Assembly (NCBI GenBank): GCA_003216295.1
Contig: QCJB01000009.1
Location: forward strand, 1-59,573
Direction: 5' to 3'
From: Prochlorococcus sp. AG-402-P16
GTDB lineage: Bacteria; Cyanobacteriota; Cyanobacteriia; PCC-6307; Cyanobiaceae
DNA: 59,573 nucleotides
This document shows, in pieces, positions 1 to 59,573 of the stretch; position 1 is the stretch's first letter, and each line of letters starts with the position of its first letter. A program made the translations under genes and the position numbers. Under the pieces are notes generated by a model. It saw only the letters and a program-made list of their open reading frames with translations, was not told where the DNA came from and ran no database searches.

Positions 1-861
1 CCAAAAGCTCCTTTCATCGGCACAGTAACTGAAAATTATTCAGCCCTGAAGGAAGGTGCCATTGGGAAAGTTCAGCACATAACATTTGATCTATCTGGTG
101 CAGATCCAAATTTTAAATATGTTGAAGGTCAAAGTTGTGGAATTCTTGCAGCAGGAGAAGATGCAAAAGGTAAACCACATAGGCCAAGACTTTATTCAAT
201 AGCAAGTACAAGATATGGAGATAATTTCGCAGGGAACACACTATCTTTGTGCGTTCGCCAACTTCAGTACGAAAAAGATGGAGAAACAATTAATGGTGTT
301 TGTTCAACATATTTATGTAATCTTTCTCCTGGAGATAAAGTAAAAATTAGTGGGCCTGTAGGAAAAGAAATGCTTCTTCCTGAAGAAGAAGATTCAAACA
401 TCATAATGCTTGCGACTGGTACTGGGATAGCCCCGATGAGAGCATATTTAAGAAGAATGTTTGAACCTACTGAAATAGAAAAACATCAGTGGAATTTCAA
501 AGGCAAGGCTTGGTTGTTTATGGGTGCACCAAAAACAGCAAACTTGCTTTATGACTCAGATTTTGAACACTACTTATCAAAATTCCCAGAAAATCTTAGA
601 TATACAAAGGCAATAAGCAGAGAACAGAAAAATACAAAAGGTGGCAGAATGTATATTCAAGATAGAGTTCTTGAACATGCTGAAGAAATATTTAACATGA
701 TCGAGAATCCTAAAACTCATATTTATTTATGTGGTTTAAAAGGAATGGAGCCTGGAATAGATGAGGCAATGACAACCGCTGCGGCAGCAAAAGGTCTTGA
801 TTGGTCGGAACTTAGACCTAAACTTAGAAAAGCAGGCAGATGGCATGCTGAAACTTACTAG
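1..861 (+). CDS. petH: Ferredoxin--NADP(+) reductase, 5'-truncated
   Basis: The reading frame is open from base 1, so the N-terminus lies outside the window; 286 codons are present. FNR passes electrons from photosystem I-reduced ferredoxin to NADP+ at the thylakoid surface. Codons 63-70 read RLYSIAST, the FAD-binding motif of plant-type FNR. The NADP-binding loop ATGTGIAPMR lies near codons 138-147, YLCGLKGMEPG follows near the end, and the protein finishes in WHAETY, with the terminal Tyr that stacks on the flavin. Whether it carries the CpcD-like linker domain of phycobilisome-containing cyanobacteria cannot be seen. It lies just upstream of the oxidative pentose phosphate genes zwf-opcA, so the main NADPH-producing enzymes are neighbours. 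Confidence 0.96.
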   Translation, partial: PKAPFIGTVTENYSALKEGAIGKVQHITFDLSGADPNFKYVEGQSCGILAAGEDAKGKPHRPRLYSIASTRYGDNFAGNTLSLCVRQLQYEKDGETINGVCSTYLCNLSPGDKVKISGPVGKEMLLPEEEDSNIIMLATGTGIAPMRAYLRRMFEPTEIEKHQWNFKGKAWLFMGAPKTANLLYDSDFEHYLSKFPENLRYTKAISREQKNTKGGRMYIQDRVLEHAEEIFNMIENPKTHIYLCGLKGMEPGIDEAMTTAAAAKGLDWSELRPKLRKAGRWHAETY

Positions 862-1031
862 ATAAATAAAAAGTCTGGAAAGCGATAATTATTAATTACT
901 TTTAGAAATATTTTTTCTATATTTAATTGATCAAAATCAATTTTGTTTTGCATCCCACAACTAAAAATTCTGGGATAATAAAAAGCAATTTGGATTAAAT
1001 ATTTCTCATTTGATTGGCAAGGAAAGTATTA

Positions 1032-2555
1032 ATGAGCATGACAGCGACAAACCCACTTAGAATAGGTCTTCGCCAAGAGCGGGTAGTTCCTCCTCAATGT
1101 CTAGTTATTTTTGGGGCTTCTGGAGATCTAACACACAGAAAACTTGTTCCTGCTTTATTTGAACTCTTTAAACAAAGAAGATTACCAAGCGAATTTGCCG
1201 TCTTAGGCTGCGCTAGAAGACCTTGGACAGATGAAATATTTAAAGACAAGATGGAAAAAGCTCTTTCTTCTCAGATAAAAGAAAGTCCAAAAGAATGGGA
1301 ATTATTTGCTCAAAATCTTTTCTATGAGCCTGTAGACCTCCAACAACCAGATCACCTAATAAAACTGGGAGAAAGGCTTGAAGTAATAGATAAATTACGA
1401 GCGACACACGGTAATAGAACTTTTTACCTTTCAGTATCTCCCAAATTTTACGGAAGTGGCTGTAGAGCTTTAGCTGCCGCGGGATTATTGAAAGATCCTA
1501 AACGCAGTCGGATTGTTATTGAAAAACCTTTTGGAAGAGACTTCAATAGTGCACAGTCACTCAATTCTCTCGTTCAAGGGTGTGCCCAAGAAAGTCAAAT
1601 ATTTCGAATAGACCATTATTTAGGCAAAGAAACTGTTCAAAATATTCTTGTTCTTAGATTTGCTAATACTATTTTTGAACCTATTTGGAATAGAAATTAC
1701 ATTTCCAATGTTCAAATTACTAGTTCCGAAACAGTTGGAGTTGAAGATAGAGCTGGGTATTACGAATCTTCTGGAGCACTAAGAGACATGGTGCAAAACC
1801 ATTTGACACAAATGCTTGCCTTAACAGCAATGGAACCCCCTGGTCACTTTGATCCAGAAGCCATAAGGAATGAAAAAGCCAAAGTTCTTCAAGCAGCCAA
1901 GCTTGCTAATGAAGAAAAACCTTGGGAATGTTGTGTCAGAGGACAGTACTCAAAGGGAGGCAGTAATGAAGACCCACTCCTTGGGTATAGAGAGGAGCAA
2001 GGAGTAAATCCAAACAGCACAACAGAAACTTATGTAGCAATGAAACTATTCATAGATAATTGGAGATGGCAGGGAGTTCCTTTTTATGTAAGAACAGGAA
2101 AACGACTAGCAAAAAGGCTTAGTGAGGTGGTCCTAACTTTCAGAGAAGCTCCTGTTCATCTTTTCGATGCAGCAGGAGGATGTCCTACTTCAAATCAATT
2201 AATTCTCAGGATTCAACCCAACGAGGGGGCTGAATTTAGTTTCGAAGTAAAATCTCCTGGATCAGGGATGAGAAGCAGACCTGTCAATATGGAATTTTCC
2301 TATGATGAATCCTTTGGAGAACCTTCAGACGAAGGTTATGTAAGACTTCTTGCAGATGCAATGCTTGGAGATCCAACATTGTTTACTCGAAGTGATGAAG
2401 TAGAGGCTGCTTGGCGTTTATATACACCGCTGCTTGAGATAATTGAGGATGCTCCATGGGAATTACCTGTCTATCAATATGAATCAAGAACATGGGGGCC
2501 AACTGAGTCAGATTTGCTAATGGGAAAAGATCAACTTTTATGGAGACGACCTTGA
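1032..2555 (+). CDS. zwf: Glucose-6-phosphate 1-dehydrogenase
   Basis: First enzyme of the oxidative pentose phosphate pathway (glucose-6-phosphate + NADP+ to 6-phosphogluconolactone), important for NADPH supply at night. The nucleotide-binding motif VIFGASGDLTHRK lies near the N-terminus (residues about 26-38), and RIDHYLGKE, the active-site peptide with the catalytic His region, lies near residue 193. The 507-aa length is normal. The frame can open at a TTG at 1014, but the ATG at 1032 is preferred: it is preceded by an AAGGAAAG purine tract and gives the usual start MSMTATNPLR. The next gene, opcA, encodes its allosteric partner and starts 38 bases downstream, so the two are probably cotranscribed. 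Confidence 0.96.
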   Translation: MSMTATNPLRIGLRQERVVPPQCLVIFGASGDLTHRKLVPALFELFKQRRLPSEFAVLGCARRPWTDEIFKDKMEKALSSQIKESPKEWELFAQNLFYEPVDLQQPDHLIKLGERLEVIDKLRATHGNRTFYLSVSPKFYGSGCRALAAAGLLKDPKRSRIVIEKPFGRDFNSAQSLNSLVQGCAQESQIFRIDHYLGKETVQNILVLRFANTIFEPIWNRNYISNVQITSSETVGVEDRAGYYESSGALRDMVQNHLTQMLALTAMEPPGHFDPEAIRNEKAKVLQAAKLANEEKPWECCVRGQYSKGGSNEDPLLGYREEQGVNPNSTTETYVAMKLFIDNWRWQGVPFYVRTGKRLAKRLSEVVLTFREAPVHLFDAAGGCPTSNQLILRIQPNEGAEFSFEVKSPGSGMRSRPVNMEFSYDESFGEPSDEGYVRLLADAMLGDPTLFTRSDEVEAAWRLYTPLLEIIEDAPWELPVYQYESRTWGPTESDLLMGKDQLLWRRP

Positions 2556-2593
2556 ACAAATCAAATCAGAATTTTTTATTCAAACCAAATTAG

Positions 2594-3901
2594 ATGTCTC
2601 CTCAATTAACTCTTCAAACACCTCTTCAATTACCTCCATCTGAAATTCCCACTTATCTTGATCAACTGTGGTCTCATGATGAAAGAGGAGATAAAGGAGC
2701 TAACACTTTTTGTTTAATCATATGGCAACCAGCATGGATCGAACAAAAACTCGTTAAAAGTGGAAAACTATCAGGCCCCATAGTTGGGAGTCAGAGAATT
2801 GATCTTATAGAGGCTGCAAGAAAAATTATTTTAGAAGGAGATCTTCCTAACAGCACTTCGCCACTTGATTTTAGAGTTCAATCTTTAATTAAGACTGAAG
2901 AATCTATCAGAGAGGTGGAAGATCTAAGGGGACAACACATTGACACTTCAATTAGTAATTTGCAGCCCAGAAGATTAATAACAATTGCACCAACAATTGA
3001 AAAAGAAAATAATTTAGAAACTTTAGTAGCTGCATATTGCCCTCTCCCAGAAGAAGGAGGAGGTAAAACAGCTTGTGGTGACGTTATTGTTTTGAGGGGG
3101 AATAAAACTGCAATTAATGATGGACTTGAAATTGTAGAGACTCTCGTTCCTGATGAACTTCCTTCATGGTTGTGGTGGAATGGAAGAATTGATGAGGCCC
3201 CTGAATTCCTTAAGGCTCTAGCCCTGCCAAATCGAAGATTAATTATTGATACTGCCTTAGGAGAACCAACAGACTGCCTGAACTTATTACTCCAAAGGAT
3301 TAAATCAGGGCAAGCTGTAAACGATCTTAATTGGCTTCGTTTAAGAGGTTGGAGAGAAACATTAGCAATGGTATTTGATCCACTTCAAAGAAGAAATGCA
3401 CTTGATAATATAGAAAAAATTGATATTGATATTGAAGGGAATCAATCTGTTCAAGGACTATTACTCGCTGCATGGATTGCAGATCGTCTCAATTGGAAAT
3501 TAAAAAATTGCGTCTCATCAAAAAAAGATCTCATAAAAGTAAATTTTATTCGTCCTGACAAGACCCTGGTTGGAGTTAGTTTGACTTCTCTACCAATAGG
3601 GAACCCAAGCATTAATCCTGGTCAAATAGTAGGTCTGAGGTTAATAGCAAGAGACAAAAACAAACAAAAAAATGATATTTGTGTAATTCTCGCTTCGGAG
3701 TCTGGAGAATGCATGAGATTAGAAGCTGGGGGTATGGCAAGAATGGAACTTATTGAGCAAGTCGTTCCCATTCAAAAAAGCACTTTAGAAAATGATGTTG
3801 CCCGTTTGCTCTCCAGCAGTAGAGGTAATACAAGTCCTTTGCTGGCAAGTGCAACTCCAATAGCCACAGAAATCCTTAATTTAGTGAATCAGTCCGAATA
3901 A
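2594..3901 (+). CDS. opcA: OpcA, glucose-6-phosphate dehydrogenase assembly/effector protein
   Basis: OpcA binds G6PDH and promotes its oligomerisation and activity; in cyanobacteria the pair is redox-controlled through thioredoxin. The 435-aa product has the normal length. It begins MSPQLTLQTPLQLPPSEIP and carries the OpcA-typical segments LPSWLWWNGRIDEAPEF (about residues 189-205) and GLLLAAWIADRLNWKL (about 288-303). The position directly after zwf supports the call. Cysteines that could mediate redox control are present (for example near residues 160, 226 and 307), but their role cannot be judged from sequence. cobB starts 14 bases downstream on the same strand. Confidence 0.93.
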   Translation: MSPQLTLQTPLQLPPSEIPTYLDQLWSHDERGDKGANTFCLIIWQPAWIEQKLVKSGKLSGPIVGSQRIDLIEAARKIILEGDLPNSTSPLDFRVQSLIKTEESIREVEDLRGQHIDTSISNLQPRRLITIAPTIEKENNLETLVAAYCPLPEEGGGKTACGDVIVLRGNKTAINDGLEIVETLVPDELPSWLWWNGRIDEAPEFLKALALPNRRLIIDTALGEPTDCLNLLLQRIKSGQAVNDLNWLRLRGWRETLAMVFDPLQRRNALDNIEKIDIDIEGNQSVQGLLLAAWIADRLNWKLKNCVSSKKDLIKVNFIRPDKTLVGVSLTSLPIGNPSINPGQIVGLRLIARDKNKQKNDICVILASESGECMRLEAGGMARMELIEQVVPIQKSTLENDVARLLSSSRGNTSPLLASATPIATEILNLVNQSE

Positions 3902-3914
3902 ATTTAGTTACTAA

Positions 3915-5288
3915 ATGGCATGCGTAATTTCATCTACATCAAGTAATAGTGGGAAAACACTTTTAAGTCTTCTTTTAATTTCTTGGGTAAAAAGTATTAA
4001 TAAATCGGTTCAAACTTTTAAAGTTGGGCCAGATTATCTAGACCCTCAACAACTCAGCGCAGTATCAAAAAATGCTTGTCGGAATCTTGATTTAATTCTC
4101 TCCGGTGAAAAATGGGTAAAAGAAAGTTTTATTCACTTTAGAAGATTAACTGATTTCTCTCTTGTTGAGGGAGTAATGGGATTATTTGATGGCATTGGCA
4201 GTAGTTCAAAAGGAAGCACAGCTGAACTAGCAAAGGTTTTACGTCTGCCAATAGTCCTTATTGTTGATGCAAGGGGCAAGGCAGCGTCACTGGCAGCATT
4301 AATAAAAGGCTTCAAAGAACATGATAAGGAATTGAAAATTGCAGGAATTGTTCTAAACAATGTTCAAACTGCTAGACATGAAAAAATTCTATTAGAAGTT
4401 CTTGATCAAATAAATATAAAATCATTAGGTTGCCTTCCTCATTGCGAAGACTTATATCTTCCATCTAGACATCTTGGGTTGGCTCCGGCTCATGAGATCC
4501 AAAACTTAGAAATCAAAGTTAAAAAATGGGCATCAATAGCCAAAAATTATTTAGATATTGAAAGTTTTAAAGACCTTTTAAAATCATCCAAGCATGAAGA
4601 TAAAACTATTAACTTTGTACAAAAAAACGACTCAGGATTAATTCATCCAATTGCAATAGCTGAAGACGAATCTTTCCATTTCAGATATCAAGAAACAAAA
4701 GAATTATTGGAACAAAATGGAATGCCAACTATTAAATGGAAACCACTTGAAAATAAAGAGATCCCGAAAGAAGCCAAAGGGTTAATAATCCCTGGTGGTT
4801 TTCCTGAACAGCATGCAAAAGAATTAAGTAATTCAAAAATAAGTTTAAAATCAATCAAGCTATTTTCAAGGAAATTTCCTATCTATGCTGAATGTGGAGG
4901 AATGATGTTATTAGGTAAAAGCATCTTTGATTTAGAAGGAAAAGAATATAAAATGGCTGGAATATTACCTTTCAAAGCAAAAGAAGGAAGCTTAAAGATA
5001 GGGTATAGAGAAACAATCAGTAAAAATTCAAGTCCTATCACAAAAAAAGGCGATAAATTAATAGGACATGAATTTCATCGCTGGGAGTTAATTAATGAAA
5101 AATATAATTCAGACATTAATCCCATCTGGGATATTAAAGGATGGAATATTAATAGAAAGAATGAAGGATTTTGTAATCATTTAATTCATGCAAGCTGGAT
5201 TCATCTCCATTGGGCAAGCTCACCTGAGATTATTCAAAACTGGAGCAGAAGTGTTATTAAATTCTCTTTAAAAACAAATCTCAATTAA
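3915..5288 (+). CDS. cobB: Cobyrinic acid a,c-diamide synthase
   Basis: ATP- and glutamine-dependent amidation of the a and c side chains of cobyrinic acid in cobalamin (pseudocobalamin in picocyanobacteria) synthesis. The P-loop-like motif SSNSGKT is at residues 9-15, VEGVMGLFDG follows near residue 85, and the C-terminal class-I glutamine amidotransferase domain has its nucleophile at Cys327 in AECGGMMLLG. The 457-aa length is typical. It starts 14 bases after opcA, so it may be read from the same promoter although functionally unrelated. It converges with the helicase gene on the opposite strand, and no clear hairpin terminator is visible in the 10-bp gap. No cobalamin riboswitch was found. 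Confidence 0.94.
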   Translation: MACVISSTSSNSGKTLLSLLLISWVKSINKSVQTFKVGPDYLDPQQLSAVSKNACRNLDLILSGEKWVKESFIHFRRLTDFSLVEGVMGLFDGIGSSSKGSTAELAKVLRLPIVLIVDARGKAASLAALIKGFKEHDKELKIAGIVLNNVQTARHEKILLEVLDQINIKSLGCLPHCEDLYLPSRHLGLAPAHEIQNLEIKVKKWASIAKNYLDIESFKDLLKSSKHEDKTINFVQKNDSGLIHPIAIAEDESFHFRYQETKELLEQNGMPTIKWKPLENKEIPKEAKGLIIPGGFPEQHAKELSNSKISLKSIKLFSRKFPIYAECGGMMLLGKSIFDLEGKEYKMAGILPFKAKEGSLKIGYRETISKNSSPITKKGDKLIGHEFHRWELINEKYNSDINPIWDIKGWNINRKNEGFCNHLIHASWIHLHWASSPEIIQNWSRSVIKFSLKTNLN

Positions 5289-5298
5289 TTTTTCAATT

Positions 5299-6759
5299 TT
5301 ATTCAATTAATATTTTCTTTAAAAGGTCCTTATTTGATGTGTTATTACTATCACCAACAATCCATACTCCTTTACTTGCTCGACTTACAGCTACATACAC
5401 AAGACGCCTTTTGAATTCAATATCTTTAGGCCAGAACACATCAGAGGTTATAAAAACATCTCCAAAAGTACTTCCTTGACTTCTGTGAATCGTAAGCACA
5501 GAAGCTGGACCTAAAGAAGCAAATGAATCTCTTATAAAGAAGAAAAGCCTCCATATTGAGGAACTATTTTTCTTTCCTTTCTCTCTTGCTAAATTACTTA
5601 ATTCATTTAAGGCAATATCTAGCTCCTTACGAGATTTAGATCCTAATTGAGGCATCAATCTCAAAGAGAATTCTTTCTGATCACATCTCACTTTGGCTAT
5701 CTGAGTTTCAATAATAGGAAACGAATATTCAAGATCTTGATTGATATCAGTAGTAGCCAAATTAAAACTATTTGGTATTACATCTTCAACCATCATTTCT
5801 CTATTAGAACTAATCAGAACATCTGGTTCTTCTCCCGCCTCCTCATTATTTGTAGATGCATTTACCATTACTGCTTTTCTACTAATTAAAACCTCACCAG
5901 GTAAAACTTGATATTGATCAGCCATATCACCATGAACAGCTCTCCTTGCGTGGGGGACTAAATTATCAACGATTCGATTTGTATAGCACAAAATTCTCGC
6001 ACTGTCGTAATCATCATCCATTGATGCTAAATTCAAGCTTGATTTGGCTTTTTCAAGCCATTTGTTTCTTTCTAATATCCCTACATTGCCTTTTTTAGTA
6101 CTGATAATTGACAAAATCGGGGGTTGATTACATGGTATCAAGCCATTTCTAATACTTTTGGCCAATTTCAGAACAGGTCCTTGATGGCGAACCACCTCCT
6201 TCAGTTTAGTATTTGTGGCTCTTTTCATTAAAAAAACCGAACTAAAGGACTCACCCACCGGAGGAAGTTGAGCAGGGTCACCAACAAAAATCAAACGTGT
6301 TGAGTTACATCTTGCACATTCAAGAATAATTTCCAATAATTTTGAGCTGATCATCGATGCTTCATCAATCAAGACAAGTCCCAAATTCTCCAAAGAGCTC
6401 TCAGTTTGATCTGTCTTTTCAAATAGTTCTAGATCTGCTTTCCTTTTTAATTTCAAGCGAAGCAAGCGATGAATCGTAGAAGGGAACCATGTTGGTTCAA
6501 TACATTGACTTTTTAAAGCCTCTCTTAAAACCCCTAAAGCTTTATGAGTGGGAGCAACCACTGTCCAACACAATCCCAACTCATCAACCTTCTCTAAAAA
6601 TTTCATAGATAAGTATGTTTTTCCACTCCCTGCATAGCCTTGCATTACAAAAGGTTTGAAAGAATATGGAGTGCTTAGCCAGTCACAAAAAAGTTCAAGA
6701 GATTTTTTTTGATCTTTAGTTAAAACGAAACTATCTTCTTTTCTTTCTACTTCTTTCAC
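5299..6759 (-). CDS. RecD-like superfamily 1 DNA helicase (AAA_30 / UvrD_C_2)
   Basis: ATP-dependent helicase of the RecD/TraA type. Walker A GYAGSGKT is at residues 41-48, Walker B LIDEASM near residue 130, the GDPAQLPPVG motif near 160, an SF1 motif V-like stretch LTIHRSQGSTFGDVF near 418 and motif VI YVAVSRA near 453. At 486 aa it is shorter than E. coli RecD (about 608 aa), and no recB/recC partners lie nearby, so it is probably a stand-alone helicase. Its ATG overlaps the stop codon of the upstream DUF212 gene by 4 bases (ATGA), indicating translational coupling at the end of the folD-crtE-DUF212 cluster. The exact cellular role is unknown. Confidence 0.85.
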   Translation of the reverse strand: MKEVERKEDSFVLTKDQKKSLELFCDWLSTPYSFKPFVMQGYAGSGKTYLSMKFLEKVDELGLCWTVVAPTHKALGVLREALKSQCIEPTWFPSTIHRLLRLKLKRKADLELFEKTDQTESSLENLGLVLIDEASMISSKLLEIILECARCNSTRLIFVGDPAQLPPVGESFSSVFLMKRATNTKLKEVVRHQGPVLKLAKSIRNGLIPCNQPPILSIISTKKGNVGILERNKWLEKAKSSLNLASMDDDYDSARILCYTNRIVDNLVPHARRAVHGDMADQYQVLPGEVLISRKAVMVNASTNNEEAGEEPDVLISSNREMMVEDVIPNSFNLATTDINQDLEYSFPIIETQIAKVRCDQKEFSLRLMPQLGSKSRKELDIALNELSNLAREKGKKNSSSIWRLFFFIRDSFASLGPASVLTIHRSQGSTFGDVFITSDVFWPKDIEFKRRLVYVAVSRASKGVWIVGDSNNTSNKDLLKKILIE

Positions 6760-7271
6760 ACAGAAACCAATCCAAGGATTTGCAAAAGATGCAAAGGGGA
6801 TCCAATAAATAAAATACCTGGTAAAGCTATTGATGGTCCAAGAATACTTCCAACCAATACTTCTATTTTTGTGTGACCTAAAGATTCTTTTAATCTGGTT
6901 TCAGCTGAGAAATTTTGAATATTTTCTTTTGAAATTTGATTTACTTTCGCTGCTGTTAATCCAGCTGATCTTCTTATTCCGCTGGCGTCATACATCACAA
7001 TAAAAGCAATTGTTGAAGCCAAAGCAAATATTGGATCATTAAAGCCAAGTTGAAGTCCAACTCCTGCAGCTGTTCCAGTTACCAAGGCAGAATGACTAGA
7101 TGGCATTCCTCCAGTCTCTATTAATACTCCAGGACGCCACTTCTTATTAGAAATCAATTCAAATATTAATTTAGAAAATTGGGCAATGCCACATGCAGCC
7201 AATCCCCAAGCCAAAACAGCATTATCAAGAATATATATAAGTTGAACTTCTGAGGCTGAATGAATATTCAT
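6756..7271 (-). CDS. DUF212 / divergent PAP2 family membrane protein
   Basis: 171-aa integral membrane protein with about four hydrophobic segments. [19 protein letters not shown] (about residues 54-72) resembles the phosphatase motif of the PAP2 superfamily, and [11 protein letters not shown] (about 94-104) is the second conserved block of the family called acid phosphatase/vanadium-dependent haloperoxidase-related. Family membership is clear but the substrate is not. A polyprenyl or isoprenoid diphosphate substrate is conceivable because it is translationally coupled to crtE (start and stop overlap by 4 bases); that is inference from context only. The stop overlaps the helicase start. Confidence 0.82.
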
Positions 7272-8167
7272 CTATCTCTACTTGTAATGTAATCGGCCAA
7301 TGCAAGAAGCGGTTTTGAATTTTTCGACCAAGGTTCCAAAGCATTTTTCGCTTCAGCAACTAAATCATCTGCCCTCCTCCTTGATTCATCTAAACCAAGT
7401 AATTTTGGATAAGTAGTCTTGTCAGCAATTAAATCTTTTCCTGCTGTTTTACCCAATATTTCACTGCTTGCAGTTACATCAAGAATGTCATCAATTATTT
7501 GAAATGCCAAGCCAATCCCTCTGGCATATACGCTTAATGCAGATAGAAGCCTCTCATCAGCTCCACCAATTAAAGCTCCGCAAGTGACACAGGCTTTAAG
7601 CAAAGCTCCTGTTTTATGAAGATGAATATACTCCAGAGTCTCGAGATCAACTTCTTTCCCTTCACAATCTAAATCAACAACTTGTCCTCCAACCAATCCA
7701 GGGGCTCCAGCAACCAATGAGAGCTCACCAACGACTTTCAAGAGTCTCTCTGAAGAGACTCCTTTAGTTCTTAAAGAGACCATCTCAAATGCTCTAGTCA
7801 AAAGTGCATCTCCAGCCAGAATCGCTACAGCATCTCCATAGACTTTATGATTAGTGGGTCTCCCTCTACGAAGGTCATCATTATCCATTGATGGAAGGTC
7901 GTCATGAATAAGTGACATTGTGTGAATCATTTCCAGAGCCACCGCAGTAGGTAAAGCCTTCTCAACTTCACCTCCAGCCAGTTCACAGGCAGCAAGACAA
8001 AGAATTGGCCTTAACCTTTTACCACCTGCTAAAAGAGAATAGCGCATAGAATCCCTAAGTTTCACTGGCTTTTCAGGGCCAAGTGACGCGTCTAACGCAT
8101 TCTCAACGAGAGTCCTAGATCTATCTAGATACTCAACGAAGTCAAAAGAAGCGATTGCTTCCTGCAT
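7268..8167 (-). CDS. crtE: Geranylgeranyl diphosphate synthase
   Basis: Trans-prenyltransferase that condenses isopentenyl diphosphate into GGPP, the precursor of carotenoids, the phytyl tail of chlorophyll and quinone side chains. The first aspartate-rich motif [17 protein letters not shown] lies near residues 93-109 and the second, [11 protein letters not shown], near 220-230; [19 protein letters not shown] is near the N-terminus. The 299-aa length is typical of bacterial GGPP/FPP synthases. The gene sits 42 bases after folD and overlaps the DUF212 start by 4 bases. FPP synthase (ispA) is the near alternative; in cyanobacteria this single family member is normally annotated crtE. Confidence 0.92.
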
Positions 8168-8209
8168 GCAAAAAATCGATTCTCTCCAATTCTCTCAGGA
8201 CATTGTGAT

Positions 8210-9121
8210 TCATGGAAGTAAATGACTAATAGTTAAAGGTAATCCACAATGTTCTTGCCATCTATCAACAGTATTTGCGAGAAGCATAGTTACTGTCATA
8301 GGCCCTACACCTCCAGGGACAGGAGAAAAAGAAGCGACCTTATCTTCAATCTCCAATGTCTTTACATCTCCACAAAGTTTAAATTTTTTGCTCCCGCTCA
8401 AATCATTTTTATCACAGGGCAGTCTGTGTATACCAACATCAATAACTACAGAATTCTCTTTGACATGAATTCCACCTATCAGATGGGGCTTACCAGCGGC
8501 AACGACAAGCAAATCAGCCTGCCTAGTTAATGATGGCAAATCTTCAGTTTTTGAATGAGCAACTGTAACTGTGGCATTAGCAGATTCAAGCATTAGTGCC
8601 ATTGGCTTACCAACAAGAATACTCCGTCCAACTACTACTGCTTTTTTTCCTTCGATTTTGATTTTATTTCGTTCTAAAAGAGCCATGACACCAGCTGGAG
8701 TACAGGATCTTGGACCTTTTTCACCTTTGATTAATTTTCCAAGATTTAAAGGATGTAATCCATCTGCATCTTTATCAGGCGCAATGGAACCAAGCAAAAT
8801 ACTTTCATCAAGGTGCGGCGGCAATGGAAGTTGCAATAAGATGCCATCAACATTTTGATCTAAATTCAAAACTTTTATTATTTCTATAAGTTCTTTTTCC
8901 GAAATATCCTCCTTTAAATGGTGTGAAAAACTTCTAACACCAACTCGATGGCATGCTTTTTCCTTATAACTGACATAAACTCCGCTTGCAGGGTCGTTAC
9001 CAACTCTTATGACGGCAAGTCCAGGAGGTCGTTTACAGGCTTTTAATCCCGATTCGATGGTCTGTTTCAGTATTAACTCAATCTCCTGAGCAAGTTTTTT
9101 CCCATCTAAAATGTTAGGCAT
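8210..9121 (-). CDS. folD: Bifunctional methylenetetrahydrofolate dehydrogenase / cyclohydrolase
   Basis: Interconverts 5,10-methylene-THF and 10-formyl-THF in cytosolic one-carbon metabolism. Typical blocks: [13 protein letters not shown] with the catalytic Lys near residue 53, [15 protein letters not shown] near 97-111, [14 protein letters not shown] near 117-130, [17 protein letters not shown] near 163-179 and the C-terminal [15 protein letters not shown] near 269-283. The 303-aa length is slightly above the common 280-300. It starts the minus-strand cluster folD-crtE-DUF212-helicase and is divergent from the HD-phosphohydrolase gene, 57 bases away; the promoters for both directions must lie in that gap. 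Confidence 0.95.
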
Positions 9122-9178
9122 AAATAGAATGAATTCAGTTTTGTTAAATCAAGCCAATAAACCTGGCTTTATGTTTAG

Positions 9179-11278
9179 GTGAAAAAGTCTTTGGCTAAAA
9201 TACCCAGTCTAAAAAAGATCTGGAGAATATGGCTAGGAAGTCAATCTCCTAGGCGCCCAATACTTCGATGGTCATCTACTGATAAGTTAGGTCTTCTAAT
9301 GGTTTGCCTATTAGTAGCAATATTTTCAAGTTATAAGTTACTAGCTGTTCCAGATCTCAAACCAGGAGATATTGCGCCCTTCAATGAAATAGCTCCAAAG
9401 GATGCAAAGGTAGTTGACACTCAGGCATTAAAAGAAAAAAGACAAGGATTAAAAGAAAATTTTATTCAAATCATAGACAAACAAGAAACTGAAAATCTAG
9501 AAAAAACAGTTGCAGAAGAAATTAAATTACTAACTAATCTAAAAAATACTCGGGTTGAAGAAGGTATAAAAAAAATCACTCTGACTAATTTAGAAAAGAA
9601 TTGGATAGAAAACATTTCAGAGACTGATTGGCAATTATGGAAAGAAGAAATAAAAAAGGCCTCAAAAAAAATGCTCTCACAAGGACTTATTAATAATCTT
9701 GCTTTTGATCAATTAAATGAGGCCGCATCATTGCAATTGATAGATCTAGGTGAAGAAGAGTCTCCAGAAAGATCATTAGGTAAAAAGATATTATCTACTA
9801 GTTTTTATAAAAAGAATAATTTAAAAATCGATCCGGTTAGAACTACTCAATTATGGGAGGACTTAATAAACAAAGAAGACATTAATACAATAAAAGTTAA
9901 GAAAGGAAGTCTGATAACAAAAAAAGGGCAATCTATAAGCTCACAAGAATTTGATGTTCTTGAACATTTTAACAAAGTAAGTCGAAGTCCTAGGCCAGCA
10001 AGTTGGTTGATATATTTCACTAAAGCTTTAGGAAGTTGTGGAATACTTCTTATGATCATGAGAAGAGAAAAGCCTCGACTTCAAGCCAGGCAAGCATTAC
10101 TTTCATTAACTTTATTGTTAGTAGTTCAACTAACAAAAGATTGGTTGGGGCCATTAGCAACACCATTGCAATTAATATTGCCTCCCACACTTCTTCTCTC
10201 TCAAGGGATAGGAACAACATCATCGCTAGCTTGGATAGCTTCAGCTAGTCTTATTTGGCCATCATCTCTTAATGGATTAGACGAAATTCGACTAATAATT
10301 GCTTTTATAGCTGGTTCATTGATTGCATTTTTAGGTAGGCGAATGAGAAGCAGAGCGCAAGTGCTCCAAATTGCTGTATTTATTCCATTTGGAGCACTTT
10401 TAGCGCAAGGATTTATTTTTAATCAAATAATTAAAGCAGATAATATAAATTTTAATAATCTATCTTTTGATCCTAATTCTCTTTTTAATGAAACAATTAT
10501 TATAAGTTTAATGTTAATGATTACGATATTAATTATACCTATCTTGGAAAATACATTTGGGTTACTTACCAAAGCAAGGTTAATGGAACTTGCTGATCAA
10601 GAAAGACCTTTACTTCGACGCTTATCCAGAGAAGCGCCTGGCACTTTTGAACATACTCTAACAATCTTAAGTCTCGCAGAGGAGGGGGCTAGAGTTATTG
10701 GAGCGGATATTGATTTAATAAGAACGGGAGCTCTTTACCACGACGTGGGGAAACTTCATGCCCCAAACTGGTTTATCGAAAATCAGCAAGATGGATTTAA
10801 CCCACATGAAGAAATCAAAAACCCATATAAAAGTGCAGATATTCTTCAAGCTCATGTAGACGAAGGCTTAAAACTTGCACGAAGATATCGACTCCCCTCG
10901 CCAATCGCTGATTTCATACCTGAGCATCAAGGTACACTAAAAATGGGATATTTCCTTCATAAAGCAAGAGAAAGTGATCCTTCTGCCTCTGAAAAACGTT
11001 TTCGTTATAAAGGTCCTATTCCACGTTCAAAAGAGACAGGCATTCTTATGCTTGCAGATGGTTGCGAAGCAGCATTGAGATCAATGGAGTCCTCATCATC
11101 AGATTTTGAAGCTTGCAAAACAGTTAGAAAAATAATTCAATCACGTCAACTTGATGGTCAATTAAAAGAAAGTAGTTTGACTAGAGCAGAAATAGAATTA
11201 GTTCTAAGAGCATTTGTATCTGTATGGAGAAGAATGCGTCACAGACGATTGAAATATCCAAGTTTTAATCAAAGATAA
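9179..11278 (+). CDS. 7TM-HD (PgpH-type) membrane phosphohydrolase
   Basis: 699-aa protein with the layout of 7TMR-HD family members: an N-terminal transmembrane helix (about residues 38-56), a long charged extracytoplasmic 7TM-HDED region (about 60-275), a cluster of membrane helices (about 275-455) and a cytoplasmic HD domain. HTLTILSLAEEGAR near 491 is followed by GALYHDVGKLHAP near 518 with the metal-binding His-Asp pair, then PEHQGTLK near 580. PgpH in Listeria hydrolyses cyclic-di-AMP, so a c-di-AMP phosphodiesterase role is plausible but not shown here. The start is GTG. It is divergent from folD. Confidence 0.88.
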   Translation: MKKSLAKIPSLKKIWRIWLGSQSPRRPILRWSSTDKLGLLMVCLLVAIFSSYKLLAVPDLKPGDIAPFNEIAPKDAKVVDTQALKEKRQGLKENFIQIIDKQETENLEKTVAEEIKLLTNLKNTRVEEGIKKITLTNLEKNWIENISETDWQLWKEEIKKASKKMLSQGLINNLAFDQLNEAASLQLIDLGEEESPERSLGKKILSTSFYKKNNLKIDPVRTTQLWEDLINKEDINTIKVKKGSLITKKGQSISSQEFDVLEHFNKVSRSPRPASWLIYFTKALGSCGILLMIMRREKPRLQARQALLSLTLLLVVQLTKDWLGPLATPLQLILPPTLLLSQGIGTTSSLAWIASASLIWPSSLNGLDEIRLIIAFIAGSLIAFLGRRMRSRAQVLQIAVFIPFGALLAQGFIFNQIIKADNINFNNLSFDPNSLFNETIIISLMLMITILIIPILENTFGLLTKARLMELADQERPLLRRLSREAPGTFEHTLTILSLAEEGARVIGADIDLIRTGALYHDVGKLHAPNWFIENQQDGFNPHEEIKNPYKSADILQAHVDEGLKLARRYRLPSPIADFIPEHQGTLKMGYFLHKARESDPSASEKRFRYKGPIPRSKETGILMLADGCEAALRSMESSSSDFEACKTVRKIIQSRQLDGQLKESSLTRAEIELVLRAFVSVWRRMRHRRLKYPSFNQR

Positions 11279-11307
11279 AAAATATAAGAAACCAAATATT
11301 CAATAGA

Positions 11308-11685
11308 TCAAAGTCTTATCCTTCTATGCCCACGTTTACACCAATAAAGTAATGCAAATAAATTTAATATCGCAATAAATAATGTTAAGCCGCTAATACC
11401 AAATAGATCTCCAACTCTAATCAACCTAATTATTCCATATGGCAAAGTTCCTGCGAGTGTCATTGACAAAGCAACTATTGAAAGGATTACCCCCCATCCC
11501 CTTTGTGCGAATAATCCCGCAGAAGCAACAATTCCTGTTACCGCTGCTGGCCAACCAAGACTAATGGCAAGAGTAATATTGGCTACTTGAAGAGGAGGTC
11601 CTGAACGAACAACAAAAGCAATAAAAGGAATCGCAAGTGTATTTGAAACAAGCCCAAAACAAGTTAGCGTCCAGTAGCCACGCAT
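11308..11685 (-). CDS. Conserved hypothetical membrane protein
   Basis: 125-aa very hydrophobic protein with about four predicted membrane segments (near residues 5-25, 33-62, 65-82 and 92-113) and a basic C-terminal tail (CKRGHRRIRL) that would be cytoplasmic by the positive-inside rule. No catalytic motif is visible. It is convergent with the HD gene, 29 bases away, and about 240 bases from the next minus-strand gene. Its even composition and sharp TM pattern support a real gene; function unknown. Confidence 0.65.
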   Translation of the reverse strand: MRGYWTLTCFGLVSNTLAIPFIAFVVRSGPPLQVANITLAISLGWPAAVTGIVASAGLFAQRGWGVILSIVALSMTLAGTLPYGIIRLIRVGDLFGISGLTLFIAILNLFALLYWCKRGHRRIRL

Positions 11686-11924
11686 GCCTTATCCCATTTT
11701 TAAACTTTTATTCTCTTACAAAAGAAAGCAATTAAAGACAAAATGATTAAATAAATTACAAGGTTTTTTTGTATTGAAATATTTAAACTCAATAAAAACT
11801 TAAAGTAATAATCTTAAATTTGAATGAAAAAATTATTCAATTATTATAAATTTTTTCAACACTCTGTATTTTACTAAAAAAGTTATTTATTAACTAAAAA
11901 TTGGAAAAGGTATCAAAAATAATT
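11686..11924. other. AT-rich intergenic gap, nothing recognised
   Basis: About 240 bases of very AT-rich sequence upstream of the small membrane protein and downstream of the 79-aa gene. No ORF with protein-like composition, no hairpin terminator and no RNA motif was recognised on either strand. Confidence 0.5.
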
Positions 11925-12164
11925 TTATGCAAAAGATATTTTCAAACAATTAGAGGGGTAACAAACGGTTCTCCAAGTTCCATTTGCAACAAGCACTTCA
12001 ACTCCTATACCTTTCTCTTTAATCGTACAAGTCATTCCTTGCCCATTACACCAAACCTTTGCGGCCACAATAGCTGCATCAATACTTTCATAAGGAGCGT
12101 CCAATACTGGATGAGGAGTCCCATCTAGTCCAACCAGCCTGTAAAGATTTTCAGCTAAAGCCAT
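11925..12164 (-). CDS. Small conserved hypothetical protein (79 aa)
   Basis: Begins MALAENLYRLVGLDGTPHPV and is soluble-looking, with mixed alpha/beta character and four Cys (residues 38, 46, 68 and 73). The sequence is codon-typical and well formed. I recognise the style of a short picocyanobacterial conserved protein but no named domain. It stands alone, with a gap of about 150 bases to leuA. The plus-strand ORF covering the same DNA is judged a shadow. Function unknown. Confidence 0.7.
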   Translation of the reverse strand: MALAENLYRLVGLDGTPHPVLDAPYESIDAAIVAAKVWCNGQGMTCTIKEKGIGVEVLVANGTWRTVCYPSNCLKISFA

Positions 12165-12311
12165 TTATGTTCACATATCAAATCGTCACAATGCATATTA
12201 GACCTTAAACAATACATTAAATCAACTTTCTAAAAAAAATTTACCGAACAAAATCAAAAAAGAAAGTTTGTGCATTTTTTCAAGCTTCTCTTTTCATTTT
12301 GACCTCTATAA

Positions 12312-13916
12312 TTATCTACCTACCAAATCGTGTTGAGGATGAAGAGATTTTCTACCTTCTGCAGCAATTAGCCTATTAAGAGCGTTTATATATGCTTGAG
12401 CAGCAGCAACAACTACATCTGTATCCGCAGAGTGGCCAGAAAAAAGATTGCCATTTCTTCTAATTCGAATAGTTACTTCTCCCAGCGCATCAATACCTTC
12501 TGTAACTGACTTTACTGAGAATTCAATCAACTCATTTGGCTCTTCTGTGAGTGAATCCAAAGCTCTCACGACTGCATCGACAGGTCCCGTTCCTAAAGAG
12601 ACAGAAGTTTTTTCTTCTCCATCTTCCCCAACAACAGTAACAGTAGCAGTCGGTTTCAAAGATGTACCACAACTAACTTGTACCAATTTCAATTGAAATA
12701 AGGCTTCTGGCAGTTGAACTTGCTCGCTAACTATGGCCTCTAAGTCACGATCAGTTATTTCTCTTTTCCTATCTGCTAAGTCCTTAAACCTTGCAAATGC
12801 ATCATTAAGATCTTCTCTATTTAGATCATATCCAAGGTCCTCTAATCTTGCTCTAACCGCACTCCTACCACTCAATTTCCCTAAAGAAATTTTATTATCT
12901 GACAACCCAACTGTTCTTGCATCGATAATTTCATAGGTTAATCTATTTTTTAAAACACCATCTTGATGAATTCCAGATTCATGAGCAAAAGCATTTGCTC
13001 CAACAATGGCTTTATTCGGTTGAACTACCATTCCAGTTAAATTAGAAACTAATCTAGAAGTCTTAGTTATCTCCTCTGTTCTTATAGCTGTCAAAGGGGT
13101 AGGAGAATCTGGAGACCTCCCGAAAAAAGGATTAAAATAAGATCTTCTTACATGTAAAGCCATAATTAATTCTTCTAGAGCAGCATTACCGGCTCTTTCC
13201 CCAATCCCATTTATCGTACATTCAAGTTGCCTAGCCCCTTTCTTCACAGCCTCGAGGAAGTTTGCCACAGCAAGCCCAAGATCATTATGACCATGTACTG
13301 ATAAAACAGCTTCATTGATATTTGGAACATTTTTATTAATGTTTTCTATCAGAGCACCAAATTCAGAAGGGGTTGTATAACCAACAGTGTCTGGAATATT
13401 TATTGTATTAGCACCTGAGGATATTGCTAACTCAATTACTTGGTACAAAAAATCTAAATCACTTCTAGCTGCATCCTCACAAGAAAATTCTACATCATCA
13501 ACAAATCCTTTCGCATAGCTAACCATATCAGGAACAATCCCAAGAACTTCTTTTCTTGATTTTCTTAATTTGTGTTCAAGATGAATATCACTAGTTGCTA
13601 TGAAAGTATGAATCCTTTTTTTTGGGGCTGGCGCAATAGCTTCAGCGCAAGCTTTAATATCGGGCTTGGATGCCCTTGAAAGTCCACAAATAATAGGTCC
13701 TTCTTCTCCCCCTACATGCTCGGAAATCTTTTGAACTGCAGCAAAATCTCCTTGACTAGCGAAAGGGAATCCTGCCTCAATTACATCAACTCCCAATCTT
13801 GCTAGTTGTTGAGCTATGGCCAACTTTTCCTCTAAATTGAGGCTTGCCCCAGGCGATTGCTCTCCATCCCTTAAGGTCGTATCAAAAATTAAAACTCGGC
13901 CTGGATCTTTGGCCAT
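12312..13916 (-). CDS. leuA: 2-Isopropylmalate synthase
   Basis: Condenses acetyl-CoA with 2-oxoisovalerate, the first committed step of leucine synthesis. The catalytic [15 protein letters not shown] motif is at residues 12-26, the metal-binding [12 protein letters not shown] near 208-219 and [13 protein letters not shown] near 235-247. The C-terminal third (about 390-520) is the LeuA allosteric domain that gives leucine feedback inhibition. The 534-aa length is normal. Homocitrate and citramalate synthases share the fold, but the full-length regulatory domain and the motifs favour LeuA. It is monocistronic and divergent from the GH57 gene across a 315-base gap. Confidence 0.95.
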
Positions 13917-14231
13917 AGAATTAAATACTTAAAAGAAAATAGTCCCTGAACGATTATTGGGATTTGAATTAATTATAGTATGAAGCCCACAAATTTCTAA
14001 AAAATAATAAATTTATATAATATTCAATTTGAAATTTGTACATTTTTTAATTTTAAGACTAATAAAAATTGTCAAAATGTGAAATTTTAAATTGAAAAGA
14101 ATTAGATATTAAAAAAAATTTTTTCAGTATCTAATTTTACTAGATTCACCTATAAACTTAAAGATTATCTTTTATTGCGCGGGAAAAGAGTATAAGTATC
14201 CAAGGTTAAATCCAACAATCTGGACGCTTAA
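13917..14231. other. Intergenic region between divergent leuA and GH57 genes
   Basis: 315 bases, extremely AT-rich (long A and T runs around 13990-14130). It must hold promoters for both flanking genes; AAGAGTATAAGTAT near 14186-14199 is a plausible -10 region for the plus-strand gene. No ORF, terminator or RNA motif was recognised. Confidence 0.45.
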
Positions 14232-15797
14232 ATGACTAAAGGCAATTTGGCCATAGTCCTACATGCTCATCTACCTTACGTAAGATCTAAAGAACCTGGG
14301 TCTCTTGAAGAGGATTGGTTCTTTCAAGCTCTAGTGGAATGCTACTTACCACTGTTGGAAACTCTTGAAAAAGCACTTAGATCAAATGATCAAAAGCCAA
14401 AAATCACAATAGGTTTATCTCCTACCTTACTTTCTCTATTAGAAGATGAAGTCTTAAAAAATCGCTTTGCAAAATGGATAGATTTAAGATTAAAACTTCT
14501 AAATTCTCTAAAAACAAATAATGAAAAGGCTACTATTCATCTTATAAATCATTTAAATCATCAACTAGCTAGTTGGCAAAAATTTGGGGGTGATTTAATA
14601 GGAAGATTTGAACAACTTCAGACTTCAGCAGTAATTGACATTCTCACCTGTGCTGCCACGCATGGATATCTTCCTCTTTTAAGAGAAAATCCAGAAGCAG
14701 TAAGAGCTCAGTTAAAAACAGCAGTTAGAGAGCATAAGCGCCTTTTTAAAATCGCACCTTTGGGAATTTGGTTGCCGGAATGCGCCTATTACGAAGGCTT
14801 GGACGAGCTAATGCTTGAATCGGGTCTTAGATATGCCGTGCTAGATGGACATGGCTTATTGAATGCAAATCCAAGACCGAGATATGGCTTATATGCCCCA
14901 ATTTGCACAAAAAAGGGAGTAGCTTTTTTTGGTAGAGATAGTGAATCCACTCTTCCAGTTTGGTCTGCGAGGGATGGATATCCAGGGAATCCAAACTATA
15001 GAGAATTCCATAGAGACCTAGGTTGGGATTTATCTAACAAAGAACTTGAAAAAATTGGAATAAATGAAAAAAGACCTCTTGGGATTAAATTATTTAAAAT
15101 CACATCTCAAAAGACTTCATTAGAAAATAAAGAAAAATATGACCCTGAATCTGCTGAAAAAAGTGTTAAAAAAGATGCAAAAAATTATTTAATTGATAGA
15201 AAAAAACAACTTCTTGAACTAGAGAATTCCATAAAAATAGATCCGTTGCTAATAGCTCCTTTTGATGCGGAACTTTTTGGACATTGGTGGTTTGAAGGCC
15301 CTCTATTTCTCTCCCAACTGTTTAGTCAATCAAAAAAAGAGGGTATTCAATTCATTACCCTTAAAGAGGCTCTGCAAAAAAATCCACAAATTCAATTGTG
15401 CAACCCTTCTCCATCTAGCTGGGGGCAAGGCGGCTTTCACAATTATTGGTTAAATGAATCCAATGCATGGATTGTTCATCAATGGAGTAAAGCAGGAAGA
15501 GAAATGATAACTATCTGCTCAAAAGGATTAAAAAGTGACTCAGATATAAGAATAATTGAACAAGCAGGAAGAGAACTTCTCTTATCACAATCTTCTGATT
15601 GGAGTTTCATTCTTAGAGCAGGAACAACAACAGAACTTGCCAGAGAAAGAATAGATTTACATTTGAAAAGATTTTGGATGCTTATAGATTCGATTAAAAA
15701 TAATAAAATTTCCAATCCATCTTTTCTAGAAGAAATTGAAAAAGAGGATTGTATTTTTCCTTTGATTTCACCAACTGATTGGAAAACAAAAGTTTAA
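14232..15797 (+). CDS. Glycoside hydrolase family 57 alpha-glucan (branching-type) enzyme, DUF1957
   Basis: GH57 fold. VLHAHLPYVR at residues 9-18 is GH57 conserved region 1. WLPECAYYEGLDELM starts at residue 180, with Glu183 the expected nucleophile, and APFDAELFGHWWFEGP has Asp346 as the expected acid/base. The C-terminal region from about residue 395 (SSWGQGGFHNYWLN) matches the DUF1957 helical domain of GH57 1,4-alpha-glucan branching enzymes such as Thermus/Thermococcus types. It probably acts on glycogen in the cytosol, but branching versus hydrolase activity cannot be separated from sequence. It converges with the lycopene cyclase gene, the stop codons overlapping by 4 bases. Confidence 0.87.
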   Translation: MTKGNLAIVLHAHLPYVRSKEPGSLEEDWFFQALVECYLPLLETLEKALRSNDQKPKITIGLSPTLLSLLEDEVLKNRFAKWIDLRLKLLNSLKTNNEKATIHLINHLNHQLASWQKFGGDLIGRFEQLQTSAVIDILTCAATHGYLPLLRENPEAVRAQLKTAVREHKRLFKIAPLGIWLPECAYYEGLDELMLESGLRYAVLDGHGLLNANPRPRYGLYAPICTKKGVAFFGRDSESTLPVWSARDGYPGNPNYREFHRDLGWDLSNKELEKIGINEKRPLGIKLFKITSQKTSLENKEKYDPESAEKSVKKDAKNYLIDRKKQLLELENSIKIDPLLIAPFDAELFGHWWFEGPLFLSQLFSQSKKEGIQFITLKEALQKNPQIQLCNPSPSSWGQGGFHNYWLNESNAWIVHQWSKAGREMITICSKGLKSDSDIRIIEQAGRELLLSQSSDWSFILRAGTTTELARERIDLHLKRFWMLIDSIKNNKISNPSFLEEIEKEDCIFPLISPTDWKTKV

Positions 15798-17038
15798 GTA
15801 TTTTCTTTCTTTTTTAGTACTAAACCAATCATTCCAAGTCTTACATTTGAAGGAGCAATAGAGAATAATTTCAGCATGACAATAAAAAGGCGAGGTAAAG
15901 GCAGAGTATTAGTTAAATATCCATACCAATCATTTCTAGGCAATTTAAAAAAAGTATCGAAAAAAGATCTTAAAAGAGATTCATCAAAGCTCATTAATCG
16001 TTGCAATCCAAACTGATAAAGACGATGTCTTTGAACTAATTCATTGGTCCAAAGAGTTTTCCATCCTCTTCTTGCTATCTGAGATGTAGGCATAAGTGGA
16101 TCATCCTTAATGGCTTTTGCAATCTCCTTTGCCAAAGAAGGAGCTCTTCTCAAGAGAGACCCTATGAGATATCCAGAAGCAGGGTGAACCATACTGGCTG
16201 AACCTCCAAATGCTAAAAGAGGTTGATCTCTTAGAGGCAATGGCAAATTCATTGGGAAAAGACAATGTTCTTCATGAATTATTTCCTCAATTTGTATTCC
16301 TTTATGAGCTAAACGAGTATTCAACCTATCTTTCAGTAATTCAAACGAAACTGGAGGGGAACAGGCCAACGATGTTTCCTCGACAAAATAACTTCCATCT
16401 CCCAAGTCCATAGCATATAGAAAAGAAGGAGGCTCTTTTAATTGAATTTGATTTAAATGATCCGGTCTGAAATCCATTAATACAAAACGATTCTTTTCAA
16501 CTGGTGGATAACTAAATTTTCCAACCACTCCATACGCAGCCTGCTTGGCAATTTGAGCTTTAAATGGTCTTCGAACAAAAGGTGTATTATGACCACTCGC
16601 ATCTATTACCACTCTGGCAAGATATTTTTCCCCCGAAGAACAAATTACAGCTGTTTGTTTTTCGCTAAAATCAATTTTTTCAACAGTTTCAATTTGCCAA
16701 GACAGACCATTACATCTATCAAGTAAAGCCTCCTGAAAATTATTTAGATTAAACAGTCCATAATCAAGGCAATGCCTTGTAAATTTATCTTCTTTGTGAC
16801 TTGTACCATCTCCAAAAAAACTAACAGTATCTTTCCATCTATATTTTAAAAGTTTCTGCATATTCAAAGACTCAAGTTCTGAGACCCATATTCCATATGT
16901 ATTTGGCCAAGGTTCCAACGGGGACTTAGAAGCTATAGCTTGAACATCAAGTCCTTCTTGCACTAATTCTGCAGTAATACAAAGAGCAGCAGGTCCTGCT
17001 CCCATAACTAAAACATCAGCACAATTAATTGATTTCAA
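15794..17038 (-). CDS. crtL-b: Lycopene cyclase, probably beta type
   Basis: FAD-dependent cyclisation of lycopene ends towards beta-carotene and zeaxanthin. The dinucleotide-binding motif [17 protein letters not shown] is at residues 10-26, [11 protein letters not shown] near 144 and [17 protein letters not shown] near 278. The 414-aa length fits. Prochlorococcus has two CrtL paralogues (beta, and epsilon, which makes alpha-carotene); the beta assignment rests mainly on remembered linkage to gyrA, so the ring specificity is inference. Its ATG overlaps the gyrA stop by 4 bases (translational coupling), and its stop overlaps the convergent GH57 stop. Confidence 0.87.
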
Positions 17039-19653
17039 TTTTTTGAAATTGGATCAGTCTTTATTTGTTGATCAGATGATGATAATTCTTTTCCTTCTTC
17101 ATAATTTGTTTGATCAGGAGGGACTAAAACAACTTCGGATAATTTGTCACCATCATCAAGTTTCTGGATCCTTACACCAGTTGCTGCTCTTGATTGCTGA
17201 GATATCTTATCTGCACTAGTTCTTACAATTACACCCTTTTCACTTACTAATAATAATTCCTCGCCTTTGCCTAAAACCCTTAAGCCAACTAATACATCTC
17301 CATCTTTTCTGAATTTTATTGCTCTCAATCCCATCCCTGCCCTTTTTTGCAAACGAAACTGAGTTACTGGAACTCTTTTTCCTAGACCACTTGCAGAGGC
17401 CACAAGTACCCAAGGACCTTCTGAAACTGATACTTCATCCTCAAGTTCTTCTTCTTCACTTTTATCTACATGATCAGCCAACTCAGTTGAAAGGACATCC
17501 ATACTAACGAGAGAGTCTCCAGCTTTAAGATTCATTGATCTAACCCCTCTTGCTGTTCTTCCTAAAGAACGTAATTCAGAATCATTTAATCTGAAATGTA
17601 TTGTCATTCCATTTTTGGAACCAATCAAAACACTATCTCCAGATTCTGCAAGGCGAACCCAGGTCAAAGCATCTCCATCCTCTAAACCAATAGCAATTAA
17701 TCCATTTGCTCTGATTTTACTAAAAGCTGATAGAGGTGTCCTTTTTATGAAACCGCCCCTAGTAAGCATTAATAAATAATTCTCATCATCGAAAGAGCTT
17801 ACAGAAAGCAATGAAGTTATAGATTCTTCTCTTGGAATAGGGAGGAGTTGAACTATGGGAGTGCCTTTTGCAGTCCTGCTACATTGAGGCACTCTGTAGG
17901 CTGGGATTGCATAAGCTACTCCTCTATCACTAAATAGAAGAAGGCTGTCATGATCATTACAGCTTATAAATTTCTTAACTTCTTCTTCCCCTTGACTACG
18001 TGTACCAGCCTTACCTCTAGTTCCTCTACTCGTAGCTTCAAACTCATTGACAGGCATTCTCTTCAGGTATCCGGTTTCAGTCAGCAAAACCACCGATCTT
18101 TCGTTTGCAATCAAATCAATATCTTCGAGGCCTCCGCCTAAATCAAGTATTTTCGTTCTTCTTGGAGAATTATATTTCTCTTTTAATTCATTTAATTCTA
18201 TTTTTGTTATTTCAAATACCCTTTCCTTTCTATTTAAAATATCTTTTAAATCAATTATTTTTGCGACTAATTCCTCATGTTCATGTCTTATTTTATCTGC
18301 CTCTAAAGCAGTAAGTCGTCTTAACTGCATTTGCAGAATTGCATCAGATTGGACATCTGTTAAACCATGATGATCTTGCAAGTTTTTCTTAGCAGTTGCT
18401 GAATCTGGGGCTGATCGGATAAGACTAATTATCTCATCTAATTGATCTAAAGCCAGTAAAAGTCCTAATAATATGTGATCTCTATTCTCTGCTTTTTTAA
18501 GAAGATATTTTGTTCTTTTTTCAATAGTTTCTACTCTGAATTCTAAGAAAACTTCTAACATCTTTCTGAGTGGTAATATAACTGGTTCCCCATTTACCAG
18601 AGAGAGCATATTTGCACTAAAATTAGTTTGTAAAGGAGTCAATTTAAACAAATTATTTAAAACGACTTGTGGATATGAATCTCTTCTCAATTCAACAACA
18701 ATCCTCATTCCATCTCTATCACTTTCATCTCTTATATCTGAAATACCCTCAAGTTTTTTATCGTTAACCATGTCAGCAATTCTCTCAATCAATGCTGCTT
18801 TATTAGTTTGATAAGGAAGCTCAGTGATTATTACAGCATCTCTGTCTGGCCTTCCTGGATTCTCAATGGTCTCAATTTCAGCAACTCCACGCATAGTTAT
18901 TGAGCCCCTCCCACTTAGATAGGTCTCCTTAATTCCATTTCGACCAAGAATCTGCCCTCCAGTGGGAAAGTCTGGGCCTTTGATTATATTCATTAACTCT
19001 TTATCGTCTAATTGAGGATTTGAAATCAAAGCCATCAATCCATCAATCAATTCAATCAAATTATGGGGAGGTATGTTTGTTGCCATACCTACAGCTATTC
19101 CAGAGGAACCATTAAGCAATAATTGAGGTATTCTCGCTGGTAATACAGTTGGCTCTTGCTGAGATCCATCAAAATTATCGGCAAAATCAACAGTTTCAGA
19201 TTCAATATCTTCAAGCAAGCTATCTGTAGTTAATGATTTTAATCTGGATTCCGTATATCTCATTGCTGCAGGAGGATCATTGTCAACAGATCCAAAATTG
19301 CCATGACCATCGATTAAAGGCATTTGCATTGAGAAATCTTGAGCCATTCGAACTAGAGCGTCATAAACGGCCGTATCTCCATGCGGATGGTATTTACCTA
19401 AAACTTCTCCAACAACACGAGCACATTTTCTATACGGTCTATCGCTAGTTAGACCAAGCTCATACATCGCATAAAGTATCCGACGATGAACTGGCTTGAG
19501 TCCATCTCTTGAATCAGGTAGAGCTCTGCCAACAATCACACTCATCGCGTATTCCAAATAGGAACGCGACATCTCGTTTCTCAAGTCTGTCTGGATGATC
19601 CGATCATCGGATTTCCCGGGACCAGTGTTATTAGGTCCCAATGGATCAGCCAT
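17035..19653 (-). CDS. gyrA: DNA gyrase (type IIA topoisomerase) subunit A
   Basis: Breaks and rejoins DNA through an active-site tyrosine. [19 protein letters not shown] and [19 protein letters not shown] are near the N-terminus, and [12 protein letters not shown] near residue 120 holds the catalytic Tyr. The C-terminal beta-pinwheel starts around residue 520. The GyrA-box region reads SRGTRGKAG instead of the canonical QRRGGKG, so gyrase versus topoisomerase IV is not settled by that motif, although the gene is conventionally gyrA. The start at 19653 (MADPLGPNN) is chosen over an in-frame codon 18 bases upstream because the family starts with MADP. The C-terminus is acidic and low-complexity. 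Confidence 0.92.
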
Positions 19654-19908
19654 GTATAAGGGTTTTACCAATTATAAGAAGATCTGAGCATTAAGTAACC
19701 TTTAAAAGTAAATAACCATATAAAGGAACTTAAATCACAAATCAGCAAATCACCGCTCACTTCAAAATGAAACGGATTTGATTCAAAACGTCTAGTAAAA
19801 AGTGGTTGAGTTTAATAAAAATTCAGCAAATCTTGATTATATATTCCGAACAATTGCTCAATTTGGCCCACCAGTTGGTAGTTTGACGACAACTTATAAA
19901 ATTTAGGT

Positions 19909-21072
19909 GTGAATATTCAACTAGGACGCACCAAAACTGTCAGAAGAGCCTACGGAATCGATGAAATTGCATTGGTACCGGGCAGCCGAACAGTTGATCC
20001 TGAAATCACAAACACAAATTGGAAAATCGGAAGTATTGAAAGAGATATTCCAATCATCGCAAGTGCAATGGATGGAGTTGTCGATGTAAATATGGCCGTC
20101 GAATTATCAAAGATGGGGGCTCTAGGTGTTTTAAATCTAGAAGGAGTTCAAACCAGGTATGAGGATCCAGAACCCGTTTTAAATAAAATCTGCTCAACTG
20201 GTAAGGAGAACTTTGTTCCTCTAATGCAGGAAATTTATAAACAGCCGATAAAGGAAGAACTAATTTTAAAAAGAATACAAGAAATTACACAAAGAGGTGG
20301 TATCGCAGCTGTAAGTGGAACCCCATTAGCTGCTATAAGATACAGAAATGTAATAAAAGAATCAGAAGCAGATTTATTTTTTCTTCAAGCAACAGTAGTT
20401 TCAACAGAACATATAGGCAAAGAAGGAAACCAAAATCTAGATCTTTTTGAACTTTGCAAAAACCTAGGGATACCAGTTGCAGTTGGTAATTGTGTTACTT
20501 ATGAAGTTTCTTTGAAATTAATGAGAGCAGGGGCAGCGGCTGTAATGGTTGGAATAGGTCCTGGCGCAGCATGTACTTCCAGAGGTGTATTGGGTGTGGG
20601 CATTCCACAAGCAACATCAATTTCTGATTGTGCTGCGGCAAGGGATGCCTATCAAAAGGAAAGCGGTAAATATGTTCCAATTATTGCTGATGGAGGAATT
20701 ATTACAGGTGGAGATATTTGTAAATGCCTGGCTTGTGGAGCCGATTCTGTAATGATTGGATCTCCCATAGCAAGATCTAATGAAGCTCCTGGGAAAGGTT
20801 TTCATTGGGGCATGGCGACTCCAAGTCCAGTTCTTCCCAGAGGGACAAGAATTAAAGTTGGAACCACAGGAAGTTTAAAAAGTATTCTTTGTGGCCCTGC
20901 GATTCTTGATGATGGTACTCACAACTTATTGGGAGCTATAAAAACCTCTATGGGAACACTTGGAGCTACAAATATCAAAGAAATGCAAAAAGTTGAAGTT
21001 GTCGTGGCACCTTCTTTGTTAACAGAAGGAAAGGTTTACCAAAAAGCGCAACAACTAGGGATGGGTAAATAA
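19909..21072 (+). CDS. IMP dehydrogenase-like protein, GuaB3 type without CBS domains
   Basis: 387-aa TIM barrel of the IMPDH/GMPR superfamily. DIPIIASAMDGVVD is near residue 46, the active-site loop GIGPGAACTSRGVLGVG near 216-232 contains the nucleophilic Cys, and PIIADGGIITGGDICK near 255 is followed by CGADSVMIGSP. The roughly 110-residue CBS pair inserted in classical GuaB is absent, which is the hallmark of the GuaB3 group in cyanobacteria. The expected reaction is IMP to XMP with NAD+, the guanine-nucleotide branch point, but activity should not be assumed equal to GuaB. The start is GTG, divergent from gyrA. The Yfr1 sRNA follows directly. Confidence 0.88.
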   Translation: MNIQLGRTKTVRRAYGIDEIALVPGSRTVDPEITNTNWKIGSIERDIPIIASAMDGVVDVNMAVELSKMGALGVLNLEGVQTRYEDPEPVLNKICSTGKENFVPLMQEIYKQPIKEELILKRIQEITQRGGIAAVSGTPLAAIRYRNVIKESEADLFFLQATVVSTEHIGKEGNQNLDLFELCKNLGIPVAVGNCVTYEVSLKLMRAGAAAVMVGIGPGAACTSRGVLGVGIPQATSISDCAAARDAYQKESGKYVPIIADGGIITGGDICKCLACGADSVMIGSPIARSNEAPGKGFHWGMATPSPVLPRGTRIKVGTTGSLKSILCGPAILDDGTHNLLGAIKTSMGTLGATNIKEMQKVEVVVAPSLLTEGKVYQKAQQLGMGK

Positions 21073-21107
21073 AGATGCTGAAAGATTTCAGAATTCAATA
21101 CAGCGGT

Positions 21108-21113
21108 TAGAAT
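21108..21113 (+). promoter_or_regulatory. -10 box of the Yfr1 sRNA
   Basis: TAGAAT ends 6 bases before the first base of the Yfr1 5' hairpin, the right distance for a sigma-70 -10 element. No clear -35 box was identified. Confidence 0.55.
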
Positions 21114-21119
21114 TGAGTA

Positions 21120-21179
21120 GTGAGAGCCTTTGCTTTCACACTCCTCACACACAAAAATGCCCGACTCGTTCGGGTTTTT
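21120..21179 (+). ncRNA. yfr1: Yfr1 small regulatory RNA
   Basis: Found between guaB3 and trxA, the known locus of Yfr1 in picocyanobacteria. The parts are in the expected order: a 5' hairpin (GTGAGAGC/GCTTTCAC, 21120-21139), the unpaired ultra-conserved core ACTCCTCACAC (21139-21149), an A-rich spacer, and a terminator hairpin CCCGA-loop-TCGGG (21160-21174) followed by five T. Yfr1 is an abundant RNA of about 55-65 nt that binds Hfq-independently to mRNAs, including outer-membrane porins, through the CU-rich core. The 5' end is inferred from the -10 spacing and the hairpin; it may differ by one or two bases. Confidence 0.93.
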
Positions 21180-21288
21180 CTTATTGAAAGAATAAAGACC
21201 AATATTCAAACTTCATTTAAAAGTGGCAGAAAAACTATTAACAAGCAAAATACTATTGTTATGATCAAGTTCTTAAAACTTTTAAGGT

Positions 21289-21612
21289 ATGTCCACTGCT
21301 TCTGCTGTAACTGATTCTTCCTTCGAGAAAGAAGTCCTCCAGAGTGACGTTCCTGTTTTGGTTGATTTTTGGGCTCCTTGGTGCGGCCCCTGCAGAATGG
21401 TTGCACCAATCGTTGAAGAGATCTCCAAAGATTTTGAAGACAAAATAAAAGTTTTCAAATTAAACACTGACGAGAACCCAAATGTTGCTAGTCAATATGG
21501 AATTAGAAGCATTCCTACATTGATGATTTTCAAAGGGGGGCAAAAAGTAGATACTGTTGTTGGGGCAGTACCTAAAGCAACTCTCTCAGGAACTATCTCT
21601 AAGCACCTTTAA
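21289..21612 (+). CDS. trxA: Thioredoxin (TrxA, m-type)
   Basis: 107-aa thioredoxin that reduces target disulfides, fed by ferredoxin-thioredoxin or NADPH-thioredoxin reductase; in cyanobacteria it controls Calvin cycle and pentose phosphate enzymes. The active site WCGPC is at residues 31-35, with the cis-proline region [12 protein letters not shown] near 74-85. Length and motifs are canonical. The Yfr1 sRNA ends 109 bases upstream, and hisH follows after 55 bases on the same strand. Confidence 0.96.
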
Positions 21613-21667
21613 TATAATTTCAATGATTAGTTTTAAATGCCTACCAGATTATTACTAGGTAAATGCA

Positions 21668-22297
21668 TTGACGAAAATTGGATTAATTGATTACGGGATG
21701 GGTAATCTGTTTTCAGTTCAGCAAGCATTCAAAAGACTTAAACAACCTTTGGATATTGTTAGTAATTTAAATGCTTTAAAAACTTGCGATGCCTTAATTC
21801 TCCCTGGTGTAGGAGCTTTTGATCCTGCAATGATTAATTTACAAAATACAGATCTAATACCTTCAATAATAGATTGGGTTAATAATGGTAAACCTTTGCT
21901 TGGTATTTGCTTGGGTCTGCAACTCTTATTTGAAGGCAGTGATGAAGGGACTCTAAATGGCTTGGGAGTAATAAAAGGGCAAATCAGAAGACTACCTCAA
22001 GAAAAAAATGAAAGAATTCCTCATATTGGTTGGTCTTTAATATCAAAAACAAATGAATGCCCTATTTTCGAAAATGATTCTGACAGTAATTGGATGTATT
22101 TTGTTCATTCCTATTCGGCATACCCTTTAGAAGAAAAAAATATAGCAGCCGTAACAAAATATGGTACTAGCGATATTTCTTCTGTTGTTTGGCATAAAAA
22201 TACGGGTGCCTGCCAATTTCACCCTGAAAAATCTGGCCTAGCAGGAGAGAGATTGCTTTTTAATTGGATTAATTGGTTAAAAAAATCAAAATACTAA
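21668..22297 (+). CDS. hisH: Imidazole glycerol phosphate synthase, glutaminase subunit
   Basis: Class-I glutamine amidotransferase that supplies ammonia to HisF in histidine synthesis. GMGNLFSV is near residue 10, LPGVGAFDPAM near 45-55, the nucleophile Cys81 in LLGICLGLQLL, and the His-Glu pair in CQFHPEKSG near 183-191. The 209-aa length is typical. A TTG start is used: the only nearby ATG (21663) leads at once to a stop, and the frame begins at TTG with the conserved KIGLIDYGMGN. It is essentially contiguous with rsmD (1-base gap). Confidence 0.94.
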   Translation: MTKIGLIDYGMGNLFSVQQAFKRLKQPLDIVSNLNALKTCDALILPGVGAFDPAMINLQNTDLIPSIIDWVNNGKPLLGICLGLQLLFEGSDEGTLNGLGVIKGQIRRLPQEKNERIPHIGWSLISKTNECPIFENDSDSNWMYFVHSYSAYPLEEKNIAAVTKYGTSDISSVVWHKNTGACQFHPEKSGLAGERLLFNWINWLKKSKY

Positions 22298-22298
22298 T

Positions 22299-22934
22299 TT
22301 GCGAGGAAACCTAAAACTTATTTCCGGAATAAGGATTCGAAGTCCTTTAAACAACCTTACTAGGCCTACTACTTCAAAAGTTAGAGAGGCAATAATTAAT
22401 ATTCTTGGCAAAGATCTTGAAGATGCTTCTTGGCTAGACCTTTGCAGTGGAAGTGGAGTCATGGCATGCGAGGCTCTTCAGAAAGGTTTAAAAAGAATTC
22501 TTGCCATTGAAAAGAAGAGAGCCACAGCTCAAATATGTAAACTTAATTTGACAGATATTTCCTCTAAACTTAACCCCCAAGTTAACGTTGAATTAATTTG
22601 CGATGATGTAATTTCATTTCTAAAAAAGGGACCTAAGAACAAAAAAATCAAATTCCTTCAAGATTTTCCGAATAAAGATCAAAAATTTGATTTTATTTTT
22701 CTCGACCCTCCTTACGACTCAGGGATTTATGAACTTTGTCAAAAGTATTTGTTATCAAAAGAATGGATCAAAAAATCATCAACCTTAATATGCGAATATT
22801 CGTCAAAATCACAGCCAGAGATACATAATGGATGGAAATTAAATAAAGAAAAAAATTATGGGAATACTTCTCTTATGTTTCTTACTCCCAATCAGGCATT
22901 GAGCTGCTTCGACGATACTGATTCCATGCACTGA
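22299..22934 (+). CDS. rsmD: 16S rRNA (guanine966-N2)-methyltransferase RsmD
   Basis: SAM-dependent methyltransferase of small-subunit r[22 protein letters not shown] near residues 14-32 is the RsmD signature. Motif I reads [16 protein letters not shown] near 50-65, LAIEKKRA is the post-I acidic loop, and the catalytic DPPY ([13 protein letters not shown]) is near 139. The 211-aa length is slightly long. The start is TTG, 1 base after hisH. The last 53 bases are overlapped on the opposite strand by petG. Confidence 0.9.
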
Positions 22935-23001
22935 CAAAAAGACCTAACAATGTAATGGGAACTAATCCAAGAACAATCCCACAAAGGAGAGGCTCAATCA
23001 T
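22882..23001 (-). CDS. petG: Cytochrome b6f complex subunit 5, PetG (39 aa)
   Basis: Translating the minus strand from the ATG at 23001 gives 39 residues beginning [19 protein letters not shown] and ending ...[14 protein letters not shown]. This is the canonical PetG sequence: a single membrane helix (about residues 5-25) followed by the WNQYRR stromal end. PetG is a small peripheral helix required for assembly of the b6f complex in the thylakoid. The 3' third lies antisense to the end of rsmD (53-base overlap), and the promoter side faces the divergent cytM gene, 54 bases away. Confidence 0.93.
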
Positions 23002-23054
23002 TGGCTAAAATTTTTTAAACTATTAAAACAATTCTTTCATGTCGGAGAGGTTTA

Positions 23055-23444
23055 GTGAATACCCCGTCATCAAAATCATTAATAAATCAAAGTCAAAAGA
23101 TTAGCTCTTGGAGAATTTTCTTTTTATCTTTGGCCACTATTGCTTCGTTAATTTTGCTTTGGACCCTAGGAAGCTTTCACAATGATCCTTTTATAACTGA
23201 AACATTATCTATTAATGGTGACGTTTTGTCTGGTAGCAAATTGTTCAAAATCAATTGTGTTGGTTGCCATGGTATTTCAGCTCAAGGTCTTGTCGGTCCA
23301 GACCTCCACGAAGTAACAAAGGAATTAAGTGATAAAAAAATTGTTAACCAAGTCATTAAAGGTCTAACTCCACCAATGCCAAGCTTTGAAATCGAACCAA
23401 AATCAATGGCTGACCTACTGGCATACATGCATTCATTAAACTAA
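23055..23444 (+). CDS. cytM: Cytochrome c-M (CytM)
   Basis: 129-aa membrane-anchored class I c-type cytochrome. A single hydrophobic segment at about residues 20-40 acts as an uncleaved anchor. The haem motif CVGCH is at 68-72, followed by GLVGPDLHEVTKE. TPPMPSF near 106 provides the axial Met, and MADLLAYMHSLN closes the domain. This matches CytM of Synechocystis closely in layout. CytM modulates the balance of photosynthetic and respiratory electron flow; its partner is not certain. The start is GTG. It is divergent from petG, which also belongs to the electron transport chain, and is followed by a methyltransferase gene after 2 bases. Confidence 0.9.
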   Translation: MNTPSSKSLINQSQKISSWRIFFLSLATIASLILLWTLGSFHNDPFITETLSINGDVLSGSKLFKINCVGCHGISAQGLVGPDLHEVTKELSDKKIVNQVIKGLTPPMPSFEIEPKSMADLLAYMHSLN

Positions 23445-23446
23445 AA

Positions 23447-24184
23447 GTGTATTTAAAAAAAACATTAAAAGTGGTTCTTGTTGAACCCGCAGGGACAATC
23501 AATGTTGGAAGCGTAGCAAGACTATGTGAAAACTTTGGGATTGAGGAATTAAGACTAGTTTGTCCTAAATGTGATCATTTAGCTCCAGAAACAAAAAAAA
23601 TGGCAGTAAGGGGACTAAAAATCCTTGAAGAAGCGAGTATATACAAAAACCTAAATTCGGCACTCATAGATTGCTCCAGAATTATTGCTACTTGTGGAAG
23701 AAAAGATCATGGAGAAATTCCTCTTCACTCCAATAAAGATGCGCTTCGCTGGGCATTACAAGCAAACAAGAAAGAGACAATTGCTTTGGTTTTTGGAAGA
23801 GAAAACCGAGGCTTATCTAATGAAGAGCTTCTAAAAGCAAATAAAGTAATCAGCCTTAATACAAATAAAAATTATCCATCACTTAATCTTTCTCATGCAG
23901 TAGCAATTGTTCTTCATCAATTAAATGACTTTAATCATCTTGAGGTATTGAAAACCAATGCAACAACAAGACATCCTGCAAATTTAATTAAATTAGAAGA
24001 TTGTATTAATGATGCGGGAAGGCTATTGCTAGATATTGGTTTCTTAATGAAACATACATATACAGCTAAGATGGCAAAAGTTAAGAAATTACTTTTAAGA
24101 GCAGAGATTAAAGATGAAGAAGTTGCATTAATTAGAGGGATAATCAGCCAAGTCAGGTGGGCAATTAAAAATAAAAATGATTAA
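23447..24184 (+). CDS. SpoU/TrmH-family RNA 2'-O-methyltransferase (TrmJ-like)
   Basis: SPOUT-fold methyltransferase. VVLVEPAGTINVGSVARLCENFG (near residues 10-32) is SpoU motif 1, IALVFGRENRGLSNEEL near 112-128 is motif 2, and YPSLNLSHAVAIVLHQL near 143-159 is motif 3 that forms the SAM knot. The extra C-terminal helical extension (about 175-245) is typical of TrmJ, which methylates the tRNA anticodon-loop position 32, but other TrmH targets cannot be excluded. The start is GTG, 2 bases after cytM, so cotranscription is likely. Confidence 0.86.
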   Translation: MYLKKTLKVVLVEPAGTINVGSVARLCENFGIEELRLVCPKCDHLAPETKKMAVRGLKILEEASIYKNLNSALIDCSRIIATCGRKDHGEIPLHSNKDALRWALQANKKETIALVFGRENRGLSNEELLKANKVISLNTNKNYPSLNLSHAVAIVLHQLNDFNHLEVLKTNATTRHPANLIKLEDCINDAGRLLLDIGFLMKHTYTAKMAKVKKLLLRAEIKDEEVALIRGIISQVRWAIKNKND

Positions 24185-24231
24185 TTAAGATTAAAAGCTA
24201 GAATAAAAAAATAAATATATATATTTTTTTA

Positions 24232-25293
24232 TTGAGAAAAGTGAAAAATCATTTCAAAGTAATCACTAATATAATTTTAACAAGTATCAGCTTATCTGTG
24301 GGGCTTGGAACTTTCCTTAAAATTGTTGGTCCTATTCATCAAATTAATAAAGAAAATAGAAAAATCAATATCGTAGGGGAATTAAGAAAGATCAATGAGA
24401 AAGAATCTGCAAAAATTGATTCACAATCATTATTATCAAATAAGTTAGATGGTTTTAGAAAATTAGAAGAATTAAATATTTTATGGGAATCTTTGATAAG
24501 CCAGAATCCTGATTTAGAAGTAAGTTGTTTTTTCTTGTCAATAGATGATAAGGCTTATGCAGAAATAAACTCTGAGATTAATTTACCTGCCGCAAGTAGT
24601 ATAAAAGTGCCTATTCTCATTGTTTTACTAACAATGATCGATAGTAAAGAAATATTATGGAATGAAGAATTAATTCTTACAGAGGATTCACTAGGTAGTG
24701 GATCTGGATGGATGGCTTATGAAAAACTTGGAGTAAAGTTTCCTATTTTCGAAGTTGCATCAGAAATGATTAGAGTGAGTGACAATACAGCAACAAATCT
24801 GTTAATCAAAAGACTAGGAGGTATAAATCTGATTAACAAAAAATTCAAGCAACTAGGGTTGAAAAATACTAAAATAAATAACTATCTTCCTGATCTAAAA
24901 GGCACCAATATAACTTCTTCAAAGGATTTAATAATTGCAATGACTTTAGTTGATAATGGTTATCTTCTCAGTAGTCGTTCCAGAGATATTTTTAGAGAGA
25001 TAATGAGAAATTCAAAAACAAACACATTAATTCCTTCTGGAATTTTAAGAGGCCTAGGCAAGGAAGCAGAAGATATTGACTATCATTTATCCCTCAAAGG
25101 TTATACGGTTTACAACAAAACCGGTGACATTGGTATCTCATATTCAGATATTGGCTTGATTCAAACTCCTCAAAACTCAAGAGCAATTGCAAGTTTTATA
25201 GTCAAAGGTCCATTTAATGATCCAAGGTCACCCGAGTTGATAAGGAAATTATCCGAACAATTAATACCTTTTTTAGAGCAAGCTAAAAAATAG
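24232..25293 (+). CDS. Class A beta-lactamase-fold serine hydrolase
   Basis: 353-aa protein with an N-terminal hydrophobic signal or anchor (about residues 10-30) and the serine beta-lactamase/DD-peptidase motifs in order: SSIKVPI (SxxK, near residue 123), RVSDNTATN (SDN, near 182) and YNKTGDIG (KTG, near 295). Such chromosomal proteins in Prochlorococcus are probably periplasmic peptidoglycan-related hydrolases rather than resistance enzymes; this is inference. Starts at TTG 24232 or GTG 24241 are both possible, differing by three residues. Confidence 0.85.
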   Translation: MRKVKNHFKVITNIILTSISLSVGLGTFLKIVGPIHQINKENRKINIVGELRKINEKESAKIDSQSLLSNKLDGFRKLEELNILWESLISQNPDLEVSCFFLSIDDKAYAEINSEINLPAASSIKVPILIVLLTMIDSKEILWNEELILTEDSLGSGSGWMAYEKLGVKFPIFEVASEMIRVSDNTATNLLIKRLGGINLINKKFKQLGLKNTKINNYLPDLKGTNITSSKDLIIAMTLVDNGYLLSSRSRDIFREIMRNSKTNTLIPSGILRGLGKEAEDIDYHLSLKGYTVYNKTGDIGISYSDIGLIQTPQNSRAIASFIVKGPFNDPRSPELIRKLSEQLIPFLEQAKK

Positions 25294-25420
25294 CATACGG
25301 TAAATTAGAAGCTTTAGTCAGCAAGTTAAAAAAATAGCCTTTCATTATCATTTTTTTTTTGAACTTTATCAATCTAAAGAGACCTGCTTATGAAACAATC
25401 TTGTTACTAGTACTAAGAAA

Positions 25421-26509
25421 GTGAGCTCAACAAGAAAACGCAGAGTTTTTCCCTTCACTTCAGTGATTGGACAAGAGGAAATGAAGCTAGCACTTCTTCT
25501 AAATGTTATTGACCCGAGAATTGGCGGTGTAATGATAATGGGAGATAGGGGTACTGGGAAATCCACAACCATTCGAGCACTTGCTGATCTTCTTCCTGCT
25601 ATAGAAGTAGTTGAAGGCGATCCCTACAACAGCTCGCTTGATGATCCGGACCTGCAAAGTAATGATGTCAGAGAGCGAATAGAAAGTGGCAATGATATAC
25701 AAAAAGGAGAAAAACAAGTACCAATGATCGATCTGCCTTTAGGAGCGACAGAGGATAGGCTCTGTGGAACTATTGATATTGAAAAGGCTCTTAGTGAAGG
25801 TGTTAGGGCTTTCGAACCAGGTCTTCTCGCTAAAGCAAATAGAGGTTTGCTTTATGTTGATGAAGTTAACCTGTTAGATGATCATCTTGTTGACGTCCTA
25901 CTCGACTCAGCAGCCTCAGGATGGAATACCGTTGAACGTGAAGGAATTTCTATACGCCATCCAGCAAGGTTTGTACTTATTGGTTCAGGAAACCCAGAAG
26001 AAGGCGAATTAAGACCACAGTTACTTGATCGTTTTGGAATGAGTGTTGAGGTAAGAACAGTAAGAGAAGCTAAGCTTCGCGTTCAAGTTGTTGATCAACG
26101 TACAGCATTTGATAATAATCCAGATGCTTTCAGCGATTCAGTCCAGGAAAATCAGGACTCGCTTCAACAAAAAGTCGTTAATGCTCAAAATTTGCTTAAT
26201 GAAGTCAATATCGATGAAGACCTGAGATTAAGAATATCTGCCGTTTGTGGTGAACTTGATGTTGATGGGCTTAGAGGAGATATTGTTACTAATAGGGCTG
26301 CTAGAGCACTCGCCGCATTTGAAGGAAGAAAAGAAGTAACGGAAGAAGATATTGCCCGTGTTGTCTCAACAGCTTTAAGGCATAGGCTTCGGAAAGATCC
26401 ACTTGAGCAAGTCGATTCTGGAGATAGAGTAATCAAAGCTTTTTGCAAAGTATTTGAAAGAAGTGAAACTAATGACGTTTCTGAATTTGAACTTTCTACA
26501 ACAAATTAA
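25421..26509 (+). CDS. chlI: Magnesium chelatase ATPase subunit I
   Basis: AAA+ motor that, with ChlD and ChlH, inserts Mg2+ into protoporphyrin IX, the first committed step to (divinyl) chlorophyll. Walker [10 protein letters not shown] is near residues 41-49, the [10 protein letters not shown] motif near 105, Walker [18 protein letters not shown] near 142-158 and sensor 1 [19 protein letters not shown] near 190. The 362-aa length is standard. It starts with GTG; ruvC begins immediately after its stop (no intervening base). Confidence 0.96.
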
Positions 26510-26974
26510 GTGAGAATAATAGGAATAGATCCGGGACTTGCAAGGGTAGGTTATGGAATAATTGATGAAATAGAAGGTAAGAAGAAAATGCTAGATTGCG
26601 GAATTATAGAGACAAAATCAACACAAAAAGAAGAAAAAAGACTATTAGAAATTTCTAACGACTTAAGCTCAATCATAAAAAGATGGAACCCTGACTCTGC
26701 AGCAGTTGAAAAGTTTTTTTTCTATCGTTCCAGTTCAACAATAAGTGTTGTTCAAGCTCGTGGGGTAATAATGATGATCTTAGGAAAATATGATCTATCA
26801 ATTAAAGAATTTCCACCAATGCAAATCAAACTTGCTGTTACTGGTTTTGGCCATTCAGATAAAAATGAGGTTTTAAAATCTGTTATGAATGAACTTAATA
26901 TTTCCTCACCACCAAAACCAGATGATGCTGCAGATGCCTTAGCAATTGCACTAACTGGAATCTATCTTCTTTAG
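26510..26974 (+). CDS. ruvC: Holliday junction resolvase RuvC
   Basis: Endonuclease that cleaves four-way DNA junctions. [15 protein letters not shown] at residues 2-16 contains the first catalytic Asp, AAVEKFFF near 65-72 contains the catalytic Glu, and [14 protein letters not shown] near 135-148 contains the last two acidic residues. The 154-aa length is typical. The start is GTG, directly after the chlI stop. Confidence 0.95.
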
Positions 26975-26990
26975 ATAAAAAATTTAAAAA

Positions 26991-27578
26991 ATGAGTAAAA
27001 TTATTAAATCAGAAAAAGAAATTATAAGAAGAAAGTACAATTTAATTCGTTATTCAAATTCAACCTCAATACATGAAAGAATTAGGACTAATGTGAAGAT
27101 AGCATTACATATCCTTTTAAAAAAATATCAAGGAAGTGGTAAATATATTGGGATTTATTGGCCGCTCAAAGGAGAAGTAGACATAAGATTTCTAAAAGAC
27201 CTTCAAAATCAAAAAATTGCTTTACCTTTAAGCTCAAAAAAAAATGGTATGAAGTACCATGAATGGTCAAAAAACAACCTAGAACCGGATTCAAATGGAA
27301 TCCCCGCTCCCCTAAGAGAGCAAAGTATTCACCCTAGTAAAATTTCTATACTTTTAGTGCCAGGAATAGCTATGGATAAAGAAGGGTACAGATTAGGCTA
27401 CGGAGGAGGATATTTTGATCGTCTTCGTCAAAAAGAGATGTGGAGTTCAATCCCATCATTTGTAGTTATCAGCGATAATTGCATATCAAATATTCCCTTG
27501 CCTCGAGATAAATGGGACTTACCATTTAATGGTTGGATTAGCGAAAAAGGTCTTCATCAAATTGAAGCACTTAAATAA
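26991..27578 (+). CDS. 5-Formyltetrahydrofolate cyclo-ligase
   Basis: Converts 5-formyl-THF to 5,10-methenyl-THF with ATP. The basic N-terminus with an RRKYNLIR stretch matches the K/RxxxR start of the family, YIGIYWPLKGEVDIRF lies near residue 47, and the signature LGYGGGYFDR, the phosphate-binding loop, lies near 134-143. The 195-aa length is standard. It lies 16 bases after ruvC and is probably part of the chlI-ruvC run. It complements folD in one-carbon metabolism but is not adjacent to it. Confidence 0.92.
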   Translation: MSKIIKSEKEIIRRKYNLIRYSNSTSIHERIRTNVKIALHILLKKYQGSGKYIGIYWPLKGEVDIRFLKDLQNQKIALPLSSKKNGMKYHEWSKNNLEPDSNGIPAPLREQSIHPSKISILLVPGIAMDKEGYRLGYGGGYFDRLRQKEMWSSIPSFVVISDNCISNIPLPRDKWDLPFNGWISEKGLHQIEALK

Positions 27579-27617
27579 TTAGCTAGGGTTTAGGATATAA
27601 AAATTATTTGATCTGAG

Positions 27618-28076
27618 GTGACACAAATCAAAGAAAAATCTTTCATCAATACTTACGGAAGTGATTCATTAGACAACCTTGTTGAGCGTCTACAATCAAC
27701 TTCAGATCCTAAACGGCGCTACGAATATATTTTATGGCTAGCAAAAAGCTTACCAAATTTAACTAAAGATCTTCACCTAGAGACGACAAAAGTAAAAGGG
27801 TGCATTTCCGAGGTGTATGTTCTTGGAATTCTTCTTGATGGAAAGATCCAATGGAAAGGATATTCAGATGCACTAATAACCAAAGGATTGCTTGCTTTTC
27901 TCATAAAAGGATTAAATAATTTAACCCCTTCTGAAGTAATCTCTATAGATGAAAGATTCATTGAAATGACAGGGCTCGCCAAAAGCTTGACCCCATCAAG
28001 AGCTAATGGCTTTCTGAACATATTCCTAAAAATGAAAGCTCAAGCGAAAGATCTTTCATCATCAAGCTCTACTTAA
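27618..28076 (+). CDS. sufE: SufE cysteine desulfuration protein
   Basis: Sulfur acceptor that stimulates SufS in iron-sulfur cluster assembly. YILWLAKSLPNLTKDLH near residues 37-53 and VKGCISEVYV near 60-69 hold the sulfur-accepting Cys; MTGLAKSLTPSRANGFLNIFLKMK near 116-139 is the SufE C-terminal block. The 152-aa length is normal. The GTG start follows a short gap after the cyclo-ligase gene. Confidence 0.91.
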   Translation: MTQIKEKSFINTYGSDSLDNLVERLQSTSDPKRRYEYILWLAKSLPNLTKDLHLETTKVKGCISEVYVLGILLDGKIQWKGYSDALITKGLLAFLIKGLNNLTPSEVISIDERFIEMTGLAKSLTPSRANGFLNIFLKMKAQAKDLSSSSST

Positions 28077-28112
28077 AAAAAGTATGAAAAAAAATTGCTG
28101 TTTAATAAAAAC

Positions 28113-29429
28113 ATGAAAAAAATTGGTATTGGCTTACTTGGCCTAGGCACTGTGGGACAAGGAGTTGCAAATATTATTAGCAACCCAAATGATAGACATC
28201 CATTAGTTGGAGAACTTGAACTTGTAGGTGTAGCCGTAAAGAATCTACAAAAGTCAAGAGATATATCACTCCCAGAGTCAATCCTTACCACCAACGCATT
28301 AGAGATAGTTAACAATCCAAATATTCAAATAGTTGTAGAAGTAATTGGAGGTATAGAACCAGCAAGATCATTAATCATCGAGGCAATAAGGAAAGGTAAA
28401 TCTGTAGTAACGGCTAATAAAGCTGTCATTGCTAGGCATGGTGAAGAAATTGCAAATGAAGCAAAAGCTGCAGGAGTTTATGTCCTCATAGAAGCAGCAG
28501 TAGGAGGGGGTATCCCAATAATTGAACCTTTAAAACAATCATTGGGAGGCAATCAAATAACCAAAGTAAGCGGAATAATAAATGGAACAACTAATTACAT
28601 CCTTTCCAGAATGGATAAAGAGGGAGCTAATTATGATGAAGTTTTAAAAGACGCCCAAGATCTTGGATACGCAGAAGCTGATCCCGCTGCAGATGTAGAA
28701 GGAGCCGATGCAGCAGACAAAATTGCAATCCTAAGTGGCCTTGCTTTTGGGGGAGCAATTAATCGAGCTGACATTCCAACTACTGGAATAAACCAATTGC
28801 AATCTATAGATGTTAATTATGCCAAAGAACTTGGATACGCAATTAAGCTTTTAGCAATATCTGAAAAGGACAAGATTGAATCACAAAGTCAAAAGAGTCA
28901 GCCTCTATCTGTATGGGTTGAGCCAACATTAGTCCCCGAAGACCATCCATTGGCAGGCGTAAATGGAGTCAACAATGCAATCTTTGTAGAAGGCAATCCT
29001 ATTGGCCAAGTAATGTTTTTTGGACCAGGTGCTGGATCAGGGCCTACCGCCTCAGCTGTTGTCGCAGACATACTTAATATTGCAGGTATTCAATTGATGA
29101 GTGAAGACAAAAGCTCTAACTTAGATCCTCTTCTATCAGCGAAAAGCTGGAGGAGTTGTCACGTAGCTGAACAGCAAGAAATCTCGAAAAAAAACTATAT
29201 ACGCCTTATTGCTGAAGATACTCCTGGAGTAATTGGTCAAATAGGAACTATTTTTGGACAGAGAAAAATATCTATTGAGTCAATTGTTCAATTTGATGCC
29301 AGCGAAAGTGAAGCGGAAATAGTAGTTATTACCCATAAGATCAAGCAAGGTTTTCTTAAAGATGCACTATTAGATATTAAAAATTTACATCAAGTAAAAA
29401 GAATTGCCGCAACGATGGGTTGTCTTTAG
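28113..29429 (+). CDS. hom: Homoserine dehydrogenase
   Basis: NAD(P)H-dependent reduction of aspartate semialdehyde to homoserine for threonine and methionine. The Rossmann motif GLLGLGTVGQGV is near residues 6-17, VVTANKAVIARHG near 95-107 has the catalytic Lys, GIINGTTNYILSRM near 152-165 is the substrate region, and a C-terminal ACT domain (about 350-435) suggests feedback control. The start is set at ATG 28113 (MKKIGIGLLGLGTVG, 438 aa) rather than the TTG 18 bases upstream, because the family normally begins there. Confidence 0.94.
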   Translation: MKKIGIGLLGLGTVGQGVANIISNPNDRHPLVGELELVGVAVKNLQKSRDISLPESILTTNALEIVNNPNIQIVVEVIGGIEPARSLIIEAIRKGKSVVTANKAVIARHGEEIANEAKAAGVYVLIEAAVGGGIPIIEPLKQSLGGNQITKVSGIINGTTNYILSRMDKEGANYDEVLKDAQDLGYAEADPAADVEGADAADKIAILSGLAFGGAINRADIPTTGINQLQSIDVNYAKELGYAIKLLAISEKDKIESQSQKSQPLSVWVEPTLVPEDHPLAGVNGVNNAIFVEGNPIGQVMFFGPGAGSGPTASAVVADILNIAGIQLMSEDKSSNLDPLLSAKSWRSCHVAEQQEISKKNYIRLIAEDTPGVIGQIGTIFGQRKISIESIVQFDASESEAEIVVITHKIKQGFLKDALLDIKNLHQVKRIAATMGCL

Positions 29430-29523
29430 CTAACGAAGACTAGTCAAATCTAAATTAAGTTGCTAATTATAAGAATATATTAAAAATAAAAATTTAGTTT
29501 TAATTTCTATTCGAAACTAAACT

Positions 29524-29751
29524 ATGACATCTACCAAAAACATAATTGAAGAAACAAGAAAAGAAATACCAAAGAATATTAATCAAGGTGATTGCGTTTA
29601 CTTAAAGAATCAAGATGAGCTATTCCAAGTACTAGGAATAGATAATGCTTATGAAAAATGCTGGGTCAGGGAATGGCCACTGACTTCCAATGGATCTCCA
29701 GTTTTCGAAATATCAATTAAACAAGTATCCTCAAATCAGATAAATAGTTAA
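29524..29751 (+). CDS. Small conserved hypothetical protein (75 aa)
   Basis: Soluble, mostly beta-like small protein. The central part QGDCVYLKNQDELFQVLGI followed by KCWVREWPL resembles a small SH3-like or KOW-like barrel that binds or stabilises something, but no family can be named. An ATG start with a normal codon pattern supports a real gene. It stands between hom and an ABC transporter gene on the same strand. Function unknown. Confidence 0.7.
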   Translation: MTSTKNIIEETRKEIPKNINQGDCVYLKNQDELFQVLGIDNAYEKCWVREWPLTSNGSPVFEISIKQVSSNQINS

Positions 29752-29776
29752 TTTAAAATTTTTAAATTTAATACTA

Positions 29777-31354
29777 ATGTTAAAACGCAAGAACTTAAAG
29801 ATTTTATTAAAAACTTTAGGGGTTTTCTTGATATCATTTCAGTTGTCTTGTGCTCAACAGAGACAAAGAGAAAATATTATTGTTGCGAGCGCAGGGAAGA
29901 TTGAATCACTTGATCCTGCTCAGGCAAATACACTCAGGACATTACAATTATTAAGTGCTCTAGGAGATACTTTATACAAAATAAATAAGGAAGGAAATCT
30001 TTATCCAGTCTTAGCTAAAGATTTACCAAAAGTAAGCAAGAATGGTTTGTTTTTAGATATTCCACTAAGGGAAAATATTTTATTTCATGATGGAACAATC
30101 TTTAATGCAAAAGCTATGGAATTTAGCCTTAGGCGTTTCATGAAAATAGGTACTTTAAATTACCTCTTAAATGAAAAAATTGAAGATGTTGAAATTAAAG
30201 ATGAATTCATAATAAGAATAAAGCTAAAAAAGCCCTCCAACTCAATTAAAAGCCTTTTAACATCAATAAATTTAACTCCTGTATCTCCTAATTCATACAT
30301 AAACTATAAAGAGAAATTCAACAATAAAGAGTTTGTAGGAACTGGTCCATATATCCTGGAAAGTTTCGATACAAATCAACAAACAATAAGATCATTCAAT
30401 AATTATTGGGGCAAGAAGCCACTTAACAAAGGGATAGACTATATAAACCTCAGCAATTCCAGTACACTTTTTGGTGCTCTACGAACAAAAGAAGTTGATG
30501 TTCTCATATCAAATTCGATAGATGATATGCAACGTGTTGCATTAAATAATATGGTCAATCAAGACAAATTAAACTCAGGAGAGGGGAATCCAATAGAGAT
30601 TGGATTTATCACATTTAAAAGCAATAAATTACCTTTAAATAATAATATTATTAGGGAAGCTCTTTCATACTCAATAGATAGAGAACTAATTAGTCAGCAA
30701 GTAAGTTTTGGGACTAGAGAGCCTTTAAGATCAATAGTCCCTCCTCAATTTCATAAAAACCAATTCGCACCTTGGCCAACATACAAACCTAATCTCGCAA
30801 GAACTTTATTAAAGAGAGAAGGTTACTGCAAAACAAAAATACTTACCATTCCATTAACATTTAGATCTAATGTTCCGGCTGATAAATTATTAGCTCTTAC
30901 ATGGAAAGACCAAATAAAAAGAGATTTGTCTGATTGTATAAAGATAACCCTAAATGGCATTGAATCAACAACTGTATATAAACAACTTCCCGAAGGTGCT
31001 TTTGAGGCAGTCATTTTAGATTGGACTGGTGCATATCCTGACCCTGAAGCATATTTAACTCCCTTATTAAGTTGTAGCGAGATCGAAAATAATACTTGCC
31101 TTAAAGGAGAAGCTGTTTTTAGTGGTAGTTTTTGGGCAAATAATAAAGTACAAGAACTATTAGATATAAGTGAAGAGTTAGAGGGAGAGAATAGACTTCA
31201 GTCTTTAAAGGAAGTTGAATATTATGCCTCAAAAGGAAATGCTTATTTACCCGTTTGGCTAGTAAAGCCTAAGGCATGGTCTTTAAAAAATATAAGTAAA
31301 CCAGAATTCTCAACAAATGGGTTAATCATTCTAAAAAACTTAAAAAGAAACTAA
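29777..31354 (+). CDS. ABC transporter substrate-binding protein, SBP family 5 (oligopeptide/nickel type)
   Basis: 525-aa periplasmic solute receptor. The N-terminal hydrophobic stretch ends FQLSCAQQ, which looks like a lipoprotein site but departs from the canonical lipobox (Gln at -3). Family-5 blocks follow: SLDPAQANTLRTLQLL near residue 39, VLAKDLPKVSKNGL near 79, GTGPYILESF near 193, and INREL-type SYSIDRELISQQV near 297. The substrate could be peptides, nickel or another solute and cannot be deduced. The dppB-type permease gene starts 3 bases downstream. Confidence 0.88.
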   Translation: MLKRKNLKILLKTLGVFLISFQLSCAQQRQRENIIVASAGKIESLDPAQANTLRTLQLLSALGDTLYKINKEGNLYPVLAKDLPKVSKNGLFLDIPLRENILFHDGTIFNAKAMEFSLRRFMKIGTLNYLLNEKIEDVEIKDEFIIRIKLKKPSNSIKSLLTSINLTPVSPNSYINYKEKFNNKEFVGTGPYILESFDTNQQTIRSFNNYWGKKPLNKGIDYINLSNSSTLFGALRTKEVDVLISNSIDDMQRVALNNMVNQDKLNSGEGNPIEIGFITFKSNKLPLNNNIIREALSYSIDRELISQQVSFGTREPLRSIVPPQFHKNQFAPWPTYKPNLARTLLKREGYCKTKILTIPLTFRSNVPADKLLALTWKDQIKRDLSDCIKITLNGIESTTVYKQLPEGAFEAVILDWTGAYPDPEAYLTPLLSCSEIENNTCLKGEAVFSGSFWANNKVQELLDISEELEGENRLQSLKEVEYYASKGNAYLPVWLVKPKAWSLKNISKPEFSTNGLIILKNLKRN

Positions 31355-31357
31355 ATA

Positions 31358-32380
31358 ATGTCAAGTAAAAAAGAACTTTTTAAATATATCCTTTCCAGAT
31401 TATTTTTATTGCCAATTATGCTTTGGATCATTTCAAGCTTAGTTTTTATATTGTTAAGAATCGCACCCGGTGACCCAGTAGATGCAATCCTTGGCACGCG
31501 AGCTAATGAGTTTGCTCGTGAAACATTAAGGATTAAACTTGGACTAGATAAACCCTTAATTAATCAATACTTTGAATATCTAAATAATTTATTGCATGGC
31601 GATTTAGGAATGTCCCTAAACACACAAGAGCCTGTAAAGGTGATTATTTCTAAAGCTCTTCCTGCAAGTATAGAATTAGCAATATGTGCAATATTAGTAG
31701 CATCAATAATTGGTTATTCAATTGGTTTTTTAGGAGCAGTAAAACCAGAGGGTAAAATAGATCTTTTTGGAAGGATTTTCGGGATTGGCACATATGCTCT
31801 CCCTCCTTTTTGGGCAGCAATGCTAACACAAATCATTTTTGCAGTATTACTAGGTTGGTTTCCAATTGGTGGAAGATACCCACCTGGGATGAGCTCCCCT
31901 CCCCTAGTTACTGGTTTCTTACTTTTTGATAGTATTTTAAATACTAATATTCATATGGTTTATGGAACATTTATACATTTAATATTGCCTTCTCTCACTC
32001 TAGGTATACTATTAAGCGGAATATTTAGTAGAACAATAAGATTAAATCTAGAGGAAATCCTAAGTAAAGATTATATTGAAGCAGCTAAAAGTAGAGGAAT
32101 AAAAGAATCAAGAATATTTTTAAAACATGCTTTACCAAATACACTCCTTCCGATATTAACTATTACGGGGTTAACAGCTTCTTCTTTAATTGGGGGAGCA
32201 CTTTTAATTGAAATAACATTTTCATGGCCTGGAATTGCTTTAGGTCTTCAAGAAGCAATTAATCAAAGAGATTATCCAGTTGTTCAAGGAATAGTAGTAA
32301 TAATATCAAGCCTAGTTGTAATACTTAGTATCGCAATAGATATCGCCATTGCATATATTGACCCAAGAGTTAGCTATTGA
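31358..32380 (+). CDS. ABC transporter permease, DppB/OppB type
   Basis: 340-aa inner-membrane permease. LFLLPIMLWIISSLVFILLRIAPGDP near residues 16-41 is the DppB N-terminal signature, LGLDKPLINQYFEYL follows near 66, and the EAA loop YIEAAKSRGIKESRIFLKHALPN near 238-260 contacts the ATPase. There are about six membrane helices. It is tightly coupled to the substrate-binding gene. No second permease (DppC) or ATPases are in the window, so they must be encoded elsewhere. The stop overlaps the convergent hydrolase gene by 7 bases. Confidence 0.9.
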   Translation: MSSKKELFKYILSRLFLLPIMLWIISSLVFILLRIAPGDPVDAILGTRANEFARETLRIKLGLDKPLINQYFEYLNNLLHGDLGMSLNTQEPVKVIISKALPASIELAICAILVASIIGYSIGFLGAVKPEGKIDLFGRIFGIGTYALPPFWAAMLTQIIFAVLLGWFPIGGRYPPGMSSPPLVTGFLLFDSILNTNIHMVYGTFIHLILPSLTLGILLSGIFSRTIRLNLEEILSKDYIEAAKSRGIKESRIFLKHALPNTLLPILTITGLTASSLIGGALLIEITFSWPGIALGLQEAINQRDYPVVQGIVVIISSLVVILSIAIDIAIAYIDPRVSY

Positions 32381-33969
32381 GCTTTTATAAGTTTTTCAAT
32401 AATATCTCTATCTAAAATATGAAATTTCAGCTCATCTTTAGTTATATTTGTTTCAGGTATGATTGACTTTTGTTTCTCTAAGTTCTCTAAAAAAGTTATT
32501 ATCTCAAAAGCCAATAAGCTCTGAACAGATAGTGGATGGTAGCCCACAATTGATTCACCTAGATTAAATAAATCCTCACCTTTAGACTGATCCATTTGAC
32601 CTTCAACTCTAATAGGTGAAAAATGACTCGCTCCTTCTATTAAAAGAACTCTACTCAATGGGCTTGAACTTAAAGAGACCAACAAGCCAAGTTGTTCGCT
32701 AATAGATGGTGTAACCAAATCAAAAGTCCCTCCAGTCAGAAAGAGAGGAGTATTAATTTGATTTTCTATATTTTTTTGCCATAAGAAACTTCCAAAACTA
32801 TTAATGCCAACAATAGCTGAAAGGTTTTTCACATTTTTTCTTTCTGACAAATTTATATCTATTAACTGACACTGCAAAAGTGCAGATAAATTAGTCAGGG
32901 AAAGATTATCAAGTACTTTTATACATCTATTCTCAAGTTGATCCTCTATCTTGGCACCCGAAGCCAAGATAGCAGTAAGAGCACCTAAAGAATGCCCCAT
33001 CAGAACAAGGTTTTCCGCTGAAAAATCAATCTTGCCTAACCTTTTAGCTTGAAGAACACTATGCAAATCATTTATTCGATCAGGAATAACTTCAGCGCCA
33101 GGAAGAGGAAGTCTTCCTTTCACTAATGCTTCTAAAGCCTCGGAATCACTCCCAGGATGATCAAGAACCACGACAGGCCAACCATTGTGGCTAAGACTTC
33201 TGGCAAGCCAAGTAAAATGATTTCTATCCCCACCTAAACCTGGCATTAACAAAACCCAATTTCTTCTATTTTTTTCTCTAATAGAAGGATTCCAAACTTC
33301 TAATAATAAAGGTTGATTTCGATGGGAAACAACCAAAGGAATCAATTCATATTCATTCTCCTGAATCATAAAATTAGAAAGTTTTCTCTCTTCTCTTGAG
33401 CCTGATATTTCTTTCAATAAAGCCAAGTCAGATATGAGTTTTTGTTGTTTTTTTAATTCACGCCTCCAATTATTAGCTACTTCAATCCAACCATCCAAAT
33501 CAATATGTATTGCTTTAACAGCAAGTGAATTAAGCAGATCAAAAGTTGTTACCTCATCTTTTTCATTTAAAAGATTCTCCAAAGTATCCAAAACACTCTC
33601 ACCAGAACTGTCTTCATCCATAAGAATTAGATCACTAACTTCATCGAGTAATTTCCTACCAGACCAACTTCTCAAGATTTGTCTTGCCATACTTTTATCT
33701 CTGACTAAAGGGGTATTTAAAAACTTTGTTAAACCCTTCCTATCTTTAAAGCCAAGTAAATTGAGCCAATTAGCTAATTCTGAACTATTTCCCTCCTCGC
33801 CATTACTCCAATCAATCAATTCTTTTATGGATATTGGTATGGACATTCCATCAAAATGAATTTCAAATCTCTCTGCTGCATGAAGCTTTAAATAAATAAG
33901 GTTAGGAAAAACTAAACTTCCAACAGTTCCAAGAACAACTAATTTTTTGATGAATGAATTTGATCTCAA
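32374..33969 (-). CDS. DUF1400-alpha/beta hydrolase protein
   Basis: 531-aa protein with an N-terminal signal-like hydrophobic stretch (about residues 8-26) followed by the cyanobacterial DUF1400 domain (AERFEIHFDGMSIPISIKEL, about 31-50, to about 160). An alpha/beta hydrolase domain follows: NWVLLMPGLGGDRNHFTWLA near 237-256 (oxyanion region) and nucleophile elbow LVLMGHSLGALTAI near 320-333 with the expected Ser. It is probably exported or periplasmic. The substrate is unknown; dienelactone-hydrolase-like or lipase activity is possible. The TTG start overlaps the divergent MFS start by 16 bases, so the true start could be internal. Confidence 0.83.
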   Translation of the reverse strand: MRSNSFIKKLVVLGTVGSLVFPNLIYLKLHAAERFEIHFDGMSIPISIKELIDWSNGEEGNSSELANWLNLLGFKDRKGLTKFLNTPLVRDKSMARQILRSWSGRKLLDEVSDLILMDEDSSGESVLDTLENLLNEKDEVTTFDLLNSLAVKAIHIDLDGWIEVANNWRRELKKQQKLISDLALLKEISGSREERKLSNFMIQENEYELIPLVVSHRNQPLLLEVWNPSIREKNRRNWVLLMPGLGGDRNHFTWLARSLSHNGWPVVVLDHPGSDSEALEALVKGRLPLPGAEVIPDRINDLHSVLQAKRLGKIDFSAENLVLMGHSLGALTAILASGAKIEDQLENRCIKVLDNLSLTNLSALLQCQLIDINLSERKNVKNLSAIVGINSFGSFLWQKNIENQINTPLFLTGGTFDLVTPSISEQLGLLVSLSSSPLSRVLLIEGASHFSPIRVEGQMDQSKGEDLFNLGESIVGYHPLSVQSLLAFEIITFLENLEKQKSIIPETNITKDELKFHILDRDIIEKLIKAQ

Positions 33970-35189
33970 CTTCTCGTATAAGTAATTATTGGGACAAATT
34001 CCCTGTATCCCTAAGGGTAATCATAAAGGTTCGATTATGGACATCAATAGGAGCAGGCGGTGTATTGTATTTAAATCCCTTAATTTTCAACAGCTTAGGT
34101 TTTACAGCCGAACAGATTGGAAGTGGTATTACTGCAGCCGCTTTTGCGGGAATAACAACGAGGTTTTGTACTGGTTATTTCCTTGATAAAAAATATAGCT
34201 ATAGAAATTCAATTAAGGTTGCTTGTTTAATTGCAATACTATCTGATTTTATTTTTTATTATACCCAAAATTATTTAGGTTACATTTTTGGTCAGTTGCT
34301 TTTAGGCGCCGCTGCTGGAATTTATTGGCCTTCTGTGGAATTAGCAATTCCATTAAACTGTAAAAGAGTAAACTCAAGTGAAGGATATGCACTTGCAAGA
34401 AGTGCTGATGCAATTGGAGTTACTTTAGGAGTCCTAATAGGAACAATTGGAACTTATTTTGAATACACAAGAATAATATATATTATAGATTTTATTTGTA
34501 TGTTTTATATATTTTCAATTCTAATAAATAGAATAAATTTCTTTGAAGGTATTGAAAATATAAAGAACAATACAAACGAAGATAGCTCTTACAAAGAAAA
34601 AAACAAAATATCTATTAAAAAATTAATTTTAAGTTTAATTCCATTGCTATCTCTAACACTATTTATAACTGGTGTTATGACTTTACTTCAAAATATATTA
34701 CCATTAGATTTAGCAAATGGAGGCCTACGCAGGCCTCCATTAACAGAGCAAAGTGTTGCCACATTAGTAACAATTAAACTTATTGCACTAGCAATTTTTC
34801 AATGGCCAATTGGTTATATCATAAGAAATAAAAGTTCATTTTATAAATTTAAATGTTGTTTAATCTCATTAATATTAGGTTTTATTCTTTTATCCTTTTC
34901 CACTTTATTAATAAATGGTTACTTATTAATCTTATTGTCTTTTATACCTCTAACAATTTCTCTTTGCATATTTCTACCATCAGCATCAGATGCAATTATA
35001 AAATCATCTCCGAGTAACTTTCAAGGTTCCGCAATAGCACTATATTCGCAATGCTTTGGAGTTAGTGCATTAATTGTTCCTTGGCTAGCAGGTAAATTAA
35101 TTGATAATTACGACACAGCTATTGAATTATGGTTAATAGTTATTATCTTTTGCATATTACTCATACCTATTTGCAAGAATATTAAATAA
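33954..35189 (+). CDS. Major facilitator superfamily transporter
   Basis: 411-aa protein with about 12 hydrophobic helices and a charged central loop (about residues 198-222). SIGAGGVLYLNPLIFNSLGFT near 32-52 and ITTRFCTGYFLDKKYSYRNS near 67-86 match the MFS helix 1-3 pattern with the G-x-x-x-D-(R/K)-x-(G/R)-like loop. No substrate signature is visible. A perfect 11-bp inverted repeat lies inside the gene (see separate entry), encoding the cytoplasmic or periplasmic stretch NGGLRRPPL. The start overlaps the divergent hydrolase start. Confidence 0.85.
   Translation: MNLISTSRISNYWDKFPVSLRVIIKVRLWTSIGAGGVLYLNPLIFNSLGFTAEQIGSGITAAAFAGITTRFCTGYFLDKKYSYRNSIKVACLIAILSDFIFYYTQNYLGYIFGQLLLGAAAGIYWPSVELAIPLNCKRVNSSEGYALARSADAIGVTLGVLIGTIGTYFEYTRIIYIIDFICMFYIFSILINRINFFEGIENIKNNTNEDSSYKEKNKISIKKLILSLIPLLSLTLFITGVMTLLQNILPLDLANGGLRRPPLTEQSVATLVTIKLIALAIFQWPIGYIIRNKSSFYKFKCCLISLILGFILLSFSTLLINGYLLILLSFIPLTISLCIFLPSASDAIIKSSPSNFQGSAIALYSQCFGVSALIVPWLAGKLIDNYDTAIELWLIVIIFCILLIPICKNIK
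34716..34741. repeat. Perfect GC-rich inverted repeat inside the MFS gene
   Basis: AATGGAGGCCT (34716-34726) is repeated in inverted form as AGGCCTCCATT (34731-34741) around a 4-base loop ACGC, an 11-bp perfect stem in a very AT-rich gene. It is translated in frame. It is not followed by a T-run, so it is not an ordinary terminator. Confidence 0.85.
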
Positions 35190-35210
35190 GAATATTGAAA
35201 ATCAACTTAA

Positions 35211-35564
35211 CTATTTATTTCTATTCATCTCTTCAATTCTCAACTCTCTTAAATATAAAAAAAGAGGAGCAGAGAAGGCAAAAGCGATAGTAAATGTAGT
35301 GAGTATAACAATCCAAAGATTTTTCATCTCTAACCTCCTTGATTCAGAAAATATCCAAACAAAAACTGCAGTTGAACCTATAAAAAGATCTCTAGATAAG
35401 GACTTAGAGGCAGGATTATTATTTGCTAGTTCAATAAATAATTGTATATCAAAAGATGGGCCATAATTTTGAACGAATTCAACATTAGCAAGAGTAGGTA
35501 AAGCACCACCCAACAATGCCAAAAACAAGTAAATCCATTTCAAGAAGTTAGCCTGGTTGATCAT
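35211..35564 (-). CDS. DUF2834 membrane protein
   Basis: 117-aa membrane protein with three hydrophobic segments (about residues 8-26, 63-73 and 80-103). YGPSFDIQLFIELANNNPAS followed by LFIGSTAVFVWIFSE in the middle is the DUF2834 pattern. It lies convergent to the MFS gene. Function unknown; the family is common in marine bacteria. Confidence 0.8.
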   Translation of the reverse strand: MINQANFLKWIYLFLALLGGALPTLANVEFVQNYGPSFDIQLFIELANNNPASKSLSRDLFIGSTAVFVWIFSESRRLEMKNLWIVILTTFTIAFAFSAPLFLYLRELRIEEMNRNK

Positions 35565-35690
35565 GAAATAGTTATTAATTTGAAATAATATATCAGAGCC
35601 ATTAAGAATTCTTTGAATTTTATAAAAAAAATATGATATATAATCAACTATAAAAGTAAAAACACATTAGTAATAATATAATTAAACAGA

Positions 35691-36533
35691 ATGAATGATT
35701 TCGTACCTAATAAAATATTTAAATTACCTAAACTGAATTTAGCTGTTATTGGCCACGTAGAATGGGTAACATTCCTAAAAGTTGATAGGCTCCCAATCGC
35801 AGGCGAAATTTCTCATGCGAAAGATTATTTTGAAGAAGCAGCGGGAGGTGCGGCAGTTACTGCTTTTCAAATGTCTAAGTTAATTAATGGGCCAGTTGAC
35901 TTAATTACATCATTGGGCAAAGACACATATGGTGAAAAATGTTACGAAAGACTTACTAAGCTCGGTCTAAATTTATATGTAGCATGGAGAGACAAGCCGA
36001 CAAGAAAAGGAATTAGTTTGATTAGCACAGGTGGAGAGAGAGCTATTACTGTTATTGGAGAAAGATTACAACCTATTGGCACAGACGATCTTCCTTGGAG
36101 CAAAATGAAAGATTATGATGGGATTTTTCTGACCGCAACAGATGAAGAAGGAATCAGACTTGCAAGAAAGACTAAATTCCTTAGCGCTACGCCAAGAATT
36201 GGAACAAATACTTTGATTAATTCAAAAGTAAAACTGAATGCATTAATTGGGAGTGGTCTTGATCCTGGTGAAAAAATAAATTATAAAGAGCTAACACCTA
36301 AACCAGATATATACATTTCAACTGAGGGGAAATCAGGGGGGAAAATTTATCCCAAAGAATATAAATACAAATCAATTAAACCAAGCTCGGAAGAAATTGA
36401 TAGTTATGGTTGTGGGGACTGCTTTGCGGGAGCAGTTACTGCATCTCTTTCAGCGAAGCTGAGTCTTGATAAAGCCATTAGAATAGGAGCATATTGCGGG
36501 GCGGAATGCTCAACACATTACGGGCCTTATTAA
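35691..36533 (+). CDS. PfkB/ribokinase-family carbohydrate kinase
   Basis: 280-aa sugar kinase. Near the start, GHVEWVTFLKVDRLP; AAGGAAVTAFQMSKL near residues 52-66 is the family GG motif; the C-terminal DSYGCGDCFAGAVTASL near 237-253 is the PfkB signature 2 with the catalytic Asp retained in GCGD (usual form GAGD). The substrate is not deducible (ribose, fructose, adenosine and others share the fold). A possible 68-aa gene begins one base after its stop. Confidence 0.87.
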   Translation: MNDFVPNKIFKLPKLNLAVIGHVEWVTFLKVDRLPIAGEISHAKDYFEEAAGGAAVTAFQMSKLINGPVDLITSLGKDTYGEKCYERLTKLGLNLYVAWRDKPTRKGISLISTGGERAITVIGERLQPIGTDDLPWSKMKDYDGIFLTATDEEGIRLARKTKFLSATPRIGTNTLINSKVKLNALIGSGLDPGEKINYKELTPKPDIYISTEGKSGGKIYPKEYKYKSIKPSSEEIDSYGCGDCFAGAVTASLSAKLSLDKAIRIGAYCGAECSTHYGPY

Positions 36534-36534
36534 G

Positions 36535-36741
36535 ATGTCAAAAAAAGTTGCTGAGATCTCTTCAATAGAAAATAAAAATTCGATTACAAGTAATTTTATA
36601 ATCCTGGTTTTGTCAACTATATCTATTTTCTTAGAGTCAATAAAAATAATTCTCAGCTTATTCAAAAAAGGCATTTTTAAAAAAGAAATACTTTCGAAAG
36701 GAAGCAATTTAGGGTTTGATTTAATAATCAAAAGAAAATGA
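36535..36741 (+). CDS. Possible small membrane protein (68 aa)
   Basis: The ATG starts one base after the PfkB stop, suggesting coupling. The product has one hydrophobic segment (about residues 20-45, FIILVLSTISIFLESIKIILSLF) and a basic C-terminus. A minus-strand ORF of similar size covers the same DNA and cannot be fully excluded as the real gene. Codon evidence is weak because the sequence is low in complexity. Confidence 0.35.
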   Translation: MSKKVAEISSIENKNSITSNFIILVLSTISIFLESIKIILSLFKKGIFKKEILSKGSNLGFDLIIKRK

Positions 36742-36829
36742 AAGAAGCTAAAATTCTTATAAGCATAAGTTAATCTCTAACAATTAAATAGCTTTATTTC
36801 TAAGAATTTGCTTTAATCAGGATAGATTC

Positions 36830-37204
36830 ATGCTAAACATAGTGAAATTAATCTCAATCTTATTAATAATAATTTTTTTATGCAACTATATAATTTCGAG
36901 AAGAAAAAAAAACTTTGTTAATAGAAAGGGACTACTAGGAAGATTTAAGCAAAGATTTAAAAACATAAATATTCGTAGAAAAAGAATAACTGAGGAATTT
37001 ACAAACTCGCTTTTACTTGATCCAGATAAGAATATTCCTTTAGGAACATGGTACTCAGAAAATGAGCTAAGAGAAAAAGCAGATATTCATAGAGCCAGGT
37101 TAAGCAAATTTGGCAAGTCAAAAATGAATGGAGAAATGTTATTCGTAGGTCCAAAAGGAGGTATATACAAAATATCTGAAGATGGTAAGAAAAAATATGT
37201 TTAA
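36830..37204 (+). CDS. Hypothetical basic membrane-anchored protein (124 aa)
   Basis: One N-terminal membrane helix (about residues 5-23) is followed by a strongly basic stretch (RRKKN...RRKR, about 24-54) and a folded-looking C-terminus with ENELREKADIHRARLSKFGK and the ending FVGPKGGIYKISEDGKKKYV. The last block resembles small basic adaptor-like repeats of the G-P-x-G-G-x-Y type seen in viral and environmental proteins; this is a weak resemblance, not a domain call. The plus strand is favoured over the antisense ORF by composition. Confidence 0.6.
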   Translation: MLNIVKLISILLIIIFLCNYIISRRKKNFVNRKGLLGRFKQRFKNINIRRKRITEEFTNSLLLDPDKNIPLGTWYSENELREKADIHRARLSKFGKSKMNGEMLFVGPKGGIYKISEDGKKKYV

Positions 37205-37279
37205 ATCTTAAATACAAAAACTTAAAATACATATATGATAGTATCTTGTTAAAATATTTAGAAATAACATTTAATTAAT

Positions 37280-37444
37280 TTGAATTTATACCTAACTGTA
37301 TCTTTTGGAGAGCTTGAACTTTCCAACCTAACATTTTGGAGTCTTGTTGGTATTACTTTATTGTTTGTAATCTCATTTGTTCTATCAACAATTCCTCTTA
37401 CTAAAAATATACAAGAAATAAAAAAACTTTCTTCCAAAAAATAA
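37280..37444 (+). CDS. Possible small single-helix membrane protein (54 aa)
   Basis: TTG-started frame whose product begins MNLYLTVSFGELELSNLTFW, with one clear membrane helix (FWSLVGITLLFVISFVLST, about residues 19-37) and a polar, lysine-rich tail. The amphipathic N-terminus plus one helix is typical of small thylakoid or inner-membrane proteins. It is too short for standard ORF cut-offs. It converges with the 90-aa gene on the other strand, 3 bases away. No family was recognised. Confidence 0.45.
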   Translation: MNLYLTVSFGELELSNLTFWSLVGITLLFVISFVLSTIPLTKNIQEIKKLSSKK

Positions 37445-37447
37445 ATT

Positions 37448-37720
37448 TCAAGCAACCTCTCTATATTCTGAAAAATCCCGATTTGCCCAATGAACCCTCT
37501 TTAATGAAGAAGTTGGAATTTGTTTATTTGTAATCACCTCCTCAAGTGATTTTAATTTTCTATCATCCACTAATTCACTTAAAGTCTCAGATGAAGAGGT
37601 GCTAGATATCCTTTCACGATATCTACGCGCAAGGTTTTCAATTGAAAAACCTTTTGCTTCTGAACGACGTGGCCAAAAACTTTTCAAAATTAATTTGAAT
37701 TCTTTTCTTAAGAAAACCAA
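37448..37720 (-). CDS. Conserved-looking hypothetical protein (90 aa)
   Basis: Soluble, basic protein (TTG start). The central stretch IENLARRYRERISSTSSSET and the C-terminal RVHWANRDFSEYREVA look protein-like, and the pattern LARRYR resembles small regulatory proteins in cyanobacteria, but no domain is named. It may share upstream DNA with the pentapeptide-repeat gene (66 bases away, same strand). Function unknown. Confidence 0.55.
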   Translation of the reverse strand: MVFLRKEFKLILKSFWPRRSEAKGFSIENLARRYRERISSTSSSETLSELVDDRKLKSLEEVITNKQIPTSSLKRVHWANRDFSEYREVA

Positions 37721-37785
37721 GAAATAAAAAATTGCAACTAATTTATTTGTTTTATTACAATTATTCTTTTAACTAATTTAAGAAT

Positions 37786-38352
37786 CTAAGCAGATGGCAT
37801 TGCAGGTTTATATACATCTTTATCTCCTACGCATTCAAGACTATCACGAGTTGAAACTCCTGTTGTTGGATTAACTCCATCGGCTATTTTGCAAAGATTT
37901 CTTTGATCTTCACTATCAAGGATGGCAAATGTGAAATCAGCACCGTCAATCTGAGCGCCAGCGAAGCTACTTCCTGAGGCAATCATATTTATGAGAACCG
38001 CATTCCTTAAATCTGTTTTTTGGAAATTCACCCTATCTGAAAGCGTATCAGTCAGATCAATTCCATTGAGATTGGAGCCTTTGAGATCTGACAAAGTTAA
38101 TGTTGTGCCATGCAAATCAACATTACTAAAGTCAGCATCCCTCGCAACCGCTCCTGCTATTGAAGACAAATGCAAATCTTCTCCGTGAAAATCAAATCCT
38201 GTTATGTCAGAACGAACATAACTTGGGACTTCATCTCCTTGTCCCTTAGTTGCGACATTTGCACCTGCAAATACAGGAGAAATCCCAAAAAGTATTATCA
38301 GCAGACTTAGTATATATTTGAATATTTTCGAGGTGATTAGATCTAATTTCAT
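37786..38352 (-). CDS. Pentapeptide-repeat protein, probably thylakoid-lumenal/periplasmic
   Basis: Signal peptide at residues 1-29 (FKYILSLLIILFGISPVFAGA with an AxA-type cleavage site), then repeats of the A(D/N)LxX type from about residue 60 to 140 (DADFSNVDLHGTTL, DLKGSNLNGIDL, FQKTDLRNAVL, GAQIDGADF), which form a right-handed quadrilateral beta-helix. Two Cys near the C-terminus (RNLCKIAD and SLECVGD) could form a disulfide. Lumenal pentapeptide proteins of this type are common in cyanobacteria; function unknown. The start at 38352 (MKLDLITSK) is preferred over a start 33 bases upstream because the signal peptide follows at normal spacing. Confidence 0.86.
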   Translation of the reverse strand: MKLDLITSKIFKYILSLLIILFGISPVFAGANVATKGQGDEVPSYVRSDITGFDFHGEDLHLSSIAGAVARDADFSNVDLHGTTLTLSDLKGSNLNGIDLTDTLSDRVNFQKTDLRNAVLINMIASGSSFAGAQIDGADFTFAILDSEDQRNLCKIADGVNPTTGVSTRDSLECVGDKDVYKPAMPSA

Positions 38353-38461
38353 GACCAAGGATGATGTGCCATCTGAATAATGCAATTATCTACCTTATTT
38401 AAGAAATTTATGACCATTGATAAGACAAATTAATGTGTATGGATAAATCATACGGAATTAA

Positions 38462-38641
38462 CTATAAAAGTGGTCTTCCTGAAATGAATTCATGCAAGAC
38501 TGGATTCATCCAATATAGCCCTACGAACAGCATCACAAACAAATTCAGGAAAACTAAAGTCCCTCCCAACAGAATGGTTTGACTATTTGAAGCAGTATTA
38601 TCGACAGAGTCTTGCACTAAAGTTTGTAAATTCTGGTTCAT
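38462..38641 (-). CDS. Small single-helix membrane protein (59 aa)
   Basis: Begins MNQNLQTLVQDSVDNTASNS, then one membrane helix (TILLGGTLVFLNLFVMLFVGLYW, about residues 22-44) and a short tail NPVLHEFISGRPLL. A polar N-terminus with one helix and an aromatic C-terminal end resembles small subunits or accessory proteins of photosynthetic complexes, but I do not recognise a named family. The frame may extend 15 bases upstream to a GTG. Confidence 0.6.
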   Translation of the reverse strand: MNQNLQTLVQDSVDNTASNSQTILLGGTLVFLNLFVMLFVGLYWMNPVLHEFISGRPLL

Positions 38642-38843
38642 TTTGTTTTTTAACACCTGACTAAGGTACTAGAAAATAAAGAGATAAGAGGCTCTCACAA
38701 GAGAATTAACAGGATCTTTCTATTTTTTTAAGAATTGAAAAGCCAACTCCGTTTTCGAAGATAGACAAAAAAAGCTTGACTTTTCTAAAATTTAAAAATC
38801 ATATTCAATTTAAGTACTAATATCTTTAAAAATAAGTGACTTA

Positions 38844-39182
38844 ATGCCCTTAATTCAAATCAGCACCTCGGTTAAAAGTGTAATTGAAAGTGATTCTTTG
38901 CAAAAAGAGGTTTCAAAACTTATATCTAAACTAACAGGAAAGCCAGAAAGTTATGTAATGACAATCATAAAATCAGATTCTCAGATGACATTTGCTGGAT
39001 CTGATGAACCATGTTGCTTTATCAATCTAAAATCAATTGGATCGCTTAAGCCATCATCAATGAGTGAATCTTTGTGCGAACTTGTTTCATCTAAAACCAA
39101 CATAGAACCAGATAGAATATATATTGAATTTAGTGATGTTAAAGCATCACACTGGGGATTCAATAATTCAACATTTGGATAG
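38844..39182 (+). CDS. MIF-like tautomerase superfamily protein
   Basis: 112 aa, the size of macrophage migration inhibitory factor. Pro directly follows the initiator Met (MPLIQIST), giving the catalytic N-terminal Pro after Met removal. A Lys near position 33, the central block CCFINLKSIGSL and the C-terminal RIYIEF...WGFNNSTFG match MIF (WNNSTFA). A tautomerase from Prochlorococcus of this type has been characterised, so phenylpyruvate/dopachrome-type tautomerase activity is plausible. The residue aligned with MIF Asn97 is Glu here. The physiological substrate is unknown. Confidence 0.88.
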   Translation: MPLIQISTSVKSVIESDSLQKEVSKLISKLTGKPESYVMTIIKSDSQMTFAGSDEPCCFINLKSIGSLKPSSMSESLCELVSSKTNIEPDRIYIEFSDVKASHWGFNNSTFG

Positions 39183-39312
39183 GAGAAACAATGATTTGAA
39201 GCCAAAGTTATAATTTTGATTAAATTAACTTAGATATATTATTTTCTATTAATAAATACCAAGCAAAAGCTTATCTATCAAATAGTTTCTCAAGTCAGGG
39301 ACTAAAGTTTAT
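39183..39312. other. Intergenic stretch before the DCC pseudogene
   Basis: AT-rich, no ORF or RNA motif recognised. Confidence 0.4.
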
Positions 39313-39654
39313 TTAGAATCTATATCTTGCCCACAATTTATAGAAAAGCTCTATTATTTTATTAATTATTGGTAATTTTTATGGTGCCTAAACCCAGCTC
39401 AAATGGATTAAATTATAAGCTTACTGAAACACGTTAATATCCTTAATAACAAAACCATTATTTTTTATATCGTGGATTCTGTCTATCACTTCTCTATAAG
39501 GAATACCATATTGAGCCTATAGGGTTGAATAAGAGCTATTAATATCAATAAATTTTAAATTACCCTAATAATTTCTTGATCGTAAGAAATTAATCTCTTT
39601 TTTGCATAATGGACAACCTCCATAAAAAAGAATAGTCAATTTGACCGTTTTCAT
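39313..39654 (-). pseudogene. Decayed DCC-family (DUF393) thiol-disulfide oxidoreductase-like gene
   Basis: Reading the minus strand from the ATG at 39654 gives MKTVKLTILFYGGCPLCKKE..., then NFLRSRN, LKFIDINSS, YGIPYREVIDRIHDI, VIKDINVF, KLPIINKII and LYKLWARYR-like FYKLWARYRF, all in one frame and all matching the DCC family, named for its DxxCxxC-type start. Five in-frame stops interrupt it (near 39564, 39516, 39423, 39390 and 39381) without any frameshift over 114 codons. The CPLC redox motif is intact. A recently inactivated gene is the simplest reading. Confidence 0.85.
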
Positions 39655-39783
39655 GAAAAAGTTAAATATTCTAAAAAGCCCTTAAAGAAAGGACGCAAAA
39701 CTATTTTCGTTGTTCAATGTAAATAAACACTTGATAGCAAGCAAATAAAGAGCGATCTTAACGATATCTAACCAAACAAACTA
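39655..39783. other. Intergenic stretch after the DCC pseudogene
   Basis: Would hold the pseudogene's old promoter and that of the following plus-strand gene. Nothing else recognised. Confidence 0.4.
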
Positions 39784-40155
39784 ATGGGAGCACTATTAAT
39801 TTTCATATGCATTTCATTATTAATTATATCTGGAGTACTTTTCTTCAACAAAGGGGTAAAAGCTCAAGAAATAAAAAGTATCCTCAAAGATATATATGAA
39901 AACTTCAAAGAACTCTTCTCAAACTTTAAAAAGCTTTTTTTGATAGTTAAAAATCTAATTCAATCAAAATTAGATCAAGAACCAACTCAACTGAAAGATG
40001 AATCAACCGAGTCAAAAACTGAAGTAACTGCTGAGCCTGAAGTAACTGCTGAGCCTGAAGTAACTGCTGAGCCTGAAGCTTTCCCAACTATCGAATCCGT
40101 AAATCCTTCTGAAGATTCAATTAATGACGAAAATATTGATATAAAAACAGAGTGA
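39784..40155 (+). CDS. Membrane-anchored protein with an 18-bp tandem repeat (123 aa)
   Basis: An N-terminal membrane helix (about residues 4-21) is followed by a charged amphipathic, possibly coiled-coil segment (about 30-66), then an acidic low-complexity tail. The tail contains three exact 18-bp units encoding EVTAEP (40021-40074). Copy number in such units often varies between strains. A bidirectional terminator follows. Function unknown. Confidence 0.65.
   Translation: MGALLIFICISLLIISGVLFFNKGVKAQEIKSILKDIYENFKELFSNFKKLFLIVKNLIQSKLDQEPTQLKDESTESKTEVTAEPEVTAEPEVTAEPEAFPTIESVNPSEDSINDENIDIKTE
40021..40074 (+). repeat. Three exact copies of an 18-bp unit
   Basis: GAAGTAACTGCTGAGCCT occurs three times head to tail without a mismatch, in frame, encoding EVTAEP x3. 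Confidence 0.95.
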
Positions 40156-40180
40156 TTTTTAATTAGAGATTTATATCAAA

Positions 40181-40212
40181 AAAAAGCCTCATCAAATTTG
40201 ATGAGGCTTTTT
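40181..40212. terminator. Bidirectional rho-independent terminator
   Basis: A 32-base perfect palindrome: A5, stem GCCTCATCAAA/TTTGATGAGGC, T5. It serves the plus-strand 123-aa gene and the minus-strand pcb gene that end on either side. Confidence 0.92.
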
Positions 40213-40236
40213 GATTGAAATTTGAGATTGAATCTA

Positions 40237-41292
40237 CTAACTCTCAGTTGTTGCTAGAGAAGCTACTGATCCAACAACACGACGGAAATCAAAGCCCATA
40301 GCTCTAAGAGCATGCCAGATATGACCTTGAATAAAGAAAAATCCAAAGTAATAGTGAACATTTGACAATGCAGCTCTAGTTGTATGACCTAAAAACGCTG
40401 TGCTATCAGAGACATCTCCTGTGTCTACCCAATAAGGAGAAATTCCAAATTTCAAAGCTAAAGGCTCTCCATACCAATCAATTGGATAAACAGTTGTGTT
40501 TTGTGCACACCAGAATGCAGCAACAATTGCCATCCAGCCAATACCAGCAAGAGACCATGAAAGAACTGCTTCTGCTGAAAGCAATCCTTTTCCTTTGAAT
40601 TCAGTGTATTCCCCTAGTTGTTTTGTAGCTATGTGCCATGCACCACCACTTATTTGAACGAATGCTAAGAATGCATGTCCGCTCATTACTTCTTCAAGGC
40701 TGTCAATAGTTAGGAAGTCGAACTGATGTCCGTAAACCATTCCAAAATCACCATATCCAGGGAAGATTGTTCTGATTTCACCTATAGCAGGGTCGTAAAT
40801 CCCATGCCATCTTGCCCACTCAACGAACCAAATATTTGCAACACCAAAGAAAATCAAATGATGTCCAAGAATGAATGTCAAATTATCTGGATTGTCCCAT
40901 TCTAATTTGAATTTCTTAGTGGTAGGGATAGGACCATCTTTCAAGTCCGGATCAAATAAGAGTGAATGAGCTAATCCAGCTGTTCCATACACAGCTGAAA
41001 AAATTAAATGGAAAATAGCAATTGTTGCCACACCAGCTCCTGTCCATACACCAGCTTCATCAAAGCCAATACCAAGAGAAGCTAAATGAGCAAGGAATAT
41101 GGAACTTTGATGTCCCATTGGTATTTCTGGGTTGTAGCGAGCAAGCTCCCAAAGAGTGCTTCCACCTGCTGCAAAGCAAATAAGACCTGTATGGCCTATA
41201 TGTGACCCTATGAATCGACCTGCGCGATTGGTCACCACAGAATTACCAACCCACCACCCATAGGTGACGTCTGGATTTCCGTAGGTCTGCAT
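40237..41292 (-). CDS. pcb: Pcb chlorophyll a2/b2 light-harvesting antenna protein, copy 1
   Basis: Pcb proteins are six-helix antenna proteins related to CP43 and IsiA that bind divinyl-chlorophylls around photosystems I or II. The start is at ATG 41292 (MQTYGNPDVTYGWWVGNS), the universal Pcb start, giving 351 aa; the frame extends 13 codons further upstream but without family support. Hallmarks: HTGLICFAAGGSTLWELARYN near residue 33, LGHHLIFFGVANIWFVEWAR near 142, FLAFVQISGGAWHIATKQLG near 208 and YYFGFFFIQGHIWHALRAMG near 316. This copy has GVANIW where the next three (copies 2-4) have GVACIW. Its own terminator and leader element are listed separately. Confidence 0.95.
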   Translation of the reverse strand: MQTYGNPDVTYGWWVGNSVVTNRAGRFIGSHIGHTGLICFAAGGSTLWELARYNPEIPMGHQSSIFLAHLASLGIGFDEAGVWTGAGVATIAIFHLIFSAVYGTAGLAHSLLFDPDLKDGPIPTTKKFKLEWDNPDNLTFILGHHLIFFGVANIWFVEWARWHGIYDPAIGEIRTIFPGYGDFGMVYGHQFDFLTIDSLEEVMSGHAFLAFVQISGGAWHIATKQLGEYTEFKGKGLLSAEAVLSWSLAGIGWMAIVAAFWCAQNTTVYPIDWYGEPLALKFGISPYWVDTGDVSDSTAFLGHTTRAALSNVHYYFGFFFIQGHIWHALRAMGFDFRRVVGSVASLATTES

Positions 41293-41353
41293 AATTAAGG
41301 AATTAAAGTCGAAATTTTGGATACCATACACTTATTGGAATTGTTTTTACCAG

Positions 41354-41372
41354 AATAGTTAGAGGTCTTTAT
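41354..41372 (-). promoter_or_regulatory. Shared pcb upstream element, copy 1
   Basis: On the minus strand ATAAAGACCTCTAACTATT, whose near edge is 62 bases from the A of the pcb copy 1 start codon. It is nearly identical to elements before copies 2 and 4 and related to one before copy 3. TAACTAT could be the -10 hexamer region; a role is inferred from conservation and spacing. Confidence 0.6.
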
Positions 41373-41421
41373 AGGTATCTGTCTTTTTTTACCAAAAAAA
41401 CACTTTTTTTCAGAAAAAACC

Positions 41422-41457
41422 AAAAAAAATACCCCCCAAAAGGGAGGTATTTTTTTA
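41422..41457 (-). terminator. Terminator of pcb copy 2
   Basis: On the minus strand a hairpin TACCTCCC-TTTT-GGGGGGTA (one G-U pair) lies between A and T tracts, directly after the pcb copy 2 stop. Confidence 0.85.
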
Positions 41458-41470
41458 TTCTAATTTGAAT

Positions 41471-42583
41471 TTATCTTGGTGCTCTTCCGTTGAAACCTGC
41501 GCCTTCAACTCTAACAGTTGCTCCTTCGCTGTTACCAATAGCATCAGCAACTTTCTTGAAATCAAATCCTAAAGCTCGAAGAGCATGCCAGAAATGACCT
41601 TGCAAAAAGAAGAAACCAAAGTAGTAATGAACATTAACTAAAGCTGCTCTAGTTGAGTGTCCAAAGAATGCTGTGGAATCAGAAAGGTCTCCAGTATCAA
41701 TCCAGTAGGGGGCTACAGTGAATTGTAATTTTAATGGTTCACCAAACCACTCTGTTGGATATACGGTTGTATTAGTTGCAGCCCAGAAAGCAGCCACAAT
41801 TGCCATCCAACCAATACCTGCGAGAGACCATGAAAGAACTGCTTCCGCTGAGAGTAATTCAGCTCCTTTGAATTTACTCCATTCTCCAAGTCTCTTGTTT
41901 TCCCATTGAGTTGAACCAGCAACCATATGAATAGTTGCTCCAGTCAGTTCAGCAAAAGCCAGGAAAGCATGTCCACCCATAACATCTTCAAGACTATCAA
42001 TTTCAATGAAATCGAACTGTCGATTCCAAATCATTGTCAAGTCAAGGTTGTAATTAACCTGACGAACTGCACCTATCGCAGGATCGTATATGCCATGTAT
42101 CCTCGCCCATTCAACAAACCATATACATGCGACACCAAAGAAAAACAAATGGTGACCAAGAATAAAAGTTTGATTATCAGGGTTTTCCCATTCAAGTTTG
42201 AATTTTCTAGCGCGAGGCACTTCGCTTTCTTCAACATCAGCCTCAAAATAGACTGCATGCAAGAGAGCTCCTCCTCCATAAACCATTGACAAGACCAAAT
42301 GAACAATAGCTATTGCAGCTACTCCTACACCTGTCCATGCACCTGCCTCATTGAAACCAATTCCAATTGAAGCCAAATGAGCCAAGAATAGTGAGCTCTG
42401 ATGCCCCATTGGGATCTCAGGGTTGTAGCGGGCAAGCTCCCAAAGTGTGCTTCCACCAGCCGCAAACGCGATCAAGCCTGTATGCCCTATATGGGAGGCT
42501 ATAAATCGGCCTGAGCGGTTGGTGACCACAGAATTACCAGCCCACCAATCATAGGTAACATCTGGATTTCCATAGCTCTGCAT
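41471..42583 (-). CDS. pcb: Pcb antenna protein, copy 2 (divergent, with loop insertion)
   Basis: 370 aa, start MQSYGNPDVTYDWWAGNS, and all Pcb hallmarks including FGVACIWFVEWARIHGIYDP. It differs from the others by an insertion after the third hydrophobic block (AGSTQWENKRLGEWSKFKG, where others read ATKQVGEYTKFKG) and by a longer glycine-rich C-terminus ending FNGRAPR. Such divergent paralogues in low-light strains can associate with PSI or respond to iron stress; assignment to a named PcbC/G-type is not possible from sequence alone. It has its own terminator and a copy of the shared upstream element. Confidence 0.94.
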   Translation of the reverse strand: MQSYGNPDVTYDWWAGNSVVTNRSGRFIASHIGHTGLIAFAAGGSTLWELARYNPEIPMGHQSSLFLAHLASIGIGFNEAGAWTGVGVAAIAIVHLVLSMVYGGGALLHAVYFEADVEESEVPRARKFKLEWENPDNQTFILGHHLFFFGVACIWFVEWARIHGIYDPAIGAVRQVNYNLDLTMIWNRQFDFIEIDSLEDVMGGHAFLAFAELTGATIHMVAGSTQWENKRLGEWSKFKGAELLSAEAVLSWSLAGIGWMAIVAAFWAATNTTVYPTEWFGEPLKLQFTVAPYWIDTGDLSDSTAFFGHSTRAALVNVHYYFGFFFLQGHFWHALRALGFDFKKVADAIGNSEGATVRVEGAGFNGRAPR

Positions 42584-42648
42584 AATTTTTTAAGCGATAC
42601 AGGCGAAATATGCGTGCAGATTACACGCTGCTGAAATGATATGTGCAA

Positions 42649-42667
42649 AATAGTTAGAGGTCGTTAT
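42649..42667 (-). promoter_or_regulatory. Shared pcb upstream element, copy 2
   Basis: On the minus strand ATAACGACCTCTAACTATT, 66 bases from the start codon of pcb copy 2; it differs from the copy 1 element at one position. Confidence 0.6.
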
Positions 42668-42916
42668 TTAGTTTGACTATTTTTTCCCATTTCAATAATT
42701 AAAACAATTTTATAGAAGCTGAGATATTGTCTCAAGGAGATGGTGAAAATCTTCAAAAGTCTAGTTATAGCTTAATTTAAATACTCGAAATTCTCGGCTA
42801 ATCATTCAAAAAAGCTCAATCCACAAGATCTAACGATATTTGATAAAAAAATTTCAACGTTGTAAACCGAATAATTTTTTTTTTTAAATCGATCGAAATT
42901 AAAAGAAAAAAATTGC

Positions 42917-42947
42917 AAAAAAAAAAGAGGAGATAAAACTCCTCTTT
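42917..42947 (-). terminator. Terminator of pcb copy 3
   Basis: Minus-strand hairpin AAAGAGGAG-loop-CTCCTCTTT followed by a long T-run, 26 bases after the pcb copy 3 stop. Confidence 0.88.
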
Positions 42948-42972
42948 AAAAATTATTTTGGTTTTGATTAAA

Positions 42973-44019
42973 TCAATAAAGCTGAGCTGGAAGAGGCTCT
43001 TTAAGAACTTTCTTAAAGTCAAATCCCATAGCCCTTAAAGCATGCCATAGATGACCTTGAAGGAAGAAAAATCCAAAGTAATAATGAACATTTGCTAGAG
43101 CAGCCCTGGTTGTATGACCAAAGAAAGCAGGGCCTCCTGAAAGATCAACGCTATCAATCCAATAAGGAGCAACACCAAACTTCAAGATCAAAGCTTCTCC
43201 GTACCAAGCTTCAGGATAAACTGTTGTGTTCTGAGCACACCAAAAAGCAGCTACTACAGCCATCCAACCAATACCTGCACAAGAGAATGAAAGAATTGAT
43301 TCTGCTGAAAGAAGACCAGCTCCTTTGAATTTGGTATATTCACCAACTTGCTTGGTAGCAATATGGAAAGCTCCACCTGTGATCTCAACAAATGCTAAGA
43401 ATGCATGACCACCCATAACATCCTCAAGACTATCGATAGCCAAGAAATCAAACTGATGGTTCCAAATATTGGTCAAGTTAAGGTTGTACTCAACTTGTCG
43501 GACAGCTCCTAAGGCAGGATCGTAAATACCATGAATTCGGGCCCACTCAACAAACCATATACATGCAACACCAAAGAAAATCAAATGGTGACCAAGGATA
43601 AAAGTCTGATTATCGGGGTTGTCCCACTCAAGCTTGAACTTTCTAGCTTGTGGAACCTCTGAATCTTGCATATCGCCAACGAATAGCACTGAATGCAATA
43701 AACCACCGGCTCCATAAACCATGGAAAGAACCAAATGAACGATGGCAATAGAAGCGACTCCTACACCGGTCCAAGCACCAGCCTCATCAAAGCCGATACC
43801 AATTGAAGCTAAATGAGCAAGAAAGATAGAACTCTGATGACCCATGGGGATCTCAGGGTTATATCTTGCTAATTCCCAAAGAGTACTTCCACCTGCTGCA
43901 AAGGCTATTAGCCCAGTATGCGCAATGTGAGCAGCAATGAATTTACCAGATTTGTTAGTAACCCCAGCGTTTCCAGCCCACCAACCATAGGTGACATCCG
44001 GGTTTCCGTAGGTCTGCAT
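42973..44019 (-). CDS. pcb: Pcb antenna protein, copy 3
   Basis: 348 aa, start MQTYGNPDVTYGWWAGNA, canonical helices and the short C-terminus FDFKKVLKEPLPAQLY, which lacks the usual tail of the other copies. The coding stretch complementary to 43385-43614 is identical, base for base, to 45229-45458 in copy 4 (230 bp), although the genes differ clearly on both sides. The upstream element (44083-44102) is more degenerate than in copies 1, 2 and 4. Confidence 0.95.
   Translation of the reverse strand: MQTYGNPDVTYGWWAGNAGVTNKSGKFIAAHIAHTGLIAFAAGGSTLWELARYNPEIPMGHQSSIFLAHLASIGIGFDEAGAWTGVGVASIAIVHLVLSMVYGAGGLLHSVLFVGDMQDSEVPQARKFKLEWDNPDNQTFILGHHLIFFGVACIWFVEWARIHGIYDPALGAVRQVEYNLNLTNIWNHQFDFLAIDSLEDVMGGHAFLAFVEITGGAFHIATKQVGEYTKFKGAGLLSAESILSFSCAGIGWMAVVAAFWCAQNTTVYPEAWYGEALILKFGVAPYWIDSVDLSGGPAFFGHTTRAALANVHYYFGFFFLQGHLWHALRAMGFDFKKVLKEPLPAQLY
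43385..43614 (-). repeat. 230-bp identical tract shared with pcb copy 4
   Basis: Every base from 43385 to 43614 equals 45229-45458 (offset 1844). It begins and ends at mismatches inside otherwise diverged paralogues and covers the fourth-helix/loop coding region (LGHHLIFFGVACIW to DVMGGHAFLAF). Confidence 0.92.
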
Positions 44020-44082
44020 GATTTAAGATTTTTGGCGTAATACGGTGAGCACACCTTACAGGCAGCTCAATTCAAAAACTAC

Positions 44083-44102
44083 TATTAGTAATAAGGTCTT
44101 AT
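44083..44102 (-). promoter_or_regulatory. Shared pcb upstream element, copy 3 (degenerate)
   Basis: On the minus strand ATAAGACCTTATTACTAATA, 64 bases from the start codon of pcb copy 3. The AAGACCT part and the spacing agree with the elements of copies 1, 2 and 4, but the rest has drifted. Confidence 0.45.
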
Positions 44103-44197
44103 ACAGAAGTAGTAAAGTTTTTTTTCTTTAAATTGGCTTAACCCGCGACTAAACTAGGTTTTCATTGAAATACTAAAGAAAAATTTAAATATCAAAA

Positions 44198-44392
44198 ATG
44201 AAATCTGCTTTACAACTTGAGCTACAAGACCTTCATGGACTTCCTTATATAGCAACAATAATTTGGTTTGTTCTGCTTGGAGTTTGTCTTTTAGCAGTTG
44301 TTTTTTATCTTTTTCAAAAAAATTACAGGCCAAAGGCAAAAATTGATGATGGTATCTCTCCTGAGAAGAAATCACGACCAAAAGGGTTTTAA
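44198..44392 (+). CDS. Small membrane protein inside the pcb cluster (64 aa)
   Basis: Begins MKSALQLELQDLHGLPYIAT, then one strong membrane helix (IIWFVLLGVCLLAVVFYLF, about residues 21-39) and a basic soluble tail (NYRPKAKIDDG...KKSRPKGF). Good codon structure and a clean single-helix layout favour the plus strand over the antisense ORF. It is divergent from pcb copy 3. Unknown family; context suggests a photosynthesis-linked accessory protein, but that is inference. Confidence 0.65.
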   Translation: MKSALQLELQDLHGLPYIATIIWFVLLGVCLLAVVFYLFQKNYRPKAKIDDGISPEKKSRPKGF

Positions 44393-44507
44393 ATGACTAA
44401 GAAAATTTTGTTTTTCAATGTTAGTTCTCAAATTAATGTAATATCCTCAAACACGGGTTTGGCATAGTGGCCACCTGGGTTAACAATAAAAACAATTTTT
44501 TTACTCA

Positions 44508-44714
44508 ATGATTGATTTTTCTCACCTTCTTGATTTTGCCACTCAGCTTCCACACCCATCAGATATAGGTTTAATCAAACCATCCGGTGGATTTAATATA
44601 GCTGCAGCTCTTTGTGGCCTTGGAGCAGTATTTGGAGCTTCTCAATTCTTTTATTATTCTGATGATTCAAAAAGAATCGATCCTTGGGCCAAGCCTGAAA
44701 ACTACAAAAACTAA
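44508..44714 (+). CDS. Small membrane protein inside the pcb cluster (68 aa)
   Basis: Begins MIDFSHLLDFATQLPHPSDI, has one glycine/alanine-rich helix (FNIAAALCGLGAVFGASQFFYY, about residues 29-50) and ends DPWAKPENYKN. The AxxxG-type helix with a short conserved-looking C-terminal PWAKP motif looks like a small thylakoid protein, but no family is recognised. It follows the 64-aa gene on the same strand and is closed by a bidirectional terminator. Confidence 0.65.
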   Translation: MIDFSHLLDFATQLPHPSDIGLIKPSGGFNIAAALCGLGAVFGASQFFYYSDDSKRIDPWAKPENYKN

Positions 44715-44744
44715 AGAAAATTAAAAACTAATTTTTTATCAAAA

Positions 44745-44780
44745 AAAAAAGAGCCTCATCATATGACGAGGCTCTTTTTT
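44745..44780. terminator. Bidirectional rho-independent terminator
   Basis: A6-GAGCCTC-ATCATATGAC-GAGGCTC-T6: a hairpin readable on both strands, between the plus-strand 68-aa gene and pcb copy 4. Confidence 0.92.
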
Positions 44781-44804
44781 ATTGGAATTTTTAAAAACCA
44801 ATAA

Positions 44805-45893
44805 TTAATCAGAAAGGGTAACCCTAGCGTTATCAAGATTACTAATTGAATCAGTAACCTTCTTGAAATCAAAGCCTAAAGCACGTATTGCATGCCAAAG
44901 GTGACCTTGAATGAAGAAAAAGCCTAGGTAGTAATGAACATTTGTAAGCCAAGCTCTTGAAGTATGGCCACTAACAACTCCAGTCATATCAGCGGTATCA
45001 ATCCAATAAGGAGATATACCAAATTTAAGAGCTAGTGTTTCTCCATACCAAGCTTCTGGATAAACAGTTGTATTTGTTGCACACCAGAAAGCTGCAATAA
45101 TTGCCATCCAACCAATACCAGCAAGAGACCATGAAAGAACTGCTTCAGCAGAAAGAATGTTCTTTCCTTTGAATTCGGTGTACTCGCCTACTTGCTTGGT
45201 AGCGATATGAAATGCTCCACCTGTTATTTCAACAAATGCTAAGAATGCATGACCACCCATAACATCCTCAAGACTATCGATAGCCAAGAAATCAAACTGA
45301 TGGTTCCAAATATTGGTCAAGTTAAGGTTGTACTCAACTTGTCGGACAGCTCCTAAGGCAGGATCGTAAATACCATGAATTCGGGCCCACTCAACAAACC
45401 ATATACATGCAACACCAAAGAAAATCAAATGGTGACCAAGGATAAAAGTCTGATTATCTGGATTATCCCATTCAAGCTTGTATCTTGCTGCCTGACGATG
45501 CTCAGGACGATCATCAGCAAACAAACCTGAACTATTTTGGGTGTCTTCGCTAAAGATCAAAGAGTGCAATAAACCTGCACCCGCATATACCATTGAGCAA
45601 ATCAGATGGAATACACCGATAAAGGCTATTGATGTGCCATCAAATACTGTTCCAGTTGGATCAAATCCAATACCAATAGAAGCAAGATGTGGAATACTCA
45701 CCATACCCTGGTGTCCCATTGGAATATCTGGGTTGTATCTAGCGAGCTCCCAAAGTGTGTTTGCACCAGCTGCGAAACAAATCAATCCTGTATGAGCAAC
45801 ATGCGAGCCAATAAATCGGCTTGACTTATTTGTTACGACAGAATTACCAACCCACCACCCGTAAGTGACGTCTGGATTTCCGTAGGACTGCAT
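44805..45893 (-). CDS. pcb: Pcb antenna protein, copy 4
   Basis: 362 aa, start MQSYGNPDVTYGWWVGNS. Its N-terminal half is divergent (HQGMVSIPHLASIGIGFDPTG where others have HQSSIFLAHLASIGIG, and a loop insertion SEDTQNSSGLFADDRPEHRQ), yet the middle is nucleotide-identical to copy 3 over 230 bp (complement of 45229-45458), suggesting a converted segment. The usual GHxHH-type chlorophyll-ligand histidines of the helices are kept. It is preceded by the shared upstream element. Confidence 0.95.
   Translation of the reverse strand: MQSYGNPDVTYGWWVGNSVVTNKSSRFIGSHVAHTGLICFAAGANTLWELARYNPDIPMGHQGMVSIPHLASIGIGFDPTGTVFDGTSIAFIGVFHLICSMVYAGAGLLHSLIFSEDTQNSSGLFADDRPEHRQAARYKLEWDNPDNQTFILGHHLIFFGVACIWFVEWARIHGIYDPALGAVRQVEYNLNLTNIWNHQFDFLAIDSLEDVMGGHAFLAFVEITGGAFHIATKQVGEYTEFKGKNILSAEAVLSWSLAGIGWMAIIAAFWCATNTTVYPEAWYGETLALKFGISPYWIDTADMTGVVSGHTSRAWLTNVHYYLGFFFIQGHLWHAIRALGFDFKKVTDSISNLDNARVTLSD
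45229..45458 (-). repeat. 230-bp identical tract shared with pcb copy 3
   Basis: Identical to 43385-43614; see that entry. Confidence 0.92.
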
Positions 45894-45955
45894 AATTGAG
45901 GAAATTGAAGTCGAAATTCGACCTACCTTACATTTAGTGCAATAAATTTGCTTGA

Positions 45956-45974
45956 AATCGTTAAAGGTCTTTAT
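45956..45974 (-). promoter_or_regulatory. Shared pcb upstream element, copy 4
   Basis: On the minus strand ATAAAGACCTTTAACGATT, 63 bases from the start codon; two differences from the copy 1 element. The leader just before the start codon (CGACTTCAATTTCCTCAATT) also resembles copy 1. Confidence 0.6.
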
Positions 45975-46092
45975 TTAATGAATAAAACGAATTAATAAAA
46001 GAGCTGTGATTGTTCATTTTTTTTCATACAAAGAAGACAAAAGAACAAATTTTACAATCCTTGTTAAAAGTCAGACTGATTTTTTCAAGGAA

Positions 46093-46121
46093 TAAAAAAG
46101 CCCCGCAAAAATTACGGGGCT
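46093..46121 (-). terminator. Terminator of pcb copy 5
   Basis: Minus-strand hairpin AGCCCCG-loop-CGGGGCT followed by T5, 28 bases after the pcb copy 5 stop. Confidence 0.9.
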
Positions 46122-46149
46122 CCATAGAGTATCCAATCAATAAGATTAG

Positions 46150-47214
46150 TTAGTCATTTAGAGTAATTTGCGCTTTATCTAAGCCAGAAACAGCATTTGT
46201 AACTCTTCTAAAATCAAAGCCTAATGCACGGATTGCGTGCCATAAATGACCTTGTAGGAAGAAAAAACCAAAATAATAATGGACATTAGTTAATGCAGCT
46301 CGTGTGGTGTGACCTGCAAATGCAGTGCTATCACTTACATCTACAGTATCAATCCAATAGGGCGAAATACCAAATTTCAAAGCCAAAGGCTCTCCATACC
46401 ATGCCTCTGGATAAACAGTTGTATTGGTTGCACACCAGAAAGCTGCGACAATCGCCATCCAACCAATACCAGCCAATGAGAAAGATAAAACAGCCTCGGC
46501 AGAGAGGATACTCTTCCCTTTAAATTCTGTATATTCTCCAACCTGCTTCGTAGCGATATGGAAAGCACCACCAGTGATTTCTACAAATGCTAGGAATGCA
46601 TGCCCCCCAAGAACGTCTTCAAGATTATCGATAGCCAAGAAATCAAATTGATGATTCCAGATATTGGTCAAATTAAGGTTGTACTCAACTTGTCGAACAG
46701 CTCCTATGGCTGGGTCATAAATTCCGTGAATCCTTGCCCATTCAACAAAAGCTATACAAGCAACGCCAAAGAAAATCAGATGGTGACCAAGAATGAATGT
46801 CAAGTTATCAGGATTGTCCCATTCAAGCTTAAATTTTTGAGTAGTAGGTCCTGGCCCATCAGCTAAATCTCCATCAAAAAGAAGAGAGTGAGAAAGAGCT
46901 CCTCCTGCGTAAACAAGCGAAGCAATGATATGGACTATTGCCACGGAAGCAACATTCGCACCAGTCCAAACACCTGCATCATCAAAGCCAATTCCAATAG
47001 AGGCAAGATGAGCAAGAAAGATAGAACTTTGATGACCCATAGCTATAGCAGGATCAAATCTGGCTAGCTCCCAAAGAGTGCTAGCTCCCGCAGCAAATGA
47101 AATCAGGCCGGTATGACCGGCATGAGCTGCAATAAATTTTCCAGCGCGGTTAGTAACCCTTGAATTGCCAGCCCACCACCCGTAGGTGACATCTGGATTT
47201 CCATAGGTTTGCAT
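46150..47214 (-). CDS. pcb: Pcb antenna protein, copy 5
   Basis: 354 aa, start MQTYGNPDVTYGWWAGNS. All Pcb blocks are present, but it carries GVACIAFVEWAR (Ala in place of the otherwise constant Trp) and DPAIAMGHQSS. It is the most upstream gene of the cluster on its strand and does not have the shared upstream element of the other four, so it may be regulated separately. It is divergent from the photolyase-type cassette across 430 bases. Confidence 0.95.
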   Translation of the reverse strand: MQTYGNPDVTYGWWAGNSRVTNRAGKFIAAHAGHTGLISFAAGASTLWELARFDPAIAMGHQSSIFLAHLASIGIGFDDAGVWTGANVASVAIVHIIASLVYAGGALSHSLLFDGDLADGPGPTTQKFKLEWDNPDNLTFILGHHLIFFGVACIAFVEWARIHGIYDPAIGAVRQVEYNLNLTNIWNHQFDFLAIDNLEDVLGGHAFLAFVEITGGAFHIATKQVGEYTEFKGKSILSAEAVLSFSLAGIGWMAIVAAFWCATNTTVYPEAWYGEPLALKFGISPYWIDTVDVSDSTAFAGHTTRAALTNVHYYFGFFFLQGHLWHAIRALGFDFRRVTNAVSGLDKAQITLND

Positions 47215-47644
47215 ATGAAATCAGGGGGAGATATATATTTTCCAGACTACAAGTCAGCAGACTTTTTAACTATATAAAACCCAAAGAAAAAGCAAATGAT
47301 TAATAATCTAATATCATTATATACTTGCACATAAGTAAAACTTAACAATGATATTAGTAACTATTAATACAAAAAAAATCAAGATAAGTTTAATAATTTA
47401 TTTTAAGATATTAGATAAGTTCTACTTAACTATAAATAGAATTTTTTGTTATAGGAAGAGTGCAAGCACCCTTCCTGTGTTGACAGAGAAACGAACTTCG
47501 ACTTCAATTCCTATCAACATCAACTGTCATAACAAAAATCAATACTGAGTGTGAGAACAAAGAATTGATTTTATAAAGCCAAAACAAATTTATCTTAATT
47601 GCGCTTTTATAGATCAAAGAAAATTTTAAGGGATATACGTACCT
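47215..47644. other. Intergenic region between pcb copy 5 and the DUF2805 gene
   Basis: 430 bases. It contains a short low-quality ORF judged spurious and a compact set of inverted repeats at 47443-47538 (separate entry). Promoters for both directions must lie here. Nothing else recognised. Confidence 0.5.
47443..47538. other. Inverted-repeat cluster, possible structured RNA or MITE-like remnant
   Basis: An outer 10-bp inverted repeat TTTTTGTTAT (47443-47452) / ATAACAAAAA (47529-47538) encloses a strong hairpin AGGAAG-A-GTGC-AA-GCAC-C-CTTCCT (47453-47476; the single mismatch is a G-U pair on the minus strand) and a second stem GACAG (47482-47486) / CTGTC (47524-47528). Together these could form a three-way junction. 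No T-run ends it on either strand. Seen in sequence; function inferred. Confidence 0.5.
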
Positions 47645-47938
47645 ATGCACTTAACAATTTCCTGTAGAATCCAAATAAATGAAAAAAAAATAATCATACC
47701 AAAAGATTTAGATTCAGTTGATGTTGATCGCGTCATAGAAATGGCATGGGAGGACAAAACGCCTTTTGATGCGATCGATTTTCAATTCAACCTTAAAGAG
47801 AAAGAAGTTATTCAGTTAATGCGTTCAAGTTTAAAATCATCTTCTTTTAAAATGTGGAGAAAAAGAGTTACTGGTAGAAAATTAAAGCATGGGTTTCCTA
47901 AGCAAAAGACAAGGTTTAAGTCAGCAAACCAAAAGTGA
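47645..47938 (+). CDS. DUF2805 (TIGR03643 family) protein
   Basis: 97-aa basic protein. The core [19 protein letters not shown] followed by [19 protein letters not shown] and [13 protein letters not shown] is the TIGR03643/DUF2805 family, which has a helix-turn-helix-like character and often sits beside photolyase/cryptochrome-related genes. The function is not known. The start at 47645 leaves an unusual 20-residue leader; a later start is possible. The stop overlaps the GTG of the DUF2256 gene (GTGA). Confidence 0.85.
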
Positions 47939-48078
47939 AAATCAAATTGAGAAAAAACTGTCCAACTTGCCTTAGAGATTTTCAGTGGAGAAAGAAATGG
48001 GCTAAAGATTGGGAAAATATTATTTACTGCTCAGAAAGATGTAGGAGAAGAAAAAATAAAAATAATGCTAGAGATTAA
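47935..48078 (+). CDS. DUF2256 four-cysteine protein (47 aa)
   Basis: GTG-started frame overlapping the previous stop by 4 bases. It reads [18 protein letters not shown], then [20 protein letters not shown]. The CPTC (residues 9 and 12) and CSERC (32 and 36) pairs give a likely zinc-binding treble-clef-like fold, the DUF2256 signature. Genes of this family are often annotated next to photolyase-related proteins. Function unknown. Confidence 0.88.
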
Positions 48079-48150
48079 TTCGCAATTAAAAAAATTTCTA
48101 GTTATTTTGTGTAAGTCAACTTCTTAAGCATTATCTCAGGAGTAAATTTT

Positions 48151-49653
48151 TTGTCAACTAAAGTGAAAAAAATATTCCTGATTTTTCCAAATCAATTATT
48201 CAAAATAAAAAAACAATTTGCTTATATAAAGCATATTGCATTAATCCAAGATAACTTATTTTTTGGTTGTGATTCTCAATGGCAACAAAAATTTCATTGT
48301 CAAAAAATAATTTTTCATAAAGCAACAATGGACTCATACGAACAAGGACTGAAGTCTAACGGTTTCAATGTTATTTATATAAAACATAAAAGAGAGAGCA
48401 GAACTGAAGAGAATCTCAATTATCTCACAAAAAAAGGTTTTAATTATTTCATTACCTATGAGGCATTTGATTGGTCACTAGAAAAAAGAGTTAAGGATTT
48501 TTCTTTGAAAAATAATATAAAATTGGAATTAATAAAAAATGATATGTTTTTAACTAGTCAAGATATATCTGAAGAAATACTTAATCAAAAGAAAATTGAT
48601 GGAATGCAGAAATTCTATAAGAATCAAAGACTAAGCCTAAATATTCTTATTAAAAAAGATGGCTCGCCAACTGGCGGGGGATGGAGTTTTGACAAAATGA
48701 ATAGAAAAAAGCTACCAAATTCAATCAAAGTTCCAAGAATCCCAACTATAAAAACAAACATGTTCATAGATAAGGCTAAGAAAGAAGTTTCTAAAAATTA
48801 TAAGGATTATTATGGGAGCACAGAAAAATTTAATTATCCAATATCTCATGAAGATGCTGAAGAATGGTTAGATAATTTTTTAATTGAAAGACTGAATTTA
48901 TTTGGAGATTATGAAGATGCTATAAATTCGAATCATAGGACACTTTGGCATAGTATTCTTTCTCCATTAATTAATTCAGGATTACTTACTCCAAGACAAA
49001 TAATAGATAAATCATTGGAATTTTATCAATCAAATAATATTAAAATTAATTCATATGAAGGATTTATTAGACAAATTATTGGCTGGCGTGAATATATCCT
49101 ATTAATGTATAAACGGAATAGTGTAGAACTTAGAAATGGAAACTTTTGGGATTTTGAGGATAAACCAATACCATCAAGTTTTTACACTGGTCAAACAGGA
49201 ATAAGGCCTTTAGATGACTCAATAAAAAATATTTTAGAAACTGGATATGCACATCATATAGAAAGACTAATGATAGTTGGGAATTTAATGCTTCTATGCA
49301 GATTCCATCCAAATCAAGTATATAAATGGTTTATGGAATTATTTATAGATTCATATGATTGGGTTATGGTTCCAAATGTTTATGGAATGAGTCAATTTTC
49401 AGATGGAGGACAATTTACAACTAAACCGTATATTTCAGGTTCTAATTATATTCGAAAAATGTCTAACTATAAATCTGAAGATTGGTGCTTAACTTGGGAT
49501 AGTCTTTTTTGGACATTTATAAATGACTATAAAAATAAGTTCAAAGACCAATATCGATTATCTATGATTTTAAAAAATCTTGAAAAAATGGATAGTAACA
49601 AAAAAAATGAATTAAAAAAAAATGCATATGAGTTCATATCTAAACTGACTTAA
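48151..49653 (+). CDS. Deoxyribodipyrimidine photolyase-related protein (DPRP, cryptochrome/photolyase family)
   Basis: 500 aa. The N-terminal DPRP alpha/beta domain (about residues 8-225) is followed by the helical FAD-binding domain (about 255-490) with SYEGFIRQIIGWREYI, GYAHHIERLMIVGN, VPNVYGMSQFSDGG and TKPYISGSNYIRKMS. It belongs to the group containing bacterial (6-4) photolyases such as PhrB, so UV-lesion repair or a light-sensor role is expected. The CxxC plus downstream Cys that bind the [4Fe-4S] cluster in PhrB are not visible after YIRKMSNY (only one Cys, in DWCLTW). The TTG start is conventional here. Confidence 0.87.
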   Translation: MSTKVKKIFLIFPNQLFKIKKQFAYIKHIALIQDNLFFGCDSQWQQKFHCQKIIFHKATMDSYEQGLKSNGFNVIYIKHKRESRTEENLNYLTKKGFNYFITYEAFDWSLEKRVKDFSLKNNIKLELIKNDMFLTSQDISEEILNQKKIDGMQKFYKNQRLSLNILIKKDGSPTGGGWSFDKMNRKKLPNSIKVPRIPTIKTNMFIDKAKKEVSKNYKDYYGSTEKFNYPISHEDAEEWLDNFLIERLNLFGDYEDAINSNHRTLWHSILSPLINSGLLTPRQIIDKSLEFYQSNNIKINSYEGFIRQIIGWREYILLMYKRNSVELRNGNFWDFEDKPIPSSFYTGQTGIRPLDDSIKNILETGYAHHIERLMIVGNLMLLCRFHPNQVYKWFMELFIDSYDWVMVPNVYGMSQFSDGGQFTTKPYISGSNYIRKMSNYKSEDWCLTWDSLFWTFINDYKNKFKDQYRLSMILKNLEKMDSNKKNELKKNAYEFISKLT

Positions 49654-49777
49654 AGTTCGCGATAGGTAACTTAAGAAATCCATTCAATAAAAATTGTCTA
49701 GGTGTTGTTCTCTCTCCATTATTTAACTCTCAGAATAAAAATTAATTAGTATAGTATATTTTTTATCTTGAAAAAGA

Positions 49778-50233
49778 GTGAAATTAAAAATTGGAGACAA
49801 AATCCCCTCATTTTCTTTAAAAGACCAAAATGGAAATAGAAGGAGTTCAGATCAACTTAATAAACCCTTAGTATTGTTTTTTTATCCAAAGGACGATACC
49901 CCTGGTTGCACAATTGAGGCTTGCGGATTTCGTGATAAATATGATCTTTTTAAGATACTGGGCGCAGAGGTATGGGGAATAAGCAATGGCAATAGTCAAA
50001 GTCATTTGAATTTTGCTAATAAAAACAAATTACAATACCCGTTACTATGCGATTTAAATAATATCCTTAGACAGAAATTTGGCGTACCAAAGATACTTGG
50101 CTTGATTGAGGGAAGAGTAACATATATAATCAATTCAAATGGAATAATTATACACATTTTTGAAGATCTTTTAAACGGACCAGCCCATATTAAAGAAGCA
50201 ATTAGAGCATTAAAAGAAATTCAATTAAAGTAA
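49778..50233 (+). CDS. Peroxiredoxin Q / bacterioferritin comigratory protein
   Basis: 151-aa thiol peroxidase. FYPKDDTPGCTIEACGFRD gives the peroxidatic Cys44 and the resolving Cys49 of the PrxQ/BCP type, so it forms an intramolecular disulfide reduced by thioredoxin. The rest of the fold (GAEVWGISNGNSQSH, GRVTYIINSNGII) is canonical. The start is GTG. The next gene begins 4 bases downstream, so PrxQ and the FAD-domain protein are almost certainly cotranscribed. Confidence 0.92.
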   Translation: MKLKIGDKIPSFSLKDQNGNRRSSDQLNKPLVLFFYPKDDTPGCTIEACGFRDKYDLFKILGAEVWGISNGNSQSHLNFANKNKLQYPLLCDLNNILRQKFGVPKILGLIEGRVTYIINSNGIIIHIFEDLLNGPAHIKEAIRALKEIQLK

Positions 50234-50237
50234 AAAA

Positions 50238-51368
50238 GTGAATATTTTTCAAAGTGCTAATCTTAAACTTGAAGGTTTCATTAATGATAATTTATCTAAT
50301 TATCATAAATTAAGGCAATTTGATTACGGTGAAAAAGATCATTCTAATGTATCCCAGATTTCCAAGTACACAACTCATAGAATCTTATATGAATATGAGA
50401 TCATAGAGAAATTAAGATTAATTGATAAGAAGAAAAAATTTACTGATGAAATTATCTGGAGAATATATTGGAAAGGTTACCTTGAAAATTATAAATCTGT
50501 TTGGGATGAATATAAAAGTTGTAACTATAATTATTTTGATTCAGGTATCTTCGATAAAGCCATTAAAGGCTCAACAGGAATAGATTGCTTTGATACATGG
50601 GTAGAAGAGCTTAGGGAGAAAAACTATTTACATAATCATTCAAGAATGTATTTTGCAAGCATCTGGATTTTCTTATTGAGACTTCCTTGGCAAAAAGGAG
50701 CTCGTTTTTTTATGAGTCATTTAATTGATGGTGATGCCGCATCAAATACTCTTAGCTGGAGATGGGTTGCAGGTTTGCATACTAATAACAAACCTTATAT
50801 CCCTTCGAAAGAAAACATAAATAAATATACCCTTAATAGATTTAATGAAGTTAATATTAATAGTGATGAAGATACTATTCTGATTCAAAAGAGAATTCAT
50901 AAACCAAGCAAAATCAAAAGCAATAATAAAGATTGTAAAAGCAATAATTTAATAATGTTTGATAATGATATGTATATCTTAAATAGATATGAATTGTTTA
51001 ATTCGTATTCAAAAGTCTTAATAATTTTACATCACAACTTTAAAACCAGTCTTAAATTAAATGAAAAGGTAATCACCTTTAAAGAAAGTATTGTTAACGA
51101 CACAGGAAAGCTGATCCCTAACTCTGAAATAGTTAGCAACAAAGATTTAGATATTTTATTAGATGATTTTGAATGTATTGATATTTTATATCCTGGCATA
51201 GGATATAATCTTGACTTGATTAACAATTATTGTAACCAAAAAAGAATAAAGATTAATTATATATTAAGAGAAGAAGATATTAGATACTGGCATAATGCAA
51301 ATTCAGGTTTTTATAAATTTAAAAAATATTTTTATCAAGTCAATAAATTAAAGTACGAGCAAAGCTAG
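50238..51368 (+). CDS. Photolyase-type FAD-binding-domain protein with an unusual C-terminal domain
   Basis: 376 aa. The FAD-binding half of a photolyase/cryptochrome starts almost at the N-terminus: DEIIWRIYWKGYL near residues 70-82, LHNHSRMYFASIWIFLL near 131-147 and GARFFMSHLIDGDAASN near 154-170, followed by TLSWRWVAGLHTNNKPYIPS. The usual N-terminal alpha/beta antenna domain is missing. Instead, residues about 235-376 form a separate alpha/beta-looking region (NLIMFDNDMYIL, KVLIILHHNF, IDILYPGIGYNLDLIN, NYILREEDIRYWHNANSGFY). A circularly permuted or novel domain arrangement is suggested. The start is GTG. Confidence 0.78.
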   Translation: MNIFQSANLKLEGFINDNLSNYHKLRQFDYGEKDHSNVSQISKYTTHRILYEYEIIEKLRLIDKKKKFTDEIIWRIYWKGYLENYKSVWDEYKSCNYNYFDSGIFDKAIKGSTGIDCFDTWVEELREKNYLHNHSRMYFASIWIFLLRLPWQKGARFFMSHLIDGDAASNTLSWRWVAGLHTNNKPYIPSKENINKYTLNRFNEVNINSDEDTILIQKRIHKPSKIKSNNKDCKSNNLIMFDNDMYILNRYELFNSYSKVLIILHHNFKTSLKLNEKVITFKESIVNDTGKLIPNSEIVSNKDLDILLDDFECIDILYPGIGYNLDLINNYCNQKRIKINYILREEDIRYWHNANSGFYKFKKYFYQVNKLKYEQS

Positions 51369-51441
51369 ATGATGCTTATAAATACACATACCACAGATAT
51401 AAATAATAGTAATTAAAATAAATCCAAATATTATCGTGACC

Positions 51442-52341
51442 ATGTCGTTTAATTTAAATGAAATCAATGAACAAGCAAATAGATTATTTTTAATAACTGG
51501 AGCAAATAGTGGGCTTGGTTATGAGAGCACCAAGTTCCTTCTAAAGAAAGGAGCAACAGTAATTATGTGTTGTCGTGACTTAGAAAAAGGGGAAAAAGCA
51601 AAACAAAAACTTTTAAAATTTGAATACCCTGGAATTATTGAATTACTTGAACTTGACCTCTCAGATTTATTAAATGTTAAAGCAGTCGCAGGATCAATAA
51701 AGAAAAGGTTTAATCACCTAGATGTTTTAATCAATAATGCCGGGATAATGGCTCCTCCAAGAACACTTAGCAAGCAAGGTTTAGAAATACAATTTGGTGT
51801 TAATCACCTTGCTCATATGCTTCTAACATTGGAACTTTTACCAATGCTTAATGAAAAGAATAATTCAAGAGTTGTTACCGTAACTTCTGGTGTTCAATAT
51901 TTTGGAAAAATTGCTTGGGAAGATCTTCAAGGAAGATACAAATATGATAGATGGGCTGCATATGCTCAGAGCAAACTAGCAAATGTAATGTTTGGATTAG
52001 AGCTTAATTCAATACTCAAAGAAAGTAATTCTAAAACTACTTCTTTACTCGCACATCCGGGCTTTGCACGTACAAATCTACAACCTAAATCAGTAGCAGC
52101 TAATAAGTCATGGCAAGAAGAAATAGCTTATAAATTAATGGACCCTATGTTTCAGAGTGCCCAGATGGGTGCTTTGCCTCAAATAGCGGCAGCGCTATTA
52201 CCCAACGCAAAAGGAGGAGAACAATATGGGCCTCGTTACAACTTCAGAGGTTATCCGAAAATATGTAGAAACGCACCAAAAGCACTTGATCAATTCAATA
52301 GAAAAAAATTGTGGGAAGTCAGTGAAAGTTTAATTAAATAG
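51442..52341 (+). CDS. Short-chain dehydrogenase/reductase (retinol dehydrogenase-like)
   Basis: NAD(P)-dependent SDR, about 300 aa. LFLITGANSGLGYEST near the N-terminus binds the cofactor, NNAGIMAPPRT follows near 97, and YAQSKLANVM near 174 provides the catalytic Tyr-x-x-x-Lys. It is close in style to light-dependent protochlorophyllide oxidoreductase and retinol dehydrogenase relatives, but the substrate is unknown. ATG 51442 is used; a GTG two codons upstream is also possible. It is the last gene of the plus-strand cassette. Confidence 0.88.
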   Translation: MSFNLNEINEQANRLFLITGANSGLGYESTKFLLKKGATVIMCCRDLEKGEKAKQKLLKFEYPGIIELLELDLSDLLNVKAVAGSIKKRFNHLDVLINNAGIMAPPRTLSKQGLEIQFGVNHLAHMLLTLELLPMLNEKNNSRVVTVTSGVQYFGKIAWEDLQGRYKYDRWAAYAQSKLANVMFGLELNSILKESNSKTTSLLAHPGFARTNLQPKSVAANKSWQEEIAYKLMDPMFQSAQMGALPQIAAALLPNAKGGEQYGPRYNFRGYPKICRNAPKALDQFNRKKLWEVSESLIK

Positions 52342-52447
52342 ACTTAAAAGGGTTCCAAAGAAATTTCATATTTATTTGAAAAACAATGTTCATTAAAAAA
52401 TTTCGAAGGGTTAGTTCAATAAAAGAGATTCATATGTTCAATTATTT

Positions 52448-54058
52448 TTAGTCCCGAAAATTATTCTCTATTTCATTATTCAAAACAACAGATACTCTTT
52501 TAAAGACTTCTTTCCAGTTATGTTTTTCTTTTTGTCTAAATAGCCTCATTGTGGGATACCAAAATGTGCTCTCACCTTCAAGTCCCCACGTCCAAAAAGG
52601 AATATCCTTTAAAAGTAACCATACATTTTTCCCCATCCCTCCGGCTAAATGAGCAATAGAGGTATCAGAAGTAATAATTAAATCACAATTCTCAATTATT
52701 GCAGCATTTTCCAGGAAATCCCATGTGTTGTCAATTTCATTTTGGCATGCAATGAATTTATTCTTGAAAGAGCAATTCTTTAATTGCTCAGAGCCAAAAC
52801 CTTTTTGCAACGAAAGAATTGAAATATCATTTTTCTCAAAAAGAAAAGAAAATGCTTCTAAGGGGATTGATCTTCCATGATGTCTACCTTTTTCAATATT
52901 TTTATTACCCTGCCAATTAATTCCAATAATAGGTCTTTTTTCGTTGGCAAGAATATTTTTCCATTTCATAACTAGTTCATTAGTTGAATAGATATATCTT
53001 GAGTTAATTATTGGATTACGGGGGGTAATATGCAGACACTTAGGTAAAGATAGTAATGGAATCCATCTACCCTCAGAGACCAGATTGGCTTCCTTTGAAG
53101 TAATTGGATCAGAATTAATACCTGAAGCTTTAATCAATGAATGAAGTTTTTTTTGAGCACAAAAAGATACCTTTATTCCTTTACTTTTTAAATAAGGCAA
53201 ATAACGCATATACTGAATAGTATCTCCTAAACCTTGCTCACTAACAACTAAAAGTTTTTTAATTTCTTGAAGATTGATATCATTAATTCTCTCTATTTTT
53301 GGATTAGCATGAAATAGAAATTCATTCTTTATTTTATTTCTAAATTCGAAGAGTTCCAAACCAGTTTTATAATCCCCTTTTAGAAGATTAATATATCCTA
53401 GATTAAAATAAGCTTCTGCGAAATCTGGTTTTAATTTTATAGCCCTTTTGAATAATTTTTCTGCTCTATCTAAATCATTAAGTTCATGATTAATAGATCC
53501 CAAATTAGAATAAGCCTCTGCTAAATCAGGATTAATTTCAATTGACTTTTCAAATAAAATTGCTGCTTCCTTTATTTTATTCAAATCCTCATAAATGAGG
53601 CCAAGATTAGAATACGCCTCGGCTAGGTCAGGTTTTATTTGAATAGCTTTTTTAAAGTATATTTCTGCTTCTTTAAGTTTTCCTTGTTCCTTTAAAGTAT
53701 TACCTAAATTATAATAAGCATCTGGGAAATCAGGTTTCAACTTAATCGCTTTTCTAAGAAATTTCTCTGCCTCATTTATTTTTCCTTTTTCTTTAAGAAT
53801 CTTACTGTAATTAGAGAAAACTATTGGATTCTCGAAATCATTTCGAATATAGTATTCATAAAGTTTAAAAGCATTGTGAATATCACCCTTCAAATGAAAT
53901 TGAATAGCCTTCTTAATAATTTCCTCTTCAGACATAGGAAAATTAATGTCTGTAGATATGTTAATATTTTTACTTATTATTTCAGAAATAAATGGGACTG
54001 GAAATGTAGTTACTAAATTTTTACTTTTATCTCTTTTTGGCTCTTTTTGAAATTCCAC
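52448..54058 (-). CDS. TPR-glycosyltransferase (family 9-like) protein
   Basis: 536 aa. The N-terminal leader VTTFPVPFISEIISKNINIS is the leader of a Prochlorococcus TPR family. TPR repeats follow (about residues 45-250, pattern KPDFAEAYSNLGLIYEDLNK), then a C-terminal glycosyltransferase-like domain (about 265-530) with LLVVSEQGLGDTIQYMRYL and, near 466, DTSIAHLAGGMGKNVWLLL as in heptosyltransferase-type family 9 enzymes, ending FWYPTMRLFRQKEKHNW. It probably builds surface glycan or glycosylates protein; acceptor and donor are unknown. The GTG start keeps the family leader. Confidence 0.85.
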   Translation of the reverse strand: MEFQKEPKRDKSKNLVTTFPVPFISEIISKNINISTDINFPMSEEEIIKKAIQFHLKGDIHNAFKLYEYYIRNDFENPIVFSNYSKILKEKGKINEAEKFLRKAIKLKPDFPDAYYNLGNTLKEQGKLKEAEIYFKKAIQIKPDLAEAYSNLGLIYEDLNKIKEAAILFEKSIEINPDLAEAYSNLGSINHELNDLDRAEKLFKRAIKLKPDFAEAYFNLGYINLLKGDYKTGLELFEFRNKIKNEFLFHANPKIERINDINLQEIKKLLVVSEQGLGDTIQYMRYLPYLKSKGIKVSFCAQKKLHSLIKASGINSDPITSKEANLVSEGRWIPLLSLPKCLHITPRNPIINSRYIYSTNELVMKWKNILANEKRPIIGINWQGNKNIEKGRHHGRSIPLEAFSFLFEKNDISILSLQKGFGSEQLKNCSFKNKFIACQNEIDNTWDFLENAAIIENCDLIITSDTSIAHLAGGMGKNVWLLLKDIPFWTWGLEGESTFWYPTMRLFRQKEKHNWKEVFKRVSVVLNNEIENNFRD

Positions 54059-54419
54059 AGAAATTTTAAACGTTTTTAAAGAATAAATTCATTTTAACTC
54101 TAACAAGATTTTCTATTTAAACCTATGCATGAATAGCAATAAAAAATCTAGAGTTTTAGATCCTGACAAGGTATTGGTAAAAGTTTCTAGAGCTGAATAC
54201 CTCTTAATGAAAATGATATTCATCCACCAGGAGTCATGGGAATTTATTAAGGTTTATCCAAAAAATTGAAAAAAATCATAATTTGAAGTAGGTAATCAGT
54301 CAAACAATTCAAATTTAAACTATATTATTAAAGGCCTTAAATTCAAATTCCAAGAATTAAAAACTACAACTAATTATTCATTTTTCAAAATTCGTATAAA
54401 ATGGATAGTAGAATAAGGT
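54059..54419. other. Intergenic region with one possible small ORF
   Basis: 361 bases between the divergent TPR-glycosyltransferase and DegT-type genes. It contains the 46-codon ORF listed next; no terminator or RNA motif was found. Confidence 0.45.
54129..54269 (+). CDS. Possible small protein (46 aa)
   Basis: The ATG-started frame reads MNSNKKSRVLDPDKVLVKVS, then RAEYLLMKMIFIHQESWEFI and a short tail. Composition is protein-like with an amphipathic helix, but no ribosome-binding site or family was recognised. A chance ORF remains possible. Confidence 0.3.
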   Translation: MNSNKKSRVLDPDKVLVKVSRAEYLLMKMIFIHQESWEFIKVYPKN

Positions 54420-54425
54420 TTGATA

Positions 54426-55676
54426 ATGAGCAGAGGGAATAAGAATACAGTGAAGAATATAGAGAAAAATTTTGATCATAGTGATAAAGTCTATTATTCA
54501 GAAGCAGATTATTCACAAGAAGAACTTGACGCAGTGATTGATGTATTAAAAAATAATAGATTGACTCTTATGGGTGGAGCAAAGGTTAAAGAGTTAGAGA
54601 GAAGTGTATCCGCATTATTTAATAAGAAGCATGGACTGATGGTTAATAGTGGTTCATCTGCAAATCTTGTTGCATTCTTATCACTAAAACTCAAGAAGGG
54701 AACAAAGGTTATTACACCTTCATTAACCTTTTCTACAACCATTAGTCCAATGGTTCAATGTGATTTAATCCCTTACTTTGTTGATGTTGAAAAAGAAACA
54801 TTGCAACTGAATACATCCATACTTAAAAATATAGACCTAGATAATGTTTCAGCTATTTGTGTACCTAATTTAATCGGAAATATCGCCAATTGGGAAGAAA
54901 TATATAATTTCGCCAAGGAAAATAATTTAAAAGTAATAGAAGATTCCGCCGATACTATTGGTTATAGCTATAAAACAAATTTAACGAATTGGTCTGATAT
55001 TTCAACTACCAGTTTTTATGCCTCACATGTTATAACAGGTGCCGGTTTTGGCGGAATGGTTTCTTACACAAATTCAACTGAATACGAACATGGGCTCTCT
55101 TTAAGAGGATGGGGAAGAAGATCATGCATTTACGGAGAATCCGAAGACTATAAAAGAAGATTTTCATGCAAAGTTGATGGAATAGATTATGATGATAAAT
55201 ATATTTTCGATCAAATAGGTTTTAATTTTCTTCCCTCTGAAATATCTGCAGCTTTTGCATTAGTTCAACTTAAAAAGTTAGATAAAAATATAGAAAAAAG
55301 AATTAATAATTTTAATTTTCTTCATAAAAGCTTCTCTTCATCAACAAACTTTTTCATTCCTGAATCATATAGTAATGTTGAGACTGGATGGCTAGCATTT
55401 CCCTTAATATTTACAAATAAATTAACTTTAAAAAGAAAGGAAATTCAAATTTTTCTAGAAAAAGCTGGTATCCAAACTAGAACAATTTTCACTGGTAATA
55501 TAATGAGGCAACCTATTGCCAAGAAATTTAAATGGGAGAAATATGGAACATTTGAGGTAAGTGATATGGTAATGAAGTCTGGCATATTATTAGGTATTCA
55601 TAATCGACAAAGTCAGGATAAACTTAATTATTTAGTAGAAAAAGTTCTTGAAGCACAAGATCTATTTTGCAATTAA
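54426..55676 (+). CDS. DegT/DnrJ/EryC1-family sugar enzyme with His in place of the catalytic Lys (E1/ColD-like)
   Basis: About 416 aa, PLP/PMP aminotransferase fold. VNSGSSANLVAFLSLKL (about residue 75), TPSLTFSTTISP (about 99) and IEDSADTIGYSY (about 173) match the family closest to CDP-4-keto-6-deoxyglucose-3-dehydrase (E1/RfbH). The Lys that forms the Schiff base is replaced by His203 in SFYASHVITG (numbered from the TTG at 54420), as in E1 and ColD. The [2Fe-2S] ligand run CxC...C of E1 is not complete: only Cys236 and Cys250 lie there. It therefore probably makes a deoxy sugar for glycans; the substrate is inferred. ATG 54426 is used. Confidence 0.8.
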   Translation: MSRGNKNTVKNIEKNFDHSDKVYYSEADYSQEELDAVIDVLKNNRLTLMGGAKVKELERSVSALFNKKHGLMVNSGSSANLVAFLSLKLKKGTKVITPSLTFSTTISPMVQCDLIPYFVDVEKETLQLNTSILKNIDLDNVSAICVPNLIGNIANWEEIYNFAKENNLKVIEDSADTIGYSYKTNLTNWSDISTTSFYASHVITGAGFGGMVSYTNSTEYEHGLSLRGWGRRSCIYGESEDYKRRFSCKVDGIDYDDKYIFDQIGFNFLPSEISAAFALVQLKKLDKNIEKRINNFNFLHKSFSSSTNFFIPESYSNVETGWLAFPLIFTNKLTLKRKEIQIFLEKAGIQTRTIFTGNIMRQPIAKKFKWEKYGTFEVSDMVMKSGILLGIHNRQSQDKLNYLVEKVLEAQDLFCN

Positions 55677-58514
55677 TTTAGGCCGCCAATTATGATCTAA
55701 AAAAGTATTTTTTACAGCAGCGTTAAGTGATGCATTAATGAAGGCAATATATTCCTTATAAATATTTTTATCATTAAAAATACAATCTATTGTATGATCA
55801 TTTATCTCAGATTTAATATTCTCAAGATATGATTTATCAAAAGCTAATTTCTTGCATAACATAATATATTCATCTGGTGAATATACAATAGGTGGGTTCT
55901 TAATTCCCATTTGTTTATAAGCTGCAAAAGCATGTCTCGACTTAATATGATTTGTTGGCATTGTTAATACAGGAATATTAAATTTCATTGAATGATAAAA
56001 AGTATTTGCCATTCCAAAATAAAATGGATCCAACATAATATCTACGCGTTTTACTATTTCTATAAAGTCATCAAAAGCTAATCTTGGAAGAAATATTGTT
56101 CTTTTAACAATTAATTTAGTTCGTTTAGACCATCTATTTTTTAATTGTTCGGTTTGGAATGGTTTCGCTCCATCGGCATAGATTAGAAAAGAATTTGGTA
56201 TCTCATCTAAAATCTTATCAAGGACTAGATCAAAATCTGGATGGAATTTAAATGGACTATGAGGAATACCCATCAAGAATGCATCCTCAGGTAAATTTAA
56301 ATCAGAAAAATCAAAGGAACTCCTATTTATAATAGGAATTGAATAATTAACAGGTATTCGGCTTAATCTAATTAATCGTTCTGAGTAAAACTCATGAGAA
56401 TAATCAGTCTCATAGTTTTCACATGAAATAAAATAATCAATCTCAGGAGAACCAGATGTATTTGGATGACCAAGTGTCGTGAATTGGACTAAGGCTAATC
56501 TTGATAAAGAAAGTAAATAAGTATAATTAGACATTCCAACATCTATATAGAAAAGAATATCTATTGATTTTTTTAGTATTATATCGGTAGCATCTTTTAT
56601 AGAATAGGGTAGATTTACCACCTCTGATGCTATTGAATCAATTGATCTACTAAATGAGTCTTCTATTGCAGAGGGTCCTCTAAATATTATAATTTCTATA
56701 TCTGTGTTAGCAATATCTTTTATAACATTCCCAAAAAAGTTGCTAACTGAATGATTATGTAGGAAATCAGAACAAATGCCCAAAATAATATGTCTTCTAT
56801 TATTTTTAATTTTAATTCTTTCTTTCTTATTAAATCTTTCGTTTATTATCCCTTTTTTTATTGATAAAGCCTTTGATAATTTATTAAGTATTTGAACATC
56901 ATCATATCTATTATGATATGCAAGATAAAATATATTAGTTGGGAATATATCACCCTTAAATACTATACTTTTATCCTTAGCTATTAAATCAACTTGTTTT
57001 TCAAACTCTTTCCTCTCTTCAGATATTTGTTTCTGATCAAAGGGAATTGCAGAAAGATAAAGCTTATACCTAGAATAATATTTTAAATCCTTAGGATCTA
57101 AATCAAATGCCTTTTTATATTCATCTCTTCCTTCTTTCTCTTTCCCAAGATCAATAAGTATATCTCCAAGTTTAGAATGAATTTCGGCTGAATCTGAATT
57201 AATTTTAATAGCTTTACGTACAAAATACTCTGCCTCTTTAAGCTTATTTTGCACAATGAGTATACTTGAAAGCAGATTATAAGTTTTAAAAATATTAGGG
57301 TTTAGTTCTATAGCATTTCGAACACTTAGTTCTGCCTCTTCGAATTTCCTTAAATCCATCAAAACTGCTCCAAGATTTAAATGTGCTTCTGGAAGATCAG
57401 GATTAAGTTCAATTGCCTTTCTTGTTAATAATTCTGCCTCTTGAATTTTACCTAAATCTTTCAAAACAACACCTAAGTTCAGATAAGCCTGAAAGAAATC
57501 TGGTTTTAGTTCAATAGTTTTACGTAATGGAGTCTCTGCTTCCTCTGCTTTACCAAGATCTATCAATATATTTCCTAATATAGAATGGGCCATAGCTAAA
57601 TCCGGATTAAGTGCAACTGCATTTCGAATTGATATTTCAGCTTCTTGTAGGTTTCCTCGATTTTTTAAAATAACCCCCAGATTTAAATGAGCATTAGCAA
57701 AATCAGGATTAAGTTCAATAGTTTTACGTAATGGGTCTTCTGCTTCTTTTATCTTTTTTCGTCTAAGGAAATTCTGAGCAAGAAGGAATTGGGCTTGAGA
57801 AGAATTTGGATTGAAATCTATTGATTTCCGTATATAATTTTCAGCTTCTTTAAATTCCCCTAGATCATTCAATACTGATCCAAGATTAAAATAAGCCTGA
57901 GGGAAATCAGGGTTAAGCTCTATAGTTTTACGAAGATGAGGCGCAGCTTCATTTGGATTGTTTTGGGTGATAAGAATGTTCGCCAGAAGGAAGTGAGACT
58001 TGAAGAGTTTAGGATTTAAATCAATTGCTCTACGGCAAGCTATTTTAGACTCTTCCTTTTTATCAAAGTAAATATATACATTTGCTAAATTGCTCCAAGC
58101 AGTAGATAGTTTCGGGTCGGATTGAGTGGCTCTCAAAAGCAAAGTGAGTGCCTCTTCCTTATTTCCATAGTTAAGCTCAATGCTGCCTAGATTGCACAAG
58201 GCTGGTGCATATGAATCATTTATTGAAATAGATTTCCTATAGTATTCCTTAGCTTTATCAATATCACCATCTGTTTGATATGAATTACCAAGATCTTTAA
58301 TAACTTCAAAATCGGAAGGATTAAGATTGAGAATTTTATTAAAATAAATACGAGCTTCATCTATCTTTTTTAAAGCTAAAAAAGATTTTGCTATTAGCTT
58401 TAAAGCTGCAAATGAATTTCCATCTATTAATAATAGATCTTTACAAGCCTTAATAGCATCTTCGTATCTCTTTTCCTTAAAGAGTACTTTAGCAATGTCC
58501 AACCTAGGCTTCAA
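55662..58514 (-). CDS. TPR-rich O-GlcNAc transferase-like (GT41/SPINDLY type) protein
   Basis: 950 aa. The first half (about residues 1-480) consists of about 13 tandem 34-residue TPRs of the pattern AxxxLRKTIELNPDFxxA, with high internal similarity. The second half (about 540-940) matches the bacterial OGT-like domain: ILGICSDFLHNHSVSNFFGNV, FTTLGHPNTSGSPEIDYFIS, LMGIPHSPFKFHPDFD and VDIMLDPFYFGMANTFYHSM. It probably transfers a sugar to proteins or surface glycans. It ends 15 bases inside the convergent DegT gene. The start is TTG and could be later. The repeats make it prone to unit gain or loss. Confidence 0.85.
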   Translation of the reverse strand: MKPRLDIAKVLFKEKRYEDAIKACKDLLLIDGNSFAALKLIAKSFLALKKIDEARIYFNKILNLNPSDFEVIKDLGNSYQTDGDIDKAKEYYRKSISINDSYAPALCNLGSIELNYGNKEEALTLLLRATQSDPKLSTAWSNLANVYIYFDKKEESKIACRRAIDLNPKLFKSHFLLANILITQNNPNEAAPHLRKTIELNPDFPQAYFNLGSVLNDLGEFKEAENYIRKSIDFNPNSSQAQFLLAQNFLRRKKIKEAEDPLRKTIELNPDFANAHLNLGVILKNRGNLQEAEISIRNAVALNPDLAMAHSILGNILIDLGKAEEAETPLRKTIELKPDFFQAYLNLGVVLKDLGKIQEAELLTRKAIELNPDLPEAHLNLGAVLMDLRKFEEAELSVRNAIELNPNIFKTYNLLSSILIVQNKLKEAEYFVRKAIKINSDSAEIHSKLGDILIDLGKEKEGRDEYKKAFDLDPKDLKYYSRYKLYLSAIPFDQKQISEERKEFEKQVDLIAKDKSIVFKGDIFPTNIFYLAYHNRYDDVQILNKLSKALSIKKGIINERFNKKERIKIKNNRRHIILGICSDFLHNHSVSNFFGNVIKDIANTDIEIIIFRGPSAIEDSFSRSIDSIASEVVNLPYSIKDATDIILKKSIDILFYIDVGMSNYTYLLSLSRLALVQFTTLGHPNTSGSPEIDYFISCENYETDYSHEFYSERLIRLSRIPVNYSIPIINRSSFDFSDLNLPEDAFLMGIPHSPFKFHPDFDLVLDKILDEIPNSFLIYADGAKPFQTEQLKNRWSKRTKLIVKRTIFLPRLAFDDFIEIVKRVDIMLDPFYFGMANTFYHSMKFNIPVLTMPTNHIKSRHAFAAYKQMGIKNPPIVYSPDEYIMLCKKLAFDKSYLENIKSEINDHTIDCIFNDKNIYKEYIAFINASLNAAVKNTFLDHNWRPKLIAK

Positions 58515-58641
58515 CGCTATACTTCAAAGCACAAGTCAATTATATATCAAACTGAGATCAAATCAATTATTAATACAAATATAGAATATTCAAAAACAAA
58601 TAATAATGATAACGAATAACTTATTTTATATGTAAATTAAA

Positions 58642-59235
58642 TTATATATTAGGTACTAGAAATAGGCCTTTATCACAAATTTCTTGCTGAGAAGGAAAAT
58701 TAGTTTTACCGGTCCAACTAATTAATCCTTTCCTAATAGGGCAATTACATTTGTCATCAGAAACAAGCTCATTGAGTTCTTTAGCTGTCCATGGAATTGA
58801 ATTCTTTTCTAACAAAATATTCCTCAACCTTGAAATCAAATCACTATTTAATTCCATATGAATATTTATATAACTTACTAATTCCTCGAAAGCTATTTCA
58901 ATATTATTAGAACCTTTCAGTTCTGACTCTCTCTTGAAAAAAGCTTGCATAAATTCTGTACAATTAATAGCTTCGCTATCTGTGAAGGGAGTAATATTTG
59001 GACTTAAATACTCAAGATTTTTCACTATAGATTCTAGATTTAAAAATCTAATATTTAATTTTTCGATTTTTTCAATACATGACTGATCGATATAATCTAT
59101 ACTCTTATTCTCTAAAGACTTTTCAATTAATTGAGTTATGTGTTCTGTGAGACTTTTACCAGACATCATTGCCTGCTTTTTAATGTCTCTAAGCAGTTCA
59201 CTAGATATTTTTATATTGAACTGACTTTTAGTCAT
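58642..59235 (-). CDS. Ribbon-helix-helix N-terminal protein (197 aa)
   Basis: Residues about 4-45 (SQFNIKISSELLRDIKKQAMM, then SGKSLTEHITQLIEKSL) match the ribbon-helix-helix DNA-binding fold: a beta strand followed by two helices with the Ser-Gly-Lys turn. The remainder (about 55-197) is an unrecognised helical domain with CNCPIRKGLISWTGKTNF near the C-terminus. It may be a transcriptional regulator of the adjacent glycan genes; this is inference from position. It is the last gene in the window. Confidence 0.7.
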   Translation of the reverse strand: MTKSQFNIKISSELLRDIKKQAMMSGKSLTEHITQLIEKSLENKSIDYIDQSCIEKIEKLNIRFLNLESIVKNLEYLSPNITPFTDSEAINCTEFMQAFFKRESELKGSNNIEIAFEELVSYINIHMELNSDLISRLRNILLEKNSIPWTAKELNELVSDDKCNCPIRKGLISWTGKTNFPSQQEICDKGLFLVPNI

Positions 59236-59573
59236 TTACTTAAACCAGTTAAAATAATTATAACTAAAGAATTTCATTTTTGATTATAATTAAAAAAATA
59301 GAATCAACTTTCTCTATGACTAGATAAACTAGGCAAAATAGATATAAAAAGAAAGGGAAACGTGGCGTGAGAATGTGGACCGCATAAAAGCTCAATCAAA
59401 GAACTATTAAAACTATTATTCATACTAAGGGACTAGGAGAGCTAGGTAATTTCAGAGTAATAGCAATAAAATAATAAGAAAAGAAATAAATAATATCCAT
59501 AGTATATCAATAGTAAAAGGCTTAAAATTAAAAAAAAATATTTAAATCTAGGATATTTAATAGTTAACAGATC
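59236..59573. other. AT-rich end of window, nothing recognised
   Basis: 338 bases without a protein-like ORF on either strand, a hairpin terminator or an RNA motif. It should contain the promoter of the ribbon-helix-helix gene. Confidence 0.45.

Follow-up and report, generated by a model that had tools for sequence, protein, structure and literature searches.

The closest described relatives of the locus analysed here include photolyases with a reversed domain order. In the available part of PMC9426592, phr4 and phr5 (separate) and phr6 (fused) are reported with this order from Synechococcus and Cyanobium, and Phr7 of Prochlorococcus, reported in low-light clade I (LLI) strains and equated there with the single-strand CPD photolyases of Emmerich 2020, has an FAD domain followed by a Z-domain. 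In the literature, NewPHL relatives are described as repairing CPDs in single-stranded DNA, and the Synechococcus phr genes as giving UV protection. The SPL group, in the portion of PMC9178010 available, shares the reversed order, and Phr4/Phr5, Phr6 and SPL keep four Fe-S cysteines together with a PF00875-like domain that is either part of the same protein or separate. The accessible text of PMC9426592 also applies the name Phr2/PromaPL to DPRP, the Fe-S-less member of the PhrB group. A photolyase in a small operon is known from Prochlorococcus MED4, where it is paired with a Nudix gene (Osburne 2010, cited in the part of PMC9649867 available).

The window studied here (the whole stretch of DNA analysed, 59,573 nucleotides) is an entire contig (C9) of a draft genome of 1.59 Mb, 83% complete, whose nearest named relative is Prochlorococcus sp. 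AG-402-K04; the host clade appears to resemble LLI. Six genes on one strand, which a sequence-only reading had picked out as a light, flavin and redox cassette, are all present as open reading frames (ORFs), with families matched by Pfam and NCBIfam (Table 1). Like the MED4 operon the cluster places a photolyase in a small gene group, but its other genes differ. The core enzymes are already known, and we consider it highly probable that this is a photorepair neighbourhood of LLI-like Prochlorococcus, in which PrxQ and the SDR share the surroundings of known photolyases and are independent of them; the genes seem to have a neighbourhood in common and not to form a novel machine coupling light to redox chemistry.

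Table 1. Genes and domains of the six-gene cluster, in window coordinates
Feature	Coordinates	Strand	Source
DUF2805 / TIGR03643 small protein, 97 aa	47645..47938	+	ORF list, Pfam, NCBIfam
DUF2256 protein, 47 aa, GTG start	47935..48078	+	ORF list, Pfam
DPRP photolyase, PhrB/(6-4) group, Phr2/PromaPL type, 500 aa, TTG start	48151..49653	+	ORF list, Pfam
PrxQ/BCP peroxiredoxin, 151 aa, GTG start, TPGCTIEAC motif	49778..50233	+	ORF list, Pfam, NCBIfam
Inverted-topology photolyase, Phr7/NewPHL type, 376 aa, GTG start	50238..51368	+	ORF list, Pfam
FAD/catalytic domain of inverted photolyase, residues 1-218	50238..50891	+	
C-terminal alpha/beta domain of inverted photolyase, residues 237-375, putatively antenna-like in fold and position	50946..51362	+	
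SDR oxidoreductase, PRK06197 group, 301 aa	51436..52341	+	ORF list, Pfam, NCBIfam

Two photolyases of described types

The tight spacing noted at the outset is borne out by the ORF coordinates: DUF2805 and DUF2256 overlap by 4 bases and the FAD protein begins 4 bases past the PrxQ stop, with wider gaps between DPRP and PrxQ (124 bases) and between the FAD protein and the SDR (67 bases). An AGGAG lies 5′ of the DPRP TTG start, and a promoter and terminator scan of the stretch gave matches at or below shuffled expectation. Such an arrangement may be co-transcribed. Just upstream, on the minus strand, are two adjacent ORFs (44805-45893 and 46150-47214; 362 and 354 aa) for antenna proteins, which from their sequences we take to be of the Pcb/IsiA kind.

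In the 376-aa protein the FAD catalytic domain is N-terminal and a second domain is C-terminal; the Pfam FAD_binding_7 match (4.4e-21) covers residues 69-188 only, and a Ruegeria FAD-binding-domain protein matches full-length (95% covered, 32%). Aligned to the A. nidulans photolyase, its E71, W74, R75, N133 and M137 correspond to E283, W286, R287, N349 and M353, and its D164, D166, N170 and W176 to D380, D382, N386 and W392. E283, W286, M353 and W392 have a role at the CPD, and on this alignment the catalytic residues are conserved; all thirteen tabulated positions except C117 are invariant in the 50 aligned rows. R287, N349, D380, D382 and N386 are flavin-binding positions in Fig. 1 of PMC9426592 (available part), and W280 of the same list is F68 here.

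The Fe-S cysteines have been lost: only the first of the four (TGxxC, CxxC, CxF) is kept, and neither CxxC nor CxF occurs in the aligned stretch of those 50 rows, this protein included, which sets it apart from Fe-S photolyases and from Fe-S SPL of the Phr4 type. The three motifs are present in nine Synechococcus-type rows and in 10 of the 11 phr4-type rows shown (L195 being the exception). Unlike Phr4/Phr5/Phr6, whose branch stands next to the window's group in the FAD-domain tree, the window protein has one of four cysteines and a diverged second domain. Because architecture, host and missing cysteines agree, we assign it to Phr7. It has in common with Phr7/NewPHL, as presented in the available part of PMC9426592, the N-terminal FAD domain, the short C-terminal domain and the lack of an Fe-S cysteine set, and we found no clear difference from it there. 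The FAD protein is thus a type that the same source already describes, reversed domain order included, and that order is not a novelty. In that available part we found no description of a PrxQ/SDR/DPRP neighbourhood of Phr7; its section 5 covers the gene context of a single strain, RS9916.

The 500-aa protein is a DPRP (Pfam, 1.7e-49) and a PhrB homologue by its match to 4dja (4.9e-68, residues 48-499 of 500). In place of the four-cysteine motifs of FeS-BCP it has TGIRPLDD and KSEDWC; the DPRP of the Pelagibacteraceae rows shown and of L032, L196 and L198 likewise lacks these motifs, which the DPRP of L206 and L207 has. With its DPRP domain, PhrB-group structure match and missing Fe-S motifs it resembles PromaPL/Phr2, from which we found no difference in sequence or structure match. 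Both photolyases would each bind FAD, with blue light driving the splitting of UV photoproducts, presumably through electron transfer from reduced FAD.

The C-terminal domain and its phr4/phr5 relatives

The first reading had overlooked the second domain of the FAD protein (residues about 237-375), an alpha/beta domain that no Pfam or NCBIfam model matches. Three attempts to show from sequence a kinship of window-type C-terminal domains with PF00875 failed. The top three VIA rows, whose alignments span 136-142 of 151 residues, are N-terminal domains of photolyases; in the fold match, photolyase and other folds (PPAT and further non-photolyase folds) are tied within 1 Z, and we keep these as a rival. 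We suggest that the domain descends from, and packs on the FAD domain in the manner of, the N-terminal antenna domain of ordinary photolyases, probably closing the FAD pocket. The alternative, in which an unrelated Rossmann-like domain makes up this half and serves some new purpose such as nucleotide binding, seems unlikely to us, given those three rows and given that Synechococcus-type fusions carry a recognisable photolyase alpha/beta domain at the same position.

The alpha/beta domain comes directly after the FAD ORF in 14 Synechococcus-type loci, 6 of which have the two fused and 8 of which have them as separate ORFs. Its profile matches class I N-terminal domains at 9.4e-07 at best (hhalign 95.6%, E 1.1e-08), and PF00875 matched the three sequences tested at 3.7e-05, 0.003 and 0.007, none of which reaches the curated cut-off. 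A survey of 146 cyanobacterial genomes gave a strong FAD-ORF match (5.1e-69 or better) in 29 and a strong alpha/beta match (1.1e-42 or better) in 25, all of them among the 29; the other four are G000, G056 and G017, with their own diverged domain, and G086. The 117 genomes lacking the FAD ORF gave no strong alpha/beta match and two weak ones (1.8e-4 and 3.1e-4), each inside a long frame (574 and 482 aa, respectively).

The alpha/beta gene is adjacent to the FAD ORF or within 1 kb of it in 14 of the 25 genomes, 1.7-1.9 kb away in 2 and far away in 9. Four of these distant genes lie on the same contig (G118, 477 kb; G143, 540 kb; G106, 2.4 Mb; G145, 4.9 Mb; G143 and G106 being one contig each) and five on a different contig (G104, G126, G155, G179 and G198). 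As far as its available part goes, PMC9426592 left open whether phr4 and phr5 form one frameshifted protein or two, a programmed frameshift being considered, and a phr4-phr5 heterodimer had been suggested earlier (PMC3441193, likewise from the part available). Because a frameshift cannot bridge the nine distant phr5-type domains, our survey favours two polypeptides, and the occurrence of the free phr5-type domain only with phr4 (25 of 25 strong matches) brings evolutionary evidence to that question.

In a tree of 52 FAD domains the window form (29 rows, 100/99) separates from the phr4 form of cyanobacteria (18 rows, 90/70), with the tree program warning of long branches for L140 and for class I against the window's group. 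We do not claim that two Prochlorococcus groups acquired the gene independently, since the best tree joins them weakly (52/79).

The phr5-type gene adjoins an ORF that we take to be TldD-like in L189 (8649-10638), L200 (4974-6820) and L202 (3503-5368), and in L113 (145-1335) and L118 (16-1206) the opposite strand upstream of the phr4-type gene carries an ORF named from its sequence as RibD-like (riboflavin synthesis). The inverted photolyase of four alphaproteobacterial plasmids is beside or near an AarF/ABC1/UbiB kinase gene (L208, 5956-8558; L214, 3635-6176; L209, 5962-10157; L215, 4962-9155), and in the two Asticcacaulis records among them it overlaps a gene for an FAD- or NAD(P)-dependent oxidoreductase.

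Peroxiredoxin beside the inverted photolyase

PrxQ (AhpC-TSA, 1.1e-32) has the C-x4-C active site, shares the two cysteines of TPGCTIEAC with PrxQ/BCP peroxiredoxins and has a BCP homologue as its best PDB match, while differing from the reference models in scoring under the NCBIfam equivalog cut-offs. The SDR matches adh_short (2.7e-27) and PRK06197 (6e-87).

The arrangement extends beyond this strain, with the same six-gene order in a named Prochlorococcus genome (L032) and in G056 (L196). Among 24 Prochlorococcus-group loci a related SDR is present in the stretch examined in 21, and PrxQ, DPRP and both DUFs together in one (L032). Across 41 genomes of the genus (cut-offs E 1e-60 for the photolyase, E 1e-75 for PrxQ) we matched the photolyase in 18 (broken in G217), PrxQ in 25 and DPRP in 19 (with stops in G213). 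PrxQ is on the same contig in all 18 photolyase genomes, the matched stretches 8-32 bases apart (128 in broken G217), and in all 19 DPRP genomes, within 1 kb of the Pfam part of DPRP; G218 and G221 have the photolyase and no DPRP match.

Seven of the 25 PrxQ genomes (G207, G208, G213, G214, G224, G228 and G233; four are less than 90% complete) give no photolyase match. In four of their regions (L216, L217, L218 and L219) photolyase fragments lie 3′ of PrxQ, followed by a complete SDR except in L218, where the contig end cuts it; DPRP keeps its whole length in L216 and L217 and is fragmented in L218 and L219, and DUF2256 gave no match in L216. L220 has DUF2805, a short DUF2256 match, PrxQ and SDR and no photolyase match, and L221 and L222 have PrxQ alone, so that the SDR is complete beside PrxQ in four of the seven. 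Some of the breaks could be mimicked by draft-assembly errors. Because they are kept where the photolyases are broken or missing, we conclude that PrxQ, and mostly the SDR too, outlasts them: in this genus the photolyases decay in place and PrxQ stays.

In the cyanobacterial survey, 15 of the 29 genomes with an inverted photolyase have a peroxiredoxin no more than 6 kb from it, against none of 28 for a second photolyase gene of the same genomes (28 loci, one per genome); the distance is within 3.5 kb in 14 loci against 0.28 expected under uniform placement, with 3 to 6 PrxQ-like matches at 1e-5 per cyanobacterial genome; 12 of the 15 genomes belong to one family and are not independent. The neighbouring peroxiredoxins form four groups, 28-38% identical between groups: the window type (G000 and G056), a set of seven genomes, a set of five from a single genus, and G096. 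In the five-genome genus PrxQ is 0.5-3.5 kb from the photolyase, with three ORFs between in L177, the sole locus inspected, and the neighbour in G096 carries a VCPTE motif, which we take to mark a 2-Cys-type peroxiredoxin rather than PrxQ. We therefore state only that different paralogues are involved, not four independent recruitments of PrxQ. Among the listed titles and abstract starts of the open-licence literature searched, none describes a PrxQ-photolyase pair.

The pair could be a functional light and redox module kept by selection, in which PrxQ clears peroxide formed when photoreduced FAD is reoxidised by air, or keeps the enzyme reduced. The unbroken adjacency within the genus, the excess of nearby peroxiredoxins over expectation and over second photolyases, and the presence of dissimilar paralogues in both the phr7 and phr4 branches of the tree speak for it, and the association touching both branches is suggestive. 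Yet we find no support for an obligatory coupling of flavin photochemistry to peroxide control: PrxQ persists in the seven genomes beside broken or vanished photolyases, none of 56 proteobacterial loci has a PrxQ match in the stretch examined, the paralogue differs by lineage, and relatedness, intervening ORFs and the 2-Cys type of G096 weaken the cyanobacterial count. Since the genomes are related and PrxQ is retained without photolyases, we do not read the association as function, and we hold the module to be quite improbable. That inverted photolyases of oxygenic phototrophs repeatedly recruit a peroxiredoxin partner, in one-protein (phr7) and two-protein (phr4 with free phr5) forms, is equally doubtful; if true, a same-locus peroxiredoxin would clear the peroxide or the thiol oxidation that results when light drives flavin cycling, or keep FAD reduced. 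Of the original interpretation, conserved adjacency stands, a link to peroxide control being unproven and not obligatory. In the photorepair neighbourhood that we prefer, PrxQ (a thiol peroxidase) and the SDR would be redox enzymes sharing the surroundings and not depending on the photolyases, perhaps with light- or stress-linked expression in common.

DUF2256 and DUF2805 beside DPRP

DUF2805 matches at 1.8e-31 (score 108.8 over a cut-off of 22.5; TIGR03643 2.6e-33, 114 over 66.55) and, against solved structures, at chance level only (0.29 and above). DUF2256 matches at 2e-16 (60.3 over 25) and has four cysteines (9, 12, 32 and 36), as the first reading said. In the available part of PMC3597751 a correlation network built from metagenomes groups DUF2805 with genes of translation, and photolyases are not mentioned there.

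Conserved adjacency of these families with DPRP, the other pattern claimed at the outset, recurs in several lineages. DUF2805 occurs in 27 of the 146 cyanobacterial genomes, DUF2256 in 65 and DPRP in 42; DUF2805 adjoins DPRP in 6 of the 16 with both (one of the six a DPRP fragment), and the close DUF2256-DPRP pairs found are those of G000, G056 and G017 only. All three are together in G017 (L198, Prochlorococcus-like) and on an Acinetobacter piscicola plasmid, and the trio is absent from the Pseudoalteromonas, Vibrio and Nostoc plasmids opened. The plasmid collection holds at least 23 records with both DPRP and DUF2256 among the matches listed (the best 60 of 86 for DPRP and 60 of 118 for DUF2256), and of these 23 records 14 have the pair within 3 kb of each other and 9 have it further apart. 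In 48 Pelagibacteraceae loci, chosen for photolyase presence, DUF2256 is matched in 44 and DPRP in 42, DUF2256 is within 400 bp of DPRP in 39 and within 300 bp of the photolyase in 19, and neither PrxQ nor DUF2805 is matched in the stretch examined; 8 further proteobacterial loci gave no match to DUF2256, DPRP, PrxQ or DUF2805.

That the cluster's genes are neighbours by descent only, with no shared regulation or function, is an improbable reading: AarF/UbiB kinase or FAD/NAD(P) oxidoreductase partners on four alphaproteobacterial plasmids, DUF2256-DPRP on the other strand in Pelagibacteraceae and a divergent SDR in other Prochlorococcus would fit it, but the linkage of DUF2256 to DPRP, which recurs in Prochlorococcus, in Pelagibacteraceae and on proteobacterial plasmids, and the repeated peroxiredoxin placement exceed chance.

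Within the favoured photorepair neighbourhood, the small proteins DUF2805 and DUF2256 are candidates for an accessory or regulatory role in DPRP function, and DUF2256, as a widespread neighbour of DPRP photolyases, offers a concrete gene pair for testing. On a Vibrio pelagius plasmid (L211, 2089-5228) a TIGR03643 (DUF2805) gene lies about 1.4 kb from an annotated deoxyribodipyrimidine photo-lyase.
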